Positions 1-64,000 of a stretch of 64,000 nucleotides of DNA are shown here, piece by piece. Source of the DNA: Candidatus Promineifilum breve (GTDB lineage Bacteria; Chloroflexota; Anaerolineae; Promineifilales; Promineifilaceae); NCBI RefSeq assembly GCF_900066015.1, contig NZ_LN890655.1, positions 930,001-994,000 on the forward strand, in the 5' to 3' direction. Positions within the stretch are counted from its first letter, which is position 1, and each line of letters opens with the position of its first letter. The position numbers and the translations under genes are program-made. Below the pieces are notes generated by a model that had not been told where the DNA came from, ran no database searches, and saw only the letters and a program-made list of their open reading frames with translations.

Positions 1-1632
1 GGCCAGCGCCGCGGCCGTGGCCAGGACGCGCTCGCCGAAGCCGCCAACGAACTGGGTCAATTCGGCGAACAGCCGCCGCTCGATTTGCAGGATGCGCTCC
101 TCGGCGTTGAGGATGAGCGTCTCGTACTCCTTCAGTTCGGGCGTGATGTAGCGCTCGGCGTTGGTCAGCGTTTGCTTGCGGATGAAATCGCCGGGCACGA
201 GCTTGGTGTTGGCGTGGGTCACTTCCAGGTAGTAGCCGAAAACCTTGTTGAAGCCGACCTTGAGCGACGGGATGCCCGTCCGCTCCCGTTCGCGCGGCTC
301 CAGTTCGGCCACCCATTCGCGGGCGTGGGCCGAGGTGTTGACCACGCCATCTAGTTCGGCTGAAAAACCGGGACGAATGAAGCCGCTGCGGTTCACGTTG
401 GCCGGGGGATCGTCGCGCAGCGCCCGGCCAATCGTCGCCACGACCTCGGCGCACGGGTCGAGGCGGGCCTCGGCCGCGCTGAGGGCCGGGACATCGGTAA
501 TAAGACCACGGACGCGGCCGACAGCCGCCAGCCCCAAACCGATCTGTTCCACGTCGCGCGGCGTGGCCCGGCCGCCCAGCACGCGGTTGATCAGCCGCTC
601 CAGGTCGGGCAAGCCCTTCAGCGCCGCCCGCAACTCGGCCCGCAGCCGGGCGTTGCCGGCCAACGTCTCTACCTGATCGAGCCGCCGGTCGATCGCATCA
701 CGATTCAATAGGGGTTGCGTCAGGCGTTGGCGTAGCAGCCGCGCGCCCATCGCCGTCACCGTCTTGTTCAGGATGGACAGCAGCGTCCCGTCGCGGCCGT
801 TGGTGTCGCTCTCGGTCAGTTCCAGGTTGCGCCGCGTGGCCTCGCTGAGGGCCATGTAGCCGTCGGTGGTGTAGGTCGTCAGCCGTTGCATCTGGCCCAC
901 GCTGCCGCGTTGCGTCTCTTGCAGGTAGTGGAGCATGGCCCCGGCGGCGCGGGTCGCCAGCGGCTTGTGCTCGATGCCGAAGGCGTCGAGTGTGGTCACG
1001 CCGAAGTGGCGCAGCAGCGTCTGGCGGGCCAGCCCCAGGTCGAAGCGGCGGGCGGGCAGCCGGCTGATGGTCTTGACGGCGGCAAAATCGACGGCCATTT
1101 CCTCGGCCACCAATAGCTCGACCGGGGCCAGGCGGGCCAATTCGCCGGCCAGGGCGCGCAGATCGGGCAGTTGGCCGGCGGCAAATTCGCCGGTGGTGAT
1201 GTCGGCGTAGGCCAGCCCGGCGCGGCCGTCGTCCAGCACGACGGCGGCCAGATAGTTGTTGCGCCCGGCCTCCAGCATCCCGGCCTCGACCACCGTGCCG
1301 GCGGTGAAGACGCGCACCACTTCGCGCGGCATCAGGCCGTTGACCAACTGGGTGCTGACCTGCTCGCACAGGGCGATCTTGTACCCCTTGGCGATGAGGC
1401 GGGCGATGTAGTTTTCGGCGGCGTGGTGGGGCACGCCGGCCATGGGCACGCGGTTTTCCTTGCCCATCGGCCGGCTGGTCAGCACCAGATCAAGCTCGCG
1501 GGCCACGGTGGCGGCGTCGTCGTCGAACGTCTCGTAGAAGTCGCCCATGCGAAAGAAGACGATGGCGTCCGGGTGCTGGGCGCGCACATCGAGGTATTGC
1601 TGGCGGCTAGGGGTGACGTGTTCGGCCGACAT
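1..1632 (-). CDS. mutS: DNA mismatch repair protein MutS, N-terminal part (cut by window edge)
   Basis: Mismatch-recognition ATPase of the MutSL repair pathway. The reverse strand reads open from an ATG at 1632 to base 1 without a stop, giving 544 codons. The start encodes MSAEHVTPSRQQYLD, followed by GDFYETF with the Phe-Tyr-Glu wedge motif at residues 32-34 that inserts at mismatches. Further on come RPMGKENRVPMAGVPHHA and CEQV, as in domain I and the connector of MutS. The mismatch-binding, connector and lever/clamp regions are present; the Walker ATPase and dimerisation region lie beyond the left edge. No obvious Shine-Dalgarno precedes the ATG. Identification by motif is firm; whether the gene is intact cannot be judged here. 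Confidence 0.93.
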   Translation of the reverse strand, partial: MSAEHVTPSRQQYLDVRAQHPDAIVFFRMGDFYETFDDDAATVARELDLVLTSRPMGKENRVPMAGVPHHAAENYIARLIAKGYKIALCEQVSTQLVNGLMPREVVRVFTAGTVVEAGMLEAGRNNYLAAVVLDDGRAGLAYADITTGEFAAGQLPDLRALAGELARLAPVELLVAEEMAVDFAAVKTISRLPARRFDLGLARQTLLRHFGVTTLDAFGIEHKPLATRAAGAMLHYLQETQRGSVGQMQRLTTYTTDGYMALSEATRRNLELTESDTNGRDGTLLSILNKTVTAMGARLLRQRLTQPLLNRDAIDRRLDQVETLAGNARLRAELRAALKGLPDLERLINRVLGGRATPRDVEQIGLGLAAVGRVRGLITDVPALSAAEARLDPCAEVVATIGRALRDDPPANVNRSGFIRPGFSAELDGVVNTSAHAREWVAELEPRERERTGIPSLKVGFNKVFGYYLEVTHANTKLVPGDFIRKQTLTNAERYITPELKEYETLILNAEERILQIERRLFAELTQFVGGFGERVLATAAALA

Positions 1633-1645
1633 AGTAAGAGAAGAG

Positions 1646-1787
1646 AATCCACAGATTACACAGATTACACAGATTTCACAGATTGATAAGAGGTATTATC
1701 CGCGGATTGGGCAGATTGGGCAGATTTCTTTTTATGCCGAACGCGGGGAGAATTTTTATCTGTGAAATCTGTGTAATCTGTGGATTT
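1646..1787. repeat. Intergenic long inverted repeat (CACAGATTA family)
   Basis: The left arm (about 1646-1683) is built from repeats of CACAGATTA/CACAGATTTCACAG, and the right arm (about 1759-1787) is its reverse complement. The loop of roughly 75 bases itself carries GGGCAGATT repeated twice. It fills the gap between mutS and the end of the threonine-synthase-like gene. Transcribed, it would form a long imperfect hairpin. It resembles in design, but not in sequence, the other hairpin elements in this window. Confidence 0.8.
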
Positions 1788-1794
1788 CTTATTC

Positions 1795-3069
1795 TTAAAC
1801 TGAGAGGTTATAGACCTCGTGAAGTGTTCGCTTAACAGCTTCCCAGGTGGGGGCCACGGGCGGCAGGGTCGGCGCGGGCAAGCCCTGATCCTTGAAGCCG
1901 GAGGAAGTCATCAGGCAGACCACCGGGCCATCGAAGCGCAGACCGGCCGCGGCCGCCTGGCGCAAGCCCGCTGCCCCGGCCGCGCCGGAGAATTCGGCCC
2001 ATAGCCCCTCGCGCCCCAGCGCCGTCTGCGCGGCGGCGATTTCGGTATCGGTCAGGGCCAGCGCCTCCCCTTCGCTCTCCTGCACGGCCAGCACGCCGCG
2101 ATAGCTGTTGGCCCCGACGACGATGCTATAGGCGGCGGTCGGGGCTTCATCGACCTGCACCACCGGCCGCCCGGCGGCCAATGCCGCCCGCAATGGCGCG
2201 CCCGCCGCCGGTTCGCAGGCGATCAGTTGCGGCGGCGGCCCCACCCCGGCCACGCGCTGCAAATCCTTGAAGCCCAGCCAGACGCCGTAGAGTAGCTCGG
2301 CGTAGGCCGTGGGCACGAAGACGGCCGCCGGCAGCCGGTCGCCCAACTGCCGGTAAAGCTCCCAGGCGATGGTCTTGTACCCCTCCGGGCCGAAGGGGTG
2401 GCCGGTGTGGGTGGCGGTGATGCTGCTAACGGGCATGTAGCCCGCCCGGTGGACGAGTTCAGCCATGAGGACGCGCCGCAATGGCCGGGGCAACGGCACG
2501 ATGGCCGCGCCATAGGCGGCCACCATGCGCAGCAGATGCGGCTCGGTGCCCTCGGTGATGAACAACACGCAGGGCAGCCCGGCGCGGGCAGCATAGGCCG
2601 CCGCCGCCGCGCCGTGGTTGCCCGACGAGGCCACGGCGATGCCCGGCGCGCCGCTGAGCACGGCCGAACTGACCGCGCACAGGTTCAGGCGATCCTTGTG
2701 GCTGCCGGTCGGATTGCGGCTTTCATCCTTTATGTAAACCTCGCCGTCGAAGCCGGCCCATTCGGCCAGATGTGGCGCGGCCACCAGCGGCGTGCCCCCC
2801 TCGCCCATCGACAGGCCGGGGGCCAGCGGCGGCAACAACTCCGCCCAACGCCATATGCCGGCGAAGGGGTCGCGGCCGAAGAAATCGGGCGGCGCGGCGG
2901 CATAGTCGTATTCCAACACCAGGGGGTATTGCAGATCGGCCGTGCTCGTTTGCGGGCAGCCCTCCAGCAGCGGCGGCCAGAGCGGATAGCGCAGCGACGG
3001 GTCGCCGAGCGAGCGTTGGGCGACGGCCAGCGATGGCGCGGGCCGGGTGGCGCGGGGTAGATAGCTCAT
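1795..3069 (-). CDS. Threonine-synthase-like PLP-dependent enzyme
   Basis: Fold-type II pyridoxal-phosphate enzyme, 424 aa, of the threonine synthase group (O-phosphohomoserine to threonine). The PLP lysine is K125 in NPTGSHKDR, and ASSGNHGAAAAAYAARAG is the phosphate/PLP-binding loop. A glycine-serine segment, MTSSGFKDQG, lies near the C-terminus. The N-terminal tail of about 85 residues before MGEGGTPL is typical of threonine synthases. The start at 3069 is chosen because its ATG overlaps the stop of the phosphatase gene (ATGA), which implies translational coupling. It is the last gene of a four-gene P450-SDR-phosphatase operon, so a specialised beta/gamma-replacing role rather than housekeeping threonine synthesis is possible. 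Confidence 0.8.
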   Translation of the reverse strand: MSYLPRATRPAPSLAVAQRSLGDPSLRYPLWPPLLEGCPQTSTADLQYPLVLEYDYAAAPPDFFGRDPFAGIWRWAELLPPLAPGLSMGEGGTPLVAAPHLAEWAGFDGEVYIKDESRNPTGSHKDRLNLCAVSSAVLSGAPGIAVASSGNHGAAAAAYAARAGLPCVLFITEGTEPHLLRMVAAYGAAIVPLPRPLRRVLMAELVHRAGYMPVSSITATHTGHPFGPEGYKTIAWELYRQLGDRLPAAVFVPTAYAELLYGVWLGFKDLQRVAGVGPPPQLIACEPAAGAPLRAALAAGRPVVQVDEAPTAAYSIVVGANSYRGVLAVQESEGEALALTDTEIAAAQTALGREGLWAEFSGAAGAAGLRQAAAAGLRFDGPVVCLMTSSGFKDQGLPAPTLPPVAPTWEAVKRTLHEVYNLSV

Positions 3070-3599
3070 TGTTTGACCTCGCCGGATTGGGTGCGGCCGT
3101 GCCACGCTTCCAGGCGGCGGCGGTGGCGATCCTCGAGTTTCACCAGCGGCCGGGCCTCTTTCATCAGGTCGCGGCACTCGTCGTAGGGCAACGCTTCGTG
3201 GCGCATCATGTAGGCGGCCACCAGCGTGGCCGACCGCCCGCGCCCCTTGGCGCAATGGACCAGCACGGTGCGGCCGTCCTCAATCTGTTCGTCGATCCAG
3301 TCCGCGCCTTCGCTCAGATACGGATCGGCCGGCACCGTGGCGTCGAGCACTTCCAGCCGGCGGTAGTTGATGCCGTGGCGGTCGTAGAAGGCGCGGTCGC
3401 CCTCGCGTTCGGCGCGCATGTCGAGCACGGCGGTGATGCCGTTGTCGAGCAGGAATTGATAGTCGCGCTCATACGTCGGCGCGCCGCCCAGCCACAGTTG
3501 CGGCCCGACCTTGTCGAACCAGCGATGGCCGCCGAGGCGTTCGTAGACGAAACGGATGAGCGGGTAGAACTTGTCAAAAAGCCAATGGAATGGATTCAT
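3066..3599 (-). CDS. Dual-specificity / tyrosine protein phosphatase family protein
   Basis: Cysteine-based phosphatase of 177 aa. The P-loop signature HCAKGRGRS (C116 nucleophile, R122) matches HCxxGxxRS. Asp residues in the LDATVPADPY stretch upstream are candidates for the general acid. The N-terminus MNPFHWLFDKFYPLIRFVYE is hydrophobic and amphipathic and could dock on the membrane, as in PTPMT1-like or bacterial DSP proteins acting on phospholipids or phosphoproteins. The ATG lies one base after the SDR stop, and the stop overlaps the next start, so the gene sits tightly inside the operon. The family is clear; the substrate is unknown. Confidence 0.83.
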   Translation of the reverse strand: MNPFHWLFDKFYPLIRFVYERLGGHRWFDKVGPQLWLGGAPTYERDYQFLLDNGITAVLDMRAEREGDRAFYDRHGINYRRLEVLDATVPADPYLSEGADWIDEQIEDGRTVLVHCAKGRGRSATLVAAYMMRHEALPYDECRDLMKEARPLVKLEDRHRRRLEAWHGRTQSGEVKQ

Positions 3600-3600
3600 A

Positions 3601-4593
3601 TTATGCGGGCCGGGCGGCCAATTGGGCGGCGATGATGCGGTCGGTCAGGGCCTCGAACGCGGCATCGACCGTCTGCCGCTCGGGGTGAGCGTCGTACCAG
3701 GCGACGATCTCCCGTGCGCCCTCGGCGAAGGGGATTTCGGCCCGGAAGTCGGGCACGATGGTCCGGATTTTGCTGTTGTCGAAGATAGAGCAATGGGATT
3801 TGTCGCCCAACAGGCTATCGCCCCAACCGGGGTCAAAGCGGGCCACCGTGTCGGAGGGCACGTGGACGATGTGGGGTTCCACGCCGGCGGCGGCGGCCAG
3901 TTGGCGGGCGATGTCATTCCACGACAGCCATTCATCGCCGGTGATGTGATACGCCTCGCCCAGCGCGCGCGGCTCCCCCAGCAGCCCCAGAAAGGCGCGG
4001 GCGAAGTCGCGGTGGTGGGTCAGCGTCCACAAGGACGTGCCGTCGCCGTGGACGAGGAGAGGCTTGCCGCGCCGCAGCCGGTCGAGGGCGCTGTAGCCAC
4101 CGTGGAAGGGCAGCAGCGTGCGGTCGTAGGTGTGGGACGGCCGCACGATGGTGACGGGCAAGTCCCCATCCCGGTGCGCGGCCAGCAGCAGCTCCTCGCA
4201 GGCGATCTTGTTGCGTGAGTACTGCCAGAACGGGTTATCGAGCGGCGTTGCCTCGGTGATGGGCAGGCGCGCCGGCGGCTTCTGGTAGGCCGAGGCGGAA
4301 CTGATGAAGACGAATTGCCCCACCCGACCGCGCAACAGGGCCAGATCGGTGGCGATGTGGTCGGGCGTGAAGGCGATCCAGTCGACCACCACGTCAAAAT
4401 GGTGGTCGCCCAGCGCGGCGGCGGCCGAAGCGGGGTCGCGGATGTCGCCGTTCAGGATATGGGCCGCGGCGGGGATGGGGCGCGTGGCCGTCCGGCCACG
4501 GTTGAGCAGATAGAGATCGATGCCGCGCTCCACGGCCAGCGCCGTGCAGGCCGAACTGATGATGCCGCTGCCGCCGATAAATAGCACTTTCAA
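3601..4593 (-). CDS. NAD-dependent epimerase/dehydratase (extended SDR) family protein
   Basis: Rossmann-fold protein of 330 aa beginning MKVLFIGGSGIISSACT, a GxxGxxS variant of the extended-SDR NAD(P) motif. An FISSASAY segment occupies the catalytic Ser region. The usual YxxxK appears to be represented by YSRNKIACEELL. The C-terminal part carries ITGDEWLSWNDIARQLA, typical of NAD-dependent epimerases and related reductases. The start is TTG at 4593 with GGAGAG about 8 nt upstream. It begins 18 nt after the P450 stop and ends 1 nt before the phosphatase start, so it is co-transcribed. The substrate cannot be assigned from sequence. Confidence 0.8.
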   Translation of the reverse strand: MKVLFIGGSGIISSACTALAVERGIDLYLLNRGRTATRPIPAAAHILNGDIRDPASAAAALGDHHFDVVVDWIAFTPDHIATDLALLRGRVGQFVFISSASAYQKPPARLPITEATPLDNPFWQYSRNKIACEELLLAAHRDGDLPVTIVRPSHTYDRTLLPFHGGYSALDRLRRGKPLLVHGDGTSLWTLTHHRDFARAFLGLLGEPRALGEAYHITGDEWLSWNDIARQLAAAAGVEPHIVHVPSDTVARFDPGWGDSLLGDKSHCSIFDNSKIRTIVPDFRAEIPFAEGAREIVAWYDAHPERQTVDAAFEALTDRIIAAQLAARPA

Positions 4594-4611
4594 GGTTTCA
4601 CTCTCCGGGAA

Positions 4612-5934
4612 TCAATGGCGTCTTTCGACGAAGACCTGGATGCCGTCGCGCGGCCGCAGGGTGACCAGCGCGTGTTCCTCCACCGGCTCGGCCGACACGC
4701 GCCGCAGCCGGTAGCAGCCGGCAATGGCCGGGATGATGATCAGGCTTTCCATGATGGCGAAATTATTGCCGATGCACTGCCGCGCGCCGCCGCCGAAGGG
4801 GAAGTAGGCGAAGCGCGGCCGGGCGGCAATGCGCTCCGGGGTGAAGCGCTCCGGGTCGAAGCGCTCCGGCTCGTCCCAGAAGGCGGGGTGGCGGTGCATG
4901 GTGTAGGGACTCATGGCGATGATCGATTGGGCGGGGATGTAGTAGCCGCCGATCTCGTCGTCGCCCAGGGCGCGGCGGCTGAGCGACCAGGCCGACGGGT
5001 AGAGCCGCAGCGCTTCCTGGATGACCTTGTCGGTGTAGACCAGCCGGGGGAAGTCGGCCACGTCGGGGATGCGCCCGTCGAGCACACTGTCGATCTCCGC
5101 CTCCAGTTGGACGACGACGTCGGGGTTCTGGTCGAGCAAATACCACGTCCAACTGAGCGTGTTGGCCGTGGTCTCGTGCCCGGCCACCAGCAGCGACATG
5201 ACTTCGTCGCGTACCTGCCGATCGGGCATGGGGCTGCCGTCGTCGTAGCGGGCATCCAGCAGCATGGTCAGCAAGTCATCGCTGTGCCGTTCGGGATGCC
5301 GGCGGCGGTCATTGATGATGTCGTAGACGATGCCGTCGAGCAGATCGATGGCCGCCCGCACTTTGCGATGGCGCGGCTTGCCGATGGTCGTCATCGTGTT
5401 CATCGCCTCGCCGATTTCGCCCGCCTGCTCGGTGATGTCGAAGCCGAAGAGCGATTCGGTCACGATGTCGAGCGTCAGATGCATCATCTCGGCGGCGATG
5501 TTGATCGGCCGGCCTTCGTCGGCCGCCGCGCCCAGCCGGGCCAACGTGCGCCCCACGGCCTGTTGCATCAACTCGGCGAAGATGGGCAGGCTATGGCGGT
5601 GAAAGGCAGGCTGGATCAGGCGGCGCTGCTCGCGCCAGAGCGGGTTTTCGCTGGTCAGCAAGCCCTGGCCCGTCAGCGATTCCAGAATATATTTGTTCAG
5701 GTGGGTATCTTTGTTGTAATTCTGGCCGTTGGCTTGCAGGACGTGGCGAATGTAGTCGGGATGATTGATCAAATAGGCCGGCTCCAGGCTGGAGCGGTAT
5801 TGGACAATATCGCCATAGGTCTGCGTCAGCCACAGAAAAAAGCGCAGTGGGTTGCGAATCTCTTCCCGGCCACCCATGCCCATGCCCGCGCTGGGGGGAT
5901 GCTTAAGGGTGACAGGCTCCGTTCCTTGCATCAT
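4612..5934 (-). CDS. Cytochrome P450
   Basis: Soluble haem-thiolate monooxygenase of 440 aa. The oxygen-binding helix I motif is AGHETTANT, the helix K motif EALR precedes LYPSAWSLSRRA, and the haem ligand loop FPFGGGARQCIG puts the cysteine at about residue 387. There is no fused reductase domain, and no ferredoxin or reductase gene is adjacent. The start is one of two consecutive ATGs (5934 or 5931), preceded by AGAGG at 7-nt spacing. It is the promoter-proximal gene of the four-gene minus-strand operon. Sequence style (HxxTANTLSW, acidic helix K loop) is that of CYP102/CYP110-like bacterial fatty-acid or terpenoid hydroxylases; the substrate is unknown. Confidence 0.92.
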   Translation of the reverse strand: MMQGTEPVTLKHPPSAGMGMGGREEIRNPLRFFLWLTQTYGDIVQYRSSLEPAYLINHPDYIRHVLQANGQNYNKDTHLNKYILESLTGQGLLTSENPLWREQRRLIQPAFHRHSLPIFAELMQQAVGRTLARLGAAADEGRPINIAAEMMHLTLDIVTESLFGFDITEQAGEIGEAMNTMTTIGKPRHRKVRAAIDLLDGIVYDIINDRRRHPERHSDDLLTMLLDARYDDGSPMPDRQVRDEVMSLLVAGHETTANTLSWTWYLLDQNPDVVVQLEAEIDSVLDGRIPDVADFPRLVYTDKVIQEALRLYPSAWSLSRRALGDDEIGGYYIPAQSIIAMSPYTMHRHPAFWDEPERFDPERFTPERIAARPRFAYFPFGGGARQCIGNNFAIMESLIIIPAIAGCYRLRRVSAEPVEEHALVTLRPRDGIQVFVERRH

Positions 5935-5979
5935 CGTTGGTCCTCTGCCGGCCTCATTGACAGGCGCCGCACAGCCATC

Positions 5980-6009
5980 ATTATGAAGTAATCCGGCCAT
6001 AATAGGCAA
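5980..6009 (-). promoter_or_regulatory. Candidate promoter of the P450 operon
   Basis: On the minus strand, TTGCCT (6004-6009) and CATAAT (5980-5985) are separated by 18 bases and lie about 45 bases before the P450 start. The match to sigma-70 boxes is partial. Confidence 0.4.
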
Positions 6010-6040
6010 ATGGTGACGTTTCCAGACCTCTGAAATGGGC

Positions 6041-6046
6041 TATAAT
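6041..6046 (+). promoter_or_regulatory. Candidate -10 box upstream of acnA
   Basis: TATAAT occurs about 118 bases before the aconitase start. TTTCCA at 6019-6024, 16 bases upstream, could serve as a weak -35. The divergent P450 promoter lies immediately alongside. The leader of about 110 nt holds no recognised riboswitch or IRE-like hairpin that I can see. Confidence 0.4.
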
Positions 6047-6164
6047 TGCCTCGCTTCAATCATACCATACGCGGCGCAAGGGCCGAAAGGTGCATTCTAC
6101 TACAAAGGTCGCTACGTGATTTCACACAAGATTGCCCAGCGACACCATCGACGTGAGGAGAACC

Positions 6165-8864
6165 ATGACCACTCGTTTGTTTGATAGCTTTGGCGCGCGG
6201 GCCAAGCTCAAGGGTACGGATTACCACTATTACCGCCTGGACAAATTGTCGCGTCTGGCCGACGTTGATCGTCTGCCCTTCTCGATCAAAATCCTGTTGG
6301 AAGCCCTGTTGCGGTCGGCCGACGGCTACGAGGTGATGCCCGCCGACGTGGAGCGGCTGGCCCGCTGGTCGCCGCAGATGGGCGCGTCGTTCGAGATTCC
6401 CTTCAAGCCCGGCCGCGTCATCCTGCAAGATTTCACCGGCGTGCCCGCGGTGGTCGATCTGGCGGCCATGCGCGCGGCGATGGCCCGCCTGGGGGGCAAG
6501 CCCAGCCGCATCAACCCCATCGTGCCCGTCGATCTGGTCATCGACCATTCGGTGCAGGTCGATCAATTCGGCTCGGCCTTCGCCCTGTTCTACAACGCCG
6601 AGCGCGAGTTCGAGCGCAACCGCGAACGGTACGAGTTCCTAAAATGGGGCCAGGCGGCGTTCGAGAACTTCCGCGTTGTGCCGCCGGCCACCGGCATCGT
6701 CCATCAGGTCAATCTGGAATATCTGGGCCAGGTGGTGATGAGCAAGCCGGAGGGCGACGACCGCGTGGCCTTCCCCGATAGCCTGGTCGGCACCGATTCG
6801 CACACGACGATGATCAACGGCCTGGGCGTGCTGGGCTGGGGCGTGGGCGGCATCGAGGCCGAGGCGGTCATGCTCGGCCAGCCGATCTACATGCTGGCTC
6901 CGGCCGTCGTCGGCGTGCGCCTCGTGGGCAGCCTGCCCGAAGGGGCCACGGCCACCGACCTCGTCCTGCGCATCACCGAAATGCTGCGCAAGAAGGGCGT
7001 CGTCGGCAAGTTCGTCGAATATTTCGGCCCCGGCCTCGGCAACATGACCCTGGCCGACCGGGCGACCATCGCCAATATGTGCCCGGAATATGGGGCCACG
7101 GTCGGCTTCTTCCCCGTCGATGACGAGACGCTCAACTATCTGCGCAATACCGGCCGCCCGGCGGCGCTGGTCGATCTGGTTGAGCGTTACACCAAGGAGC
7201 AGGGCCTCTTCCGCACCGAGACTACGCCCGACCCCGAATTCAGCGACATGGTGGAACTCGACCTGGCGACCATTGAGCCGAGTCTGGCCGGGCCGAAGCT
7301 GCCCCAGGATCGCATCGCCCTCAAGCACATGAAGGAGACGTTCCGCCAGCATCTGGTAGCCCCGGTGGGGCCGCGCGGCTTCGGGCTGACCGAGGAAGAT
7401 CTGGGGCGCACGGCCGAAGTCGCCAACGGCCACACAACGGCCATCGGCCACGGCGCGGTGGTCATCGCCGCCATCACCAGCTGCACCAATACGTCGAACC
7501 CCAGCGTCATGCTGGCCGCCGGGCTGCTGGCGAAAAAGGCGGTCGAGGCCGGGCTGACCGTGCCGCCCTATGTGAAGACCAGCCTGGCCCCCGGCTCGCG
7601 GGTGGTCGAGGATTATCTGAAGCGCGCCGGGCTGCTGCCCTATCTGGAGCAACTGGGCTTCCACATCGTCGGCTTCGGCTGCACGACGTGCATCGGCAAC
7701 TCCGGCCCGCTGCCGGATGAGGTCAGCCAGGCCATTCAGGACGGCCAACTGGTCGTCTCGTCGGTGCTCAGCGGCAATCGCAACTTCGAGGGGCGCGTCC
7801 ATCCCGACACGCGCAGCAACTATCTGGCCTCGCCGCCGCTGGTGGTGGCCTATGCCCTGGCCGGGCGCACCGACCTCGATATGTACAATGAACCCATCGG
7901 CACTGGCGAGGATGGGCGGCCGGTGTATCTGCAAGAAATCTGGCCCAGCAACGCCGAGATCAAGCGCGTCATGGCCGAAGCGCTGACGCCGGAGATGTTC
8001 ACCGAGCAGTACGGCAACGCCTTCACCGGCAACGAGATGTGGAACCTGATCCCCACAAGCGGCGGCGAACTGTACAAATGGGATCATTCCTCCACCTACA
8101 TCCAGGAGCCGCCGTTCTTTGCCGGGCTGGCGCGTGAGGTGAAGCCCATTACCGACATCAAGGGGGCGCGCGTGCTGGTCAAGGTCGGCGATTCGATCAC
8201 CACCGACCACATCTCGCCGGCCGGTTCCATCTCGCGCACCAGCCCGGCGGCCTACTACCTGATGAATCAGGACGTGGAGCCGCGCGAGTTCAACTCCTAC
8301 GGCTCGCGGCGCGGCAATGACCGGGTGATGACCCGCGGCACGTTCGCCAACATTCGCCTGCGCAACCAGATGGCCCCCGGCACCGAGGGCGGCATGACCA
8401 CCTATCTGCCCACCGGTGAAGTGATGAGCATCTTCCAGGCCTCGCTGAAGTACAAGGAGAGCGGCACGCCCCTGGTGGCGCTGGCCGGGCACGAATACGG
8501 CACGGGCAGCTCGCGCGACTGGGCGGCCAAGGGGCCGCTGCTGCTGGGCATCCGCCTGGTCATCGCCGAGAGCTTCGAGCGCATCCACCGTAGCAATCTG
8601 GTCGGCATGGGTATCCTGCCCTTGCAATACCGGCCGGGCGAGAACGCGCAGACGCTGGGCCTTGACGGCAACGAAATCTACTCCACGGTCGGGCTGACCG
8701 ACGAATTGCAGCCGGGGCAGGCGGTCACCGTCCGCGCCGAGTTCGCCGACGGCCGGATCAGCACCTTCGAGACCATCTGCCGCATCGATACGCCGGTGGA
8801 AGTGGACTACTATCGCAATGGCGGTATCCTCCATACTGTGTTGCGCCACTTCCTGGCGGAGTAA
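6165..8864 (+). CDS. acnA: Aconitate hydratase A
   Basis: TCA-cycle enzyme interconverting citrate and isocitrate with a 4Fe-4S cluster, 899 aa, as expected for the AcnA/IRP type. Cluster cysteines are visible at about residue 440 ([10 protein letters not shown]) and residues 506 and 509 ([13 protein letters not shown]). The C-terminal swivel domain carries [12 protein letters not shown], and [20 protein letters not shown] is the N-terminal hallmark. The ATG at 6165 is preferred over an in-frame start 33 bases upstream because GAGGAG lies just before it. A lipoprotein gene follows after 3 nt, probably in the same transcript. Confidence 0.96.
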
Positions 8865-8867
8865 TAA

Positions 8868-10049
8868 ATGGAAAATATCACGAATGGCAAGTTCACGGGC
8901 CGGGCGCGCCGGCGTTCGGCCCTGGCGGCGCTGGCGCTAGGGATGGCGCTGCTGGCCGCTTGTAATCAGGGCGGGGCGAGCACGGTCGAAACCACGGCCG
9001 ACGCCGCCATGCACCGCGCCAACCCGGCCCGCACCGGCCTGTATGCGGCCGACGGGCCGACCGAGTACCAGTCCATCAAGTGGCAATTCGCCGCCGCCGA
9101 TTGGGTCTTCGGCGCGCCGGCCGTGCTGGGCGATACCGTCTTCGTCGCCGGCTACGACGGCCACGCCTACGCCCTCGACCGCGAGACGGGCGCGGAGAAG
9201 TGGCGCTTCGACTCCGGGGCCGAGATCATCGCTTCGCCCGCGGCGGCCGGCGATTTGCTGTTCGTGGGCAACATGGGCGGCGTCATCCTGGCCCTCGACG
9301 GCGCGACGGGCGAAGAACGGTGGCGGGTGGAAAGTGGCGCGGGCTTCTCCGGCTCGCCGGCCGTCGTCGGCGATACGGTCTACTTCGGCAACGAGGCCGG
9401 GCTGCTGCTGGCCCTGGACACGGCCGATGGGGCCGAGCGCTGGCGCTTCCAGCAACCGGATACCAACATGCCCTTCTCCCCGGCCGTGGCCGACGGGATC
9501 GTCTACGCGGCGGTATCGAACGGCATCCTCTATGCCCTCGACGCGGCCACGGGCGAGGAACAGTGGCGCTATGACCCCAACACCCAGACGAACCTGCACT
9601 CGCCCACAGCCGACCCCGTGGTCGCTGACGGCGTGGTTTATTTTATGACCACCGACACCTCCCTGAAGGGCATCCTGCACGCCATCGACGTGGCGACGCA
9701 GACCGTCCGCTGGCAATATTCCAGCCAGGCCGAGAACTTCTCCGCGCCGGCCGTCAGTGGCGACAAGTTGATCTGGGGCAGCCTGGATCACAAACTGTAC
9801 GCCGTATCGGCCGAATCCGGCGAGTTACTTTGGACCTATCCGACGGAAGACATCATCTTCAGCGCGGCGGCCATCGCCGGCGAGACGGTCTACGTCGGCG
9901 GGCAGGATATGAACCTCCACGCCGTCAACATCAACGACGGCCGCCGGCGCTGGCAATTCCGGGCCGAGTCCAGCGTGTCGTCGCCGGCCGTGGTCGACGG
10001 CGTCGTCTTCGTCGGCACCGAGGGCGGCATTGTCTATGCCCTCCAATAA
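8868..10049 (+). CDS. PQQ-like beta-propeller repeat lipoprotein (BamB-like)
   Basis: Predicted exported lipoprotein of 393 aa. A basic N-terminus (GRARRR) and hydrophobic stretch end in LLAAC, with the lipidated cysteine at residue 32. The rest is a run of about seven to eight blades of the type GDTVFVAGYDGHAYALD...GAEKWRF, the PQQ/WD-like pattern of BamB and of quinoprotein-like scaffolds. No dehydrogenase catalytic residues are obvious, so it is more likely a binding or assembly scaffold at the outer face of the membrane. GGAG overlaps the acnA stop with 6-nt spacing, indicating coupling. The relation to aconitase is only positional. Confidence 0.82.
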   Translation: MENITNGKFTGRARRRSALAALALGMALLAACNQGGASTVETTADAAMHRANPARTGLYAADGPTEYQSIKWQFAAADWVFGAPAVLGDTVFVAGYDGHAYALDRETGAEKWRFDSGAEIIASPAAAGDLLFVGNMGGVILALDGATGEERWRVESGAGFSGSPAVVGDTVYFGNEAGLLLALDTADGAERWRFQQPDTNMPFSPAVADGIVYAAVSNGILYALDAATGEEQWRYDPNTQTNLHSPTADPVVADGVVYFMTTDTSLKGILHAIDVATQTVRWQYSSQAENFSAPAVSGDKLIWGSLDHKLYAVSAESGELLWTYPTEDIIFSAAAIAGETVYVGGQDMNLHAVNINDGRRRWQFRAESSVSSPAVVDGVVFVGTEGGIVYALQ

Positions 10050-10097
10050 CAGCACACCGAACTAGATTAGAAACGAATCCGCAAACAAGGAGAATTG

Positions 10098-10283
10098 ATG
10101 AACAACAATCACGACGTAGAACCGGAAGTACTGTCTGAGACCGAGGATTATGGTTTTGCCGTCTGGCGCAGCATGGAAGAAGACGGCTATATGTACCACG
10201 TCGAACTGGGTGGGGTGACGCTGCACATGGCCCCCGAAGAGTGGGAGGAGTTTGTCGTCCTCATTCGTAACGCTTCCGCCTAA
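10098..10283 (+). CDS. Small acidic protein of unknown function (61 aa)
   Basis: Short gene with an excellent Shine-Dalgarno (AAGGAG at 10087-10092, 5 nt before the ATG). The product is strongly acidic (SETEDYGF, SMEEDGY, APEEWEEF) and ends in a short hydrophobic stretch, FVVLIRNASA. No cysteines, no signal peptide and no known motif are seen. The pattern of aromatic and Glu residues with beta-like VELGGVTLHM suggests a small folded protein rather than noise. It lies 48 nt after the propeller lipoprotein and is followed by a strong hairpin, so it probably ends the acnA transcript. Function unknown. Confidence 0.7.
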   Translation: MNNNHDVEPEVLSETEDYGFAVWRSMEEDGYMYHVELGGVTLHMAPEEWEEFVVLIRNASA

Positions 10284-10293
10284 CAGGAACCAA

Positions 10294-10326
10294 ACCTGAC
10301 AGGTGGCCGGTTGCCACCTGTCAGGT
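10294..10326. terminator. Perfect intergenic hairpin after the small acidic gene
   Basis: Arms of 14 bases (10294-10307 and 10313-10326) pair perfectly around a 5-base loop; the left arm contains CCTGACAGGTGGC. No T-run follows on either strand, so a rho-independent terminator is not certain. It could instead be an mRNA-stabilising 3' end or a palindromic repeat. A TTG inside the right part is not a credible radC start. Confidence 0.55.
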
Positions 10327-10349
10327 CTAGCATTGCCCCTGGAAATCGT

Positions 10350-11069
10350 ATGGAACGGGAGCCGCAGACCATCCTCTACGTGCCGATGATCCGCGATATG
10401 GCCGAATATGATCGGCCGCGCGAACGGCTGATCAAGGTCGGCGCGGAAGTGCTCTCGACGGCCGAATTACTGGCAATCGTCCTGCGCAACGGCTCGCAGG
10501 GCGAAAACGTGTTGCGGCTGGCCGAGCGGCTATTGGCCCAATTCGACAATCTGCCCGGTCTGGCGCGGGCGACGATCACCGAACTGACCGAGGCCCATGG
10601 CGTGGGGCCGGCCAAGGCGGCCGAGATCAAGGCGGCGATGGAACTCGGCCGGCGTTTGGTGGCCGCCTCGCCCGAAGAGCGCCCCCACGTCAGCACGCCC
10701 GACGACGCCTTCCACCTGCTCAAATCGGAGATGATGTTCCTCGATCAGGAGCATCTGCGGCTCATCCTGCTGGACACGCGCAACCGGGTCTTGCGCACGC
10801 CGACGATCTACGTCGGCAGCCTCAACACGTCGGTCATCCGCGTCGGCGAACTGTTCCGCGCCGCCATCCGCGAGAACGCCGCGGCCTTTATCATCGCCCA
10901 CAATCACCCCTCCGGCGATCCCTCCCCCTCGCCGGAAGACATCAACGTGACGCGCCAGATCGTGCAGGCCGGTAAGCTGCTCGACGTGGACGTGCTCGAT
11001 CATATCGTCATCGGCCGCAATCGGTATGTGTCGCTGAAGCAGCGGGGATTAGGGTTCGAGCGCGCGTAG
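10350..11069 (+). CDS. radC: RadC family protein (JAB/MPN metalloprotease fold)
   Basis: DNA-repair-associated protein of uncertain biochemical role, 239 aa. An N-terminal UPF0758 helix-hairpin-helix region ([39 protein letters not shown]) precedes the JAB domain. The metal-binding signature [14 protein letters not shown] begins at about residue 184. The ATG at 10350 is chosen because earlier in-frame codons lie inside a hairpin; an ATG at 10386 is an alternative. Its last 13 codons ([13 protein letters not shown]) belong to the first copy of a 135-bp unit repeated three times downstream, so the 3' end has been duplicated. Confidence 0.9.
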
Positions 11070-11429
11070 GTGGAGCTTCCAGCTCCACCCATGACCGGGA
11101 GCGGGGAACTGGAAGTTCCCCGTACAATTTACTCAACGATCAGGGCCACGTCGGCCACTTTTGTGTCGCTTAAACAGAGGGCATTGGGGTTCGAGCGCGC
11201 GTAGGTGGAGCTTCCAGCTCCACCCATGACCGGAAGCGGGGAACTGGAAGTTCCCCGTACAATTCACCCAACGATCAGGGCCACGTCGGCCACTTTTGTG
11301 TCGCTTAAACAGAGGGGATTGGGGTTCGAGCGCGCGTAGGTGGAGCTTCCAGCTCCACCCATGACCGGAAGCGTGCAACTGGAAGTTCCCCGTACAATTC
11401 ACTCAACGATCAGCGCCACGTCCGCCACC
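11029..11429. repeat. Three tandem 135-bp units spanning the radC / FecR-like gene junction
   Basis: The radC stop context (GCGCGCGTAGGTGG) recurs at exactly 135-base spacing: TAG at 11067, 11202 and 11337. Each unit contains the 3' end of radC, two short hairpins and the 3' end of the convergent downstream gene. The hairpins are GTGGAGCT-TCC-AGCTCCAC and GGGGAACT-GGA-AGTTCCCC. The copies differ at a handful of positions. In the third copy the second hairpin is damaged (GCGTGCAACT). This region explains the whole gap between the two genes; the open frame across it (two 45-residue repeats) is not a gene. Confidence 0.93.
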
Positions 11430-12670
11430 TCGGTGATGAACGAGTGCCCCGACCCGACCAGCGTGACGCTCTCGATGAAACGCGGCGGCAGCGCCCCCTG
11501 GGTTGCCAGTTCCTGGATCAAATCGACATCGTAGAAGTAGAGTTGGCCCAACGGCACGCGCTCGTGTGGTCGCTGGATGACGGCGCAGGAGATACACGCG
11601 GCCGGCGTCAGGTTATCATCCACGGTCCCGTTGGCGAAAAAGCCGTGTTGCCAGACGCGACTGACGCCGCTATCGTCGATGTAGTTGACGATGATGAACA
11701 GCGGGCACTCGCTGCCCTGGACGCCACAGACCCCCAGGCTTTGCTCGACGACCCGCAGCGTGGCCGACAGGCGCAAGCTCTCGTAATCCGACACGTCCTG
11801 ATTGACCGATTGCGTCAGGCGCACGTCGGCGTGGCCGATGCCGGCCCGCTCGAAACGTAGCAAGGGATCGCCGTCGTTGGGCTGCACGGTCGTTTCCCCC
11901 TTGGGCTGGTCGGGCAACTCCACCTGCCAGGCGAACAAGGCCCAGTTGTCCAGCCCGTCGCCAAAATCGCCGTTCTGAATGAGGCCGCGGGCCGGATTGA
12001 GCGGGCCTTGCGGCGGGGCGTCCGCGGCGATCTCCGCCCGCTGCCCCGGCCCCAGCGCCAATGTCTGCCCCAGGGCGGTGACGTTGGCCGCGCCGTCGGT
12101 CTGGACGGTGACCTGGGTGGTGTCGTTGCTGACCTCCAGCATGTACCGGCCCCACTCCTTGATAGAGACGACCCCGCCTTGGGGCGTCGTGACGATTAGC
12201 TCCAGCGCGCGATCCGTAAACGGCGGGATGTCGAGACGCACGCGCCCGGCCTGTAAATCGATGTTCAGCCGGTGGGGGGAATTGCTGAGGGCGAAGCGCG
12301 GCGTCGTGGCCTGGGCCAACTGGACAATCGAATTACTGGAGATTTGCATCAGGGTCAGCGGCTCGGGCTGGTCGGGCGGCGTAACGGTCAGGAGCGCCGA
12401 GGCGGTGGTGTCGGTGCGAATCGAGTTGCGCGGCCCGACACTCTGGGGCAATTCGCCAGCCAGCACGGCGCGGCGTGGGCCGTTCTCCTCCTCAATGCCG
12501 ACCGTGCCCTGATTGGCCTGGACGGTGATCTCCAGCAGGCGCGCAGCTTTTTGCACGAATGCACTGATGCCCAGGGGCACCGTGATCGTGAGCAGGATGC
12601 AACTGATGAAACTGCCGGTCAGAATAACCCAGGCCAGCCGGTGGCGGCTAAACCAGCGCGAATCGCTCAT
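11399..12670 (-). CDS. Membrane-anchored FecR-domain-like protein
   Basis: Protein of 423 aa with one N-terminal membrane helix (about residues 13-38, LAWVILTGSFISCILLTITV) and a long extracytoplasmic part. Residues 45-210 resemble a FecR-type beta domain (LLEITVQANQGTVGIEE; RVRLDIPPFTD; VVTTPQGGVVSIKEWGRYMLEV; GPGQRAEI). The C-terminal half (FGDGLDNWALFAWQVE...) looks like a jelly-roll, carbohydrate-binding-like module. The usual N-terminal anti-sigma segment and a neighbouring sigma factor are absent, so it is not a classical FecR regulator. Its ATG overlaps the acylphosphatase stop (ATGA). Function unknown. Confidence 0.72.
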   Translation of the reverse strand: MSDSRWFSRHRLAWVILTGSFISCILLTITVPLGISAFVQKAARLLEITVQANQGTVGIEEENGPRRAVLAGELPQSVGPRNSIRTDTTASALLTVTPPDQPEPLTLMQISSNSIVQLAQATTPRFALSNSPHRLNIDLQAGRVRLDIPPFTDRALELIVTTPQGGVVSIKEWGRYMLEVSNDTTQVTVQTDGAANVTALGQTLALGPGQRAEIAADAPPQGPLNPARGLIQNGDFGDGLDNWALFAWQVELPDQPKGETTVQPNDGDPLLRFERAGIGHADVRLTQSVNQDVSDYESLRLSATLRVVEQSLGVCGVQGSECPLFIIVNYIDDSGVSRVWQHGFFANGTVDDNLTPAACISCAVIQRPHERVPLGQLYFYDVDLIQELATQGALPPRFIESVTLVGSGHSFITEVADVALIVE

Positions 12671-12957
12671 AAATAACGGACTCGAAAGTCATTGAATTCG
12701 CCGGCGGCGGCGGCCCATTCCGTCGTCACGTGTTCGACATCCGCCGCCGGTGAACCGCGATGGAGGAAGTCGACCAATTGCCGCAAGTCCGATTCCGCGC
12801 CCTCGGCCACCACCTGCACCGCGCCATCGGGCCGATTGGCTACCCAACCCACAAGCCGCAGGCCAACCGCTGCCCGCCGGGTGTATTCACGAAAATAAAC
12901 GCCTTGCACCAGGCCGGTGACGGTGGCTTCCAGACGGACCGATGAATGCGGGAGCAT
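12667..12957 (-). CDS. acyP: Acylphosphatase
   Basis: Small enzyme of 96 aa hydrolysing acyl-phosphates. The family motifs are intact: VQGVYFREYTRR (phosphate-binding loop with catalytic Arg) and GWVANRPDGAVQVVAEG (catalytic Asn). The start is the ATG at 12957, giving the normal family length; an upstream in-frame extension has no support. It lies 78 nt after pyrD, and its stop overlaps the start of the FecR-like membrane protein, so the two are translationally coupled. Confidence 0.92.
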   Translation of the reverse strand: MLPHSSVRLEATVTGLVQGVYFREYTRRAAVGLRLVGWVANRPDGAVQVVAEGAESDLRQLVDFLHRGSPAADVEHVTTEWAAAAGEFNDFRVRYL

Positions 12958-13035
12958 GAGTGAATTATACCGTACTCCCTGTGGGCGGCTATGGAGCGGC
13001 GGCCGATAGTGGGCCAACGGTGGGGATCGCGCGGG

Positions 13036-14097
13036 CTACGCCTGCGCCGGGCCGGCCAATTGGCGCAGGAGTCGCCCGGCCAGCCCCGGCCCGCCGTAGA
13101 TCATGGCCGTGTAGAGCTGCACCACCGACGCCCCGGCATCCAGCAGGCGGCGGGCATCGTCGGCATCGGCCACGCCGCCCACGCCGATTATGGGCAGAGC
13201 ATCGCCCGCCTGCCGCCGCACGTGGCCGACCAGGGCCGGCGTTCGCGCGCGCAACGGCTGCCCGCTGAGGCCGCCCGCCTCGGTTTGCGCCGCCTCGGTC
13301 AGCCCGTCGCGCCCCAGCGTCGTGTTGGCGACGATGAGGCCGTCGATGCCGACCAGAGTGAGCGTGGCCAGCATGTCGTCAAGTTCGCTCGTGGTCACGT
13401 CGGGAGCGATCTTGACCCACAGCGGCCGCGGCGTCAGGCCATGCGTCTCGGCCAACTGCCGGTTTTCATCGACCAGCGCCCGTAGCAGATGCTCCAGATA
13501 GCGCCCGCCCTGTAGTTCGCGCAGGCCGGGCGTGTTGGGCGAACTGACGTTGACGGCCAGATAGTCGGCATAGACGTAGACGGCGCGCATGACAGCGGCG
13601 TAATCGCCGGCAGCCTCCTCCAATGGGGTCTCCTTCTGCTTGCCCAGACTGACGCCGACCACGTAGCCGCGCGCCTGCTCGCTTAGGGCGCGCAGGCGGG
13701 GTACGGCCGCGGCCACGCCGCCGTTGGGAAAACCCATGCGGTTAATCACCGCCCCATCGGCCGGCAGCCGGAAGATGCGCGGCCGGGGGTTGCCCGCCTG
13801 CGGCCGCGGCGTTAGCGTGCCGATCTCAACGTGGCCGAAACCCAACAACGCCAGCCCGGCCACAACCCGCGCGTCCTTGTCGAAGCCGGCGGCCACGCCC
13901 AACGGATTAGGAAAATGCAACGGGCCGATCTGAACCGGCTGCACGGGGATGTGGCCGGCGATCGCGCGCAGGGCCGCGCGGCCGGCCGGGTTGGATTGGG
14001 CCAGGGCCAGCGCGGTCAGCGTCCGGTCGTGGGCCGCTTCCGGGTCGATGCGTTTGACAACGGGGAAAAACAGCCGTTCGTAATAGGATCTACTCAA
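13036..14097 (-). CDS. pyrD: Dihydroorotate dehydrogenase (quinone), class 2
   Basis: Fourth step of pyrimidine synthesis: FMN-dependent oxidation of dihydroorotate to orotate, passing electrons to membrane quinone. 353 aa, including the class-2 N-terminal amphipathic extension (YYERLFFPVVKRIDPEAAH). FMN/substrate motifs are GVAAGFDKDA, NRMGFPNGG and NVSSPNTPGLR with the class-2 catalytic serine at about residue 185-186; IIGVGGVADADDA binds the FMN phosphate. The start is TTG at 14097, overlapping the glpD stop, with AGGAG 8 nt upstream inside glpD. It is coupled to another quinone-linked dehydrogenase, which is unusual company for pyrD. Confidence 0.95.
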   Translation of the reverse strand: MSRSYYERLFFPVVKRIDPEAAHDRTLTALALAQSNPAGRAALRAIAGHIPVQPVQIGPLHFPNPLGVAAGFDKDARVVAGLALLGFGHVEIGTLTPRPQAGNPRPRIFRLPADGAVINRMGFPNGGVAAAVPRLRALSEQARGYVVGVSLGKQKETPLEEAAGDYAAVMRAVYVYADYLAVNVSSPNTPGLRELQGGRYLEHLLRALVDENRQLAETHGLTPRPLWVKIAPDVTTSELDDMLATLTLVGIDGLIVANTTLGRDGLTEAAQTEAGGLSGQPLRARTPALVGHVRRQAGDALPIIGVGGVADADDARRLLDAGASVVQLYTAMIYGGPGLAGRLLRQLAGPAQA

Positions 14098-15910
14098 CGC
14101 CCTCTCCTGTCTCGCGGTGGCGGATAAGTCGCCAGAACACCACCAATAACAACACCAGCGCCAGAGCCAACCCAGCGCGGCGGCCGGCCGATAGCCGGCG
14201 CTCGCGGCGCACGACGACAGCCACGGCCCGCGCCTCGCGGCTCCGGCTCAGCATGGCCCGCCAGTCGGGGATGGTCGCCCGGTCGGGCAGGCCATAGGCG
14301 GCGGCGACCAGCCCCAGGTAGGCGGCCGACTCGGCTGCCCACCGCTCGTCGTCCCAGCCCAGCTCCGGCTGGACGATGGCCCGGACGCGCGGCAACAGAT
14401 CGACCCCGCCGCCCGGCAGCCACAGACCGACACGCACCCGGCGCAGCAGCAGATCATCCAGGTGGACCACGGCCTCGGCCCGCGCCGCCCAGCGCAACTC
14501 GGCCCAGACGGCCGGCGTGCCCGGAATCTGATCCCATTCGCCCGGTTGGGCCACCGCCGCCAGTTCGGCCACCCGCGCACCATAGTGCCCCAGTAACCGT
14601 CGCCGCGTCTCGGCGGGCATGGTCGCCGGCAGCGTGGCGGCGTCGTCCAGCGGCGTGAACATCGGCGTATCGTCGTGCAGGCGGGCCAGCCGGGATTCGC
14701 CGCTCTCGCCGCCCACCCCGTCGAGGCGGGCGCAGACCTGCTCCAGCGCCTGGCGGGCGATCTGGCGGAAGGTGGTCAGCTTGCCGCCGGTCACGGTCAA
14801 CAGCCCGTTCTCGTCCCAGATGACGTGATCGCGCGATTCGTCCGACGGATCCGCCTTGCCGCTGCCGATGACCGGCCGAATGCCGGCAAAGGTGGCGACG
14901 ACGTCATCGAGCGTCAGATCGAGAGCCGGGAAGTGGCCGGTCACGGCGGCCATCAGATAGGCCACTTCGTCGGCGGTGATGCCGGGGTCTTGATCCAGCG
15001 GCGGCGGGCAATCGACGTCGGTCGTGCCCACCAGCGTGACGCCCTCCCAGGGGAAGGCGAAGACGGGGCGGCCGTCGATCGGGTGCATGAAGCTGACGGC
15101 CTGGGCCACCGGGAAGCGCCAGGCGGGGAAGATGAGATGGCTGCCGCGCAGGGGCCGGATGCGGCTCTCCTGGCCGACCTGAAGGCGCAGGGTATCGGCC
15201 CAGGCCCCGGTGGCATTGATGATGACGCCGGCGCGAACCTCGGCCCGGCGGTCGGTCAACGTGTCGCGCAACCACAGGCCCACCGGCGCGCCGCCGTCAA
15301 CGGCCGTATCGGCGAAGCGCATGGTCTCGGCGCGAACGTAACTGAGGGCCACGCCGCCGTCGTCGGCCGCCTCGCGCAGCACGCGCAGCACCAGCCGGGC
15401 GTCGTCGGTCTGGGCGTCCTGATAGTGGAACCCGCCGCGCAGCCCGGTGGGCGAGATGTAGGGGGCCATCATCTGGAAATCCTGCGGGCTGTAGTAGCGG
15501 TGGCTCCATTGTAGCGCCAGGAGATCGTAGACGGTCAGCCCCGCGCCATAGACCAGCCGCCCGGCCGATGCCCCATCGTTCTCATATTGGGCCAGCAGGA
15601 AGCCCAGCGGATCGACCAGCCCCGCCCCCTCGGCCAACAGTTGCTCGCGCCCCTGCACCGAGGCGCGGGTCAGGCCCACTTGCCCCGTCTTCAAATAGCG
15701 CAGCCCGCCATGCACCAGCTTGGATGACCGGCTCGACGTACCCCAGGCAAAATCGCGTTGCTCCACCAGCAAGGTGCGAAAATTCAGCCGGGCGGCCTCG
15801 CGCAATATACCCGCGCCGGTGATGCCGCCGCCGACGATGAGGATATCCCACGGTTCGGCGCTCAGCCCATTCCAGGTGGCCTCGCGATAGGCGGCATTCC
15901 AGATCGTCAT
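14090..15910 (-). CDS. glpD: Aerobic glycerol-3-phosphate dehydrogenase with C-terminal membrane helix
   Basis: FAD enzyme oxidising sn-glycerol-3-phosphate to dihydroxyacetone phosphate, electrons going to quinone; 606 aa. The FAD motif VGGGITGAGI lies at residues 26-35, followed by TSSRSSKLVHGGLRYL, typical of GlpD/GlpA. IWDENGLLTVTGGKLTTFR marks the end of the catalytic part, and a C-terminal helical domain follows. Oddly, it ends with a basic stretch and a hydrophobic helix (GLALALVLLLVVFWRLI), which would anchor it in the membrane; classical GlpD is peripheral. The ATG at 15910 overlaps the stop of the FAD oxidase gene (ATGA) and is preferred over one 15 bases upstream. Confidence 0.92.
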   Translation of the reverse strand: MTIWNAAYREATWNGLSAEPWDILIVGGGITGAGILREAARLNFRTLLVEQRDFAWGTSSRSSKLVHGGLRYLKTGQVGLTRASVQGREQLLAEGAGLVDPLGFLLAQYENDGASAGRLVYGAGLTVYDLLALQWSHRYYSPQDFQMMAPYISPTGLRGGFHYQDAQTDDARLVLRVLREAADDGGVALSYVRAETMRFADTAVDGGAPVGLWLRDTLTDRRAEVRAGVIINATGAWADTLRLQVGQESRIRPLRGSHLIFPAWRFPVAQAVSFMHPIDGRPVFAFPWEGVTLVGTTDVDCPPPLDQDPGITADEVAYLMAAVTGHFPALDLTLDDVVATFAGIRPVIGSGKADPSDESRDHVIWDENGLLTVTGGKLTTFRQIARQALEQVCARLDGVGGESGESRLARLHDDTPMFTPLDDAATLPATMPAETRRRLLGHYGARVAELAAVAQPGEWDQIPGTPAVWAELRWAARAEAVVHLDDLLLRRVRVGLWLPGGGVDLLPRVRAIVQPELGWDDERWAAESAAYLGLVAAAYGLPDRATIPDWRAMLSRSREARAVAVVVRRERRLSAGRRAGLALALVLLLVVFWRLIRHRETGEGVE

Positions 15911-17526
15911 GCTATCTCTCTCCATCCCGTCTCAATCAGTACGCCGGGATTCAGGCGGCCGTCGGGATCAAAGCGGGCGATCACGTCGGCCAGCGCCGCC
16001 AGGCCCACCTCGCCCTTTTCGGCGGCCAGATAGGAGGCGTGATCGCGCCCGACGCCATGCTGGTGGCTGATCGTCCCGCCGCCGCTGATGATGGCCCGGC
16101 TGGCCGCGCCCTTCAGCGCCGCCCAGCGGGCCAGGGTCACGTCCGGGTCGGCCGCCAGACGAAACAGGTAGGTCGTATAGATGCTGGCCCCGTGAGGATA
16201 GACGTGGGAGAGATGGGTGAAGACGTGGACGCGCTCGCCATCCTCCAGCGCGCTGTACAGGGCGCTCTCGATGTCGGCCAGCAGGCGCGGCACAAGCTCC
16301 CACGTCGTGGCCGTCTCCAGCGTATCGACGGCGTAGCCCCGCTCCCAGAGGGTATTGCGCAAGTATGGCGTGCGGAAGCGGCCCTCGATCCATTGCTCGC
16401 CGAAACGACGGCCGGCATTGACGCCGCCGTGCTCTTTCGTTATGTCAATAACTGCGTGGCGGGCGTCGCGCATCGTCGCCGGGCGGCCGGTGAAGCCGCA
16501 CAACATCAGGCATTTCTCGTCGCCCACGCCGCGCACGCCGAGCATCGTCTCCAGCAGGCCAATCAGCCGTTCGTGCCCGGCCAGGGCCAGCGTCGTCCTG
16601 GTCTCGGTCGGCGTGGACAGGCGCAAGAGCGAAAGGGGTAGCCGCGCCTGGACAATACGACGGGCGGCGGTCGTGCCCTCGATGAAGCCGGGGAAGAAGA
16701 AGGCGTGGAACTCCTCGTGCTCGGGCAGGGGCGAAACCCGCACCGTCACGTCGGTCAGGATGCCCAGCCGCCCCTCCGAACCGAGGACGAGCTGGCGCAG
16801 GTCCGGCCCGGCGGCCGAGGCCGGGAAGGGCGGCAAAACCGTTTCACCCGCCGGGGCCAGCAGCGTGCCGCCGGCAAACAGGCTCTCGATGCGGCCGTAG
16901 CCCAACGACTGTTGCCCGCTGGAGCGCGTGACGACCCAGCCGCCCAGCGTGGAATACTCAAAGGATTGGGGGTAATGGCCCAGCGTGAAGCCGCGGGCGC
17001 GCAATTGGGCTTCCAGTTCCGGCCCGGCCACGCCCGCGCCGAAGGTCGCCAACTGGCTGATGGCATCGAGGCGCAGCAGGCGGTTCATCCGGCGCATATT
17101 GACGGTCAGCACCGGGCGCGGCCCGGGTTCGGGGTTGATGTGGCCGACGACGCTGGTGCCGCCGCCGTAGGGGATGAGCCGCGCGTCCACCTCAGCGGCA
17201 TAGGCCAGCAGCCGGGCGACCTCGGCCGAGGTCACCGGATAGGCCACGCCGTCGGGAAAGGCGCTCAGCCGGCCGCCGCGCAGGGCCACCCAATCGGGCA
17301 GGCTCTGGCCGCGGGCATGGCGCAGACGGTCGTCGGCGGCGACGTGGATGGCCGGCTCGCGCGCTGCCCCGGCCAGTCGCGAGGCGGGCACGGCGGCCAA
17401 TGCCTCGGCCAACGAGACGTCACGCGGCGGCACGGCCGCCCCCACGGCCTCCTCCAGAAAGGCCAGGGCGCGAGCCGATAGCGGATAGTCGATGGTGTCA
17501 TCTCCCCAACCATTCCAGCGACGCAT
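15907..17526 (-). CDS. FAD-binding oxidase of the alkyldihydroxyacetonephosphate synthase (AGPS) / GlcD type
   Basis: Vanillyl-alcohol-oxidase-superfamily flavoprotein, 539 aa. It opens with RRWNGWGDD, a sequence typical of AGPS-like proteins. It then has the FAD-binding PCMH domain (VAYPVTSAEVARLLAYA; PYGGGTSVVGH at about 119-129; STLGGWVVTRSSGQQS) and the C-terminal cap with GGGTISHQHGVGRDH, where the HxH is active-site-like in AGPS. The neighbour is glpD, so a substrate derived from glycerol-3-phosphate or DHAP is likely: either ether-lipid-type chemistry or 2-hydroxyacid oxidation. The start ATG overlaps the FadR-like stop (TGATG) with AAGGTGA upstream. Confidence 0.85.
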   Translation of the reverse strand: MRRWNGWGDDTIDYPLSARALAFLEEAVGAAVPPRDVSLAEALAAVPASRLAGAAREPAIHVAADDRLRHARGQSLPDWVALRGGRLSAFPDGVAYPVTSAEVARLLAYAAEVDARLIPYGGGTSVVGHINPEPGPRPVLTVNMRRMNRLLRLDAISQLATFGAGVAGPELEAQLRARGFTLGHYPQSFEYSTLGGWVVTRSSGQQSLGYGRIESLFAGGTLLAPAGETVLPPFPASAAGPDLRQLVLGSEGRLGILTDVTVRVSPLPEHEEFHAFFFPGFIEGTTAARRIVQARLPLSLLRLSTPTETRTTLALAGHERLIGLLETMLGVRGVGDEKCLMLCGFTGRPATMRDARHAVIDITKEHGGVNAGRRFGEQWIEGRFRTPYLRNTLWERGYAVDTLETATTWELVPRLLADIESALYSALEDGERVHVFTHLSHVYPHGASIYTTYLFRLAADPDVTLARWAALKGAASRAIISGGGTISHQHGVGRDHASYLAAEKGEVGLAALADVIARFDPDGRLNPGVLIETGWREIA

Positions 17527-18248
17527 CAATCACCTTCCTTGATCGCCCGGGTTTGCCGAACCTCGCCGGTTCGCCAAATCTCCAGACTTTCCCGCATGAC
17601 CCGGCGGCACAGCGCCTCGGCCGCGGGGCCATCGCCCGCCGCGGCCGTCGTGCCCAATTGCCGGTAGAAATCGGCCGACAACGCCCGCGCCTCGGCCGGC
17701 GCAAAATAGCGGCGGGCCATCTCCTCGTAGAACCCGCGAAAGCCGTTGAGGATGAGGGTGTAGATCGGGTTGCCGGAGCAGACGGTCAGCCGGTGGTGCA
17801 ATAACCAATCGAAACGAGCGAACGCGGCCGGGTCGTTGGCCATCCGGTCGGTGCCGGCCAGAAAGTCGGCGACCTGCGGCCCGGCTTGTTCAACGGCCGC
17901 CCGCGCATAAGCCGGGGCCAGATGGAGCCGCACCTCCAGCAATTGGCCGATGAAATCGCCCGGCAGGTTGGCCGGGTGTTCGACCAGTTTGCCCAGCACG
18001 TTCAGCCCACCCTCGCGCCAGAAGTCATTGACGGCCGTCGCTTTGCCGTGGGCCACAGTCAGCCAGCCGTCGCGGGTCAGGCGCTGGATGGCCTCGCGCA
18101 ACGTCGGCCGCGTCACGCCCAGTTGGCCGGCCAGGGTGCGCTCGCCGGGCAAGGATGAACCCGGCGGGTAGCGGCCGTCCAGAATGGCGTCCAGCAGGGC
18201 GCTCTCGACGTATTCACTCGGGCGTTGGGATGACAGACGTTGGCTCAT
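17526..18248 (-). CDS. GntR-family regulator of the FadR/FCD subfamily
   Basis: Transcription factor of 240 aa. The winged helix-turn-helix at residues 12-75 includes GRYPPGSSLPGERTLAGQLG and TRPTLREAIQRL, the classic GntR recognition region. The C-terminal all-helical ligand domain (DWLLHHRLTVCSGNPIY) has the metal-binding His pattern of FCD regulators. It is the first gene of the AGPS-like/glpD/pyrD operon. Its own start lies just behind a consensus-like promoter and a 17-bp FadR-type operator, so autoregulation is likely. By context the effector could be a fatty-acyl, glycerol-phosphate or hydroxyacid compound; sequence does not decide. Confidence 0.9.
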   Translation of the reverse strand: MSQRLSSQRPSEYVESALLDAILDGRYPPGSSLPGERTLAGQLGVTRPTLREAIQRLTRDGWLTVAHGKATAVNDFWREGGLNVLGKLVEHPANLPGDFIGQLLEVRLHLAPAYARAAVEQAGPQVADFLAGTDRMANDPAAFARFDWLLHHRLTVCSGNPIYTLILNGFRGFYEEMARRYFAPAEARALSADFYRQLGTTAAAGDGPAAEALCRRVMRESLEIWRTGEVRQTRAIKEGD

Positions 18249-18262
18249 TATGACGGACTGGT

Positions 18263-18279
18263 AAGTGGTCAGACCAGTT
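18263..18279. promoter_or_regulatory. FadR-type operator
   Basis: AAGTGGTCAGACCAGTT has a perfect TGGTC-A-GACCA core (18266-18276). On the minus strand it reads AACTGGTCTGACC..., close to the known FadR-subfamily consensus. It begins within a few bases of the predicted +1 of the regulator's own promoter and 15 bases before its ATG. Confidence 0.82.
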
Positions 18280-18285
18280 GGGATT

Positions 18286-18314
18286 ATCATAGCATTTTCG
18301 TCGTTTGCTTGTCA
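18286..18314 (-). promoter_or_regulatory. Sigma-70-type promoter of the FadR-like operon
   Basis: On the minus strand, a perfect TTGACA (18309-18314) and TATGAT (18286-18291) are separated by 17 bases. The predicted start falls at the edge of the palindromic operator, the arrangement expected for repression. Confidence 0.82.
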
Positions 18315-18373
18315 AGTAGATGGTCGGCCGGGACTGGACAAGTTGACCATAGAGGCGAACGGCGATCTTCACG

Positions 18374-18379
18374 TATAAT
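18374..18379 (+). promoter_or_regulatory. Candidate -10 box for the two-TM zinc-ribbon protein
   Basis: TATAAT lies 130 bases before the next plus-strand start; no good -35 stands at the right distance (TTGACC is 26 bases upstream). Between it and the gene a 9-bp perfect hairpin (GTGATGCGC at 18463-18471 with GCGCATCAC at 18482-18490) lies 19 bases before the start codon and could shape translation. Confidence 0.35.
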
Positions 18380-18509
18380 TCACTGGACGTTTACATTCTT
18401 TTTATCGGCTATAGACGGCCCGGTGTTATCTTCTAGACAGGGCAGAAGGACAATCTGCGGGAGTGATGCGCGCATGCAGCGGCGCATCACCTGACGCGAG
18501 AATTGCATT

Positions 18510-20267
18510 ATGAGTACCAAGAAACCAACGTCCGGCGGCAAGAACAACCCGAAGCAAAACCGGAACGCTCTCCCGCCGGGGGTGACCAAGAAGCGCAAGT
18601 CGACCGGATTCATCGAGACCACGGGCTACAAGCCCAACTGGCTGGAGACAGGGCCGCTCGATCCGGAGATGCTGCCCGATCCGCTATTAGAAGACGACAG
18701 CCCGCTGTCGGCCGACGAATTTGAGGCGCTACAGCAGGCGTTACAAGGGTTCTACCAGCAGGAGGCGCTCGACCACCCGGAGGACGCGCCTGTGCCGCCG
18801 GTCGTGGCCGAAGTCGCTGCCCCGGTCGCCGAGCCGGTGGTCGAACCGGCCGAACCGCCGGCCGAGGGTGCGCTGCCGGAAGACCCCGCGCCGGAAGACC
18901 AACCGGCCCCAGACCAGCCCCCCGCGCCGGAAGCATGGATTCAGCCGCTGTTGGCCGACGACGCGCTATCGGCCGGGGTAGCTCGGCCATTGACGGTCGC
19001 CCCGCCGGTTCCGGTTGTGGATGACGTCTTCGAGGACGAAACGGACATCATCGAGGAAGAAGCGGTGGCCGAACCGCCGCTTGCAATCGAGCCGGCCGTG
19101 GCCGCGGCCGTGGTCGAACCTCCGGCCCCGGCCAAGCCCCGACGCCAACAGGCCGAACGAAGCGGCCCCCGCCGACGACGCGACCGGTTGGGGCTGGGCT
19201 TGCTGTTCATCAGCCTCTTGTTACTGGGCGCGGCGGCGTTGGTCTATTACGTCAACCCCTTTTCGCGTCTGGCGCTGGGCGCGGCCTCGCTGGCCCGGCC
19301 GGTCGCTTCGTCCGACAGCGCGTCGCCGGCCACGGGCAGCGGCAACTGGTGTGTGCAAGGGGAGTTCCAGGCAGCCTCGGCCGCGCCGGTGGCCCTCGTC
19401 GATGGCGGCGCGGGCGGCGATCTGCTGGGCGAGGACGGCATCTTCTCCGTCGAACAGGTCATTCCCCGACCCGGCGCCTATGAATGGCAGGTCATCGATT
19501 GCGACAACCCCGAGCTGATCTTTCCGCCGGCCCCGGCCTGGATCACCACCACAGCCGCCGACCAGCCGGTCACGTTCACCTTTGATAGCAATGAGAGCGC
19601 CGATCCGCTTTTCTTCCCGATTCCCTTCGTCGTCAGCGCCCTGGACGCGGCCGAAGATTACCGTCTGGTGGGCGATTTCCAGGGCTGGAACCCCGACGAC
19701 GCCAGCGGCCGGCTGGAGCAGATCAACATTGGCCTCTACCAGCAAGTCCGGCGCATCGCGCGCGCCGGCAGCTATGAGGGCTACGTCATAGCCGGCAACC
19801 GGCGTCAGGCTATCGATGCCTACGGTCGCACCACCGAACCGATTCCCTTCGCCTTCGAGACCGAACGCAACGGCGATTACGTCGTCTTTCTGGTCGATAC
19901 CGATCGCGGCCGGGCCTCGGTCATCTACGACATGCCGCCGTTGCTGGCCTCTTTGTCCTATGGCCGGGGGCATCTGATTCTCAGCCTGACCCTGGCCGGG
20001 CTGTCGCTGCTCCTGTTGCTGGGGTTGATGGCGCGCTATCTGGTGTTGCACAACCGGCGCTTGCAACTGGATAGCGGCTGTCCGCGCTGCGGCCGGTCGG
20101 AACTGATGCGCATCGCCCGCCGTTCGAGCGACCGATTTCTCCACATCTTTGGCATTCCCGCCTATCGCTATCGCTGCCGCCATTGCACCTGGGAAGGGTC
20201 GCGCCTGAGCGAGAGCGGCGAGACGGTATCGCCGGGAATATCCACCTCGCGCTTCAGCGGCGACTGA
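18510..20267 (+). CDS. Two-TM membrane protein with carbohydrate-module-like exterior and C-terminal zinc ribbon
   Basis: Protein of 585 aa with an unusual architecture. Residues 1-220 are low complexity, acidic and Pro/Ala-rich, ending in a basic patch. A membrane helix follows (about 226-247, LGLLFISLLLLGAAALVYYV). An exposed part of about 235 residues contains two modules: GNWCVQGEFQAAS...YEWQVIDCDNPEL and YRLVGDFQGWNPDDASGRL...GYVIAGN. The latter resembles the CBM48/pullulanase-associated fold. A second helix (about 488-512) returns the chain to the cytoplasm, where CPRCGRSELM...YRCRHCTW gives a CxxC-CxxC zinc ribbon. It could sense an external ligand and signal inward. Not recognised as a named family. 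Confidence 0.7.
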   Translation: MSTKKPTSGGKNNPKQNRNALPPGVTKKRKSTGFIETTGYKPNWLETGPLDPEMLPDPLLEDDSPLSADEFEALQQALQGFYQQEALDHPEDAPVPPVVAEVAAPVAEPVVEPAEPPAEGALPEDPAPEDQPAPDQPPAPEAWIQPLLADDALSAGVARPLTVAPPVPVVDDVFEDETDIIEEEAVAEPPLAIEPAVAAAVVEPPAPAKPRRQQAERSGPRRRRDRLGLGLLFISLLLLGAAALVYYVNPFSRLALGAASLARPVASSDSASPATGSGNWCVQGEFQAASAAPVALVDGGAGGDLLGEDGIFSVEQVIPRPGAYEWQVIDCDNPELIFPPAPAWITTTAADQPVTFTFDSNESADPLFFPIPFVVSALDAAEDYRLVGDFQGWNPDDASGRLEQINIGLYQQVRRIARAGSYEGYVIAGNRRQAIDAYGRTTEPIPFAFETERNGDYVVFLVDTDRGRASVIYDMPPLLASLSYGRGHLILSLTLAGLSLLLLLGLMARYLVLHNRRLQLDSGCPRCGRSELMRIARRSSDRFLHIFGIPAYRYRCRHCTWEGSRLSESGETVSPGISTSRFSGD

Positions 20268-20282
20268 TCGGCCGCCCGGCGC

Positions 20283-20987
20283 TTAAATCGCGGCCGCTTC
20301 GTCGGTAAGCGGCGGCTCATACGCGGTGAACCGCAAGCCGACGCGGTGAACGCGGGCCGCCAACGGGTCAAGACCGAGCGCGTCCAGCACGTCATCCGGC
20401 CGCCCGGTCTGGGTGGCCGTGTGCACCAGTCGCAGGCGCAGCAGCGGCCCGGCCCCCTCGGTCACATCCAGGGCGAGAATCAGCGGCCGTAAGTCGAACT
20501 GTTGCGGCCGGCCGTCCTTCGTTCGCTTTTTCTCGCGCAGCAGCGTCGGCGCGGCCAGCAGCGCCGCCACCGCGTCGCGCAAGGCCGGGCCGTCCACCGC
20601 CTCCGCAAACGCCACCTCGTAGATGGACTCGGCCAACTGCTGCTGGAGCGATGGGCCGATGAGCGGCGTCTCGTGGACGGCGCGCAGACCGATGCCGGGC
20701 GGCATTTTGGCCGCCAGTTGAGCCATGAAGGTTGCCGGGGCCACCGGCTCCACCAGCCACACATCGGCCACCTCGGCCGCGCCGGTGTAGCCCAGCGGCA
20801 GCGCGGCGGCCAGCGAGAGGCGCGGGCGGCGATTGAAACCCTGGGTATAGGCCACCGGCAGCGCGGCACGGTTCAGCGCCCGCTCCAGCGCCCGCGCCAG
20901 GTCGAGGTGGCTGATGTAGCGCGTCGCGCCCTCTTTGCTAAAGATGAGGCGCATACGGGCCGTGGCGGCTTTTGTCTCGCTTTCCAT
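20283..20987 (-). CDS. DUF2344 / TIGR03936 radical-SAM-linked protein
   Basis: Protein of about 234 aa with the family pattern MRLIFSKEGATRYISHLDL, ALNRAALPVAYTQGFNRRPR, SLAAALPLGYTGAAEVADVWL. In most genomes this domain is fused to, or directly beside, a B12-binding radical SAM protein. No radical SAM gene is in the window, so this copy is an orphan. The ATG at 20987 is chosen, though an internal ATG 11 or so codons later (MRLIFSKEG) would give the minimal domain. It converges on the zinc-ribbon gene with 15 nt between stops. Biochemical role unknown. Confidence 0.8.
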   Translation of the reverse strand: MESETKAATARMRLIFSKEGATRYISHLDLARALERALNRAALPVAYTQGFNRRPRLSLAAALPLGYTGAAEVADVWLVEPVAPATFMAQLAAKMPPGIGLRAVHETPLIGPSLQQQLAESIYEVAFAEAVDGPALRDAVAALLAAPTLLREKKRTKDGRPQQFDLRPLILALDVTEGAGPLLRLRLVHTATQTGRPDDVLDALGLDPLAARVHRVGLRFTAYEPPLTDEAAAI

Positions 20988-21039
20988 TGGGCGATTGATA
21001 CCACGGATGGATGGCTCGGCCAAACCTCGTCCGATTACC

Positions 21040-21180
21040 CAGGGCTTTTCAGTTGCCAAAAGCGGACACAGAGATCACGGAGGAGTCACAGAGAGCACGG
21101 AGCGAAGAAGGCGCTTTCTCTGTGAATCTCTGTGACTCCTCTGTGTACTCTGTGTCCCCAAGGTGACCACTGAAAAGCCA
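21040..21180 (+). repeat. 140-bp inverted-repeat element, family A, copy 1
   Basis: Outer arms GGCTTTTCAGT (21043-21053) and ACTGAAAAGCC (21169-21179) enclose a long imperfect hairpin built of CACAGAG/CTCTGTG words (left about 21064-21105, right about 21117-21157). The reverse complement of 31961-32103 aligns with it nearly end to end. It overlaps the upstream region of the DUF2344 gene and fills the gap to the LysM/M23 gene. Confidence 0.85.
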
Positions 21181-21212
21181 TGTCCGATTACCTCTAGCGA
21201 CATTGAACGGGG

Positions 21213-21218
21213 TACAAT
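21213..21218 (+). promoter_or_regulatory. -10 box immediately before the LysM/M23 gene
   Basis: TACAAT ends 6 bases before the ATG, so transcription would start at or next to the start codon. There is no Shine-Dalgarno. No convincing -35 is seen. Confidence 0.45.
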
Positions 21219-21224
21219 GATGCC

Positions 21225-22799
21225 ATGTCACGCGCCTGGCGCTCATCGTTGCACCTTCGGTTCGGCCCGGCTCTGGCGCTGGTCTTGTGGCTGGCCGGCT
21301 GCGTCCGTCCAGGGCCGAATCCGCCGACCTTCACGACGCCCAACGCGGCCACGCCCGGCGTGGTCACGGATGGCGGGGCCACCAGCCAACCGGCGGCCGA
21401 TCCCTCCCTCCCGCTCCAGACCCAACTGGGCACACCCGCGCCCGCCTACAACGGCCAACCCACACCCGACCCGGCCCACTACGAAACCGGGGCCGGCGGC
21501 GCGGCCACGCTGGGCAGCCACACCGTGGCCGTGGGCGAGACGCTGGGAATCCTGGCCCAACGCTACGGCACGACCGTCGAGGAACTTATGCGCCTCAACG
21601 GGCTGACCAACCCCGACCTCGTCCAGCTCGGCCAGGCGCTCCAGGTGCCGGGCGGCGAGATTCAACAGGTCGTCAGCCCGGACTTCAAGATTATCCCCGA
21701 TAGCGAACTCGTCTATGGCCCGGCGGCCCGCGACTTCGAGGCGCGGTCGTTCGTCAGCGGCTTAAATGGGTATTTATTGCGGGTCAGCGAAGAGGTCGAG
21801 GGGCAAGCGCTGGACGGCCCGGCCATCCTGCAACTCGTGGCCGACCGCCACAGCGTCAATCCCCGCCTCCTGTTGGCCGTGGTGGAGCACCGCACGGGCT
21901 GGGTGACACAGGCAACGCCGGCCGCCACCACGGCTGATCTGGGCGCGGGGGCCATCGTCACGCCCGGGCTATACGGCCAGTTGAGCTTCGCGGCCAATCT
22001 GCTCAATCTGGGCTTCTACGGCCGGGCCGAGGGCGGGCTGCGCGGCTTCAATCTGGGGGATGATACGCAGGTGCTCTTCTCGGCCGTCATCAACGACGGC
22101 ACGGCCGGGGTGCAGCGCTATCTGGGGGCCATCTCGGGCACAACCCGCGACGCCTGGCTGGAGGCAACCGGGGCGACGGGGCTCTATGCCACCTACCAAC
22201 GCCTCTTCGGCAACCCGTTCGGCTATGCCGTCGAACCGTTGCTGCCGGCCGGCGTCGCAGCGCCGCCGCTGGTATTGCCCTGGGCGGCAGGGGAAACGTG
22301 GTACTTCACCGGCGGGCCGCATGGCGCCTGGAATACCGGCTCGGCCTGGGGCGCGCTCGATTTCGTGCCGCCGGGCGATCAAGTGGGCTGCATCCCCAGC
22401 GACGCCTGGGTCACGGCCATGACCGGCGGCGTCATCAGCCGCAGCGGCCACGGCGCGGTGGTGGTCGATCTGGATGGCGACGGCTACGCCGGGACGGGTT
22501 GGGCCATCCTCTACATGCACCTGGAGACCCGCGACCGGGCCACGGCCGGGACGCAGGTGCAAAGCGGCGGCCGGCTGGGCCACCCCTCGTGCGAGGGGGG
22601 CTTCTCCAACGGCACGCACCTCCACATCGCCCGCAGCTACAACGGCCGCTGGATCAGCGCCGACGGCGAGCTGCCCTTCGTGATGAGCGATTGGGTATCG
22701 TCCGGGGCAGGCGCGGAATATGACGGCTATCTGACCCGCGGCGACCAGACGCGCGAGGCCTGCGTCTGCCGCGAACCAATCAATGCCCTCACTCCTTAG
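21225..22799 (+). CDS. LysM and M23-peptidase domain lipoprotein
   Basis: Predicted cell-envelope protein of 524 aa. The signal peptide ends in LWLAGC (lipid Cys26). A Pro/Thr-rich linker follows, then a LysM peptidoglycan-binding domain at about 97-143 ([20 protein letters not shown]...LQVPGG). The middle region (about 165-335) resembles a transglycosylase-like helical domain but has no obvious catalytic Glu motif. The C-terminal region is M23/LytM-like: [18 protein letters not shown], a Ca-binding-like DLDGDGYAG, and GTHLHIA with the HxH metal ligands. It probably cleaves or remodels cell-wall peptides. It overlaps the convergent HIT gene by 11 bases. Confidence 0.83.
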
Positions 22800-23142
22800 G
22801 CTTGGCCACCATGCGCCCCATGCGCCGCCCACCCAGCAGGTGCATGTGGAGGTGATAGACCTCCTGCCCGCCGTCGTGGTTACAGTTGATGATCAACCGG
22901 TAGCCGCTCTCGGCGATGCCTTCCTGGGCGGCGATCTTTTGCGCGGCCAGCAGCATACGCCCGGCCATGCGCTCGTCGTCCTCGGTCAGCTCGTTGACGG
23001 TCGGGATGACCTTGTTGGGCACAATGAGGATGTGGACCGGGGCCAGGGGTTGGATGTCGCGAAAGGCGGTCACCAGGTCATCCTGGTAGACGATGGCCGC
23101 CGGCAGTTCGCCGTTGATGATCCGGGCAAATATCGTAGACAA
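22789..23142 (-). CDS. HIT (histidine triad) family protein
   Basis: Small nucleotide-binding hydrolase of the HINT branch, 117 aa. It has the complete triad HLHMHLLGG near the C-terminus, preceded by [14 protein letters not shown], and the N-terminal [11 protein letters not shown]...[14 protein letters not shown] typical of purine-nucleoside phosphoramidases. The start is TTG at 23142 with AAGGAG 8 nt upstream. It overlaps the convergent LysM/M23 gene by 11 bases at the 3' end. The family is certain; the physiological substrate is not. Confidence 0.94.
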
Positions 23143-23178
23143 TCGACACGCTCCTTCGGCCAGATTGCAGAGGAATCA

Positions 23179-23275
23179 TTTAGCCACGGATGAACACGGA
23201 TCAAACGGATAAAAACGGATAGAGAGACTTCAATCCGTCTTCATCCGTCCCATCCGTGTGCATCCGTGGCTAATC
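23179..23275 (+). repeat. Inverted-repeat element, family B (CACGGAT), copy 1
   Basis: Starts TTAGCCACGGATGAACACGG and ends with the complementary CCGTGTGCATCCGTGGCTAA; the centre reads ACGGATAGAGAGACTTCAATCCGT. A second copy in the same orientation lies at 32992-33088 with the same centre. It sits between the HIT gene and the first PEP/pyruvate-binding gene, beyond both coding ends. Confidence 0.85.
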
Positions 23276-23362
23276 ATTCCTTCTTCATATCGGCCGCATA
23301 GTTCATGGAATTGCTGTCCGTTTTACCGGCAATCGGCGGGGCGCGCAAGGGCAGTTCGCTGC

Positions 23363-23368
23363 TATAAT
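23363..23368 (+). promoter_or_regulatory. Candidate -10 box of the PEP/pyruvate-binding pair
   Basis: TATAAT lies 42 bases before the first gene of the pair; no recognisable -35 stands 16-18 bases upstream (GC-rich there). Confidence 0.4.
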
Positions 23369-23410
23369 AGACGCGGTTACAACCACACACCACAGGCAGG
23401 CGCATTGGCA

Positions 23411-25747
23411 ATGACCACAGGTTCCCCGCCGCACAATATCACCCCCGCGATCAGCATCTACATCCGGCTGGCCCAATATCCCGTGCTGGCCGACAAAATT
23501 CATGCGCGCATGCGCCAGGAACTATTCCAGCGCGGCGTCATCGACGAGACGACCTTCGAGGCGCAGGTGCGCGAAGAGGCCATTGAATCGCAACACCGCG
23601 AACGGCTGAGCGACCCCTACGGCCAGGAAGAGGCCCACCTGTGGCAGAAGCGGCTGGCGCGGGTGCGCGACTTCCACACCGACGCCATCTTCGCCGACAA
23701 TCTGGGCATTGTCCTGTTCGACAAAATCATCCAGGACGTGTTGCGCAGCCAGCCCTCCTCGTCGCCTTCTTTCGGGCTGAACTTCAACCCCGAGCTGGCG
23801 CCGTGGGAAGTGTTGTTTCGCCAGGGCGAGATCTACGAGCGCCTGCCGGAAGCCGAATTCGAGCGCTGGCAGCATCATCTGGAAGAGATCAAAGTAGTGC
23901 TGATCAAGCGCATGATCAGCGACCAGTTGCCCTATATCGGCGTCGCCAAGCGCGTCTTCACCATCGCCGATCTGCGCTACATCTACAACCGGCGCATCGG
24001 CAGCGGCAAGATCGGCGGCAAGGCGGCCGGGCTGATGCTGGCCTGGCGTATCTTGCAGTTGGAGATGGGCGACGGCCGCGACATTCATCCGTCCATCGGC
24101 ATCCCCGAATCCTACTTTCTGGCGACGGAAGTGATTTACGAGTTTCGGCTGCGCAACAAGCTCGATCACTTTATGAACCAGAAATACCGTTCGCTGGCCG
24201 AGATACGGGAGGACTACCCGCGCATCGTGGAGGCCCATCTGGCGGGAACCTTCCCCCCGGCCATCGTCGAGCAGATTCGCGACGTGCTGACCGACATGGG
24301 CAACAGCCCGCTCATCGTGCGTTCGTCGAGCTTGCTGGAGGACAACTTCGGCTTTGCCTTCGCCGGCAAATACAGCAGCTTTTTCTGCCCCAACCAGGGC
24401 ACGCCGGAGCAAAATCTGAATGACCTGCTCAATGCCGTGCGCCGCGTCTATGCCAGCACGCTCAATCCCGATGCCATCCTCTACCGCCAGAAGCATGGCC
24501 TGATCGACTATGACGAACGCATGGCGATCCTGATTCAGAAAGCGGTCGGCCAGCCCTACGGTCAATATTACTTTCCCATTTTGGCCGGTGTGGCCTTCAG
24601 CCAGAATCCCTTTCGCTGGAACAGCAAAATTCGGCGCGAGGACGGCTTCCTGCGCCTGGTGTGGGGCTTCGGCACGCGGGCCGTCGACCGCGTCAGCAAC
24701 GACTACCCGCGCCTCATCGCCCTCAGCCATCCCCAACTGCGCCCGGAGACGACGGCCAAGGCCATTCGCCAATACGCCCAATGGTACATCGACGTCATCG
24801 ACTTGCAGGACAACAGCTTCAAAACGCTCCACATCCTCGACCTGTTGGATAGGAAATACCCCTATCTGCGCTATATCGCGTCGGTGAAGCGCGACGACTA
24901 CTTGCAGGAGATCGTATCGGCCGGCAGTATCCGGCCGGGCGACGAATTCGTCCTGACGTTCAACGGCCTGACGAAAGATCGCGCGTTCGTCCACATGATG
25001 CGCTCGGCGTTGCAACGGCTGGAGGCCACCTACGAGCGGCCGGTCGACGTGGAGTTCATCGTCGATATCCTGCCCAACTACCCGCAAACGGAGTACCAAC
25101 TGCGCGTGCTGCAATGCCGCCCGCTGAGCCAGCGCGCCGAAGCGGCCGCGGTGACCATCCCCCGCAATATCCCGCCCGAAGCCATCCTCTTCACATCGAA
25201 CAGTCTGGTACCCGATGGTCGGGCCGAGGACATTCGCTACGTCGTCTACGTCGATCCGCAAGCCTACTTCATGCTGCGCGACACGACCATCAAGCACGAA
25301 TTGGCGCGGGCCATCGGCCGCCTCAACAAGCGGCTGGAGGACGAGCAGTTTATCCTGATGGGGCCGGGCCGCTGGGGCAGCGTCAACATCGACCTGGGCG
25401 TCCACGTCACCTATGCCGACATCTTCAACACCAAGGTCCTCGTCGAGATGGCCGTGGCCCGCGACGGCCACATCCCCGAATTGTCCTATGGAACCCACTT
25501 CTTCCAGGATTTGGTGGAGGCCGGTATCCACTCGCTGGCGCTCCATCTGGGGGCCGGCACGGCCGACGAGACATTCAACTGGCAATTCTTCGCCGGCGCG
25601 CCCAACCGGCTGGCCGATCTGCTGCCCGAAGACGCGAGCCTGTCACCCTATATGAAGGTCATCGATCTGGCCGAGCTGCCGGGCGGCCGCCGCCTCCACG
25701 TCCTGATGAACGGCGCGCGCGAGGAAGCCGTGGGCTATTTGGCCTGA
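23411..25747 (+). CDS. PEP/pyruvate-binding domain protein (PPDK_N-like), paralogue 1
   Basis: 778 aa. The middle carries the ATP-grasp-like N-terminal domain of PEP synthase and pyruvate phosphate dikinase: GSGKIGGKAAG at about 197-207 and PLIVRSSSLLEDNFGFAFAG at about 300-320. The phosphohistidine swivel domain and the PEP/pyruvate TIM barrel of the full enzymes are absent. In their place is a conserved C-terminal region with GPGRWGS at about 651 and ELSYGTHFFQDLVEAG at about 690-705. The N-terminal 190 residues (ISIYIRLAQYPVLADKIHARMR) are helical and shared only with the next gene. The ATG at 23411 is the first start after the promoter-like box. Reaction unknown. Confidence 0.8.
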   Translation: MTTGSPPHNITPAISIYIRLAQYPVLADKIHARMRQELFQRGVIDETTFEAQVREEAIESQHRERLSDPYGQEEAHLWQKRLARVRDFHTDAIFADNLGIVLFDKIIQDVLRSQPSSSPSFGLNFNPELAPWEVLFRQGEIYERLPEAEFERWQHHLEEIKVVLIKRMISDQLPYIGVAKRVFTIADLRYIYNRRIGSGKIGGKAAGLMLAWRILQLEMGDGRDIHPSIGIPESYFLATEVIYEFRLRNKLDHFMNQKYRSLAEIREDYPRIVEAHLAGTFPPAIVEQIRDVLTDMGNSPLIVRSSSLLEDNFGFAFAGKYSSFFCPNQGTPEQNLNDLLNAVRRVYASTLNPDAILYRQKHGLIDYDERMAILIQKAVGQPYGQYYFPILAGVAFSQNPFRWNSKIRREDGFLRLVWGFGTRAVDRVSNDYPRLIALSHPQLRPETTAKAIRQYAQWYIDVIDLQDNSFKTLHILDLLDRKYPYLRYIASVKRDDYLQEIVSAGSIRPGDEFVLTFNGLTKDRAFVHMMRSALQRLEATYERPVDVEFIVDILPNYPQTEYQLRVLQCRPLSQRAEAAAVTIPRNIPPEAILFTSNSLVPDGRAEDIRYVVYVDPQAYFMLRDTTIKHELARAIGRLNKRLEDEQFILMGPGRWGSVNIDLGVHVTYADIFNTKVLVEMAVARDGHIPELSYGTHFFQDLVEAGIHSLALHLGAGTADETFNWQFFAGAPNRLADLLPEDASLSPYMKVIDLAELPGGRRLHVLMNGAREEAVGYLA

Positions 25748-25757
25748 GGTTCACACT

Positions 25758-28121
25758 ATGATGAACGAGCAACCCCTGCGAACCCTCACCCCCACCATCG
25801 ATATCTATATCAAGCTGGCCCAATACCCGATCATGGCCGACCGCGTGCGCGATCGGATGCGCCAGGAGCTATTCCAGCGCGGCATCATCGACCCGGACAC
25901 GTTTGAGCACGAGGTGCGTGAGATGAGCGAGGCCTCGCAACTGCGCGAAGGTCTGGGCGACCCCTATTATGAGGAGGACTCCCACACCTGGCAGATTCGG
26001 ATCGAGCGCATCCGCGACCACCGCACCGACGTCTACTTCGCCAACAATCTGGGCAGCGCCCGGCTGGACACGCTCATCGAGGAGGTGCTCAATAGCCGCT
26101 CGTCCGCGCCCGACATGGCCCCCATCTCCTTCAATCCCGAGATCGCCCCCTGGGAGATGCTGTTCCGGCAGGGTGAAGTGTATGAGCGCATGGCTGCCGA
26201 CGAATTGGAGCGCCACCGCCACCATCTGGAGGAGATCAAAGTCGTCCTGATCAAACGCCTGATGAGCGATCAACTGCCGTTCATCGGCGTCGCCAAGCGC
26301 GTCCTGACCATCAGCGACCTGCGCAACATCCACCACAGCCTGATCGGCACGGGCAAGATCGGCGGCAAGGCGGCCGGCATGTACCTGGCCTGGCGCATCC
26401 TGCAACCGGTCGATGACCAGTTTAACCAGGGCATCATCAATATCCCCGATTCCTATTTCATCGGCACCGACGTCATCTATGAGTTCTTTCTGATGAACCA
26501 GTTGGAACACCACATGAACCAGAAATACCGGCCGGTTCAGGAGATTCGCGCCCAGTACCCGCGCATCGTCCAGGATTTTCGCCGGTCGGCGCTGCCCGAT
26601 TATGTGGTGGCGCAGGTGCGCGAAGTGCTCGGTACGATGGGCGATAGCCCGCTGATCGTGCGCTCATCCAGTTTGCTGGAGGATAATTTCGGCTTCTCCT
26701 TTGCCGGTAAATATGACAGCTACTTCTGCCCCAATCAGGGCACGGCCGAGGAAAACCTGGAGGCCGTGCTCGATGCCATTCGCCGCGTCTATGCCAGTTC
26801 GGTCAACCCCAACGCGCTGCTCTACCGCAAGAAAAACAACCTCATCGACTACGACGAGCGGATGGCGATCCTGTTGCAGCGCGTGACGGGCCACTGGTGC
26901 GGCCGTTACTACTTCCCCGACGTGGCCGGCGTCGGCTTCAGCGAAAACCCGTTCTGCTGGACGCCCGAGATCCGCCGCGGCGAGGGCTTTCTGCGCATCG
27001 TCACCGGGCTGGGCACGCGCGCCGTTGACCGCGTGGCCCAGGATTACCCGCGCCTGATCCCGATCAGCCACCCCCACCTGCGGCCCGAAATGGACGTTGA
27101 GGGACAGCGCAACTACTCCCAGCGCTTCATGGCGGTCATCGACCGGGACAGCAATAGCGTGGTCACCGTTCCCGTGCGCGAGGCGTTGCCGCGCTGCGGC
27201 CCGCTGCTGTCGTTGGTGGCTTCGATTGACCGCGGCGGGTCGCTGGCCGCCATTCTGCCCGGGGCGACCATCCACCCCGATGACCACATCGTCCTGACCT
27301 TCGATGGTCTGACCCACGATGAAACCTTTATCGCCATCATGCGCCAGGCGCTCCAGGAGTTGGAAGACGCCTACAACGGCCCGGTCGATCTGGAATTCGC
27401 CATCCAGGTGGATTTCGCCGACAACAGCCCGGCCGAAGAGGGCGCGCCAGCCGGCCCACCACAGCACAGCTATCGGCTCCACGTCCTGGAGTGTCGCCCG
27501 CTCAATGAGCGGCTGCCCGCCGGTGATGACACCGACCGTGTGGATTACGACGCCAACCGCCGTCTCTTTGCCATGCCGACACTGTTGCCGTCGGGCACGG
27601 TGGAGGCCATCGACTATCTCGTCTTCGTCGATCCCGAGGTTTATTACCACATCGAGCGCGAGGAAGACCGGCTCCATATCGCCCAGACCATCACCGCCCT
27701 CAACGATCTGTTGCCGGCCGGCCGCTTTGGGCTGATTGGGCCGGGGCGTTGGGGCAGTCTCAATAGCCGCCTCAGCGTGCCCATCAGCTATAGCGACATC
27801 TGCAACGCTCGCCTGCTGGTGGAGATCAGCCCGCCCTATACCCCCGCGCCCGAACTGGCCTACGGCACGGACTTCTTCCAGGACGTGCTGGAGGCGGGCA
27901 TCTTCGTCCTGGGCATTCAGCCGACGCCCGAGGGTGGGATGATGGATTGGAAGCTGCTGCGCGAGTCGGCCAACCACCTGGCGAATTACGTGCCCGAAGC
28001 GGCCGATTGGGCCGATTGCGTGCGCGTCATCGACCTGCAAGCCGCGGCCGGCAGTCCACTGAAGATCATCATCGACGACGAGACCAACGAGGCCATCGCC
28101 TGTTTCGACGTACCTGAATGA
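25758..28121 (+). CDS. PEP/pyruvate-binding domain protein (PPDK_N-like), paralogue 2
   Basis: 787 aa, collinear with the preceding gene over its whole length and clearly its tandem duplicate. It shares TIDIYIKLAQYPIMADRVRDRMR, GTGKIGGKAAGMY at about 197, PLIVRSSSLLEDNFGFSFAG at about 300, GPGRWGSLNSRLSVPISYSD and ELAYGTDFFQDVLEAG. The identity is roughly half by eye, so this is an old duplication with retained function, perhaps as a heteromer. It also lacks the His-swivel and PEP-barrel domains. It starts 10 nt after the first gene's stop, with TGAGG spanning that stop. Convergent with the DHH-CBS fusion, 7 nt between stops. Confidence 0.8.
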   Translation: MMNEQPLRTLTPTIDIYIKLAQYPIMADRVRDRMRQELFQRGIIDPDTFEHEVREMSEASQLREGLGDPYYEEDSHTWQIRIERIRDHRTDVYFANNLGSARLDTLIEEVLNSRSSAPDMAPISFNPEIAPWEMLFRQGEVYERMAADELERHRHHLEEIKVVLIKRLMSDQLPFIGVAKRVLTISDLRNIHHSLIGTGKIGGKAAGMYLAWRILQPVDDQFNQGIINIPDSYFIGTDVIYEFFLMNQLEHHMNQKYRPVQEIRAQYPRIVQDFRRSALPDYVVAQVREVLGTMGDSPLIVRSSSLLEDNFGFSFAGKYDSYFCPNQGTAEENLEAVLDAIRRVYASSVNPNALLYRKKNNLIDYDERMAILLQRVTGHWCGRYYFPDVAGVGFSENPFCWTPEIRRGEGFLRIVTGLGTRAVDRVAQDYPRLIPISHPHLRPEMDVEGQRNYSQRFMAVIDRDSNSVVTVPVREALPRCGPLLSLVASIDRGGSLAAILPGATIHPDDHIVLTFDGLTHDETFIAIMRQALQELEDAYNGPVDLEFAIQVDFADNSPAEEGAPAGPPQHSYRLHVLECRPLNERLPAGDDTDRVDYDANRRLFAMPTLLPSGTVEAIDYLVFVDPEVYYHIEREEDRLHIAQTITALNDLLPAGRFGLIGPGRWGSLNSRLSVPISYSDICNARLLVEISPPYTPAPELAYGTDFFQDVLEAGIFVLGIQPTPEGGMMDWKLLRESANHLANYVPEAADWADCVRVIDLQAAAGSPLKIIIDDETNEAIACFDVPE

Positions 28122-28128
28122 TGGCCGG

Positions 28129-30813
28129 TCAATACCCTTCGGCGGCCAATAGCGATGCCAGCAACGCCCGTTCGGATGCCTCATCGCCCGTTTCGCCATC
28201 CAGCCGGGCCAGCCACAGCCGCTCCAACACGCGCGTGTAGACCGGGCCGGGCGGCACACCGGCGCGGCGCAGATCCTCGCCGGTGATGCCGGTCTTAATC
28301 GCGCGCCAATCGCCGACGTAGCGGTCGAGCCACTCATCGGCCCGCGGCCCCAGTCCCAGCAGGCGGGCCGTCAACAGCGTGCGCGGCGCGAATTTCGCTA
28401 ATGCCCGCGCCACGCGGCTGACCGGCGCGTCGGCGGGCATCTCGGCCAGCGCCTGTTGCAGATCGTCCAGGGCCAGCAGATCGGTCATCGTCGCCTTGCG
28501 CACGCGCAACCGTTCGGCCACCGCCGCCGGAATGGGCGCGGCAAACGGGGCCAGCCACGCCGCAAAATAGTAAAACTTCGGCGGGCTGGAGCGATAGACC
28601 TCGCCCCACAGCGGGTCGCCGGCCAGGGTCGGGATGCGTTCGTAGATGGCGGCCGTCTCCGGTCGCCAACTCAACCCCGGATGAAACTGGGCCATCACCC
28701 CCACCTCGTCCAGCCGCTCCATCACCAGGACGGGGTTGGCCTCGTTCAGGCTCAACTCGATCTCGTTGCGCACCCGCTCGCCACTCACCCGATCCAGCAG
28801 CGGCAGCGCCGTGGCGATGAGCGCCGCTGTGGATGGTTCGATGGTGAAGCCCAGCCGCTGCTCCAATCGCACGGCGCGCAGGATTCGCGTGGGGTCGTCG
28901 ATGAAACTGAGGCTGTGGAGCACGCGAATGATGCCGCGCCGTAAATCGCGCCGTCCGCCATAGAAATCGAGCAACTGGCCCAGGTGATCGCCATCCAGCC
29001 GGATGGCCAAAGTATTGATGGTGAAATCGCGCCGGTGCAGATCGAGCTTGATCGATCCCGGCTCCACGTCGGGCAGGGCCGTCGGCCGCTTGTAGAACTC
29101 CTTACGCGCGCTGACAAAATCGATGGTGGCCGGGGGCTGGGCTGGCGCGTCGGCCGCCGCGCCATCCGGTCGATTCGCATCCGGGTAGGCCTCGCGCGCG
29201 GCGGCGATGACGGCGGCGTACGTCTCCGGCGTCATCGCCCATTTGGCCGTGCCGAAGCGCTCATGGCTATGGACCTCGCCGCCGAAGCGCCGGCTCAAGG
29301 CCCTGACCAGACGGATGGCGTCCCCTTCGACTACGATATCGAGGTCGGTCGGCGGCTTATCGAGCAGCAGATCGCGCACCAGGCCGCCGACGAAATAGAT
29401 CGCCATGCCCAGGTCGGCGGCCGTCTCACCGGCCACGCGCACGATGGCCCACAACGACGGCGACAGCGAGCGGGCCATCCGGTCGCGCAGATCGGTCTCC
29501 GGCGCTTCCGGCGCGGGCCGGAACAGGGCATTGAGCAAGTCGGTGCGGGTGACAATGCCGATGGGCATCCGCCGTTCGGGTGGGTCGTCCCCTTCCTCGG
29601 CCACCACAGGGATCTGCCCCCAGCCTTCGGCGGCCATCAACTCCTGCACCCGTTCCAGCGTATCGGAGGGATGGACGAAAATCGAGCCGGGGCGCATGAT
29701 GCGGCTGACGGGGTGCGTTGCCATCTCGTGGCTCATGGCCCGGTCGACGGCGCGGCGGGTCACCAGGCCGACGATGCGATTCTGCCGCTCATCGACCACT
29801 GGGAAGCCTTCGTGGCCGTGGCGCAGCATCAGCGCGGCCACTTCGCTGACCGTCGTCGTGGCCGGCACGGTCTCCACGCCGTGGGACATCAGGGCGGCCA
29901 CGCGGGCCGTCGGCCGCACGGCCAGGGGCAGGGTGGAGCGCACGCGGTCGGCCACCTCGGCCAGCCGGCCGCCGACGATCATGGCCGCCGACGCCCGGCT
30001 GTGGCCGCCGCCGCCCATCAGGCGCGCCACCAGCCCCACATCGACCTCATCGACGGCGCTGCGGGCCACCAGCTGCACGCCGTCGCCCAGCTGCACCAGC
30101 ACAAACAAGCCGTCGGGCGACAGCGAATCGCGCAGGCGATGGGCCACCGAGGAGATTTCGTCGGCGAAGCCCGGCGGGGCGTCGGCCGTCGCCAGGGCAA
30201 TCGGCCGGCCCTCGATCTTCAGCCACTCCACGTCGCGGGCCAGCGCGTCGTAGAGGGCGCGCTGTTGATCGGAGAGGGCCACGTTCAGGAAGCGGCGGGC
30301 GACGTTGAGCAGCGCCCCCTGCTCCAGCAATCGGGCGGCGGCCTGCACGTCGCGGGCGGTTGTCGTATCATAGGTCAGCCCGCCGGTATCCTCATAGATG
30401 CCCAGCAGCAATAGCGTGGCCTCTTCCGGCGACAGCACCAGGCCGCGGGCCAGAAGCCGTTCGACCAGCAACGTCGAGGTCGCGCCCACAGCCTCGACCT
30501 CATAAGTCCATTCCGGTTTGTGGGCCTGATCCATGTGGTGATCGATTACGTGCACCCGCGGCCGGGCGACCACACCGCGCACGTTGCCGAGCGTCTGGGT
30601 ATCGACCAGGATCACCGCGTCGATGGATCGTCGCCGCCAGTCCTCGGCCCGCACGAACGGCAGCGCATCCCAATAGAGGTTCAGGAATTGCTGCACGTTG
30701 CGGTTCAGGTGGTGCGGCAGAAGCGCCGTCGCCGCCGGATACAGCTTCTTGGCCCCCAGTTGCGAGGCCACGGCGTCGAAATCGGTTTTCTCGTGGGTCA
30801 GGATGAGGGCCAT
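28129..30813 (-). CDS. DHH - CBS - tRNA nucleotidyltransferase (CCA/A-adding type) fusion protein
   Basis: 894-aa multidomain protein. Residues 1-290 form a DHH/DHHA1 phosphoesterase (DFDAV at 11-15, VDTQ at 70-73, VIDHHMD at 89-95, GGGGHSRASA at about 268). Residues 300-430 contain two CBS domains. From about 470 on it is a class II nucleotidyltransferase (YFVGGLVRDLLLDKPPTDLDIVV with the DxD metal pair; RRDFTINTLAIR; DPTRILRAVRLEQRLGF), followed by helical neck and tail. This architecture is known for A-adding or CCA-adding enzymes in several bacterial phyla; partners adding C would be elsewhere. The nanoRNase-like DHH part may trim or recycle. A TATAAT ends 7 bases before its ATG. Confidence 0.92.
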   Translation of the reverse strand: MALILTHEKTDFDAVASQLGAKKLYPAATALLPHHLNRNVQQFLNLYWDALPFVRAEDWRRRSIDAVILVDTQTLGNVRGVVARPRVHVIDHHMDQAHKPEWTYEVEAVGATSTLLVERLLARGLVLSPEEATLLLLGIYEDTGGLTYDTTTARDVQAAARLLEQGALLNVARRFLNVALSDQQRALYDALARDVEWLKIEGRPIALATADAPPGFADEISSVAHRLRDSLSPDGLFVLVQLGDGVQLVARSAVDEVDVGLVARLMGGGGHSRASAAMIVGGRLAEVADRVRSTLPLAVRPTARVAALMSHGVETVPATTTVSEVAALMLRHGHEGFPVVDERQNRIVGLVTRRAVDRAMSHEMATHPVSRIMRPGSIFVHPSDTLERVQELMAAEGWGQIPVVAEEGDDPPERRMPIGIVTRTDLLNALFRPAPEAPETDLRDRMARSLSPSLWAIVRVAGETAADLGMAIYFVGGLVRDLLLDKPPTDLDIVVEGDAIRLVRALSRRFGGEVHSHERFGTAKWAMTPETYAAVIAAAREAYPDANRPDGAAADAPAQPPATIDFVSARKEFYKRPTALPDVEPGSIKLDLHRRDFTINTLAIRLDGDHLGQLLDFYGGRRDLRRGIIRVLHSLSFIDDPTRILRAVRLEQRLGFTIEPSTAALIATALPLLDRVSGERVRNEIELSLNEANPVLVMERLDEVGVMAQFHPGLSWRPETAAIYERIPTLAGDPLWGEVYRSSPPKFYYFAAWLAPFAAPIPAAVAERLRVRKATMTDLLALDDLQQALAEMPADAPVSRVARALAKFAPRTLLTARLLGLGPRADEWLDRYVGDWRAIKTGITGEDLRRAGVPPGPVYTRVLERLWLARLDGETGDEASERALLASLLAAEGY

Positions 30814-30820
30814 GAGACCG

Positions 30821-30826
30821 ATTATA
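30821..30826 (-). promoter_or_regulatory. -10 box immediately before the DHH-CBS-nucleotidyltransferase gene
   Basis: TATAAT on the minus strand, 7 bases before the start codon, implies a leaderless transcript. No good -35 is seen. Just upstream, 30840-30900 is a decayed half of a hairpin-like element (CTCCGCGCGCTCCGCGTC, CTCCGCGATCTTCGCGTT) without its second arm. Confidence 0.45.
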
Positions 30827-30934
30827 GCACTATCACGACCACAAAGGTCTGCTCCTCCGCGCGCTCCGCGTCAATTCTCCGCGATCTTCGCGTTATCTGA
30901 CGTTGGAAATTTTCTAATTCCCGGTCTATGCGTA

Positions 30935-30964
30935 TTGACGAGAATAGAACATATATGCTATTAT
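30935..30964 (+). promoter_or_regulatory. Promoter of the four-TM protein gene
   Basis: TTGACG (30935-30940) and TATTAT (30959-30964) are separated by 18 bases in a conspicuously AT-rich island (30900-31020) of this GC-rich region. The predicted start site at about 30971 lies just before a palindrome. Confidence 0.65.
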
Positions 30965-30976
30965 TGACTTACTCAT

Positions 30977-30992
30977 TAGAACAAAGGTTCTA
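30977..30992. promoter_or_regulatory. Palindrome with GAAC-N4-GTTC core (LexA/DinR-like operator)
   Basis: TAGAAC-AAAG-GTTCTA is a perfect palindrome that fits the GAAC-N4-GTTC pattern of Gram-positive-type LexA boxes. It lies directly downstream of the predicted +1. Additional half-sites AGAAC (30946) and GTTCT (30997) flank it. Whether the host LexA uses this box is not known from the window. Confidence 0.5.
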
Positions 30993-31050
30993 TATCGTTC
31001 TAACATGAAGTAACATTGGCTCACGAGTGGGAAATCAGAGGAAAAAGAAC

Positions 31051-31929
31051 ATGGTCAAAAATTCCGGCAGTGCCTTTGAATTTAGCCTGAGGGGGCCGAA
31101 CGCGCTCTCGCGCAAGATGGTGGTCGCCGTCATCTTGTCCGTCGCGCTAATTGCCTTCGAGATCTTCAACTTCGACACGACCCAGTACGCGCTCACCAAC
31201 TTGCTGGGCGAGGTTCGCTTTGCCGGGGTGCTGTGGGCGTCGATCCTGGCGATTGCCTTCTGCGCCATCGACTTCGCCGGGCTGGTGCGCATCTTCACCC
31301 CGCAAAAGGGGCGCGAAGAGCCGCGCGCCGTCTTGTTCCTGACCGGGGCCTGGTTCCTGGGCACCATCGCCAATTCGATTATGACCTGGTGGGCCGTGTC
31401 GCTGACGCTGCTGAGCCATGACTTCGGCAACGAGGTGTTGAGCCGCGAGATGCTGTTGCGCTACGTGCCCATCTTTGTCGCCATGCTGGTCTGGCTGACG
31501 CGCATCCTGTTCATCGGCGCCTTCTCCGTCACCGGCGAGGAGATGTTCGACATGGCCCGCGGGCGGAGCGAGGCCGATCGCGCCCCTGCCCCGGCCCGGC
31601 CCGAAACAGCCGCTCCGCTGCCCGCCCGCGCGGCGAGCAATCGCCAAACGGCGGCCGTCGCCTCCGGCCCGGCCGCCCCGGCCCAGCCGGCCGCCCGCAC
31701 CACCGCCGCCAAGCCGGCCGCGGCCAACGCCGCCCCCAGCCGCCCGCCGGTCACCTACGAACCGGTCGACGACCCGTTCGACGATCTGCCGGTGGCCCCC
31801 AAGACCAACGGCGGCAACGGCGCGGCCCGGCCCAACTCGCGCATCCAGCAACGGCCGCCCATGCCGGGCGGCATGAACCGGGCCACCACGGGCAATATGC
31901 AGGCCCGCTCGCCCAACAATCGCAGCTAA
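31051..31929 (+). CDS. Four-TM membrane protein with Pro/Ala-rich tail, unknown function
   Basis: 292 aa. Four predicted membrane helices occupy the first 150 residues or so (VVAVILSVALIAFEIFNF; VLWASILAIAFCAIDFAGL; AVLFLTGAWFLGTIANSIM; YVPIFVAMLVWLTRILFIG). A low-complexity cytoplasmic or extracellular tail rich in Ala, Pro, Asn and Arg follows, with an acidic VDDPFDDLP motif. The ATG at 31051 is preferred over an upstream GTG because AGAGG lies 9 nt before it. It stands alone behind its own AT-rich promoter and palindrome. No family was recognised. Confidence 0.72.
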   Translation: MVKNSGSAFEFSLRGPNALSRKMVVAVILSVALIAFEIFNFDTTQYALTNLLGEVRFAGVLWASILAIAFCAIDFAGLVRIFTPQKGREEPRAVLFLTGAWFLGTIANSIMTWWAVSLTLLSHDFGNEVLSREMLLRYVPIFVAMLVWLTRILFIGAFSVTGEEMFDMARGRSEADRAPAPARPETAAPLPARAASNRQTAAVASGPAAPAQPAARTTAAKPAAANAAPSRPPVTYEPVDDPFDDLPVAPKTNGGNGAARPNSRIQQRPPMPGGMNRATTGNMQARSPNNRS

Positions 31930-31960
31930 CGGTTACGCATCATCTGCGTCGGGCGGCCAT

Positions 31961-32103
31961 GGTGTTTTTCGGCAGTTGCCTATGAGACACAGAGTTCACC
32001 GAGGAGTCACAGAGAGTCACAGAGAAACCGCCTTCTGCGCTCCGTGATCTCTGTGACTCCTCTGTGCTCTCCGTGTCCTCTTATGACAACTGGAAAGCCC
32101 TGG
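31961..32103 (-). repeat. 140-bp inverted-repeat element, family A, copy 2
   Basis: Its reverse complement begins CCAGGGCTTTCCAGTTG and runs through the same CACAGAG/CTCTGTG hairpin and GCGCAGAAGGCGG loop as the element at 21040-21180. The two therefore are copies of one element in opposite orientation. It lies between the four-TM gene and the lytic transglycosylase. Confidence 0.85.
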
Positions 32104-32148
32104 TCAAACGGCGTGATAGCTTGGAACAAACCCAAACGGCGGTAAACT

Positions 32149-32949
32149 ATGACTGCTTATCAGGACACACCCTACTACCCAGTGGATTCGCCTTTGAATC
32201 AGCCGGAAAACGACGACTATTGGTGGGCCGAAGCTGACGCCGAAATCGATCCGATGATCGCCGTGCAGCAACGCATGATGATCATTCTGGCCGCCGCGTT
32301 GCTCTTCTTTTTGGCTTTTGGCTATTGGGTTGTCCGCACGAGCAATGCCGGCGGCAACCCTCCGGCGGAACAACCCGCCGACCCGGCTGAACAACAAGCG
32401 GCCGACGCAGCGGCGGCCGCGGCAGCAGCCGGCGCGGCGGCCCCGGCCGCCGGCGGCATCGCCCCACTTTTCACCCGCGAGGTACAACATTGGGCGCCGC
32501 AGATCGTCGCCTGGGCGGCCGAGTTCGGCATCGATCCCAACATGGCCGCCACGGTAATGCAGATCGAGTCGTGCGGCGACCCCAACGCCGTCTCCGGTTC
32601 CGGCGCGCAGGGTCTGTTCCAGGTTATGCCCTTCCACTTCTCGGCCGGCGAGGAGATGCAGGACCCCAACACCAACGCCCGGCGCGGCATGGCCTATCTG
32701 GCCCTGGGCATGGAACAGACCGGCGGCGACACCAGCCGCACCTTCGCCGGCTATAATGGCGGGCACGGCACGGCCGCCCGCAGTTGGGAAACGTGGCCGG
32801 CCGAGACCCAGCGCTATTACGTCTGGAGCACCGGCATCTACGAGGACGCCGTGGCCGGCAGCGCCACCAGCGAAACGCTCGATCAGTGGCTGGCCGCCGG
32901 TGGCGCGGGGCTTTGCCAACAGGCGGCGGCGCGGTTGGGGCTGCAATAG
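32149..32949 (+). CDS. Membrane-anchored SLT-type lytic transglycosylase
   Basis: 266 aa. A single membrane helix (residues 43-62, MMIILAAALLFFLAFGYWVV) and an Ala/Pro linker precede a Slt-family domain. The domain has AATVMQIESCGDPNAVSG (catalytic Glu140), GAQGLFQVMPFHF, NARRGMAYLALGM and FAGYNGGHGTA, the four motifs of the goose-lysozyme-like SLT fold. It should cleave glycan strands of peptidoglycan outside the membrane. The ATG at 32149 is followed by an acidic cytosolic tail. It stands alone between two repeat elements. Confidence 0.9.
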   Translation: MTAYQDTPYYPVDSPLNQPENDDYWWAEADAEIDPMIAVQQRMMIILAAALLFFLAFGYWVVRTSNAGGNPPAEQPADPAEQQAADAAAAAAAAGAAAPAAGGIAPLFTREVQHWAPQIVAWAAEFGIDPNMAATVMQIESCGDPNAVSGSGAQGLFQVMPFHFSAGEEMQDPNTNARRGMAYLALGMEQTGGDTSRTFAGYNGGHGTAARSWETWPAETQRYYVWSTGIYEDAVAGSATSETLDQWLAAGGAGLCQQAAARLGLQ

Positions 32950-32991
32950 ACAGCAATCAACAATAAGCGCGGCGGGTTCTTGCGGATTAAT

Positions 32992-33088
32992 AATTTAGCC
33001 ACGGATAAACACGGATAGGACGGATGAACACGGATAGAGAGAATTCAATCCGTTTAATCCGTGTCCTATCCGTGTTTAATGATTAAAT
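32992..33088 (+). repeat. Inverted-repeat element, family B (CACGGAT), copy 2
   Basis: TTTAGCCACGGATAAACACGG opens the left arm; the right arm reads TCCTATCCGTGTTTAATGA. The centre ACGGATAGAGAGAATTCAATCCG matches the centre of the copy at 23179-23275, same orientation. The right arm is shorter and partly diverged. Confidence 0.83.
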
Positions 33089-33107
33089 CTTCAAAAGCCG
33101 GTTACAG

Positions 33108-33143
33108 AAGAGCAGTCCGGTACATGGGCTGCTCTTTTCCTTT
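33108..33143 (+). terminator. Rho-independent terminator-like hairpin
   Basis: AAGAGCAG (33108-33115) pairs with CTGCTCTT (33129-33136), with further inner pairing, followed by TTCCTTT. It lies after the transglycosylase and the family B element and before the convergent EamA gene, so it could end plus-strand transcription. Confidence 0.55.
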
Positions 33144-33197
33144 GGGTAGGCCTACTTCATGCCGCCAGAAGTACTTAGCACGCGAGTTTGAAAACAA

Positions 33198-34094
33198 CTA
33201 TTGCCACAGCAATACAACCACCCCGGCCATGGCCGCCAACGTCCCGGCCAGCGCGCGCCGGCTGACGCGGCGGCGGTAGATCGCGTATTCCAGCGGGATG
33301 AGCAACACCGGCGGTAAGGCCATCAGCGTTGAGGCGATACCCAGCCGGGCATTCTGGACGGCGATGAGCGACAGCCAGATGCCCAGAAAAGGCCCTACCG
33401 TCGAACCGGCCGCGATCGCCCCCAGCGCCCGCCGGTCGCGCCATTGATGCAAGGTATGGCGCACCTGGCCGCGCGCCGCGGCCAACCCCCACAGGACGAC
33501 CAGCGCCACCACGATGCGGATGAGGGTAGCTGAGATGGTCGAGAATCCATCCCCCAGGGCAAAGCGCGCGGTTACGAGGTTGGTGACCTGCCCCAGCGCC
33601 CCCAAAAAGCCGAACAGCAGCCCCCGGCGGTAGATGCGGCGGTCGTTGGGCAGCGCGTGCCCCTGCCCCTCAGTGACGACCCAGGCGATGCCGCCCACGG
33701 CCATGAGGATGCCCAGCAGTTCCAGCGGCGTCACGCTCTCACCGAACAACACGCGGCCGAAGAGCGCGCTCAGAATGGGCACGGTGGACATCATCAGCAT
33801 TGACAAACGCGGGCCGATCAGGACGTAAGCGCGGAACAGGAAGGCGTCGCCGATCACCAACCCCAGCAAGCTCGATAGCGCCAGCCAGCCCCAGCGAAAC
33901 GGCTCCACATCGCGCGGGAAAAAGACGCCCTCCAGCAGCCGGTGGGTGATGAGCAGGAAGACGAGCGCGAACAGCAGGCGGCTGCGATTGATGACGTCGG
34001 AGCCGACGCGCCGGCCGCCATAGCTGAACAGGATGGCCGTGAACGACCAGCAGACGGCCGTCGCCAGCGCGGCCAGTTCGCCCCAGGGCATCAT
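33198..34094 (-). CDS. EamA/DMT-family transporter
   Basis: 298-aa integral membrane protein with about ten hydrophobic segments arranged as two repeats of five, the EamA (drug/metabolite transporter) layout. Visible markers are LLALLATAVCWSFTAILF-like opening (ALATAVCWSFTAILFSYGG), SMLMMSTVPILSALFGRVLFGE and LLGILMAVGGIAWV in the first half, and ASTLMALPPVLLIPLEYAIY in the second. The start is one of two ATGs, 7 nt after the NUDIX stop. It ends a four-gene operon. Substrate unknown; an amino-acid or metabolite efflux role would suit the methyltransferase neighbour. Confidence 0.87.
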   Translation of the reverse strand: MMPWGELAALATAVCWSFTAILFSYGGRRVGSDVINRSRLLFALVFLLITHRLLEGVFFPRDVEPFRWGWLALSSLLGLVIGDAFLFRAYVLIGPRLSMLMMSTVPILSALFGRVLFGESVTPLELLGILMAVGGIAWVVTEGQGHALPNDRRIYRRGLLFGFLGALGQVTNLVTARFALGDGFSTISATLIRIVVALVVLWGLAAARGQVRHTLHQWRDRRALGAIAAGSTVGPFLGIWLSLIAVQNARLGIASTLMALPPVLLIPLEYAIYRRRVSRRALAGTLAAMAGVVVLLWQ

Positions 34095-34100
34095 CTATCA

Positions 34101-34604
34101 TCAAGCCGGATCGACCGGCCAGGGCAGTTCCTGATCTTCCAGATAGAGAGGGCTGCCGGCCTTGATTTGTGGCAGGCAGCACCGCAAGCGCCGTCGCAAG
34201 CGCCGCTTCAGCAGGGCCAGCGCCGCTTCCGGTTCCAGCAAGCAGTACTCGCTCAGTTCGCGGGCCGGCAAGCGAATCGCGGCGATCTCGTCGGCCGACA
34301 ACACGCCGCCGTAGAAGATAAAGTTCAGGCTTTCGGTGCGGTCGGCCGTCTCCGGCGTGAAATCCACGCACAGCAAGGCCACGGGCGGCCGGTCAAGGCC
34401 CAGTTCCTCGCGAATCTCGCGGGCGCAGCCGTCACGCGGCGACTCGTTGGCCTCCACCACGCCGCCCGGTATTTCCCAGCCATCTTTGTAGGTGGGATTA
34501 ACGATCAACAACCGGCCGGCCTCGTCGAAAAACAGGCAGCCGGCCGAGATGCGTTTCTTGGGCAAGCCGCGTTGATAGGATTTACGGTTTACGCGATCGG
34601 CCAT
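34101..34604 (-). CDS. NUDIX hydrolase
   Basis: 167 aa. The Nudix box GVVEANESPRDGCAREIREE-LGL fits Gx5Ex7REUxEExGU exactly, with WEIPGG just before it. Such enzymes hydrolyse nucleoside diphosphates linked to another moiety. The C-terminus is basic (KRRLRRRLRCC) and may bind nucleic acid or a phosphate ligand. The ATG at 34604 has CAGGAA 7 nt upstream and lies inside the 3' end of the methyltransferase gene (16-base overlap), so translation is coupled. Substrate not predictable. Confidence 0.93.
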   Translation of the reverse strand: MADRVNRKSYQRGLPKKRISAGCLFFDEAGRLLIVNPTYKDGWEIPGGVVEANESPRDGCAREIREELGLDRPPVALLCVDFTPETADRTESLNFIFYGGVLSADEIAAIRLPARELSEYCLLEPEAALALLKRRLRRRLRCCLPQIKAGSPLYLEDQELPWPVDPA

Positions 34605-35545
34605 GTTCGTTTCCTGAAGCGGTCGCTGATCTGGCGCACGTGGTCGGGGGTCGTGCGGCAACAGCCGCCGATTAGCCCGGCTCCCAGTTTGCGCCATTCG
34701 CGGCTATAGGTGCCAAATTCGGCGGGGATCGCTTCGCCCAGCCACCGTTTCGTGAGTGGGTCGTAGGTCTCGCCGGAGTTGGGATAGACGATAATCGGCT
34801 TGTCGGTGACGGCGGCGACAGCGCGAATGAGGTCGGGGATGAAGCGCGGCGGCGTGCAATTGATGCCGATGGCGGCCACACGCTCGTGACCGGACAGAAG
34901 CGCCGCGCACTCGGCCAGGGGCGTGCCGTCGCTGATGTGGGCGCCGTCGCGGCAACTGAAGCTGAACCAGGCCCAGACGTCCGGCGTCTCGTCCAGCAGC
35001 CCGGCCAGGGCGCGGGCTTCGGCCAGCGACGGGATGGTCTCGCAAGCCAGCAAATCGGCCCCGCTGCCGGCCAGAATAGCCCAACGCGCGCGGTGGAAGG
35101 CGGCCAGCCCGGCCTCATCAAGTTCATACGCTCCGGTATACTCCGAGCCGTCGGCCAGATAAGCGCCGTAGGGGCCGACACTGGCCGCCACCAACGGCCG
35201 CAATCGCCGCGTCCGATTCGACTCCACGGCCCAGAAGGCATCGCGCGCCTCAATGACCAGCCGCACGGAGAGTCGAATCAGATCGGCCGCCTGCCCGGCC
35301 GAATACCCGTGGTTCATAAAACCAGGCAGGGTAGCCTGATAGCTGGCGCTGGTGCAGCAATCGGCCCCAGCCCCATAGTAGTCGAGGTGCAATTGGCGGA
35401 TGGCGTCCGGGTCGTCGCGCAGCAGCCGGGCCGACCAGAGGGCATCGCGCAGGTCGTGGCCGCGCCGCTCCAGTTCGGTCGCCAGCCCGCCATCGAGGAT
35501 GAGCGTGCCCTGTTGCCGCAGAAACGGCGAAATTGGGTTTGTCAT
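34589..35545 (-). CDS. mmuM: Homocysteine S-methyltransferase (MmuM-like)
   Basis: 318-aa zinc enzyme transferring a methyl group, typically from S-methylmethionine, to homocysteine to make methionine. Family markers: LILDGGLATELERRGHDL at the N-terminus, YYGAGADCCTSASYQAT, ASVGPYGAYLADGSEYTG, and the zinc cysteines in GINCTPP and GGCCRTTPDHV. Length and start match the family. It begins 4 nt after the acetyltransferase stop. Together with NUDIX and EamA genes it forms a small operon that may deal with salvage of methylated sulfur compounds; that link is inference. Confidence 0.92.
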   Translation of the reverse strand: MTNPISPFLRQQGTLILDGGLATELERRGHDLRDALWSARLLRDDPDAIRQLHLDYYGAGADCCTSASYQATLPGFMNHGYSAGQAADLIRLSVRLVIEARDAFWAVESNRTRRLRPLVAASVGPYGAYLADGSEYTGAYELDEAGLAAFHRARWAILAGSGADLLACETIPSLAEARALAGLLDETPDVWAWFSFSCRDGAHISDGTPLAECAALLSGHERVAAIGINCTPPRFIPDLIRAVAAVTDKPIIVYPNSGETYDPLTKRWLGEAIPAEFGTYSREWRKLGAGLIGGCCRTTPDHVRQISDRFRKRTWPIA

Positions 35546-35549
35546 GCGC

Positions 35550-36905
35550 CTAGCCTAAGGGGATCGCCCGCGACGGCTGCCGGGGGAACAAAGCCCGCAA
35601 CAACACCAACGCCTCGTTACTATCGGAATAAAGATCAGTAAACGAGTGGCGCAACTCGTCGATACCGCGATGACCAAACAGCAGTTGCAGGAAGGTCAAT
35701 TCGGGGAAAGAAGCGTCGCCTTCCTCCATATGATTGTGATCATAGCCGTCGACCACCTCCACCAGCCGGCCGCCTTCCCAACGCAACAGGCAGCGCGAGC
35801 GATAGAGGTTGATCTTGAGCGTGCCGCTGTGCCCGGCCATGACGCTGCCGGCCAGGCGGCGTTCCAACGCCGGGGCAATATGCCGCAAAAAGGCCGGTAT
35901 ATCGGGCACGCGCACGTACCAGGTGTACGGCCGGATTTGCCGCTCCAGATCGTCGCCCAAGGCCTCGTAGAGCGCGTGGTCTTCGCCCAGGTTAAAGCTA
36001 ATATGGCTGAGTTGTTTATCCGCCGGGCGGGTGGCGTTCAGAGCCTCGGCCTCCTGTCGCAACCGGCGCACCACGAAACGGCCGACGGCCCGCCACGAAT
36101 GACCGGGGATGACGCCGAACTCGCGGATAAGGTAGGCCGTGGGCAGGGGTTGCCACGTGGCGTAGCCCACCACCCGGCCGTCCTCTGTCTCGATCAGATT
36201 GGGCCTGACCGACCAGAACGATTCAGGATGGACGGTGATCATCTCATAACGCCACAGCGCTTCGTCGCGCGGCCGGATGATGGGGCTATGGCCCAGATGC
36301 GCCCGATAGAGTTCGCCCAGAAGCGGGATGTCCTCGGCCGTCGCCGGGCGCACGCCGTATGGCTCCGGCTCAACCTTTTTATCGTTGCCCGGCCGCGCCC
36401 AGAACAGTTGCCGGCTGCCACCCAGATTGATCGCCATCTCGTAGCCGAACTGGCGGTAATACCAGGGAATGCCGGTGATGGCCGTCACCAGTTCGCCCCG
36501 GTCGGCGCTGACCGCGTGGATCAACTCCATCTGTAGACGCACCAGGCCGCGCCGACGGTATTCGGGCAGCGTCGCCACCAGTTCGGGGCGGCCGACGCCG
36601 AAGGGGATGCCGTCGTAGGCCCACGTCTGCGAGATGGTGCACAGGCTGGAGACAATGCGGTTGGCGGCGTTGCTATCGACGACCACGGTGAAGTCACTCG
36701 CCTTGGTGGTGGGGTGGTCACCGCGCATCAGGTCATGCACCCAGTAATAGAGGCCCATCTCCGGCTCGGCGGGGTCGTCACTGTGCATCGCCAGGTTGAA
36801 CTGGGCCAACGCCTCGGCGTCGTCGGGCGTCGCCCAACGGAGGAGTAGTCCGTCGCCCAGATCGCGGGGCAGGCCGTAATCGTTTGTTGGTGTCATTTGG
36901 TTCAT
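35550..36905 (-). CDS. GNAT-family acetyltransferase, large Eis-like form
   Basis: About 451 aa, much longer than single-domain GNATs. The N-terminal GNAT domain has VGRPELVATLPEYRRRGLVRLQ, an acetyl-CoA-binding Q/RxxGx(G/L)-like stretch, and GIPWYYRQFGYEMAI. The middle region (about 190-330) looks like a second degenerate GNAT fold, and the C-terminal 110 residues (SGTLKINLYRSRCLLRWEGG...) resemble the SCP2-like domain of Eis. An ATG 9 bases downstream (36896) has slightly better SD spacing and is a possible start. First gene of the methyltransferase-NUDIX-EamA operon. Substrate unknown. Confidence 0.8.
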   Translation of the reverse strand: MNQMTPTNDYGLPRDLGDGLLLRWATPDDAEALAQFNLAMHSDDPAEPEMGLYYWVHDLMRGDHPTTKASDFTVVVDSNAANRIVSSLCTISQTWAYDGIPFGVGRPELVATLPEYRRRGLVRLQMELIHAVSADRGELVTAITGIPWYYRQFGYEMAINLGGSRQLFWARPGNDKKVEPEPYGVRPATAEDIPLLGELYRAHLGHSPIIRPRDEALWRYEMITVHPESFWSVRPNLIETEDGRVVGYATWQPLPTAYLIREFGVIPGHSWRAVGRFVVRRLRQEAEALNATRPADKQLSHISFNLGEDHALYEALGDDLERQIRPYTWYVRVPDIPAFLRHIAPALERRLAGSVMAGHSGTLKINLYRSRCLLRWEGGRLVEVVDGYDHNHMEEGDASFPELTFLQLLFGHRGIDELRHSFTDLYSDSNEALVLLRALFPRQPSRAIPLG

Positions 36906-37198
36906 GCTTCCAAGCGTAGGTCGTGGTTGAATGGCGTACAATCGAGGCAATAAACGATTATCCAGACAATCAACAAGGCAGGCAAGTTAGTAAGGGTTGC
37001 TCGGCGATAGCTCTACCTGACTATGCGAATAGACCTTGCGCGGTGGCAACTCAGTCTGCGCTGGGAACTACATAAAAGAAAACTTAGCCAATCGGCGCGA
37101 TTGTAAGATATTCATTGGAAACACCGCTCGCCTATTGATTTCTCTCCCAAAAACAGGCACAATCACCACGAACGATTTTACGAAAGGAGCAACACCTG

Positions 37199-37354
37199 AT
37201 GGCGGATATTGCAGTAATGGATTGGTTAGCAGCTGTACCGACGGCCGTCGCCGGAATGCTCTTGCTGGGTTTGCTGAAGAAGGCGCGCGACGAGAAGGCC
37301 AAGAAAGAGAAAGCCCTCGCGCCCGCCGTCGCGCGGAAGAAGCAACAAGGCTAA
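37199..37354 (+). CDS. 51-aa membrane peptide
   Basis: A short gene with a strong AAAGGAG at 37183-37189, 9 nt before the ATG. It encodes an N-terminal hydrophobic helix (WLAAVPTAVAGMLLLGLL, residues 9-26) and a strongly basic Lys/Arg/Ala tail. Codon use fits the neighbours (GC-rich third positions), and a strong 30-bp hairpin follows 13 bases after the stop. The 293 bases upstream (36906-37198) hold no other gene I can support and are AT-richer than average. A different open frame over the same stretch lacks these signals. Could be a membrane regulator, toxin-like peptide or complex subunit. Confidence 0.65.
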   Translation: MADIAVMDWLAAVPTAVAGMLLLGLLKKARDEKAKKEKALAPAVARKKQQG

Positions 37355-37367
37355 TTAATTAAGATTT

Positions 37368-37433
37368 AACGCAAAGGCGCCAAGACGCAAAGGAAGAAAC
37401 TAATCTTCCTTTGCGTCTTGGCGCCTTTGCGTT
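37368..37433. repeat. Perfect 30-bp inverted repeat (family C), acting as bidirectional terminator
   Basis: Arms 37368-37397 and 37404-37433 pair over all 30 bases (AACGCAAAGGCGCC... with ...GGCGCCTTTGCGTT) around a 6-base loop, followed by TTTT on the plus strand. It lies between the convergent 51-aa peptide gene and the fructokinase. The AACGCAAAGGCG ends recur in the element at 62045-62176. Confidence 0.9.
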
Positions 37434-37444
37434 TTCCTTATTTG

Positions 37445-38344
37445 CTACGCGACCATCATCTGCGCCTGAGCAATGGCCCCCAACACCCCGGCGCGATTGC
37501 CCAGACCGGGCGGCACGATATAGCTGTCGATGGCGTCCAGGATGGCCGGCGACTGCACGTAGCCGTTCAGGTATTCCCGCACTTTGGCCCGCACCAGCGG
37601 AAACAGTTGCGGCTGCTCCATCACCCCACCCCCCAGAATGATGCGCTCCGGCGACAGGGTGCAGATAAAGCCCTGCAACGCCCGCGCCAGATAGTGCGCC
37701 TCCAGCTCCCAGGCCGGATGCTCCGGCGGTAGTTCGACCGCCGGTCGCCCCCAGCGCTCGCCGATGGCCGGCCCGGCGGCCATGCCTTCCAGACAATCGC
37801 CATGGAAGGGGCAGTGGCCCTTATACGGGTCGGCCGCCCAGTCGTGGGGCAGCGGGATGTGGCCCATCTCCGGATGCAGCAGGCCGTGGAGTGGCCGGCC
37901 GTCCACCAGCACCCCACCGCCGACACCCGTGCCGATGGTCAGGTAGAGGATCGTGCCGTAGCCCCGCCCCGCCCCCCAACGCCATTCACCCAAGCCGGCG
38001 ACATTGACGTCTGTGTCGAAGCCGACCGGCACGCCGAGCGCCCGGCGGATTGGCCCAACCACGTCGGCATTGGCCCAATGGGGTTTGGGCGTGGATGTTA
38101 TAGAGCCGAAGGTCGGCGAGTCAGAGTTAGGGTCAAGTGGGCCAAAGGAGCCGATGCCGATGGCCGCCGGCGGGCCGAAGCGCGCCTCCTGCTCGCGGAA
38201 GAAGGCCAGGGCGCGGCCGATCGTCTCATCCGGCGTGGTCGTCGGGAAACGGGCCTCGGCGCGCACGTCGTCCGGCCCCGTGCCCACGGCGCAGACGAAC
38301 TTGGTGCCGCCGGCCTCGATGCCGCCTACGTATGCATCACTCAT
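37445..38344 (-). CDS. ROK-family sugar kinase, probable fructokinase
   Basis: 299 aa. ATP/phosphate loop [15 protein letters not shown], catalytic Asp in [13 protein letters not shown], and the ROK zinc-site region [13 protein letters not shown] followed by [18 protein letters not shown]. The C-x-x-H-x-x-C-like spacing of [12 protein letters not shown] is typical of ROK fructokinases (the ScrK/GmuE type) rather than glucokinases. It would phosphorylate fructose released by the amylosucrase encoded just upstream. The ATG overlaps that gene's stop (ATGA). Last gene of the seven-gene disaccharide operon, closed by the perfect hairpin. Confidence 0.88.
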
Positions 38345-40338
38345 TTGGCTCTCTCCTCGGTAGTTGTTTTCATGGCCGCCAACGCCACCGGATCGATTTC
38401 GGGCAGCGGCGTCAGCCATAGCGCTTCGTACCCTTCCAGCGTGATGCCCGGCGCGCTCTCGATCTCGCGACCCGTCAGCCGGTCGACCAGCCGCCCACCG
38501 AAAACCATCTCGTGCAGGCGATAGCCGGGCACGGTTTGGGGGCGCTCGCTGAAGTTAGCCAGCACCAACACCCGGCCGCGCGGGCTATCGCGCAACAGGC
38601 CGAACACGGCCTCATTGTGCGTCCAGACGGGGAAGGCCCCGGCCTGGGCATGGAGCGCGGCCGACCGCCGTCGCGCGGCCAGCATGGCGATCAGGCCATG
38701 ATAGATGCGCCCGGACACCGACCACCAATCCTGCCGCGCGGCGGCCCGCGCCCAGTCCATCGCCGGGCGGTGCATCCAGCGGTTGTCGTCCCGGCGGTCG
38801 GGGTCATCCAGATAGGCCGGATCGTTGAGCAAGCCCAACTCATCGCCCATGTAGAGTAGCGGGATGCCGCCGAAGGCGAAGATGAGATTGTGGATCAGCA
38901 GGATGCGCCGGATGGCGAGATCGGTCGCCCGTGGGTCGTGCTCGGCCAGCGCCCGTTCCAGCCCAGCCAGCGACGCGCACGAGCCACTGATGCGCCGGTC
39001 GTTGGTGCGCGGGTTATATTGGAACGTGGCCCCGCGGGCGAAGGTGTCGGCGAAGCGGCCGCTATAGAACTCGCTCAAAAAGGCGCGGTGGCCGGGGCCG
39101 GACAGACCAACCTCGGCCGCGTCCTCCTCGGTGATGGCCCAGCCGATGTCGTCGTGGCAGCGCACGTAGGTGACCCAGGCCGCGCCGCCGGGAATGGGCG
39201 GCATGTTTTGCAGGGCGCGCGTCATCAGCGTCACCCGCCGCTCGGCCAGGCTGCTCCACAACAGCACCATGAGGACGTTGTGGTAGGCCAGCTCGCACTC
39301 CTTGTTGGTCGCCTCGCCGCGCCCCAGATAGGGGATGAGCTTGGGCGGCGAGACGATGGCCTCGGCCTTCAGGATGAGGCCCGGCGCGGCGATGCGACTG
39401 AGGGCGCGAAAGGCTTGCAGGATGTAGTGGGCTTCGGGCTGGTTCTGGCTGTCGGTGCCCAGCCGCTTCCACATGAAGGCCACGGCGTCGAGCCGCAACA
39501 CTTCAACCCCCTGATTGGCCAGGAACAGGATGATGTCGAGCAACTCGGCCAGCACGGCCGGATTGCCGTAGTTCAAATCCCACTGGTATTCGTTGAACGT
39601 CGTCCAGACCCAACGGTCGATGGCCTCGTAGTAAGTGAAATTGCCGGGCGCGAAATCGGGGAACACTTCGGGCAGCGTCTGCTCGTACTGGTCGGGCAGG
39701 GCGCGGTCGGGGTACATCAGGTAATAGGCCTGATAGTCCGCATCGCCGGCCACGGCCCGTTGTGCCCATTCGTGTTCCTTGGCCGTGTGGTTGCAGACCA
39801 GGTCGATGCACAGACTGATGTCGTCGGCCCGTAACCGGCGGGCCAGCTCGGCCAGGTCGTCCATCGTCCCCAGGGCGGGGTTGACGGCGCGGTAGTCGGC
39901 CACGGCATAGCCGCCATCGTTGGGGCCGGTGCGCGGCTTCAGCAGCGGCATCAGGTGCAGATAGGTGACGCCCAGTTCCTTCAGATAGGGGATGTGGTCG
40001 GCCACGCCACGCAGATCGCCGGCAAAGCGGTCGGCGTAGGCCACGTAGCCCAGCATGTCGGGCTGCTGGAACCAGTCCGGCTGCCCCTGGCGGCGCAGGT
40101 CGAGCAGGCGCAACTCGGCCGGGCGGGTCTGGTAGCCGTGGGCGACGAGGGCCAGCAGGCGATCGCACCAGGCGTCGAAGTCGGGGCGCGCGCCATAGAG
40201 GCGGCGCAACGGCCGCAGCACGTCGGGCCAGTATAGCTCGACCCGCGCGCGAAAGATGTCACGCTCCAGCGGCGTGAGATCGGCCAAAACCCCCTCGGGC
40301 AGCGCCGCCGATTCGGCGGCAACATCACGCTCTTCCAT
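38341..40338 (-). CDS. Amylosucrase / sucrose hydrolase-like GH13 enzyme
   Basis: About 665 aa, subfamily GH13_4 layout with a helical N-terminal domain. The catalytic set is complete: nucleophile in [14 protein letters not shown], acid/base in [13 protein letters not shown], transition-state Asp in [23 protein letters not shown] supplies the Arg of the sucrose-binding salt bridge. It splits sucrose, either transferring glucose onto glucan or hydrolysing it, releasing fructose. The ATG at 40338 has GAGGGGG 8 nt upstream; an ATG 21 bases earlier is possible. It follows trehalose synthase by about 55 nt and is coupled to the ROK kinase. Confidence 0.9.
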
Positions 40339-40394
40339 ACGGGCTTCCCCCTCTGCCATTTAGTTCGCGCTTGATCGGCCAACAGCCACGGCCG

Positions 40395-41996
40395 CTAATT
40401 CTCCAGCAGCCACAGACATTCATAGGGCGACAGATGTATTTCTTCACCGGCCGGGAACGAGCGCTTGTCGCGCGAGAGCAGATCGGTCTGCGTCGTGGCG
40501 GGGATGATGCCCGACGGCCGGGCCGTGTCGCTCAGGTTGAAGACGCACAGCACCCGGTTGTCCCCCTCCGCGCGCCGGAAGGCCAGCACGGCGGCGTGGC
40601 CCGTCTCCACCCAGGCCAGCGTTCCGGCTCGCAGGGCCGGTTGGGCCTGGCGCGCGGCCACCAGATAGCGCGTCCAGTTCAGATAGGAATTGGCGTCGGT
40701 CTCCTGGGCGGCGACGTTGAGGTGACGATAGCTATATTCCGCATCGTCGATGACGGGCTGGTAGGTCTTCTCGGCCTCGGAGAAGCCGGCGTTAGTGGCC
40801 GCCGACCATTGCATCGGCGTGCGCACGCCGTGGCGGTCGTCCAGCCAAATGTTCTCGCCCATGCCGATTTCGTCGCCGTAATACAGGATGGGCGTGCCCG
40901 GCAGCGACAGAAAGAGCGCGTTCAGGGCCAGCCAGCGGCGCTTGTCGTTGTCCAGCAGCGGGGTCAGCCGCCGCCGGATGCCCATATTGAGGCGCATCCG
41001 CGGATCGGGGGCGTATTGTTCCCACATCCATTGCCGCTCCTCCGGCGTCACCATCTCCAGCGTCAGCTCGTCGTGGTTGCGCAGGAAGGTCATCCATTGC
41101 GCGCCGGGCGGAATGGGCGGGGTACGGGCCAGGATGTCGATGATGGGCGTTTTGTCGCCGCTCTTGAGGGCCATGAAGAGCCGGGGCATGATCGGGAAGT
41201 GGAAGCAGACGTGGAACTCGTCGCCGTCACCGAAATAGGGCAGCAGGTCTTCGGGCCACTGATTGGCCTCGGCGATGATCACCCGGCCGGGATACTCCTC
41301 ATCCACCAGACGGCGCACCTTCTTCAGAAATTCGTGCGTTTCCGGCAGGTTCTCGCTATTGGTGCCCTCGCGTTCGTAGAGATAGGGCACGGCGTCGGCG
41401 CGGAAGCCGTCGATGCCCATATCGAGCCAGAAGCGCAGGACGTTCAACATCTCCTCGTGGACGGCGGGATTCTCGTAGTTCAGGTCGGGCTGGCTGGCAT
41501 AGAAGCGATGCCAGAAGTATTGCCCGGCCACTTCATCGTAAGTCCAGTTCGACGGCTCCACGTCCAGAAAGATGATCCGCGCGCCGCTATACTTCTCCGG
41601 CGTGTCGCTCCAGACGAAGTAATCGCGATAGGGGGAGTGGCGATCCTGCCGGGCGGCCTGGAACCAGGCATGTTCCTCCGAGCAATGGTTCATCACCAGG
41701 TCGGTGACGACGCGCAGGCCGCGGGCGTGGGCGGCGTCGAGGAAGGCCCGGAAGTCGTCGAGTGTGCCGAAGTCGGGCAGGATGCCGGTGTAGTCGGCCA
41801 CGTCGTAGCCGTCATCCTTCAGCGGCGAGGGGTACATGGGCTGCACCCAGATGCAATCGACGCCCAGCGAGCGGATATAGTCCAGCTTGTCGATGGCCCC
41901 GCGAAAGTCGCCGATGCCGTCGCCGTTCGAGTCGCGATAGGCGCGGATGTTCAACTCAAAGAAAACAGCCTCCTGATACCAGGGTTTGTCGGACAT
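40395..41996 (-). CDS. treS: Trehalose synthase (maltose alpha-D-glucosyltransferase)
   Basis: 533-aa GH13 enzyme interconverting maltose and trehalose. It starts [20 protein letters not shown], with [18 protein letters not shown] after it. The active-site motifs are [14 protein letters not shown] (nucleophile Asp), [18 protein letters not shown] (acid/base Glu) and [22 protein letters not shown] and the short C-terminal beta domain agree with TreS. The C-terminal maltokinase domain found in some fused forms is absent. The ATG at 41996 has GGAG 8 nt upstream; the upstream in-frame part crosses a repeat element and is not coding. Oligo-1,6-glucosidase is a less likely alternative. Confidence 0.92.
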
Positions 41997-42027
41997 GGGT
42001 GTTGCTCCAATTATGAGGGTTAGGGTG

Positions 42028-42117
42028 GACAAGGCAGGGGGGCAGGGGCGCAGGGGAGCAGGGGTGAGGTTCTTTCTCCCCTGCGCCCCTACCCCCCTGC
42101 TCCCCTGCTCTCTCCCG
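42028..42117. repeat. G-rich/C-rich inverted repeat, family D, copy 1
   Basis: GGCAGGGGGGCAGGGGCGCAGGGG words pair with CCCCTGCGCCCCTACCCCCC words across GTGAGGTTCTTTC. It lies inside the disaccharide operon, between the AglG-like permease stop and the trehalose synthase start, and abuts the permease stop codon. Such a hairpin could lower expression of downstream genes relative to the transporter. Confidence 0.8.
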
Positions 42118-43224
42118 CTATCCCTTGACCGAACCGGCCAGCAGGCCGCGCACAAAGAAGCGCTGCAGGCCGAAGAAGACGATCATCGGCAGCAGCATCG
42201 TGATGAACGCGCCGGCGGTCAGCAAGTGCCAGTCGTTGCCGCGCGAGCCGACGATGTCGGCCAGGCGTTGGGTGATGACCTTCGTCTCCGGGTTGCCGCC
42301 CAGGAAGATGAGGGCCACCAGGTAGTCGTTCCAGACCCATAGGAACTGGAAGATGGCGAACGAGGCCAGCGCCGGCACCGATAGCGGCAGGATGAGCCGC
42401 CGGAAGACGACGAAGTGGGACGCGCCGTCGATGAAGGCCGATTCCAGCGTCTCCCGCGGCAATTGGCTGATGTAGTTGAACAGCAGGTAGGTCGCCAGCG
42501 GCAGACCAAAGCCGGTATGGGCCAGCCACATCGCCAGGAAGGTGCCGTTGATATTCAGGGAACGGAAGTCCTTCAGGATGGGCACGAGAGCGATCTGCAG
42601 CGGCACCACCAGCAGGGCCACGACCATGATGAACAGCACCCGCCGGCCGGGGAAGCGCATCCAGGCGAAACCATAGGCGGCAAAGGCGGCCACCAGGATG
42701 GGGATGAGCGTGGCCGGCACGGCCACGGCCAGACTATTGAGGAAGGCGCTGACGAAATCATCGCCGGGGATGATCTCGACCGAGCCGTCGGGCCGGGTGT
42801 ATTCGAAGTCCTTGCCGCTCAACACCTGGCGGTAGTTCTCCAGCGAGAAATCCCAATCGACCGTCCAGCTCTCTTCCTGCACCTCGATGCGGCCGAGGCG
42901 GCGGTTGCCTACCCAGCGGTAGTACTTGCCTGCGGGCGTCGTGATGCCGACCTCGCGCAACTCCTCAAACGTCGTCTCCACGCCGTCGATGACCATCGGG
43001 CCGGTCGGGTCGAGGCCCATGTCGGCCGGGCTGAGCGTCTCCACCGTCTCGAAGGCGCGATGGGGGAAGATCTTCCACCAGCCGGTGGCCTGGATCGCCT
43101 CGCGGCTGCGGAAGCTGGAGACGAACAGGCCGAGCGTCGGGATGGTCCAGATCAGAACCAGGATCAGTAGCGCGCCGTTGACCAGCAGGCGGCCATAACG
43201 TTGTTGACTCTTGATGCTGCCCAT
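42118..43224 (-). CDS. Sugar ABC transporter permease, MalG/AglG-like (CUT1)
   Basis: 368 aa, longer than usual MalG because of a large extracytoplasmic loop of about 125 residues between the first two helices ([19 protein letters not shown]...). This feature is shared with alpha-glucoside AglG proteins. Six membrane helices follow the binding-protein-dependent permease pattern. The EAA loop that docks the ATPase is [20 protein letters not shown] with the conserved GA and L. The ATG overlaps the partner permease stop (TAATG). No ATPase gene is present in the operon, so a shared MsmK/MalK-type ATPase from elsewhere is expected. Confidence 0.92.
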
Positions 43225-44399
43225 TAGAAGGCCTCCTGCTCGCGGAATTGCTTCAGGTTGTAGATCATGACCGGGACGATGGCGATGAGCAGTACCACGG
43301 CAATGGCCGAACCGTATCCGGAATTGCGGGCGATGAACGACTGCCGGTAGAACTGCGTGGCGATCACGTCCGTGCCGAACTGTCCTCCGGTCATTACCCA
43401 GACTACGTCGAATATTTTCAGGGTAAAGATGAGGACCGTGGTACTGACGGTGATGATCGTGCCCATGATGTAGGGGATCATAATCCGGAAGAAAATCTGG
43501 ATCTCATTGGCACCATCGACGCGGCCCGCTTCCATCAGGTCGGCGGGGATGCCCTTGAGCGCGGCCGAGAAGAGAACCATGGCGTAGCCCACCTGGAGCC
43601 AGATGACGATCACGATCAGAAAGAGATTGTTCCAGGGCGAGATGGCCGTCCACGCCGGCCAGGGTTGCGGCTGACCGCCCAGGTTGACAACGATGGCGTT
43701 CAACAGGCCGATCTGCTCGGCGTTGACCGGGCGCACCTCGTAGACGAAGTTCCAGATAACGCCGGCGCCGACGAAGGAGATGGCCATGGGCAGGAAGATA
43801 GCCGACTTGCCCAGGCGCTCGAAGCTGCTGCGGTCGGCCAGTACGGCGATGAGCAGGCCAATGATGACCGTAATCGTCGCGCCGAAGACGATCCACATCA
43901 CATTGTTGCGGAACGCCTCCAGCATGAGCCGGTCGGTGAAGACGGCCACGTAGTTATTGAGGCCGACAAAGCGCTCGCCCAGGGCGGCAAAGCTGCCGCC
44001 CAAATCGCCCCAGTTGAGCCAGCCATCCGGCGGGCCATCGCGGTTGAAGAGGCTAATCCAAAATGTGCGCAAGACCGGGAAAGCCAGAAACCAAATCAAC
44101 ATGGCGACGGCCGGACCGACGAAGACAAACGGCTGTAACCGGCCGCGCCATTCGTCGCCCATGCGCTCCACGATCCAGTTGAAAAGCCAGTAAAGAGCGG
44201 CTACGCCGCCCACGCCCCAGATGATGGCAACGATAACAACCAACCACTTCGGCGCACTCCCCGCCCGCAGGAAGTCGAACCCCAGATACATCACGAGAAA
44301 GGCGATGGCCAGGATGGCAACGGGCAAGGCAATGCGTAGCAGCCATGTCAGGAGCCGGGTCAATAAGCCCGGTTGTGCCTGAGAGGTATCAGTTCGCAT
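43224..44399 (-). CDS. Sugar ABC transporter permease, MalF/AglF-like (CUT1)
   Basis: 391 aa with eight hydrophobic segments; the first two (residues 10-75) precede the conserved permease core. The ATPase-docking EAA loop reads DLMEAGRVDGANEIQIFFRI. LAFPVLRTFWISLFNRDGPPDGWLNWG matches the AglF group of alpha-glucoside transporters. A strong Shine-Dalgarno (AGGAGG) precedes the ATG at 44399. It forms the channel with the MalG-like partner and receives sugar from the duplicated binding protein encoded upstream. Confidence 0.92.
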   Translation of the reverse strand: MRTDTSQAQPGLLTRLLTWLLRIALPVAILAIAFLVMYLGFDFLRAGSAPKWLVVIVAIIWGVGGVAALYWLFNWIVERMGDEWRGRLQPFVFVGPAVAMLIWFLAFPVLRTFWISLFNRDGPPDGWLNWGDLGGSFAALGERFVGLNNYVAVFTDRLMLEAFRNNVMWIVFGATITVIIGLLIAVLADRSSFERLGKSAIFLPMAISFVGAGVIWNFVYEVRPVNAEQIGLLNAIVVNLGGQPQPWPAWTAISPWNNLFLIVIVIWLQVGYAMVLFSAALKGIPADLMEAGRVDGANEIQIFFRIMIPYIMGTIITVSTTVLIFTLKIFDVVWVMTGGQFGTDVIATQFYRQSFIARNSGYGSAIAVVLLIAIVPVMIYNLKQFREQEAF

Positions 44400-44516
44400 A
44401 CGCCGTCTCCTCCTATGCAGATGATGAATGATGCAGAGAGCCAGGCGCCTCTGCCGCGCATGGACAATGAGACGGCCGGGCCGGAATGACCCGGCCGTCT
44501 CCGTTACTCAAACAGC

Positions 44517-47056
44517 TTATTCAGTCGGCCAAGAGGCGTCGATCTCGCCCAGAACTGTTTCCAGGTCGGCCGCGCCGCTGACAAAATCGGTCATGCCCTT
44601 CCAGAACGAGCCGCCGCCGACTTCGCCGGGCATCAGGTCGGAGCCGTCGAAGCGGAAGCTGGTCGCCTGCGCTACCAGTTCGGCGATGCCGCGCTCCAGA
44701 TCCACGCCGTACATATCCGGGGTGGCCGTCTGGTGGGCCGACAACGCGCCGCCCGTCTCCAGCCAACCGGAAGCGGATTGCGGGGTCGTGAAGAACTCCA
44801 TGACCGCGCGCACTTCCGGCCGGTCGTTGAACATGGCCATGATGTCGCCCGCGACCAGGAACGGCCGGCCCAACGACTCATCGATGGGCGGCAGGTAGAA
44901 GAAGGAGTAATCCTCGCCGGCGACCGCCCCTTCGGGGAAGAAGCCGGTGATGAAGTTACCTTGCTTGTGCAGCCAGCAGCCGGGCGGATCCTCGAACATC
45001 GGGGCCGGGCTGTCGCCGAAGTTGGTCGAGACGATGCCGCTCGTACCGCCGAAGACGAAATCGGGGTTGAACCAGATCTCTTCCCACGCGCCGATGGCGG
45101 CGGTCACTTCGGGTGAGGAGAAGGGCAGTTCGCCACGCACCCAGGCGTCGTAGTTCTCCAGCGACGTGGTACGCAGCATGGTCTCTTCCGTCCAGTCGGT
45201 CGCCGGCCAGCCGGTGGCCGCGCCGGACTCGATGCCGATGCACCACGCCGGGTCGCCGTCGTCGGCGATCAGCTGGGTCAGCTCAAGCAGTTCAGCCCAG
45301 GTCTCAGGAACGGTGTAGCCAGCTTCGTCGAAGGCGGCCTTCGGATACCACACCAGGCTCTTGCCGTTGAAGCGATGGAACACGCCGGCCTCGATCGCGC
45401 CGTCGGGGCCTTCGATCGTCGCCATGTCACGCCAGCTCTGGTTGTACTGCTGGGACAGCCATTCTTCGGACAGGAAGGTCGAAACGTCGATAATCTTGCC
45501 CTGGCGGACGAAGGTCGCCAGCAAGCCGGGCTGCGGGAAGTCGGCGATGTCGGGGGCGTCGCCGGCATCCACGCGGACGCCAATCGAACCCTCGAACTCC
45601 TTGCCGCCGATATACTGGATGTCGATGCCGGTCGCTTCCTCGAAGGAGGCCATCGACTGCTCGAACTTAACCGTGTCGGCATCGGCGAAGGGGCCGTCAA
45701 CCGTGACGACCGTGCCGGTGAAATCGCCGTTCATGGCCTGTTCCATGAAACCGCCGGCGATCATCGCCATCGCTGCGGCGGCCGGCTCTTCGGTCTCTTC
45801 CTGAGCCTGACCCGCCACGCCTTCCGGCCAGGACGCATCGATCTCCGGCAGGACGGTGTCGAGGTCGGCCGCGCCGCTAACGAAGTCGGTCATGCCCTTC
45901 CAGAACGAGCCGCCGCCGACTTCGCCGGGCATCAGGTCGGAGCCGTCGAAGCGGAAGCTGGTCGCCTGCGCTACCAGTTCGGCAATGCCGCGCTCCAGAT
46001 CCACGCCGTACATCTCCGGGGTGGCCGTCTGATGAGCCGACAACGCGCCGCCCGTCTCCAACCAACCGGAGGCCGATTGGGGCGTCGTGAAGAACTCCAT
46101 CAACGCCCGCACTTCGGGCCGGTCGTTGAACATGGCCATGATGTCGCCCGCGACCAGGAACGGCCGGCCGTAGGCCTCGTCGATGGGGGGCAGGTAGAAG
46201 AAGGAGTAATCCTCGCCGGCGACCGCCCCTTCGGGGAAGAAACCGGTGATGAAGTTACCTTGCTTGTGCAGCCAGCAGCCGGGCGGATCCTCGAACATCG
46301 GGGCCGGGCTGTCGCCGAAATTGGTCGAAACGATGCCGCTCGTGCCGCCATAGACGAAATCGGGGTTGAACCAGATCTCTTCCCAGGCGCCGATGGCCGT
46401 GCGGACTTCGGGGCTGTCGAACGGCAATTCGCCGCGCACCCAGGCGTCGTAGTTCTCCAGCGACGTGGTGCGCAGCATGGTCTCTTCGGTCCAGTCAGTC
46501 GCCGGCCAGCCGGTGGCCGCGCCGGACTCGATGCCGATGCACCACGCCGGGTCGCCGTCGTCGGCGATCAGCTGGGTCAGCTCAAGCAGTTCAGCCCAGG
46601 TCTCGGGAACGGTGTAGCCGGCTTCGTCGAAGGCGGCCTTGGGATACCAGACCAGGCTCTTGCCGTTGAAACGGTGGAACACGCCGGCTTCCATCGCGCC
46701 GTCGGGGCCTTCGATGGTCGCCATGTCGCGCCAGCTCTGGTTGTACTGCTGGGACAGCCATTCTTCGGACAGGAAGGTCGAGACGTCGATAATCTTGCCC
46801 TGGCGGACGAAGGTCGCCAGCAAGCCGGGCTGCGGGAAGTCGGCGATGTCGGGGGCGTCGCCGGCATCCACGCGGACGCCAATCGAACCCTCGAACTCTT
46901 TGCCGCCGATGTACTGCACGTCGATGCCGGTGGCTTCCTCGAAGGCAATCATCGACTGCTCGAACTTAACCGTGTCGGCGTCGGCGAAGGGGCCGTCGAC
47001 GACGACAACCGTGCCGGCATACTCACCAGCCATAGCCGCTTCCAGCGCGCCGCCGG
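44517..47056 (-). repeat. In-frame direct tandem duplication, period 1299 bp
   Basis: Bases 44517-45757 repeat as about 45816-47056. For example, the string TCATGCCCTTCCAGAACGAG begins at 44591 and again at 45890. Similarity is very high over most of the length and fades at about 45700/47000, where the linkers begin. Differences are scattered and mostly silent or conservative. Confidence 0.92.
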
Positions 47057-47276
47057 CCATGAACGACATCGCGCCGGCTTCGGCCGGCACTTCCGCTTCT
47101 TCCTCGGCCGGGGCTTCGGCTTCTTCTTCGGGGGCCGCTTCCTCGGTGGGGGCGGCTTCTTCCACGGCCGGGGCTTCGGTCGGGGTGGCCTCTTGCGCGC
47201 CGCCGCCACAGGCCACCAGGGCCAGGGCCAGCACGAGCAACAGGCTCAAAATCGTAAATCGTCCAAACTTGCTCAT
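44517..47276 (-). CDS. Extracellular sugar-binding lipoprotein with two tandem binding domains (AglE-like)
   Basis: 919 aa, about twice the normal length. A signal peptide ends in LALVAC (lipid Cys23), followed by a Glu/Ala/Pro linker. Then come two complete solute-binding domains in the same frame: about residues 74-506 and 507-919. Both contain GTVV.VDGPFADADTVKFEQS, YIGGKEFEGSIGVRVDAGDA, GDPAWCIGIESGAATGWPAT, DPPGCWLHKQGNFI and DLMPGEVGGGSFWKG. The two copies are offset by exactly 433 codons. They are nearly identical but differ at scattered sites (for example EAYGRP/ESLGRP, VYGG/VFGG). It should deliver two ligand sites per anchored polypeptide to the AglF/AglG channel. GGAGG lies 11 nt before the ATG. 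Confidence 0.93.
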   Translation of the reverse strand: MSKFGRFTILSLLLVLALALVACGGGAQEATPTEAPAVEEAAPTEEAAPEEEAEAPAEEEAEVPAEAGAMSFMAGGALEAAMAGEYAGTVVVVDGPFADADTVKFEQSMIAFEEATGIDVQYIGGKEFEGSIGVRVDAGDAPDIADFPQPGLLATFVRQGKIIDVSTFLSEEWLSQQYNQSWRDMATIEGPDGAMEAGVFHRFNGKSLVWYPKAAFDEAGYTVPETWAELLELTQLIADDGDPAWCIGIESGAATGWPATDWTEETMLRTTSLENYDAWVRGELPFDSPEVRTAIGAWEEIWFNPDFVYGGTSGIVSTNFGDSPAPMFEDPPGCWLHKQGNFITGFFPEGAVAGEDYSFFYLPPIDEAYGRPFLVAGDIMAMFNDRPEVRALMEFFTTPQSASGWLETGGALSAHQTATPEMYGVDLERGIAELVAQATSFRFDGSDLMPGEVGGGSFWKGMTDFVSGAADLDTVLPEIDASWPEGVAGQAQEETEEPAAAAMAMIAGGFMEQAMNGDFTGTVVTVDGPFADADTVKFEQSMASFEEATGIDIQYIGGKEFEGSIGVRVDAGDAPDIADFPQPGLLATFVRQGKIIDVSTFLSEEWLSQQYNQSWRDMATIEGPDGAIEAGVFHRFNGKSLVWYPKAAFDEAGYTVPETWAELLELTQLIADDGDPAWCIGIESGAATGWPATDWTEETMLRTTSLENYDAWVRGELPFSSPEVTAAIGAWEEIWFNPDFVFGGTSGIVSTNFGDSPAPMFEDPPGCWLHKQGNFITGFFPEGAVAGEDYSFFYLPPIDESLGRPFLVAGDIMAMFNDRPEVRAVMEFFTTPQSASGWLETGGALSAHQTATPDMYGVDLERGIAELVAQATSFRFDGSDLMPGEVGGGSFWKGMTDFVSGAADLETVLGEIDASWPTE

Positions 47277-47369
47277 ATGATTCTTTTCCTCCCAGAAAAG
47301 GGTAAGCGTTAATCTTGAAACGGGATTCCTGGTGTTCATTGGGTGTTCTTCAATAACGATCCTCCTCGG

Positions 47370-48404
47370 TCAGGGATTTGCAGCGGGTGGAGCCGTCGTG
47401 TGGCGGGCCACCAATTCAGTCGGCAAGACGATGTGGGGGGCGGGGCGACTGACGTCACTGTCCAATAGTTCCAGCAACAACTCCGCGCCGCGCGCGCCCG
47501 TTTCATAGAGCGGCTGGCGAATGGTGGTGAGTCGAAAATGCTGGGCGATTTCCACGTCATCGAAGCCGATGACGGAGAGTTGATCCGGTACGGTGATGTG
47601 GCATTGCTGGGCGGCCTCGAGCGCGCCGAAGGCCATCGTATCGCTATAGGCGAAGACGGCCGTCGGCGGCGCGGCCAGGGCCAGCAGGTCGTGGGCCATG
47701 CGTCGCGCCTCGCGCCAGCCGTATTTGCCCTGGCGGTGGTACTCGGGCACGAACGGCAAATCGGCCGCAGCCAGCGCGGCGCGATAGCCACGATAGCGGT
47801 CGTCGATGGGGCGAAAGTGGAAGGGATTATCATCCAGTTGCTCGCCGACGTAGGCGATGCGCCGGTGACCCAGGGCGATTAGATGCTCCACGGCCGCGCG
47901 CGCCCCGGCCTCGTCGTCCACGGTCACGGTGGGCAGAGTGTCGTGGTACGTGTCGATCAGCACGGTGGGCACTCCGATTTGTTGCAGGCGCTCCACTTCG
48001 GCGTCGTCGGGGCCAAGCGACAGGATGAGCAGGCCGTCGAGCCGCTCGCCGCGCGGCAGGGCGCGCAGGCACTCATCGCGCCGGGCGACCGTTTCGACGT
48101 TATAGAGGATGAGATCATAACCGCCGGCCGAGAGGACATGCTCGATTCCTTGCAGGCGTTCGACGTAGGAGCGTCGGGTGAAAAAGGGGGCGATGACGGC
48201 GATCGCCATCGACCGGCCCCCGGAGAGGCGGCGGGCCACTGAACTCGGCGAGTAGTCGAGCGCGGCGATGGCAGTCTGCACCCGCTGGCGCGTGTCCTCG
48301 CTGACCAACGGGCTGTCGTTCAGGACACGCGAAACGGTGGCGATGCCGACGCCCGCTTGCCTGGCAACATCCCGAATGGTGACAGCCGCCAATTCCTCTC
48401 CCAA
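47370..48404 (-). CDS. LacI-family transcriptional regulator of the disaccharide operon
   Basis: 344 aa. Helix-turn-helix TIRDVARQAGVGIATVSRVLN with the hinge region YSPSSVARRLSGGRS, then a periplasmic-binding-protein-like sensor domain (AIAVIAPFFTRRSYVERLQGI; DGLLILSLG; VIGFDDVEIAQHF; TTIRQPLYETG). It lies 93 nt before the binding-protein gene and is transcribed with it. The start is uncertain: TTG at 48404 or TTG at 48392, the latter close to GGGAGAGG. A perfect palindrome in front of it suggests autoregulation, with a sugar such as sucrose, trehalose or maltose, or a phosphorylated form, as inducer. Confidence 0.92.
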   Translation of the reverse strand: MGEELAAVTIRDVARQAGVGIATVSRVLNDSPLVSEDTRQRVQTAIAALDYSPSSVARRLSGGRSMAIAVIAPFFTRRSYVERLQGIEHVLSAGGYDLILYNVETVARRDECLRALPRGERLDGLLILSLGPDDAEVERLQQIGVPTVLIDTYHDTLPTVTVDDEAGARAAVEHLIALGHRRIAYVGEQLDDNPFHFRPIDDRYRGYRAALAAADLPFVPEYHRQGKYGWREARRMAHDLLALAAPPTAVFAYSDTMAFGALEAAQQCHITVPDQLSVIGFDDVEIAQHFRLTTIRQPLYETGARGAELLLELLDSDVSRPAPHIVLPTELVARHTTAPPAANP

Positions 48405-48451
48405 TGGATCCGGTTGTCGGACAATTATTGATTTGTCACTTTTGTGCAGCT

Positions 48452-48465
48452 TGGAACCGGTTCCA
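48452..48465. promoter_or_regulatory. LacI/GalR-type operator
   Basis: TGGAACCGGTTCCA is a perfect 14-bp palindrome with the central CG required by most LacI-family repressors. It starts 8 bases downstream of the -10 box, so a bound repressor would cover the transcription start. Confidence 0.85.
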
Positions 48466-48473
48466 GTGGGCAG

Positions 48474-48502
48474 AGCATACTAGAAAGAAAATGAGTTGTC
48501 AA
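48474..48502 (-). promoter_or_regulatory. Promoter of the lacI-sugar operon
   Basis: On the minus strand TTGACA (48497-48502) and TATGCT (48474-48479) are spaced by 17 bases. The 93-nt gap between lacI and the binding-protein gene shows no second convincing promoter, so this one probably drives all seven genes. Confidence 0.8.
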
Positions 48503-48506
48503 TTAA

Positions 48507-48660
48507 TTAGCGCAGGGGGGCAGGGGGGCAGGGGGGCAGGGGGGCAGGGGAGAGCAACCCCCTCTCCCTATGGGAGAGGGTTGGGGAGAGGGTCTTCGCT
48601 TTCACCCCTGCTCCCCCGCTCCCCTGCTCCCCTGCGCCCCTGCCCCCCCGCTCCCCTGCA
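48507..48660. repeat. G-rich/C-rich inverted repeat, family D, copy 2
   Basis: Four consecutive GGCAGGGG-type words on the left pair with CCCCTGC/CCCCCGC words on the right (48605-48658). An inner hairpin CCCTCTCCC-TATGG-GAGAGGGTTGGGGAGAGGG lies in the middle. It separates the lacI promoter from the 3' end of the acyl-CoA mutase and could insulate the two. Any run of four G-tracts here could also form a quadruplex. Confidence 0.82.
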
Positions 48661-48665
48661 CTCTT

Positions 48666-50348
<1,683 letters not shown>

Positions 50349-50354
50349 AGGGGG

Positions 50355-50383
50355 ATTATAAAGTGCGACCGGGAGAATGAAAA
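50355..50383 (-). promoter_or_regulatory. Promoter of the acyl-CoA mutase gene, overlapping a terminator tail
   Basis: TTTTCA (50378-50383) and TATAAT (50355-50360) on the minus strand are 17 bases apart. The -35 coincides with the T-run of the peroxidase gene's terminator. The -10 ends 6 bases before the ATG, implying a leaderless message. Confidence 0.6.
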
Positions 50384-50415
50384 GCGGCCCCGCATCATTC
50401 CTGATGCGGGGCCGC
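50380..50415 (-). terminator. Rho-independent terminator of the cytochrome c peroxidase gene
   Basis: GCGGCCCCGCATCA (50384-50397) pairs perfectly with TGATGCGGGGCCGC (50402-50415) around TTCC. On the minus strand it is followed by TTTTCATT, 35 bases after the peroxidase stop. Confidence 0.88.
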
Positions 50416-50450
50416 CATACCTCTCTATTGCGAGGAGCGAAGGCAAACTC

Positions 50451-51479
50451 TTACATATCAGGCAGCTCGGGATGGGCCGTGTATTCCGCGGGCAACACAC
50501 CGGTCAGCGAGCGCAGGAAGATGACCATGGTATCAATTTGTTCGCTGGTCAACTGCTTGCCCAGCTGATGGCGAACCATCAATTGCACCATCGACTCCAT
50601 CGTGGGGATACTGCCGTCATGGAGATAGGGGCCGGTTACGGCGACATTGCGCAGACTCGGCACCTTGAAGACGTGCAGGTCGGCATCTTCGCCGGTGACC
50701 GCGTAGCGTCCCAGGTCGTTGGTCGTATAAGGCTCTTGCGCGCCCAGGGTGGCGAAGCTATTGCCGCCCAGCGCCGGGCCATAGTGGCAGGCGGTGCAGC
50801 CGGTCTCCATGAACAGGGCCAGACCTTCCTGCTCCCGTTCCGTTAACGCGGTCTGGTCGCCGGCCAGAAATTCGTCAAAGCGTCCCGGCGTCATCAAACC
50901 ACGTTCGAACGCGCCAATCGCCAGGCCGACATTATCGTAGGTGATGGGGTCGGCATCGTCAGGGTACGCAGCCTCAAACAAGGGCAAATAGCCGGGAATA
51001 TCCTTCAGCGCGGTGACGACCTGCTCGGCGTTGGGCATGCCCATTTCGCCGCTGGCCAGGATCGGCCCCTTGGCCTGCTCTTCAACGTCGGCGGCGCGTC
51101 CATCCCAGAATTGGGCGACGTGGAGCGCCGCATTATAGACGGTGGGCGAATTGCGGCCGACCGGATTGCCGGTGTGGCCGAAAGAGAAGCGCAAACCGTC
51201 CATGCCATAGTTGTTAAGTCCGTGGCAGGTATTGCAGGACATATTGCCACTGATGGAGATACGTTGCTCGTAGTACAGCTTGCGGCCGAGATCGATCATA
51301 GGCTCGGTTATGTCGCGTCCTTCCGGTGCTACGACTTCGGGCAGCGTGCCAAAGATCTTCAGCGCGTCGGGCGAGATCGTGGGCACAGCTACGGCCGTTT
51401 CCTGGGCGTTCTGACACGCCCCGAGCAAGGCCATCGCGCTGATGGCAACAAGCATTAACAAAAGGGGTGTTCGCTTCAT
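50451..51479 (-). CDS. Di-heme cytochrome c peroxidase family lipoprotein
   Basis: 342 aa. Signal peptide with lipobox ALLGAC (Cys22). Two c-type haem sites, CNTCH (about residue 82) and CTACH (about residue 228), occur in MauG/CcpA-type domains, with GRNSPTVYNAALHVAQFWDGRA and FKVPSLRNVAVTGPYLHDGS as the family signatures. It should reduce hydrogen peroxide outside the membrane with electrons from small cytochromes, or act as a related oxidase. It is monocistronic, closed by a strong terminator, and a CRP-like site lies upstream, so regulation by redox or carbon status is plausible. Confidence 0.92.
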   Translation of the reverse strand: MKRTPLLLMLVAISAMALLGACQNAQETAVAVPTISPDALKIFGTLPEVVAPEGRDITEPMIDLGRKLYYEQRISISGNMSCNTCHGLNNYGMDGLRFSFGHTGNPVGRNSPTVYNAALHVAQFWDGRAADVEEQAKGPILASGEMGMPNAEQVVTALKDIPGYLPLFEAAYPDDADPITYDNVGLAIGAFERGLMTPGRFDEFLAGDQTALTEREQEGLALFMETGCTACHYGPALGGNSFATLGAQEPYTTNDLGRYAVTGEDADLHVFKVPSLRNVAVTGPYLHDGSIPTMESMVQLMVRHQLGKQLTSEQIDTMVIFLRSLTGVLPAEYTAHPELPDM

Positions 51480-51664
51480 ATGGTCCTCTCCAACTTCAAC
51501 GACGGGAAATTAATGATCACGGGATAAGAGGGTCAACCAACCTGTGGGCTGGCTGCCCAACATTGCCGGCGCTGAACTCCCGTATTGCTCATTGTCGGCT
51601 CCCTTAACCCTCTATTTAAGTCGAAACCACGCCTGGGCGGCAATTGCCGGATGTCATCTCTTAT

Positions 51665-51680
51665 TGTGACAAATGTCACA
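51665..51680. promoter_or_regulatory. CRP/FNR-family binding site
   Basis: TGTGACAAATGTCACA is a perfect palindrome that fits TGTGA-N6-TCACA. It sits in the divergent 355-base gap between the peroxidase (186 bases away) and murJ (155 bases away). A weak minus-strand promoter (TTGCCG, 18 bases, TTAAAT near 51610-51640) would place it at about -70 of the peroxidase. Apart from this, the gap holds no gene I can support. Confidence 0.65.
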
Positions 51681-51797
51681 ATCTATATGGGGAGCATTGT
51701 CCGCGATGGACAGTGGGGCATTTGTTGTTCACCCACGGTCACAAGGCTCCACCCCGAACGGTCGTTCACCGTAGCCCAACCGCCCCCTTCCCGCCCA

Positions 51798-51825
51798 TTG
51801 CGCGCCCCACCCATTGGGCTAGACT
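51798..51825 (+). promoter_or_regulatory. Promoter of murJ
   Basis: TTGCGC (51798-51803) and TAGACT (51820-51825) are spaced by 16 bases. The -10 ends 9 bases before the ATG, leaving almost no leader and no Shine-Dalgarno. Confidence 0.45.
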
Positions 51826-51834
51826 TGCTCCCAC

Positions 51835-53472
51835 ATGGAGCAAATCCCCGATCCCGCCACGCCGGAAGGCATGCCCGCCCTCGTCGTCCCGCCCGAGAGG
51901 GCCGCGGCCGACCTGTCCGGCGTTGGCAGCGCGGACGCAGCCAACGAGGAAAACCGCGGCATCGTGCGCGCGGCGGCCGTGCTGGCCGCCGGCAACGTCG
52001 CCAGCCGGGTGCTGGGTCTGGCGCGGGAGATGGTCAAGGCCAACCTGTTCGGCACGACGCCGCTGCTGGCCGCCTTCCAGGCCGCGGCCTACGTGCCCAC
52101 CGGCCTGTTCGACCTGATCATCGGCGGCATGGTCAACTCCTCGCTCGTGCCCGTTTTCAGCGATTACGCCGAAAAGGAGCGGCGCGACGAGTTGTGGCAC
52201 GTGCTCAGCATGGTGCTCAGTCTGGCGACATTGGTGCTGCTGGGCGTCGTCGCCATCGTGGAGTTGTTCGCGCCCCAAGTGGCCTGGCTGGTCGGCGCGC
52301 TGAACTTCACCGAGCCGGAATTATCGCAAGTCAGCATCGACCTCATCCGCCTGACGACGCCGGCCGTCCTCTTCCTGGGCATCGCCAGCATCCTGACCGG
52401 CGCGCTCTACGCCCTAAAGCGCTTCACCGTGCCGGCCTTCATCGGCGCGGCCTTCAATGGGGCCATCGTCGTGGCCGCCCTGGTGACGCGCGAGATCAGC
52501 GGGCTAGTGTGGGGGCTGCTAATCGGCGCGTTGCTACAAGTGCTGCTGCAACTGCCGGCGCTGAGCGATGCCCGGCTGCGGCCGACGCTGACCTTCCGCC
52601 ATCCGGCCATCCGCCGTATCGTCCGCCTCTACATCCCCATCCTGGCCGGGTTGGTGGTCAACCAGATCGCCATCATGCTCAGCTACAATCTGGCGATTCG
52701 CACCGGCGACCAGAGTCTCAACTACATGAACTACGCCACGACGCTCTACCAGTTCCCGCTGGGGCTGGTCGTCACGGCGCTGTCGATCGCCACCCTACCC
52801 ACCCTCTCGCGCCAGGCGACGGGCGATCTGACCCTGTTCAAGCAGACCCTCAGCGACGGGCTGCGGCTGGTGCTGGCCCTCATTCTGCCGGCCACGGCCG
52901 GGCTGTTCGCGCTGGCCCCGTTCATCATCGGCCTGCTGTTCGAGCACGGCCGCTTCACCACCGCTGACACGGCCACCACCGCGCTGGTGCTGCGCGTCTA
53001 CCTGGTCGGTATGCCCTTCGCCGCCGCCGATCAGATGCTGGTCTTCGCCTCCTATGCCCGCAAGGATACCTGGCGTCCGGCATTGGTCGGCTTCATCAGC
53101 ATTCTAATCTATTCGTTGACGGCCCTGGTCTTGTTACGGCCGCTGGGGCTGCTCAGCCTGATGGTGGCCGACGCCGTGAAGCACGTCGTCCACACGATTA
53201 TCATGCTCTGGGTGTTGCGGCGGCAATTGGGCAGCCTGGGCGGCAGCCCGGTGGCCCGCAGCGCCGCCAAATCGCTGCTGGCGGCGGCGCTGACCGGGCT
53301 GGGGGCCTTCGCGGCGGCCCAATTACTGCCGGACGATGCGGGCCGGGCGCTGACCCAGTTATTGCCGGTGGTTGTGGGCGGGGCGACCGGCGTATTGATC
53401 TACACGATTTGCGTCTTTGCGCTTAATATAGAGGAAACACGCGCCCTGCCGCGCCTGCTCCGGCGGCGCTGA
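51835..53472 (+). CDS. murJ: Lipid II flippase MurJ (MviN)
   Basis: 545-aa polytopic membrane protein of the MOP superfamily, moving lipid II across the cytoplasmic membrane. Family signatures are SRVLGLAREMVKANLFG at about 57-73, FQAAAYVPTGLFDLIIGGMVNSSLVPVFSDY, and QFPLGLVVTALSIATLPTLSR, with about 14 hydrophobic segments. A 40-residue Glu/Pro/Ala cytosolic extension precedes the first helix, longer than in E. coli. It is followed after 19 nt by an FHA-domain protein, a frequent regulatory partner of MurJ in Actinobacteria (FhaA-MviN); here the pairing may be similar. Confidence 0.94.
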   Translation: MEQIPDPATPEGMPALVVPPERAAADLSGVGSADAANEENRGIVRAAAVLAAGNVASRVLGLAREMVKANLFGTTPLLAAFQAAAYVPTGLFDLIIGGMVNSSLVPVFSDYAEKERRDELWHVLSMVLSLATLVLLGVVAIVELFAPQVAWLVGALNFTEPELSQVSIDLIRLTTPAVLFLGIASILTGALYALKRFTVPAFIGAAFNGAIVVAALVTREISGLVWGLLIGALLQVLLQLPALSDARLRPTLTFRHPAIRRIVRLYIPILAGLVVNQIAIMLSYNLAIRTGDQSLNYMNYATTLYQFPLGLVVTALSIATLPTLSRQATGDLTLFKQTLSDGLRLVLALILPATAGLFALAPFIIGLLFEHGRFTTADTATTALVLRVYLVGMPFAAADQMLVFASYARKDTWRPALVGFISILIYSLTALVLLRPLGLLSLMVADAVKHVVHTIIMLWVLRRQLGSLGGSPVARSAAKSLLAAALTGLGAFAAAQLLPDDAGRALTQLLPVVVGGATGVLIYTICVFALNIEETRALPRLLRRR

Positions 53473-53491
53473 GCGGAATCGAGAGGAAGCC

Positions 53492-54133
53492 ATGAGCGAC
53501 AATGCCTACCGGCTGCAAATGCAGAACGGCCCCGAGCCGGGCCGCAGCTACGAACTACAAGGCGACAGCCTGACCATCGGCCGCTACCCCCTGGCCGACA
53601 TCGTCATCGATGACCCGGACGTGGGCTACCGCCACGCCCTGCTGACCCGGCAGGGGGCGACGTATCGCATCGCCGATCTGGGCTGCGACGCCGGCACCTA
53701 CGTCAACGGCCGGCGCGTTGGGGCGGAGCCGGTGGCGCTGGCTCCGGGGGACGTGATCTTGCTGGGGGCGCGGTTATCGGCCGCTTTTCTGTCGGCCGGA
53801 CCGGTCATCATCGACCAGATCATGGAACAGGCCGCGGACGACGCGCCGCCGGCCGAGCCGCCGGTTGAAGCGGAAAACGGGGAATCGGGCGCGATGGTGG
53901 ATGAGGAGCCGTGGGCAACACCGGCTCTCGCGCCACTGGCGGCCGAGGTTCGCTCCCCAATTCACCCCGAACCGCTGCCGGCCATGCCCCCGCCGCCGCC
54001 CAAAAGAACGAACCGGCTGGCGTGGATCACGGCCGGTTGTCTGCTGATGCTATTGGCCTGCTGCTGCGCCTCGTCGCTGTTTATGTACTTTATCGCCGGC
54101 GACTGGCTGCTGAACCTGTTGCGCTCGCTCTAG
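53492..54133 (+). CDS. FHA-domain protein with C-terminal membrane anchor
   Basis: 213 aa. The FHA domain at residues 20-95 (LTIGRYPLADIVIDDPDVGYRHA; DLGCDAGTYVNGRRV) has the Gly-Arg and downstream Asn-Gly positions. Histidine in YRHA replaces the usual SxxH context (SRxHA), so phosphothreonine binding may be altered. A Pro/Glu linker leads to one membrane helix (about 178-205, cysteine-rich LLMLLACCCASSLFMYFIAG). GAGGAAGCC precedes the ATG. It probably recruits a phosphorylated partner to the membrane near MurJ. Its stop codon overlaps the convergent gene's stop. Confidence 0.85.
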   Translation: MSDNAYRLQMQNGPEPGRSYELQGDSLTIGRYPLADIVIDDPDVGYRHALLTRQGATYRIADLGCDAGTYVNGRRVGAEPVALAPGDVILLGARLSAAFLSAGPVIIDQIMEQAADDAPPAEPPVEAENGESGAMVDEEPWATPALAPLAAEVRSPIHPEPLPAMPPPPPKRTNRLAWITAGCLLMLLACCCASSLFMYFIAGDWLLNLLRSL

Positions 54134-54603
54134 CGGCCGAACCAGCGCCGCTTGGCGTCCGGCTCGGTCGCCGTGTCGATGATTTCGCCCTCGATCAGCT
54201 TGATGCCTGGGATGCTGTCGGCATCGTCCAGGTCGCTGGCCATGCCCTCGACGATGGTGGCCATCTTGTCGCCGCGCATCTGGTCCAGGTAGCGGGCCAC
54301 AACTTGCGGCGGGGCCATCTCGATGAAGACCTTGGCCCCGATCAACAGGATGGTCAGATCATCCAGTTGCCCCAGCACCGGCACGACGTCGGCGATGATG
54401 TCGATGGGGAACAGCGTGTACAGGATGCCGATAAACGGCAAGACCTTCAGGTAGATCGGCACGTCGCGATCCTTAATCAGGTAGAACACCAGGCGAATCT
54501 GTTGCCATAATTCGCCCAGGAAGCCCACGTCCTTCAATTTATCGTCTGTCGCTTGTTTCTTATCGGCCACTTTTCCCAACCTGCCCTTGTGTCGTCGGTT
54601 CAT
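54130..54603 (-). CDS. YkvA-like DUF1232 protein
   Basis: 157 aa. The DUF1232 core is the pattern DRDVPIYLKVLPFIGILYTLFPIDIIADVVPVLGQLDDL, with two short membrane-associating helices; the PxDxIPD-type motif is present as FPIDIIADVVP. N-terminal residues are basic; the C-terminal 50 residues are acidic. A TATAAT (minus strand, 54620-54625) lies 16 bases before the ATG. The stop codon shares CTAG with the convergent FHA gene's stop. Function of the family is unknown. Confidence 0.85.
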   Translation of the reverse strand: MNRRHKGRLGKVADKKQATDDKLKDVGFLGELWQQIRLVFYLIKDRDVPIYLKVLPFIGILYTLFPIDIIADVVPVLGQLDDLTILLIGAKVFIEMAPPQVVARYLDQMRGDKMATIVEGMASDLDDADSIPGIKLIEGEIIDTATEPDAKRRWFGR

Positions 54604-54683
54604 GCCGACGTTTCTATCTATTATACGCGATAACGCGGGCCGGGTCGCGGCTGCTTCATTAGATTCACATTACACCCCGCAAG

Positions 54684-54711
54684 TTGCCCAATCGGCCCCA
54701 CCTGCTACAAT
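54684..54711 (+). promoter_or_regulatory. Promoter of the effector-associated-domain-like membrane protein
   Basis: TTGCCC (54684-54689) and TACAAT (54706-54711) are 16 bases apart; the -10 ends 10 bases before the ATG and no Shine-Dalgarno is seen. The divergent DUF1232 -10 box is 60 bases away. Confidence 0.5.
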
Positions 54712-54721
54712 CCCTGCCCGT

Positions 54722-55648
54722 ATGCAAATCGTCTTCATCGTCCTGAAGCTGCTGATCGTCCTGATATTTCTGATCATGTTCATCCGCCGCCCCACGGTGG
54801 TCTGGGGCATTGGGCTGCTGACGGTGACGACGGCCGCCCTGCTCGATACCCTGCTGGGCACGTTCAACCGTGAAGAACTGCTGGCCGAGATGGGCTTCTT
54901 CTTCTACGTCATCAGCGGCGCGCTACTGGCCGGCGCGGCCACCTGGTTCTGGGGGCTGGCCCGGCCGTGGTTGAGCCGGGACGAGACGCGCTCGCCCGCT
55001 TCTTCGCCATCGGCCGTGCCCTCGCGCGCGCCCTCGGCTGTTACCACCGCGCCCACACCGCCGCCGCCGCCGCCAGCGCCCAAGCCCGCGCCCAAACTCC
55101 CCCCGGCCCTGCCGGCCGACCACGTCGACCAGTTCGCCGCCGCCGGCTATGACCGGCAAATGCTCTACGAAGAGATCCGCCAGCGCTTCAGCCACGCCGA
55201 CCTGCGCGACCTGATGTTCGACCTGGAAATCAACGAGCTGGACGTGGCGACCGTGGGGCAGAGCATGGACGAGCTGATCGTCGGGGTGATGGACGCCGCC
55301 GACCGGGACGGCAACGCCTCGACCGTGGCCCTGGCCGTGGAGCGCATCCTGACCCCGCCCCCGCCGGAGCACCTGCCCCGTCTGGAGAAGCTGAGCGCCG
55401 AGTCGCCGCGCACCGTCATCCGCCACTACCTGCTGGCCCACTACAGCGTGGAGCAGTTGCAACAGTTCGCCGCCGATCTGGGCATCGACTGGGAACAACT
55501 GGCCGCGGGCGACAAGAAAGACAAGACGCGCGATCTGCTGCTCTACCTCTACCGCCGCAACCGCATCGACGACCTGCTGCAAGCCATGCGCGCCGCCGCC
55601 GCCCCACCCAAACGCCAGAGGCGCAAAGGTACGACCGCTGACCACTGA
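54722..55648 (+). CDS. Three-TM protein with two helical effector-associated/death-like domains
   Basis: 308 aa. Three membrane helices occupy residues 1-80, followed by a basic, Pro-rich linker (about 95-135). The cytosolic part has two small all-helical modules. The first, about 140-215, reads MLYEEIRQRFSHADLRDLMFDLEI...MDELIVGVMDAADRDG. The second, about 235-300, reads RTVIRHYLLAHYSVEQLQQFAADLGIDWEQLA with KTRDLLLYLYRRNRIDDLLQ. The second closely follows the pattern of bacterial effector-associated/death-like adaptor domains (EAD7 type) that join sensors and effectors in NTP-dependent conflict systems. I see no nuclease, protease or NTPase in it, so it would be a membrane adaptor or executioner. 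Family assignment is by eye. Confidence 0.65.
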   Translation: MQIVFIVLKLLIVLIFLIMFIRRPTVVWGIGLLTVTTAALLDTLLGTFNREELLAEMGFFFYVISGALLAGAATWFWGLARPWLSRDETRSPASSPSAVPSRAPSAVTTAPTPPPPPPAPKPAPKLPPALPADHVDQFAAAGYDRQMLYEEIRQRFSHADLRDLMFDLEINELDVATVGQSMDELIVGVMDAADRDGNASTVALAVERILTPPPPEHLPRLEKLSAESPRTVIRHYLLAHYSVEQLQQFAADLGIDWEQLAAGDKKDKTRDLLLYLYRRNRIDDLLQAMRAAAAPPKRQRRKGTTADH

Positions 55649-55699
55649 CCACTGACCGCCAACCGCCGCTTCCCCTGACGCGCTGACCTTATAAGCACT

Positions 55700-55850
55700 G
55701 AAGAACGATAGCGATAGCGATAGCGATCACGATAGCGATAGCTATCCGCTAACCTGCTGTCCTATCCCTTTCTCCCCTGCCCCCTGCTCCCCCGCTCCCC
55801 TGCCCTCCTGCTCCCCTGCTCCCCTGCTCCCCTTTCCCACCCCCACCTTA
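55700..55850. repeat. GATAGC hexamer run and C-rich half-element (family D remnant)
   Basis: At 55705-55750 GATAGC is repeated several times with a central GATCACGATAGC break. At 55770-55842 a series of CCCCTGCTCCCCTG words matches only the right arm of the family D hairpins. The gap 55649-56018 otherwise contains short GACCACT direct repeats, MraZ boxes and a promoter; no gene can be supported. Confidence 0.75.
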
Positions 55851-55918
55851 AAATATCCACCAATTTAACATCTCCCCATTCCCTTTACGCGCTTGATACG
55901 CTATACTTTGCTCAATTG

Positions 55919-55943
55919 TGGGAAAAAGTGGGGCGATGTGGGA
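55919..55943 (+). promoter_or_regulatory. Triple MraZ box
   Basis: TGGG occurs at 55919, 55929 and 55939, giving three TGGGN boxes with exactly 5 bases between them, the known MraZ recognition pattern. A TATACT (55902-55907) just upstream could be an outer -10. A fourth TGGG at 55981 forms the -35 of the inner promoter. Confidence 0.85.
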
Positions 55944-55980
55944 CAGATCGGTGCGCCATCCCTACTTTTCAAAGCCAAAA

Positions 55981-56009
55981 TGGGACAATGCGAACAAGTG
56001 TTCTAATAT
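55981..56009 (+). promoter_or_regulatory. Inner promoter of the mraZ-ftsW cluster
   Basis: TGGGAC (55981-55986) and TAATAT (56004-56009) are spaced by 17 bases; the -10 ends 9 bases before the mraZ ATG, so the message would be almost leaderless. Confidence 0.45.
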
Positions 56010-56018
56010 AGGGCGATC

Positions 56019-56438
56019 ATGTTATTAGGCGAGTATCGGCACACGATTGACGACAAGGGACGGCTTACCATCCCCGCCAAATTCCGCGGCGAACTGGCTG
56101 CCGGCGTCGTCGTCACGCGCGGCCTGAACCGCAACCTGATCGCTTTTTCGCTCGATGATTGGCGCGACCTGGCCGGGCGGGTCAAGGGTCTGCCCTGGGG
56201 CGACCCCAGCGCGCGCGAGTTCCGCCGGCGCATCTTTTCCGGGGCGATTGACCTGGAACCGGACAAGCAGGGGCGCATCCTGTTGCCGGCCAATCTGCGC
56301 GACTTCGCCGGCATCAACGGCGAGGTGGTAATCGCCGGCATGTTCGACCATCTGGAAATCTGGAATAGCGAGGCCTGGGAATCGGTGCGGCAGGCGGCCG
56401 AAAGCGACGAAACCCATTGGGAAATTCTGGGCATCTAG
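56019..56438 (+). CDS. mraZ: Transcriptional regulator MraZ
   Basis: 139 aa with two swapped-hairpin AbrB-like repeats (LLGEYRHTIDDKGRLTIPAKFR at the start and AIDLEPDKQGRILLPANLRDFAG in the second half), each with the DxxGR signature. It forms ring oligomers that bind TGGGN repeats in front of the dcw cluster and represses it; three such boxes precede this gene, so autoregulation is expected. Normal family length. Confidence 0.96.
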   Translation: MLLGEYRHTIDDKGRLTIPAKFRGELAAGVVVTRGLNRNLIAFSLDDWRDLAGRVKGLPWGDPSAREFRRRIFSGAIDLEPDKQGRILLPANLRDFAGINGEVVIAGMFDHLEIWNSEAWESVRQAAESDETHWEILGI

Positions 56439-56471
56439 GCCCGCCGGCCGTTGGGGATTGGCAGATATGAC

Positions 56472-57446
56472 ATGGCAGACGACCGACCGAACGCTGAGAG
56501 TGGACACGAACCCGTGCTATTGCGCGAGGTTGTGGCCGCTCTCGATCCGCAACCGGGCGGGCGCTTCATCGACGGCACGGTCGGCGCGGGCGGCCATGCC
56601 GCGGCCCTGCTGGCGGGCGGCGCGCCCGACGGCCGGCTGCTCGGCTTCGACCGCGACCCGGCGGCCCTGGCCTTCGCCGCGCGGCGGCTGGCCCCCTTCG
56701 GCCAGCGCTTCACGCCGGTTCAAGGCAGCTACGGCGACATGGCCGTCGTCGCCCCGGCGCATGGCTTCGCCGCCGTTGACGGGATTCTGCTCGACCTGGG
56801 GCTATCGTCGCGGCAACTTGAGGACGCTGAGCGCGGCTTCTCCTTCCTGAAGGAGGGGCCGCTGGATATGCGGTTCGACCCCCGGCAGGGGGCCACGGCC
56901 GCCGATTTGGTTAACAATCTGAGCGCGGAAGAATTGACCGACCTCTTCCGTCGGTACGGTGAAGAAGCTCAGAGCCGGCGCATTGCCCGGCTCGTTGTTA
57001 CTCACCGCCCTTTCGGGACGACGACGGAACTGGCCGGATTGATCGAGCGAGAAATTGGACGTCGCGGACGGCCGGGCCGCCACCCGGCCACGAAGGTGTT
57101 CCAGGCGCTACGTATCGCCGTCAACGAAGAACTGGTCGAGGTCGAGCGCGGCTTGCAGGCCGCAATCGGCCTGCTCCGGCCAGGCGGACGGTTGGCGGTG
57201 ATCAGCTTCCATTCGCTGGAAGACAGGCTCGTGAAACAGTTCTTCCGCGCCGCGGCCCGCGATTGCGTCTGTCCGCCGGCGCAAGCGGTGTGTACATGCG
57301 GCGCGCGCGCCACCGTGCAATTGGTGGCGCGCAAGGCGATCCAGGCCACGGCCGAAGAGATCGCCGCCAACCCGCGCAGCCGCAGCGCCCGCCTACGCGT
57401 GGCGGCCAGGTTGAAAGAGGCAAGTTCGGTTGAGGATTCACGATGA
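56472..57446 (+). CDS. rsmH: 16S rRNA (cytosine(1402)-N(4))-methyltransferase
   Basis: 324-aa SAM-dependent methyltransferase modifying C1402 in the ribosomal P site. HEPVLLREVVAAL at the start, SAM loop FIDGTVGAGGHAAALL, FDRDPAAL, GILLDLGLSSRQLEDAERGF and GPLDMRFDP are all family hallmarks; ISFHSLEDRLVKQFF follows in the C-terminal part. A cluster of cysteines (CVCPPAQAVCTCG) near residue 275 could bind metal. The ATG at 56472 is used; an upstream TTG (56451) is possible. The stop overlaps the ftsL-like start (ATGA). Confidence 0.95.
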   Translation: MADDRPNAESGHEPVLLREVVAALDPQPGGRFIDGTVGAGGHAAALLAGGAPDGRLLGFDRDPAALAFAARRLAPFGQRFTPVQGSYGDMAVVAPAHGFAAVDGILLDLGLSSRQLEDAERGFSFLKEGPLDMRFDPRQGATAADLVNNLSAEELTDLFRRYGEEAQSRRIARLVVTHRPFGTTTELAGLIEREIGRRGRPGRHPATKVFQALRIAVNEELVEVERGLQAAIGLLRPGGRLAVISFHSLEDRLVKQFFRAAARDCVCPPAQAVCTCGARATVQLVARKAIQATAEEIAANPRSRSARLRVAARLKEASSVEDSR

Positions 57447-57934
57447 TGGCAACGCCCGAAGAAAAACCGCGCCCACGTCAGGCCCGGGAAATGGCCCGGC
57501 GGCTGGGCCTGCTTACGCAGGCCCAGGCCGCCGCCGGCTGGGGGGTGATCATCATCCTCGGCGCGCTGCTGGGGGCCATCTACCTCAACCAGACCAGCAA
57601 GATCGCCACCATCGGCCGCCGCGTGCAGCGCGAACAGGCCACGCTCGACGAGGTGAAGCGGCAGAACGCCGAACTGGAGCGATTGGTGGCCGAGGCCCAG
57701 GTGCTGGAGCGGCTCGACGAAGAGGCGCGGCGGCTGGGTTTTGTGCCCTCCACCCCGGCCGACATCGACTACGTGGTCATCCCCAACTATCCCACCGAGC
57801 CGCTGCCGGAACGGGAAGAACCGACATCCGTCGAGGAACCGCCCGCGCCGCCGGAGACGATGTGGGAAGCCGTATCGCTGGCTATTCGGGATATGGGCAT
57901 CGACCTGACCCGAGGAGAGGCCAATGACCAATAG
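57443..57934 (+). CDS. ftsL: FtsL/DivIC-like septum protein
   Basis: 163 aa. Basic cytosolic N-terminus, one membrane helix (about 32-50, GWGVIIILGALLGAIYLNQ) and a heptad-patterned coiled coil (about 60-100, VQREQATLDEVKRQNAELERL), then a Pro/Glu-rich extracytoplasmic tail. Topology and position between rsmH and ftsI identify it as the bitopic divisome subunit, although sequence alone would also fit DivIC/FtsB. Overlaps rsmH by 4 bases and ftsI by 11. Confidence 0.85.
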   Translation: MMATPEEKPRPRQAREMARRLGLLTQAQAAAGWGVIIILGALLGAIYLNQTSKIATIGRRVQREQATLDEVKRQNAELERLVAEAQVLERLDEEARRLGFVPSTPADIDYVVIPNYPTEPLPEREEPTSVEEPPAPPETMWEAVSLAIRDMGIDLTRGEANDQ

Positions 57935-59618
57935 CCAGATCAGACGCATGTGGGTCGTGGCCGCCGTGTTGGGCGTGGCCGCCATCGTCGTCGTCGGCCG
58001 TCTCCTCACCTTCCAGATGTTCCAGGGCGAGGAGTTCAAGGAAATCCTGATCAAGGATTTGCCGGTCACCGATCAGCCGGAGCGCGGCGTCATCTACGAC
58101 CGCAACGGGGCTATCCTGGCCGTCGACCGCTGGGACTACCGCGTGGCCGTGTCACCCAGCATCCTGAGCGACCCCGAAGAACTGGCCAACGAGTTGGCCC
58201 CCATCCTGCAAATCCCGCGCAGCCAACTGCTGTACGATATGGAATCGCCCTATATGTACGTCGTCCTGGCCCCGCGCGTCACGTCCGACGTGGCCGACGC
58301 CATTCGCGCCCTGGAACTGGCCGACGAGGTACAGCTCGATCCGCTGCCGCGCCGCTTCTATCCGCAGGACAAATTGATGTGCCACGTCCTGGGCTACGTC
58401 AACTACGACAACATCGGCGGCGCGGGGGTGGAAGGCGAGTATCAGAAGGAACTGGCCGGCGAGGCCGCCAGCGACACCGTCGCCATCTCGCCCATCCGCG
58501 AACAAAAATCGGTCATCGCCCGCGAGGGGTCGGACCTGATGCTGACCATCGACCGCAACGTGCAGTACGTCGTCGAGCGCCACTTGCGTGAGGCGCTGCT
58601 GGAGCATGGCGCGGTCAGCGGTTCGATCATCGTCATGGATCCGCGCACCGGGGCGATTCTGGCCATGGCCGCCGAGCCGTGCTACTCGCCCAACGAGGTG
58701 CTGGAGATTCCCGAAGGGGCGACGTTCAATCCATTGGTCAGCGCCGCCTATGAGCCGGGGTCGGTGATGAAGCTGATCACCATGGCCGCCGCGCTCGATT
58801 CGGGAACCGTGACGCCCCAGACGACCTACAACGACACCGGGGCCATCGAAGTCGGCGGCCACATCTCCTATAACTGGGATCGCGGCGCGCACGGCACGGT
58901 GGACATGACCACGCTGTTGTCGCGCTCGCTCAACGTTGGCGCGGCGACCATCGCCACCTGGATGGGGCCGACGACCTTCTATGATTATTTCCAGCGCTTC
59001 GGTTTCGGCCGCCCAACCAACATCGACATCATGAGCGAATCCGAAGGGCTGATGCCCCTACCCGGCAGCGGCGATTGGCAGGAATCATTTATCGCCACCA
59101 ACGCCTACGGCCAGGCGCTGGCCGTCACACCGTTGCAGATGATTTCGGCCGTGTCGGCGCTGGCCAACGGCGGCCAACTGATGCAGCCCTACGTGGTGGC
59201 CGAGGTGCGCGACGAGAACGGCGTGCAGCGCCACGTGCCGCTGCCGAACCAGGTTATCCGGCCGGAGACGGCGGCGCAGATGACGGCCATGGCGACCGTG
59301 GCCGTGCAGCAGGAAGTGCAGGAAGCGCTGGTGGAGGGCTACACCGTGGCCGGCAAGACGGGCACGGCCCAGATCGCCGAGCCGTTCGGCTATCACCCGA
59401 CGGACATCATCGGCTCGTTCATCGGCTGGCTGCCGGCCGACGACCCGCGGATCATCGTCTTCGTCAAGCTCGATCGGCCGACCAGCGCGCAGTGGGGGTC
59501 GATGACCGCCGCGCCGGTCTTCTCCAAGCTGGCTAAAGAGTTGGTCGTTTTACTGGATATTCCCCCGGACGCCATCCGGCTGCAAGCCAATAACGTCGCG
59601 GGCAGTGGTGGTGGATAA
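57924..59618 (+). CDS. ftsI: Septal peptidoglycan transpeptidase FtsI (PBP3-type)
   Basis: 564 aa class B penicillin-binding protein cross-linking peptidoglycan at the septum. One N-terminal membrane anchor (about 8-30), the dimerisation domain with RGVIYDRNGAILAV, and a transpeptidase domain with SxxK in YEPGSVMKLI, SxN in LLSRSLNVG and KTG in VAGKTGTAQIA. No C-terminal PASTA repeats. GAGGAGAGG before the ATG, which lies inside the 3' end of ftsL. In most bacteria murE would follow; here murF does. Confidence 0.94.
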   Translation: MTNSQIRRMWVVAAVLGVAAIVVVGRLLTFQMFQGEEFKEILIKDLPVTDQPERGVIYDRNGAILAVDRWDYRVAVSPSILSDPEELANELAPILQIPRSQLLYDMESPYMYVVLAPRVTSDVADAIRALELADEVQLDPLPRRFYPQDKLMCHVLGYVNYDNIGGAGVEGEYQKELAGEAASDTVAISPIREQKSVIAREGSDLMLTIDRNVQYVVERHLREALLEHGAVSGSIIVMDPRTGAILAMAAEPCYSPNEVLEIPEGATFNPLVSAAYEPGSVMKLITMAAALDSGTVTPQTTYNDTGAIEVGGHISYNWDRGAHGTVDMTTLLSRSLNVGAATIATWMGPTTFYDYFQRFGFGRPTNIDIMSESEGLMPLPGSGDWQESFIATNAYGQALAVTPLQMISAVSALANGGQLMQPYVVAEVRDENGVQRHVPLPNQVIRPETAAQMTAMATVAVQQEVQEALVEGYTVAGKTGTAQIAEPFGYHPTDIIGSFIGWLPADDPRIIVFVKLDRPTSAQWGSMTAAPVFSKLAKELVVLLDIPPDAIRLQANNVAGSGGG

Positions 59619-59625
59619 CAAACGC

Positions 59626-61044
59626 ATGAAACACACCGGGCCTGACTTGGGCCACATTCTGGAGGCGCTGACGGACTATCGGCCGACCCGCGAGGAACCG
59701 GCCGTTTCGTCTTTTGTCGTGGACAGCCGCGAGGCCGTCCCCGGCAGCGTCTTCATCGCCTTTCGCGGCGAGAACGTCGACGGCCATGACTACGTGGCCG
59801 ACGCCTTCGCCCGCGGGGCCATCGCCGCCCTTGTCCAGCAACCAGTGACCGGCGAGTGGGCGACGCTCGACACGCGCGGCGGCCAGACGGCCGCGCCGGA
59901 GCGCCTGCCGGTGTGCATCCTGGTCGATGACACCCTGCGCGCCCTGCAACAGATCAGCCGCGCCTGGCGCGCCCGCTTCGATGTGCGCCTGATCGGCATC
60001 ACCGGCAGCGTCGGCAAGACCTCCACCAAGGAGTTGACCGCCGCCGTGCTGTCGCAGCGTTACCAGACACTGAAGTCCGAGGGCAACCAGAATAACGAGA
60101 TCGGCGTGCCGCTGACGCTGCTGAATCTGCGGCCGGAGCACGAGCGGGCCGTGGTCGAGATGGGCATGTATGCCCAGGGCGAGATCGACCTGCTGTGCGA
60201 TCTGGCCCGGCCGGTCATCGGCGTCGTCACCATGATCGGCCCGGTGCATCTGGAGCGACTCGGCTCCATCGAGGCCATCGTCGCCGCCAAGCGCGAGCTA
60301 GTGGCCGCCCTGCCCGACGACGGCGCGGCCGTGCTCAATCTGGACGACCCGCGCGTCATGGACATGGCCGCCCACACCCGCGCCCGCGTCTTCACCTACG
60401 GGCTGGACAGCGCCGCCGACGTCTGGGCCGACCAGATCGAATCGATGGGGCTGGACGGCGTGCGCTTCACGCTGCACCACCGCGACGAGGCGCTGACCGT
60501 GCGCGTGCCGTTGCTGGGCCGCCACAGCGTCCATACCGCCCTGCGGGCCGCGGCCGTGGGCATCCTCGAAGGGCTGGGCTGGGATGAGATCGTCGCCGGG
60601 TTGGGTGGCCTGTCGTCGCAATTGCGGCTGGTGGTCATCCCCGGCCCGCGAGATTCGCTGCTCATCGACGACACCTATAACTCCAGCCCCGACTCGGCTC
60701 TGGCGGCGCTAAACCTGCTGGCCGATCTGGACGGGCGACGCATCGCCGTACTGGGCGACATGCTGGAACTGGGCGACGCCGAGTTCCAGGCCCATCGCCT
60801 GGTGGGCCGGCGGGCGGCCGAGGTAGCCGACGCGCTCATCACCGTCGGCCGGCGCGCCCAGACGATTGGCCGCGAGGCGCTGGGCGCGGGCCTGTCCAAC
60901 GCCCAGGTGCAGATGGTGGAAGACGCGCCGGCGTCGGTCGGCCTGTTGGAAGAACTCATCCGGCCAGGCGACGTGATCCTGATTAAAGGCTCGCTGGGGA
61001 TGCGCATGGATCGCATCGTGACCGAGCTGGGGAGGATCGCGTAA
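59626..61044 (+). CDS. murF: UDP-MurNAc-tripeptide--D-Ala-D-Ala ligase
   Basis: 472 aa Mur ligase that attaches D-Ala-D-Ala to UDP-MurNAc-tripeptide. ATP loop LIGITGSVGKTSTKE, NQNNEIGVPLTLL, VEMGMYAQGEI and the C-terminal DDTYNSSPDSALAALNLL agree with MurF rather than MurE (no DNPR-type diaminoacid motif). VDSREAVPGSVFIAFRGENVDGHDYVADA is the MurF N-terminal domain. The ATG at 59626, 7 nt after the ftsI stop, is chosen; GTG codons a few positions upstream overlap ftsI. Confidence 0.94.
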   Translation: MKHTGPDLGHILEALTDYRPTREEPAVSSFVVDSREAVPGSVFIAFRGENVDGHDYVADAFARGAIAALVQQPVTGEWATLDTRGGQTAAPERLPVCILVDDTLRALQQISRAWRARFDVRLIGITGSVGKTSTKELTAAVLSQRYQTLKSEGNQNNEIGVPLTLLNLRPEHERAVVEMGMYAQGEIDLLCDLARPVIGVVTMIGPVHLERLGSIEAIVAAKRELVAALPDDGAAVLNLDDPRVMDMAAHTRARVFTYGLDSAADVWADQIESMGLDGVRFTLHHRDEALTVRVPLLGRHSVHTALRAAAVGILEGLGWDEIVAGLGGLSSQLRLVVIPGPRDSLLIDDTYNSSPDSALAALNLLADLDGRRIAVLGDMLELGDAEFQAHRLVGRRAAEVADALITVGRRAQTIGREALGAGLSNAQVQMVEDAPASVGLLEELIRPGDVILIKGSLGMRMDRIVTELGRIA

Positions 61045-62030
61045 TGGGTCTGGCATTGACCATGGCCGGGGCCACCTTCCTGTTGTCGGTCATCTGGGGC
61101 GCGCCGCTCATCGAACTGATGCGCCGCCTCCGATTGGGCAAAAATATCCGCATCGATGGCCCGGCGACTCACGCCGTCAAGGTGGGCACGCCGGCCATGG
61201 GAGGTGTTTTAATCATCGGCTGGACGTTGTTGGTCAGCATCGTGGTGAATATTGTGCAGTTCGTGCAAGCGCTGGAAATTGCCGAAAGCGTGGTCATTCC
61301 CCTGGGGGTCATGGTAGCCTACTCTATCCTGGGCGGTATCGACGACTACCAGGGGATTCGCCTACGACCGGGCGAAGGCATGAAAGCGCGGGTCAAGATC
61401 TGGATACAACTCGCCATCGCGCTGGTCACCGCCGTCCTGTTGTACTGGGTGGTGAACGAACGGCACGGCTGGGTAGCCGTGCCGACGGTTCCCGTTCTGG
61501 TCGACATCGGCATCCTCTTCATCCCGGCGGCCGTCATTCTGATCACGGGGTCCGCCAACGCCGTGAATCTGACTGACGGTCTCGACGGGCTGGCCGGGCT
61601 GATCGCCGCCACCGCCTTCGTCGCCTATGGCATCATCGCCTTTCTACAGGATCAGCAGTTTCTGGTCGTCTTCAGCTTCATCACGATTGGGGCGACCTTC
61701 GGCTTCCTGTGGTACAACGCCAAACCGGCGCAGATGTTCATGGGCGACGTAGGCTCGCAGGCGCTGGGCGCGGCCCTGGGTGTGCTGGCCCTGATGACCA
61801 ACCAATGGTTGATCTTTCCCATCATTATCGCCATCCCGCTGGCGACGGAGCTATCGTCGACGCTGCAAGTGCTCTATTTCAAGGCCACCGGCGGCAAGCG
61901 GCTATTCAAGATGGCCCCGCTCCATCACCATTTCGAGTTGATCGGTTGGAGCGAGACCCAAATCGTCCAGCGCTGGTGGCTGATCGGTATGCTGGCGGCG
62001 ATGATTGGCATCGCTTTGGCATTAGTATGA
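61044..62030 (+). CDS. mraY: Phospho-N-acetylmuramoyl-pentapeptide transferase
   Basis: 328 aa polytopic enzyme making lipid I from UDP-MurNAc-pentapeptide and undecaprenyl phosphate. About ten membrane helices. Active-site motifs: GGIDDYQ (Asp pair), SANAVNLTDGLDGLA, FMGDVGSQALGA and the HHH triplet in APLHHHFELIGWSE. Its ATG overlaps the murF stop (TAATG). A repeat element follows its stop, which breaks the otherwise continuous gene overlaps of the cluster. Confidence 0.96.
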   Translation: MGLALTMAGATFLLSVIWGAPLIELMRRLRLGKNIRIDGPATHAVKVGTPAMGGVLIIGWTLLVSIVVNIVQFVQALEIAESVVIPLGVMVAYSILGGIDDYQGIRLRPGEGMKARVKIWIQLAIALVTAVLLYWVVNERHGWVAVPTVPVLVDIGILFIPAAVILITGSANAVNLTDGLDGLAGLIAATAFVAYGIIAFLQDQQFLVVFSFITIGATFGFLWYNAKPAQMFMGDVGSQALGAALGVLALMTNQWLIFPIIIAIPLATELSSTLQVLYFKATGGKRLFKMAPLHHHFELIGWSETQIVQRWWLIGMLAAMIGIALALV

Positions 62031-62044
62031 TGACGATGAAGAAT

Positions 62045-62176
62045 TCAACGCAAAGGCGCAAAGGCGTGAAGAGTGTAGCGAGTAGCGGGTGGCGGGTGGC
62101 GCGTGGCGCGTACCTGCAACCCGCCACTCGCTACCCGCCACCTGCAACCCTTTGCGCCTTTGCGCCTTCGCGTTAA
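62045..62176. repeat. Inverted-repeat element (family C ends) inserted between mraY and murD
   Basis: Left end AACGCAAAGGCGCAAAGGCG pairs with TTTGCGCCTTTGCGCCTTCG on the right. An inner pair GCGAGTAGCGGGTGGCGGGT / ACCCGCCACTCGCTACCCGC forms the stem core. The ends match the perfect hairpin at 37368-37433. murD begins at the very edge of the right arm. The element adds about 145 bases to a junction that is usually an overlap. Confidence 0.87.
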
Positions 62177-63568
62177 ATGATCTTTATGGACGCCCTACAC
62201 GGTAAACGACTCGTCATTCTCGGCATGGCCCGGCAGGGAACGGCCCTGGCGCGCTTTGCCGTGGGCGTGGGCGCGTTCGTCACCCTGTCGGACATGCGCC
62301 CGGCCGTCAAGCTGGCCGGCGCGCGCCAAGCCCTGGCCGATCTGCCGGCCGACCGCCTGCGCTTCGTCCTGGGCGAGCACCCGCTCAGCCTGCTGGACGC
62401 GTGTGACGTGCTGGCCCTCAGCGGCGGCGTGCCTTCCGATTCGCCGCTGGTCGCCGAAGCACGGCGGCGCGGCATCCCGCTGACCAACGATTCGCTGGAG
62501 TTCATGCGCCGCGCCCCCGCGCCGGTCATGGGCATCACCGGCTCGGCCGGCAAGACGACCACGACCGCCCTGGTGGGCCAGATGGGGCAGAAATCGGCCC
62601 GGCAAACGTGGATCGGCGGCAATATCGGCCGCCCGCCGCTGGAAGACCTGGCCCACATGTCGTCGAATGATTTGATCGTGGTCGAACTATCCAGCTTCCA
62701 ACTGGAGCTATGGGACGAATGCAGCCCGCCCATCGCCGCGGTGCTGAACCTGACGCCCAACCATCTGGATCGCCACCGGACGATGGCCGCCTATGCCGAG
62801 GCCAAGAGCCACATCCTGCGCCACCAGAAGCCCGGCGACGTGGCCGTGTTGCCCGCCGACGACCCCGGCGCGCTGGAAATGCGCGGCCTGGCGCGCGGCC
62901 GGCTGCGGCTGTTCAGCGCCCATGAGCCGGTCAGCGACGGCGCGTTTGTGCAAGATGGTCAGATTTGGCTGAGCGACGCCCGCGGCCAGACGGCGCTGTG
63001 CCCCGTGGCCGCCAGCCGGCTGCGCGGCCGGCACAATGTGCTCAACGTCCTGGCCGCCGTGACCCTGGCCGACGCGGCCGGCGTACCCCACGAGGCCATC
63101 GTCGAGGGCATCCGCCTGTTCGACGGCGTGCCCCACCGGCTGGAAACCGTGCGGCGCGTGGGCGGCGTGCAATACGTCAACGATTCCATCGCCACCGCGC
63201 CGGAGCGAGCGCTGGCCGCCCTGGCCGCCTTCGAGGAGCCGATCATCCTGCTGGCCGGCGGCCGCGACAAGGATATGGTCTGGGACGGCTGGGCGCGACA
63301 GGTGGCCCAACGCGTGAAGCACGTGGTGCTGTTCGGCGAATTAGGCCCGGCCTTGGGGCAACGGTTGGGCGACCGCGCGCCGACGACCACGGTTGAAACG
63401 CTGGCCGAGGCCGTGTCGGTGGCCCACGAGCAGGCCGGCACCGGCGATGTGGTGTTGCTGTCGCCCGGTGGCACGAGCTTTGATGGCTATTCCGATTTCG
63501 TCGAGCGCGGCGAACATTTTCGGCTCCTGGTACGCGAACTGGACGGGAGCGAGGAGGCAGATCGATGA
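62177..63568 (+). CDS. murD: UDP-N-acetylmuramoyl-L-alanine--D-glutamate ligase
   Basis: 463 aa Mur ligase adding D-Glu. N-terminal Rossmann-type domain (RLVILGMARQGTALARFA), ATP loop MGITGSAGKTTTTALVG, ELSSFQLELW, NLTPNHLDRH and the C-terminal NDSIATAPERALAALAAF with LLAGGRDKDMVWDGWA are MurD hallmarks. ATG at 62177 or, equally, 62186 (three codons on); neither has a Shine-Dalgarno, because the repeat element's right arm ends directly before them. The stop overlaps the ftsW start. Confidence 0.95.
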   Translation: MIFMDALHGKRLVILGMARQGTALARFAVGVGAFVTLSDMRPAVKLAGARQALADLPADRLRFVLGEHPLSLLDACDVLALSGGVPSDSPLVAEARRRGIPLTNDSLEFMRRAPAPVMGITGSAGKTTTTALVGQMGQKSARQTWIGGNIGRPPLEDLAHMSSNDLIVVELSSFQLELWDECSPPIAAVLNLTPNHLDRHRTMAAYAEAKSHILRHQKPGDVAVLPADDPGALEMRGLARGRLRLFSAHEPVSDGAFVQDGQIWLSDARGQTALCPVAASRLRGRHNVLNVLAAVTLADAAGVPHEAIVEGIRLFDGVPHRLETVRRVGGVQYVNDSIATAPERALAALAAFEEPIILLAGGRDKDMVWDGWARQVAQRVKHVVLFGELGPALGQRLGDRAPTTTVETLAEAVSVAHEQAGTGDVVLLSPGGTSFDGYSDFVERGEHFRLLVRELDGSEEADR

Positions 63569-64000
63569 CCACCCTTAACGTCGTCAAGCGGCGCACCACG
63601 TCCCTGCTGGCCGGGCGCAATAAATATGCCGTCGATTACTGGCTGCTGCTGGCCGCGGCCGCCCTGCTGGTGCTCGGCTTTCTGATGGTCTACAGCACCA
63701 CGTTCGATTTGGGCGACCGATTCCAGGGTAATCCGGTCTATTATCTGACGCGCCAGCTCGTGGCGATGGGCTTGGGCATCCTGTTCATCCTCGTCTTCAT
63801 GCAATTCGATTACCATATTCTGCGCTACCTCTCGGTGATTATCATCGTTACCGCCGTGGCGCTGCTCTTCTTTTTGCTCATCTTCGGCCAGGTGGACGAG
63901 TACGGCGCGGTGCGGACGCTGGCCGCCGGCTCCTATCAGCCGTCGGAACTGGCTAAGCTGGCGACGATCCTCTATATCGCCCACTGGCTGGACTCGAAAG
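63565..64000 (+). CDS. ftsW: FtsW/RodA-family cell-division protein, N-terminal part (cut by window edge)
   Basis: SEDS-family glycosyltransferase that polymerises lipid II at the septum with FtsI. 145 codons are visible without a stop. A basic cytosolic start (NVVKRRTTSLLAGRNKYAVDY) is followed by hydrophobic segments LLLAAAALLVLGFLMVYSTT, LVAMGLGILFILVFMQF and YLSVIIIVTAVALLFFLLIF. The SEDS signature is YQPSELAKLATILYIAHWL, which puts the motif before the catalytic loop. GAGGAG lies 9 nt before the ATG, which overlaps the murD stop (ATGA). The rest lies outside the window. Confidence 0.92.
   Translation, partial: MTTLNVVKRRTTSLLAGRNKYAVDYWLLLAAAALLVLGFLMVYSTTFDLGDRFQGNPVYYLTRQLVAMGLGILFILVFMQFDYHILRYLSVIIIVTAVALLFFLLIFGQVDEYGAVRTLAAGSYQPSELAKLATILYIAHWLDSK

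Follow-up and report, generated by a model that had tools for sequence, protein, structure and literature searches.

The two tandem genes at positions 23411 to 28121 of the window (the whole 64,000-nt stretch of DNA analyzed) encode members of a widespread, uncharacterized protein family, named family F here and defined by a PPDK_N (ATP-grasp) domain followed by a domain with the motifs GPGRWG and GTxFF; both copies, A and B, qualify. Genomic linkage to glutamate dehydrogenase (GDH) is the strongest functional clue for the family, and this context suggests that F is linked to the regulation of glutamate metabolism or to phosphotransfer connected with it. By analogy with VadK of Mycobacterium tuberculosis, F may be a regulatory phosphohistidine kinase of glutamate metabolism with copy B as a non-phosphorylatable partner, a reading to which we give an even chance. 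The features of the two genes are as follows.

23411-25747, + strand: copy A, 778-aa PPDK_N protein with the C-terminal GPGRWG/GTHFF domain, His retained
23444-23989, + strand: copy A N-terminal region, residues 12-193, all-helical in the model, without a Pfam match
24008-25162, + strand: copy A PPDK_N (ATP-grasp), residues 200-584, with K204, R304, E310, D311, D546, E548, Q568, and R570 retained
25184-25744, + strand: copy A C-terminal domain, residues 592-778, proposed diverged phosphohistidine swivel (model and superposition; sequence tests negative)
25496-25498, + strand: copy A H696 codon (GTHFF), proposed phosphoacceptor, His in 93 of 95 lettered alignment rows
25758-28121, + strand: copy B, 787-aa paralogue, 10 bp 3' of copy A
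26355-27407, + strand: copy B PPDK_N, residues 200-550 (Pfam)
27489-27491, + strand: copy B E578, replacing the Q of LQCRP (Q568 in copy A), Q in 94 of 96 rows
27561-28106, + strand: copy B C-terminal domain, residues 602-783 (motifs and copy B model)
27870-27872, + strand: copy B D705, replacing the near-invariant His, Asp in all three pair-bearing genomes

The copies are collinear and 51% identical from end to end over 787 columns, and the first-pass annotation, made from the sequence alone, was right to describe them as tandem paralogues in one operon, the genes being on the same strand and 10 bp apart. For copy A, the mechanical ORF starts at 23258 (GTG), with homology only from the ATG at 23411. 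The motifs GGKAAG, VRSSSLLEDNFG, GPGRWGS, and GTxFFQD are present in both copies; the last reads GTDFFQD in copy B, so the His is lost there. PPDK_N was the sole Pfam family found in either copy (187.2 bits for A and 163.2 bits for B, cut-off 27), in agreement with the ATP-grasp of PEP synthase (PEPS)/PPDK type recognized earlier from the motifs. PF00391 (swivel) and PF02896 (PEP barrel) gave no Pfam match in copy A or B, and NCBIfam gave sub-threshold matches of PEP-synthase type only. The window genome (5.03 Mb in 3 contigs) has one other PF01326 gene, for a complete 970-aa PPDK-type protein with its own swivel and PEP barrel (contig C1, 501-504 kb); the PF01326 search of this genome found no further member of family F.

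The pair is flanked by a divergent gene for a HIT-domain protein (22789-23142; PF01230, 99.5 bits) and, convergent with copy B, by a gene for a fusion of DHH, CBS, and poly(A) polymerase head domains (28129-30813), a homologue of which lies near F in six loci among the matches listed, the window included. Two proteins without a Pfam match (18510-20267 and 31027-31929) have homologues in the same places in genome G144 and isolate CHL10. Positions 23180-23273, 5' of copy A, form a near-perfect palindrome (DNA fold -33.4 kcal/mol, z -10.5). Its arm TAGCCACGGATGAACACGGAT was found at seven genome sites with at most two mismatches (reversed control, 0) and related arms also lie at 32999-33035, so the palindrome looks like a dispersed miniature repeat.

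The scan of named genomes gave at least 583 confirmed relatives among at least 589 matching stretches, of which 80 loci were kept; L-numbers below denote individual loci. Among the matches listed, the F loci were labelled Chloroflexota, Planctomycetota, Ignavibacteria, Calditrichota, Acidobacteriota, Bacteroidota, Myxococcota, Spirochaetes, and some archaeal MAGs. The C-terminal region, whose motifs GPGRWGS and GTxFFQD had been read correctly but taken as a novelty of the pair, therefore marks a broad family and is not special to A and B. Full-length relatives were found in 12 of 151 Chloroflexota genomes, the window genome included, and family F in 17 of 99 Bacteroidota genomes. The product name in one annotated record, from Parabacteroides distasonis, is "PEP/pyruvate-binding domain-containing protein". 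The open-access full-text literature searched held no paper on family F or its GDH linkage; passages of PMC3281104 deal with ppsA adjoining SelO in enterobacteria and with how kinase-like folds cluster, not with family F. A viral origin was considered and dropped, one IMG/VR scan with copy B having given no relative.

Several subtypes were seen in the fetched loci. The window type is about 780 aa long. A subtype of about 1060 aa carries a C-terminal nucleotidyltransferase domain (PF01909 in 15 of the 19 members scanned, among the matches listed); a GAF domain suspected by eye at its N-terminus was rejected, as Pfam gave no GAF match. A subtype of about 1000 aa has an N-terminal extension, in which a receiver domain was over the cut-off in two of the five members scanned (L117, L128), sub-threshold in L121 and L123, and not found in L047. 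A short form of about 585 aa has PPDK_N as its only Pfam domain and ends in the same C-terminal domain. Judged by their domains, the receiver and nucleotidyltransferase fusions look regulatory, of a signalling type. Two or more F genes (each at least 480 aa) were present in 12 of 78 F-bearing loci among the matches listed, and several of these genes share a few bases at their ends; paralogous pairs thus recur across the family.

In a blind clustering of the neighbours in the fetched loci, GDH was the commonest non-self neighbour among the matches listed. Its identity was checked by Pfam in 35 proteins, with PF00208 in 34 and PF02812 in 34; the two incomplete ones are read as halves of one gene split in two frames in L127. 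The following counts hold for the matches listed, leave out L064 and L125 (in which the ORF picker missed F), and use longest-frame ORFs, so that shadows occur. In L087-L128, mostly from other phyla, 21 of 41 loci had GDH within 700 bp of F and 25 had it anywhere in the stretch, against 3 and 5 of 37, respectively, in L049-L086, which are mostly Chloroflexota; the background was 2 GDH genes in a set of 407 located over 3 kb away from F. The distance was 1.5-3.8 kb in L100, L102, L104, and L113, and GDH was absent from the stretch in 16 of the 41, some of them at contig ends. In Bacteroidota, a GDH match lay within 4 kb on the same strand for 28 of 34 F matches, in 16 of the 17 F-bearing genomes, a linkage that the first-pass annotation passed over although it is the best clue to function. 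F is divergent from gdhA in Parabacteroides distasonis, with a second GDH nearby, and has two GDHs around it in Phocaeicola massiliensis; no GDH was found in the F-bearing stretch of Prevotella oral taxon 299. In Chloroflexota, GDH adjoins F in G104, as it does in G128, whose F is a distant relative not counted among the 12; it is 4-12 kb away in G072, G080, G005, and G046, and 28 kb away in G112. Linkage is absent in 5 of the 12 (G000, G144, G011, G096, and G018), with GDH far off or on another contig: the pair is 939 kb from GDH in the window genome (G000), and GDH is on another contig in G144. On these data, the linkage looks old and partly lost, also in the lineage of the window; linkage as such does not define the activity of F.

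Other genes accompany F in particular clades. In 19 Anaerolineae loci among the matches listed (L042, L043, L045, L046, and 15 among L062-L099), the near neighbour in place of GDH is dnaN, named by eye, on the same strand as F and within 1 kb of it; a metallophosphoesterase is a neighbour in 7 loci. Such neighbours fit a reading in which F and GDH have only their regulation in common, for example because amino-acid fermentation calls for the expression of both, and F acts on a substrate that has nothing to do with GDH; we consider this somewhat doubtful, since the GDH linkage recurs across subtypes and in several phyla, in two orientations and with different GDHs. The metallophosphoesterase is a conserved calcineurin-like protein (PF00149 in the L124 copy) that adjoins the subtype of about 1060 aa in L091, L097, L106, L123, L124, L126, and L127, among the matches listed, and is a possible phosphatase partner of F. 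A deoxynucleoside-kinase-like gene, also named by eye, is found 3' of F in five loci among the matches listed. One Parabacteroides "plasmid" record (L181, NZ_OY725790.1) carries ruvC, rapZ, and two GDH genes and may therefore be a chromosomal piece.

The structure of copy A was modelled from 96 sequences with good confidence (pLDDT 91.2, pTM 0.84) and that of copy B from 14 sequences with mediocre confidence (pLDDT 74.9, pTM 0.60). The first 190 or so residues of copy A are helical in the model and without a Pfam match, as the first-pass annotation had described for the N-terminal region. The top Foldseek matches of the copy A model were rifampin phosphotransferase, HpeI, and PPDK. A VIA-align fold search, covering essentially the model beyond its N-terminal 164 residues, superposed it on PEPS 2ols with Z 25.3, rmsd 4.0, and 366 aligned residues (model 199-778, chain 18-466) and on 1dik with Z 17.8, rmsd 4.2, and 350 aligned residues (model 165-778, chain 12-510), the output giving the aligned ranges by their end points only. 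The entries 1dik, 2dik, 1kbl, 1ggo, and 1jde together gave 348-356 aligned residues at rmsd 4.2-4.4, from model residue 164/168 to 777/778 and with chain ends at 505-512. Other PPDK entries aligned over the ATP domain alone, with 218-230 residues as against about 350, so about 120 further residues superpose in the five entries just named; the stretch that follows the ATP domain in PEPS and PPDK is the swivel. On 2ols, the superposition of the weaker copy B model ends at model residue 784 and chain residue 467, with rmsd 6.9. In the copy A model, H696 opens a helix (696-703) between the strands 676-682 and 707-713, as one would expect of a swivel His.

Sequence comparisons of the C-terminal domain were negative. 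PF00391 matched none of 47 F C-terminal domains, and a PDB sequence profile search found no swivel, only VAMP7-type matches (E of 0.1 or higher) that were taken as unrelated. HHalign against 8 and 30 swivel sequences was not significant (E 0.12 and E 0.06-0.83, respectively), and the forced path did not place H696 on the swivel His. When the full length was aligned to PEP synthases (HHalign, four template sequences), E was 2e-21, driven by the ATP-grasp domain; the default local alignment extends slightly beyond this domain, and the forced path leaves the two His residues unpaired. Taken from structure superposition and His conservation only, the F C-terminal domain is probably a strongly diverged phosphohistidine swivel that is unrecognizable by sequence. 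Of the two absences claimed for the pair at first, that of the PEP barrel thus holds (no PF02896), while that of the swivel holds at the sequence level only, the structure indicating a diverged one.

The lack of a sequence match to PF00391 agrees also with a C-terminal domain that binds substrate, the ATP-grasp domain then directly phosphorylating or ligating a small molecule related to glutamate or 2-oxoglutarate as in ordinary ATP-grasp ligases. GPGRWG is conserved as strongly as the His motif in the family F alignment, and carbamoyl phosphate synthetase and D-Ala ligase also align in VIA-align. Their Z of 8-10 compares with 16-27 for the best PEPS, PPDK, and rifampin phosphotransferase rows, however, PEPS and several PPDK rows superpose through the F C-terminal domain, and the receiver and nucleotidyltransferase fusions look regulatory, which makes direct transfer unlikely.

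Conservation was read from a 96-row alignment (A3) in copy A numbering, for which the motif filter or unreadable letters removed 14 of 108 family ORFs; L063, a duplicate of L039, was also left out. K204, R304, E310, D311, and R570 are present in all 96 rows and E548 in 95; position 546 is D or E throughout, and Q568 is kept in 94, the other two having Glu, among them copy B of the window. F thus has the ATP-site residues of PEPS/PPDK type, with Q to E in copy B, and its ATP-site motifs line up with those of PEPS in the profile alignment. In PPDK numbering, the ATP-site residues include K22 and R337; K22A and R337A occur in PDB titles of the fold-search matches. The only exceptions to His at position 696 (GTHFF) in the lettered rows of A3 are the B copies of the window and G144 (Asp). 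Among the rows left out with a legible motif, His is found in L098, L101, L106, L111, and L127, Asp in copy B of L050, and Gln in L095 and L099, while L081 ends before the domain.

The tandem pair is found in 2 of the 12 Chloroflexota genomes with a full-length relative (the window genome and G144, of the same genus) and in the isolate CHL10; G104 has two unlinked copies, and the remaining genomes have one each. The two-copy arrangement noted at first is not the wider pattern, most relatives being single-copy. In a 68-row tree, the A copies of the window, G144, and CHL10 form one clade and the B copies another, each with full support and both in a small local part of the tree, with a stem of 0.67 for B versus 0.23 for A; the duplication is thus local, and copy B diverged faster. 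Pairwise dN/dS ranged from 0.08 to 0.14 in A and from 0.13 to 0.20 in B, dS exceeding 1 and so being near saturation in every pair; at such values, copy B is under purifying selection and not a pseudogene. Asp replaces His in copy B of all three pair genomes (the window, G144, and CHL10, in the last as GTDFYKS), and, given the purifying selection, A and B look like an active subunit paired with one that is dead as a phosphoacceptor. A heteromer of A and B is possible, as copy B has lost the His yet is under purifying selection. A 565-aa copy at L081:2564- groups with B (support 90) and stops directly after the ATP-grasp domain (LQCHP), with the C-terminal domain missing. The Leptolinea F proteins (L095:4270- and L099:7953-) lie on a long branch (2.35), have Gln for His (GSQFYQN) and an eroded GPGRWG, and represent a second, independent loss.

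The retention of copy B without the His or the ATP-site Gln, and the loss of the His in Leptolinea too, would also suit a non-catalytic nucleotide sensor, in which F binds ATP or AMP and regulates GDH allosterically without phosphotransfer, with copy B as the extreme case. Nearly all members, however, retain the His and the complete dikinase ATP site, more than binding alone would require, and we regard such a sensor as decidedly unlikely. A split or decayed PEP synthase or PPDK that draws its His and PEP domains from other genes, as the homology of PPDK_N to PEPS/PPDK might suggest, is highly improbable and was rejected, since the search for these domains in genes adjoining the relatives, the refuting test named in the first-pass annotation, found neither PF02896 nor PF00391 near F in any of the 16 genomes examined, the domains found elsewhere belong (by frame length) to complete PPDKs, PTS enzyme I, or proteins of that kind, and the window genome has a complete PPDK-type protein of its own.

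In the preferred reading of F as a VadK-like kinase, the protein would be a PPDK/PEP-synthase derivative built of a helical N-terminus, the ATP-grasp domain, and the diverged swivel. ATP bound in the ATP-grasp domain would phosphorylate the His that opens the swivel helix, in copy A H696. As F is without a PEP barrel or other substrate domain, the phosphohistidine would not be spent on pyruvate and would be a regulatory state or be passed to another protein. The likeliest target, given the recurring neighbour, would be GDH or glutamate/2-oxoglutarate metabolism. Copy B, with Asp for His and Glu for the ATP-site Gln, would be unable to take up the phosphate and would partner copy A, probably in a regulatory role. 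The phosphorylation, its target, and the association of A with B are points that we only infer. A fuller version is put forward tentatively, as one that may well be wrong: family F would be a phosphohistidine-based control of glutamate and nitrogen metabolism, in which a PEP-synthase remnant reads the ATP state, phosphorylates a cryptic swivel His, and switches GDH, with elaborations in several phyla, namely receiver and nucleotidyltransferase domains as well as paralogous partners that keep or lack the His.

GDH is among the main enzymes of both ammonium assimilation and the fermentation of amino acids, and to our knowledge its control in Bacteroidota, Chloroflexota, and related phyla is little understood. 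Being located beside GDH, also in the gut genera Parabacteroides and Phocaeicola, F is a direct candidate for this control. If the reading is true, the conversion of a metabolic dikinase into a regulator, as in VadK, would be seen in a large family besides that one lineage, and A and B would form a natural couple of active and inactive kinases.

Compared with known systems, F has in common with PEPS/PPDK (PF01326+PF00391+PF02896) the ATP-grasp domain with its catalytic residues and the superposition with 2ols and 1dik, but it is without the PEP/pyruvate barrel, and its swivel is undetected by sequence; the score against TIGR01418 was 47.7 bits (cut-off 739.75). Rifampin phosphotransferase shares the ATP-grasp domain and is the top structural match (5hv3, Z 26.6). 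In the part of PMC4844700 drawn on here, it is described with a His swivel at the C-terminus and a large rifampin-binding domain between the ATP-grasp and the swivel. F is without this domain, its C-terminal domain following directly after PPDK_N in proteins of 778-787 aa, and scored 34.7 bits (A) and 46 bits (B) against NF041857 (rifampin phosphotransferase; cut-off 999). The prodigiosin ligases PigC/RedH show weak NCBIfam similarity to F in the ATP-grasp part only, with profiles of about 880 aa, cut-offs of 1300-1350 bits, and a best score here of 49.1. If the control reading is true, F would be analogous in role to GlnD/GlnE/PII and the nitrogen PTS but unrelated to them in build. By analogy, the closest functional precedent is VadK (Rv1127c), which the passages of PMC13400623 drawn on here describe as an autophosphorylating PPDK remnant with ATP and His domains and no PEP domain, and as a proposed regulator of metabolic enzymes of the methylcitrate cycle. 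The PPDK-derived ATP-grasp domain and the absence of a PEP domain are common to both, the His domain of F being indicated by structure only. As described in the same passages, VadK is a direct truncation of PPDK with a catalytic-His domain of PPDK type, whereas F is set apart by its extra helical N-terminus, a swivel unrecognizable by sequence, and its GDH neighbour.

Follow-up and report, generated by a model that had tools for sequence, protein, structure and literature searches.

The gene at 44517..47276 of the window (the whole 64,000-nt stretch of Candidatus Promineifilum breve DNA that was analysed) encodes a sugar-binding lipoprotein with two complete solute-binding domains in one chain, and the two domains are 93% identical. 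We interpret the protein as a CUT1 alpha-glucoside receptor that serves an importer and has its binding domain tandemly repeated in one lipoprotein, forming a capture string of variable repeat number, and we give this reading a probability of roughly 70%.

Two complete binding domains on one lipid anchor

According to the ORF listing and its translation, the reading frame is open over 940 codons (44517-47339, minus strand). The start is likely the second ATG at 47276 (MSKFGRF, residue 22 of the long ORF), which lies 3' of a GGGAGGA stretch and gives a protein of 919 aa. The gene and its parts, with the evidence for each, are as follows.

44517..47276, minus strand: solute-binding lipoprotein, presumed AglE-like, double-domain, 919 aa (ORF, repeat map, Pfam SBP_bac_1 per half)
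47208..47276, minus strand: signal peptide with lipobox L-V-A-C at its end (Cys44 of the long ORF; translation)
47055..47207, minus strand: Glu/Ala/Pro-rich acidic stalk of about 50 aa from the anchor to the first domain (sequence)
45822..47054, minus strand: first solute-binding domain (profile match, model positions 1-407; AlphaFold2 model of the half)
45756..45821, minus strand: linker between the domains, about 22 residues, a WP-E-GVAGQ junction followed by a Glu/Ala-rich part (sequence/profile alignment)
44526..45755, minus strand: second solute-binding domain, every family-invariant residue present (repeat map, profile, residue conservation)

The repeat map aligned residues 88-508 with residues 521-940 (long-ORF numbering) at a constant offset of 433 codons, or 1299 nt, and along this alignment no gap, stop or frameshift was found between the copies. 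The in-frame tandem duplication that an earlier sequence-only reading had described was thereby confirmed, as was its claim of a single signal peptide and lipobox, since LVAC (residues 41-44 of the long ORF) occurs once and nothing similar was seen in the translation 5' of the second domain. The stalk between anchor and first domain is likely disordered. Its coding sequence contains 24-bp short tandem repeats (47080-47142), and stalk length differs between relatives, one example being a PAAEQ repeat in locus L141.

Searched separately, the two halves matched Pfam SBP_bac_1 with 70 and 65 bits, the cut-off being 26. For the full double protein no Pfam family was reported at 1e-3, a usual threshold. 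This is a possible annotation blind spot and a warning, as is the risk of breakage or collapse of genes of this kind in draft genomes. The AlphaFold2 model of the first half (mean pLDDT 93.6) has the two-lobed fold of CUT1 binding proteins, and the best Foldseek matches to it were CUT1 sugar-binding proteins (E down to 1e-18, TM up to 0.78), the nearest structures being AcbH, BxlE and binding proteins for xylo-oligosaccharides and chitin-oligosaccharides. AcbH (3oo6), BxlE (3vxc) and BlAXBP (3zkk) share the fold of each half but are single-domain proteins, with 13-19% identity in the structural matches. An AlphaFold2 model of the 919-aa double protein was set aside (pLDDT 35.5, from an alignment of three sequences), and a larger full-length alignment (A3) was not folded because single-domain sequences were divided between the halves and would mimic a false domain swap.

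Proteins with a single domain from Rhodobacteraceae, Paenibacillus, Spirochaetales and further Chloroflexota belong to the same sequence family, with 40-64% identity over the full domain to relatives outside Chloroflexota. None of the curated equivalog models matched the binding protein at its cut-off. From the sequence family and by analogy with agl operons we take the protein to be AglE-like, and the name AglE is used here on that presumption. Identity as a CUT1 binding protein, proposed in the sequence-only reading, rests on a profile score above the cut-off in each half, on the fold and on two CUT1 permeases encoded alongside. CUT1 binding proteins usually have one binding domain per chain, a trait that is not strictly defining; we call the window protein a variant CUT1 binding protein because it has two complete ones.

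Operon and genome context

The operon has the AglE/F/G-like order LacI regulator, binding protein, two permeases, trehalose synthase, second GH13 enzyme and ROK protein. Apart from the binding protein its genes are:

47370..48404, minus strand: LacI-type regulator, the operon gene upstream (PF00356, PF13377)
43224..44399, minus strand: permease 1, AglF/MalF-like (PF00528)
42118..43224, minus strand: permease 2, AglG/MalG-like (PF00528)
40395..42155, minus strand: trehalose synthase (TreS, maltose alpha-D-glucosyltransferase; NCBIfam TIGR02456, 803 bits, cut-off 678.35)
38341..40359, minus strand: GH13 enzyme with an amylosucrase-like C-terminus (PF00128, PF22582)
37445..38419, minus strand: ROK family protein (PF00480), probably a sugar kinase

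Judging by the presence of TreS, GH13 and ROK genes, our guess is that the ligand of the importer is an alpha-glucoside of the trehalose, maltose or sucrose type. The genome has one gene for a MalK-type ATPase, located away from the operon. The one close paralogue of the binding protein in the genome has a single domain and no permeases of the AglF/AglG type next to it, and among the SBP_bac_1 genes of the genome the window gene alone gives two matches. Between the LacI gene and a methylmalonyl-CoA mutase gene lie perfect and near-perfect 8-bp tandem repeats (GCAGGGGG, CCCCTGCT), at 48512-48550 and 48605-48659.

Both copies are constrained and have evolved in concert

The two copies differ at 97 nt across 410 profile-matched codons (1230 core sites; dS 0.26, dN 0.038). 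The differences are scattered and mostly silent, dN/dS between the halves is about 0.15, and the longest identical stretch is 116 nt (permutation p 0.004). About 14 core residues are unlike between the halves, and differences cluster at the edges and in the linker. Neither half has lost any of the 30 family-invariant residues or any near-invariant one, and in other genomes substitutions at conserved positions are usually common to both. These patterns indicate strong constraint on both halves. With respect to a difference in specificity of the GlnPQ kind, the invariant residues are identical in the two halves; both domains would therefore probably bind the same sugar.

The window genome (G000; 5.03 Mb in 3 contigs) was compared with its congener G002, which also has a double gene. 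The sites showed 18 orthologous, 75 concerted and 5 cross patterns, arranged in blocks (permutation p<1e-4): orthologous patterns are concentrated at the edges and predominate in the first 30-60 codons, and the interior is nearly all concerted. The same block structure was observed in the pairs G021/G068, G011/G069 and G358/G156. Within-protein dS is 0.26 and 0.14 in the genus, as compared to 0.45-0.53 between orthologues, and in G243 it is 0.02 as compared to about 2.2 between G243 and G373. In trees, the core halves pair inside each protein in most lineages, and grouping of N-terminal with N-terminal and C-terminal with C-terminal halves is limited to the edges, being wider in the G011/G069 pair. 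Copies within a gene are thus more alike than orthologous copies while the edges are unconverted, the pattern expected of a concerted tandem repeat.

These comparisons show concerted evolution, in which intragenic recombination has homogenised the cores. In the genus, the edges group N with N and C with C, which places the duplication before the split of G000 and G002; the concerted interior and a within-protein dS far below the orthologue dS place the homogenisation of the cores after it. Of the two origins offered in the sequence-only reading, gene conversion or a recent event, it is gene conversion that is upheld, as seen in the cores, and the latter is contradicted by the edges. The G265 gene comprises a minimum of four domains in a single open frame that reaches the contig end. 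Its adjacent domains form pairs with 97-98% identity within a pair and 82% from pair to pair, a pattern that fits unequal crossing-over.

Repeat number varies across the class

A homology search for other double-domain members found them in nine further genomes of the family (G002, of the same genus, and G016, G068, G021, G065, G062, G064, G069 and G011), as well as in other families of the class (G292, assembled as one contig, and G288, G358, G156, G352, G373 and G243). More distant doubles with nearly identical halves are present in G051 and G044. Nearly all doubles are flanked by a LacI gene on one side and the permease pair on the other, or lie immediately 5' of the permeases, and the order LacI, double binding protein, AglF, AglG, in some cases followed by TreS and GH13, is kept in many genomes. 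No doubles were seen outside the class in a wider sample of the phylum. AglE/AglF/AglG relatives outside Chloroflexota belong to the same domain sequence family, but at all 47 complete loci the binding protein has one domain where the window protein has two; within Chloroflexota the permease pair and the gene order are also as in the window.

Across the class, the copy number in relatives is one, two or at least four, and there are also tandems of unlike domains. The same operon locus encodes a single domain in the congeners G006, G001 and G007, draft assemblies in which collapse is possible, and single-domain forms occur in few-contig genomes too. One double ORF (L070, JALWZT010000137.1, 828 aa) has an assembly gap of undefined bases in its second domain and illustrates how a draft assembly can fail at the domain repeat.

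The linkers and halves bear on how often the architecture arose. In the main group the linker has the motif WP-x-G-V/I-x-G, which is missing from the C-terminus of all 27 single-domain genes examined, and this WP-x4-G motif is suggestive of a shared origin of the group. It does not occur in G373/G243 and G051/G044, whose linkers are unrelated, and the double architecture has therefore probably arisen more than once. Lead-sequence identity between genera is 0.49 for C-C and 0.49 for C-N; we do not claim from these short leads a single ancestral duplication for all genera, as C-leads are not separable from N-leads. For close genome pairs, an ancestral duplication is shown by the site patterns. 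In the one-contig genome G292 (L190, G292:C1:2770000-2789000) the N half groups with the window family and the C half with the orphan paralogue family. A fusion of two paralogues describes this double better than a homogenised repeat does, and since its halves fall in different clades not every double is a repeat at the same site.

Proposed role and alternatives

We propose that the two domains hang on the acidic stalk and the linker, both flexible, and that one domain would hand its ligand to the AglF-AglG permease while the other already holds sugar. Binding sites would in this way be doubled per exported, lipidated chain and per permease. Conversion between the repeats would keep the copies the same, and unequal crossing-over would shrink the array to one domain or enlarge it to four or more. 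Energy would probably come from a shared MalK-type ATPase encoded elsewhere, proposed because one was found in the genome. Valency is to our mind the most economical mechanism, and uptake may benefit from it, in line with the suggestion of the sequence-only reading that two sites on one anchor could raise local sugar capture. Doubling is evidently not essential, as many sister lineages have one domain, and it could be nearly neutral.

Near-neutrality is thus one alternative. Tandem duplications may come and go by recombination in a highly expressed gene, the second domain being a useless by-product. The orthologues in congeners that have one domain at this locus are in line with this, as are the switches between single and multi-domain states, of which well-supported tree branches require at least 11, and the very low within-protein dS in several lineages. 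Yet both halves remain strongly constrained, with no invariant residue lost, the double form predates the split of several genome pairs, and doubles recur in one operon type but at none of the loci examined outside Chloroflexota. We consider a purely neutral origin of the pattern rather unlikely.

It is unlikely, too, that the halves are specialised, one having another affinity or serving in docking instead of capture, like the unlike domains of GlnPQ. In the core of G000 the differing residues include none at an invariant or near-invariant family position, and conserved-site changes elsewhere are mostly found in both halves. Tandems of unlike domains do exist, more than one genome pair retains unconverted (orthologous) islands in the core, near alignment codons 331-360 and 91-120, and the halves differ at 154 residues in G292 and at 91 in G156. 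These islands and unlike halves may leave room for specialisation in some lineages.

An assembly or mis-joining artefact, against which the sequence-only reading had already argued, is hardly conceivable: long near-identical tandem repeats do trouble short reads and several related draft genomes break within the gene, but the window genome is in three contigs with about 100 scattered differences between the copies, the linker sequence is not in any single-domain gene examined, and an error private to this assembly is ruled out by the doubles found in many others made independently, including a single-contig one.

Returning to the capture string, we raise as a tentative extension that Chloroflexota tune uptake by the number of identical domains per anchor (one, two or at least four) through fast intragenic recombination, with the copies kept alike. 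The number may even vary within a population and act as a contingency-like capacity dial.

Relation to known systems

The closest known kind is the GlnPQ amino-acid importers, which have two binding domains per chain, joined by a short flexible linker and serving one importer, and in which the tandem arrangement leaves the affinity of each domain unchanged (PMC8025302). The GlnPQ domains are fused to the membrane domain, giving four sites per transporter, and they differ in specificity and affinity (PMC8025302). Both GlnPQ and the window protein carry tandem binding domains in one chain; unlike GlnPQ, the window protein belongs to the CUT1 sugar family and is a lipoprotein in its own right, with permeases encoded by other genes, and repeats of its type are near-identical, homogenised and present in one to at least four copies. 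The unchanged affinities in GlnPQ would agree with independent sites in the window protein, the benefit of the tandem being a separate matter. OpuA-type importers have covalently linked binding domains near the translocator, which gives a high local concentration (PMC11065425). They resemble the window protein in having more than one tethered domain close to one translocator, but carry one domain per membrane subunit and transport another substrate class, whereas the window protein has several in a row on one anchor. In the literature searched, which covered few subscription papers, no tandem sugar-binding lipoprotein of similar design was found, nor any such repeat for the CUT1 transporter type; its architecture and evolution are shown here.

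For ABC importers it is an open question why the same site should be repeated within a binding protein. In GlnPQ, valency cannot be separated from the different specificities of the domains and from their fusion to the permease. A cleaner natural experiment is offered by the orthologous loci described here, where near-identical domains number one, two or at least four in otherwise the same operon, in some cases within one genus; through them the effect of receptor valency on uptake is directly testable. They also provide a bacterial example of a large folded domain that evolves in concert within one gene.

Other fusions of the AglE-like domain

Several further loci (L027/L058 in G018, L193 in G358:C2, L082/L198 in G193, L091 and L113) have an unlike N-terminal part 5' of an AglE-like domain. 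By eye, this part is a CUT1-like binding domain in L027, L082 and L193; in L091 an additional AglE-like domain begins at the contig end. Two ORFs combine an AglE-type domain and a putative membrane helix with, as judged by eye, a transcription-regulator-like N-terminus (L199, G317:C5:890000-907000, 812 aa) or a Ser/Thr protein kinase (L200, G340:C1:2103000-2120000, 779 aa), and are putative transmembrane sugar receptors.
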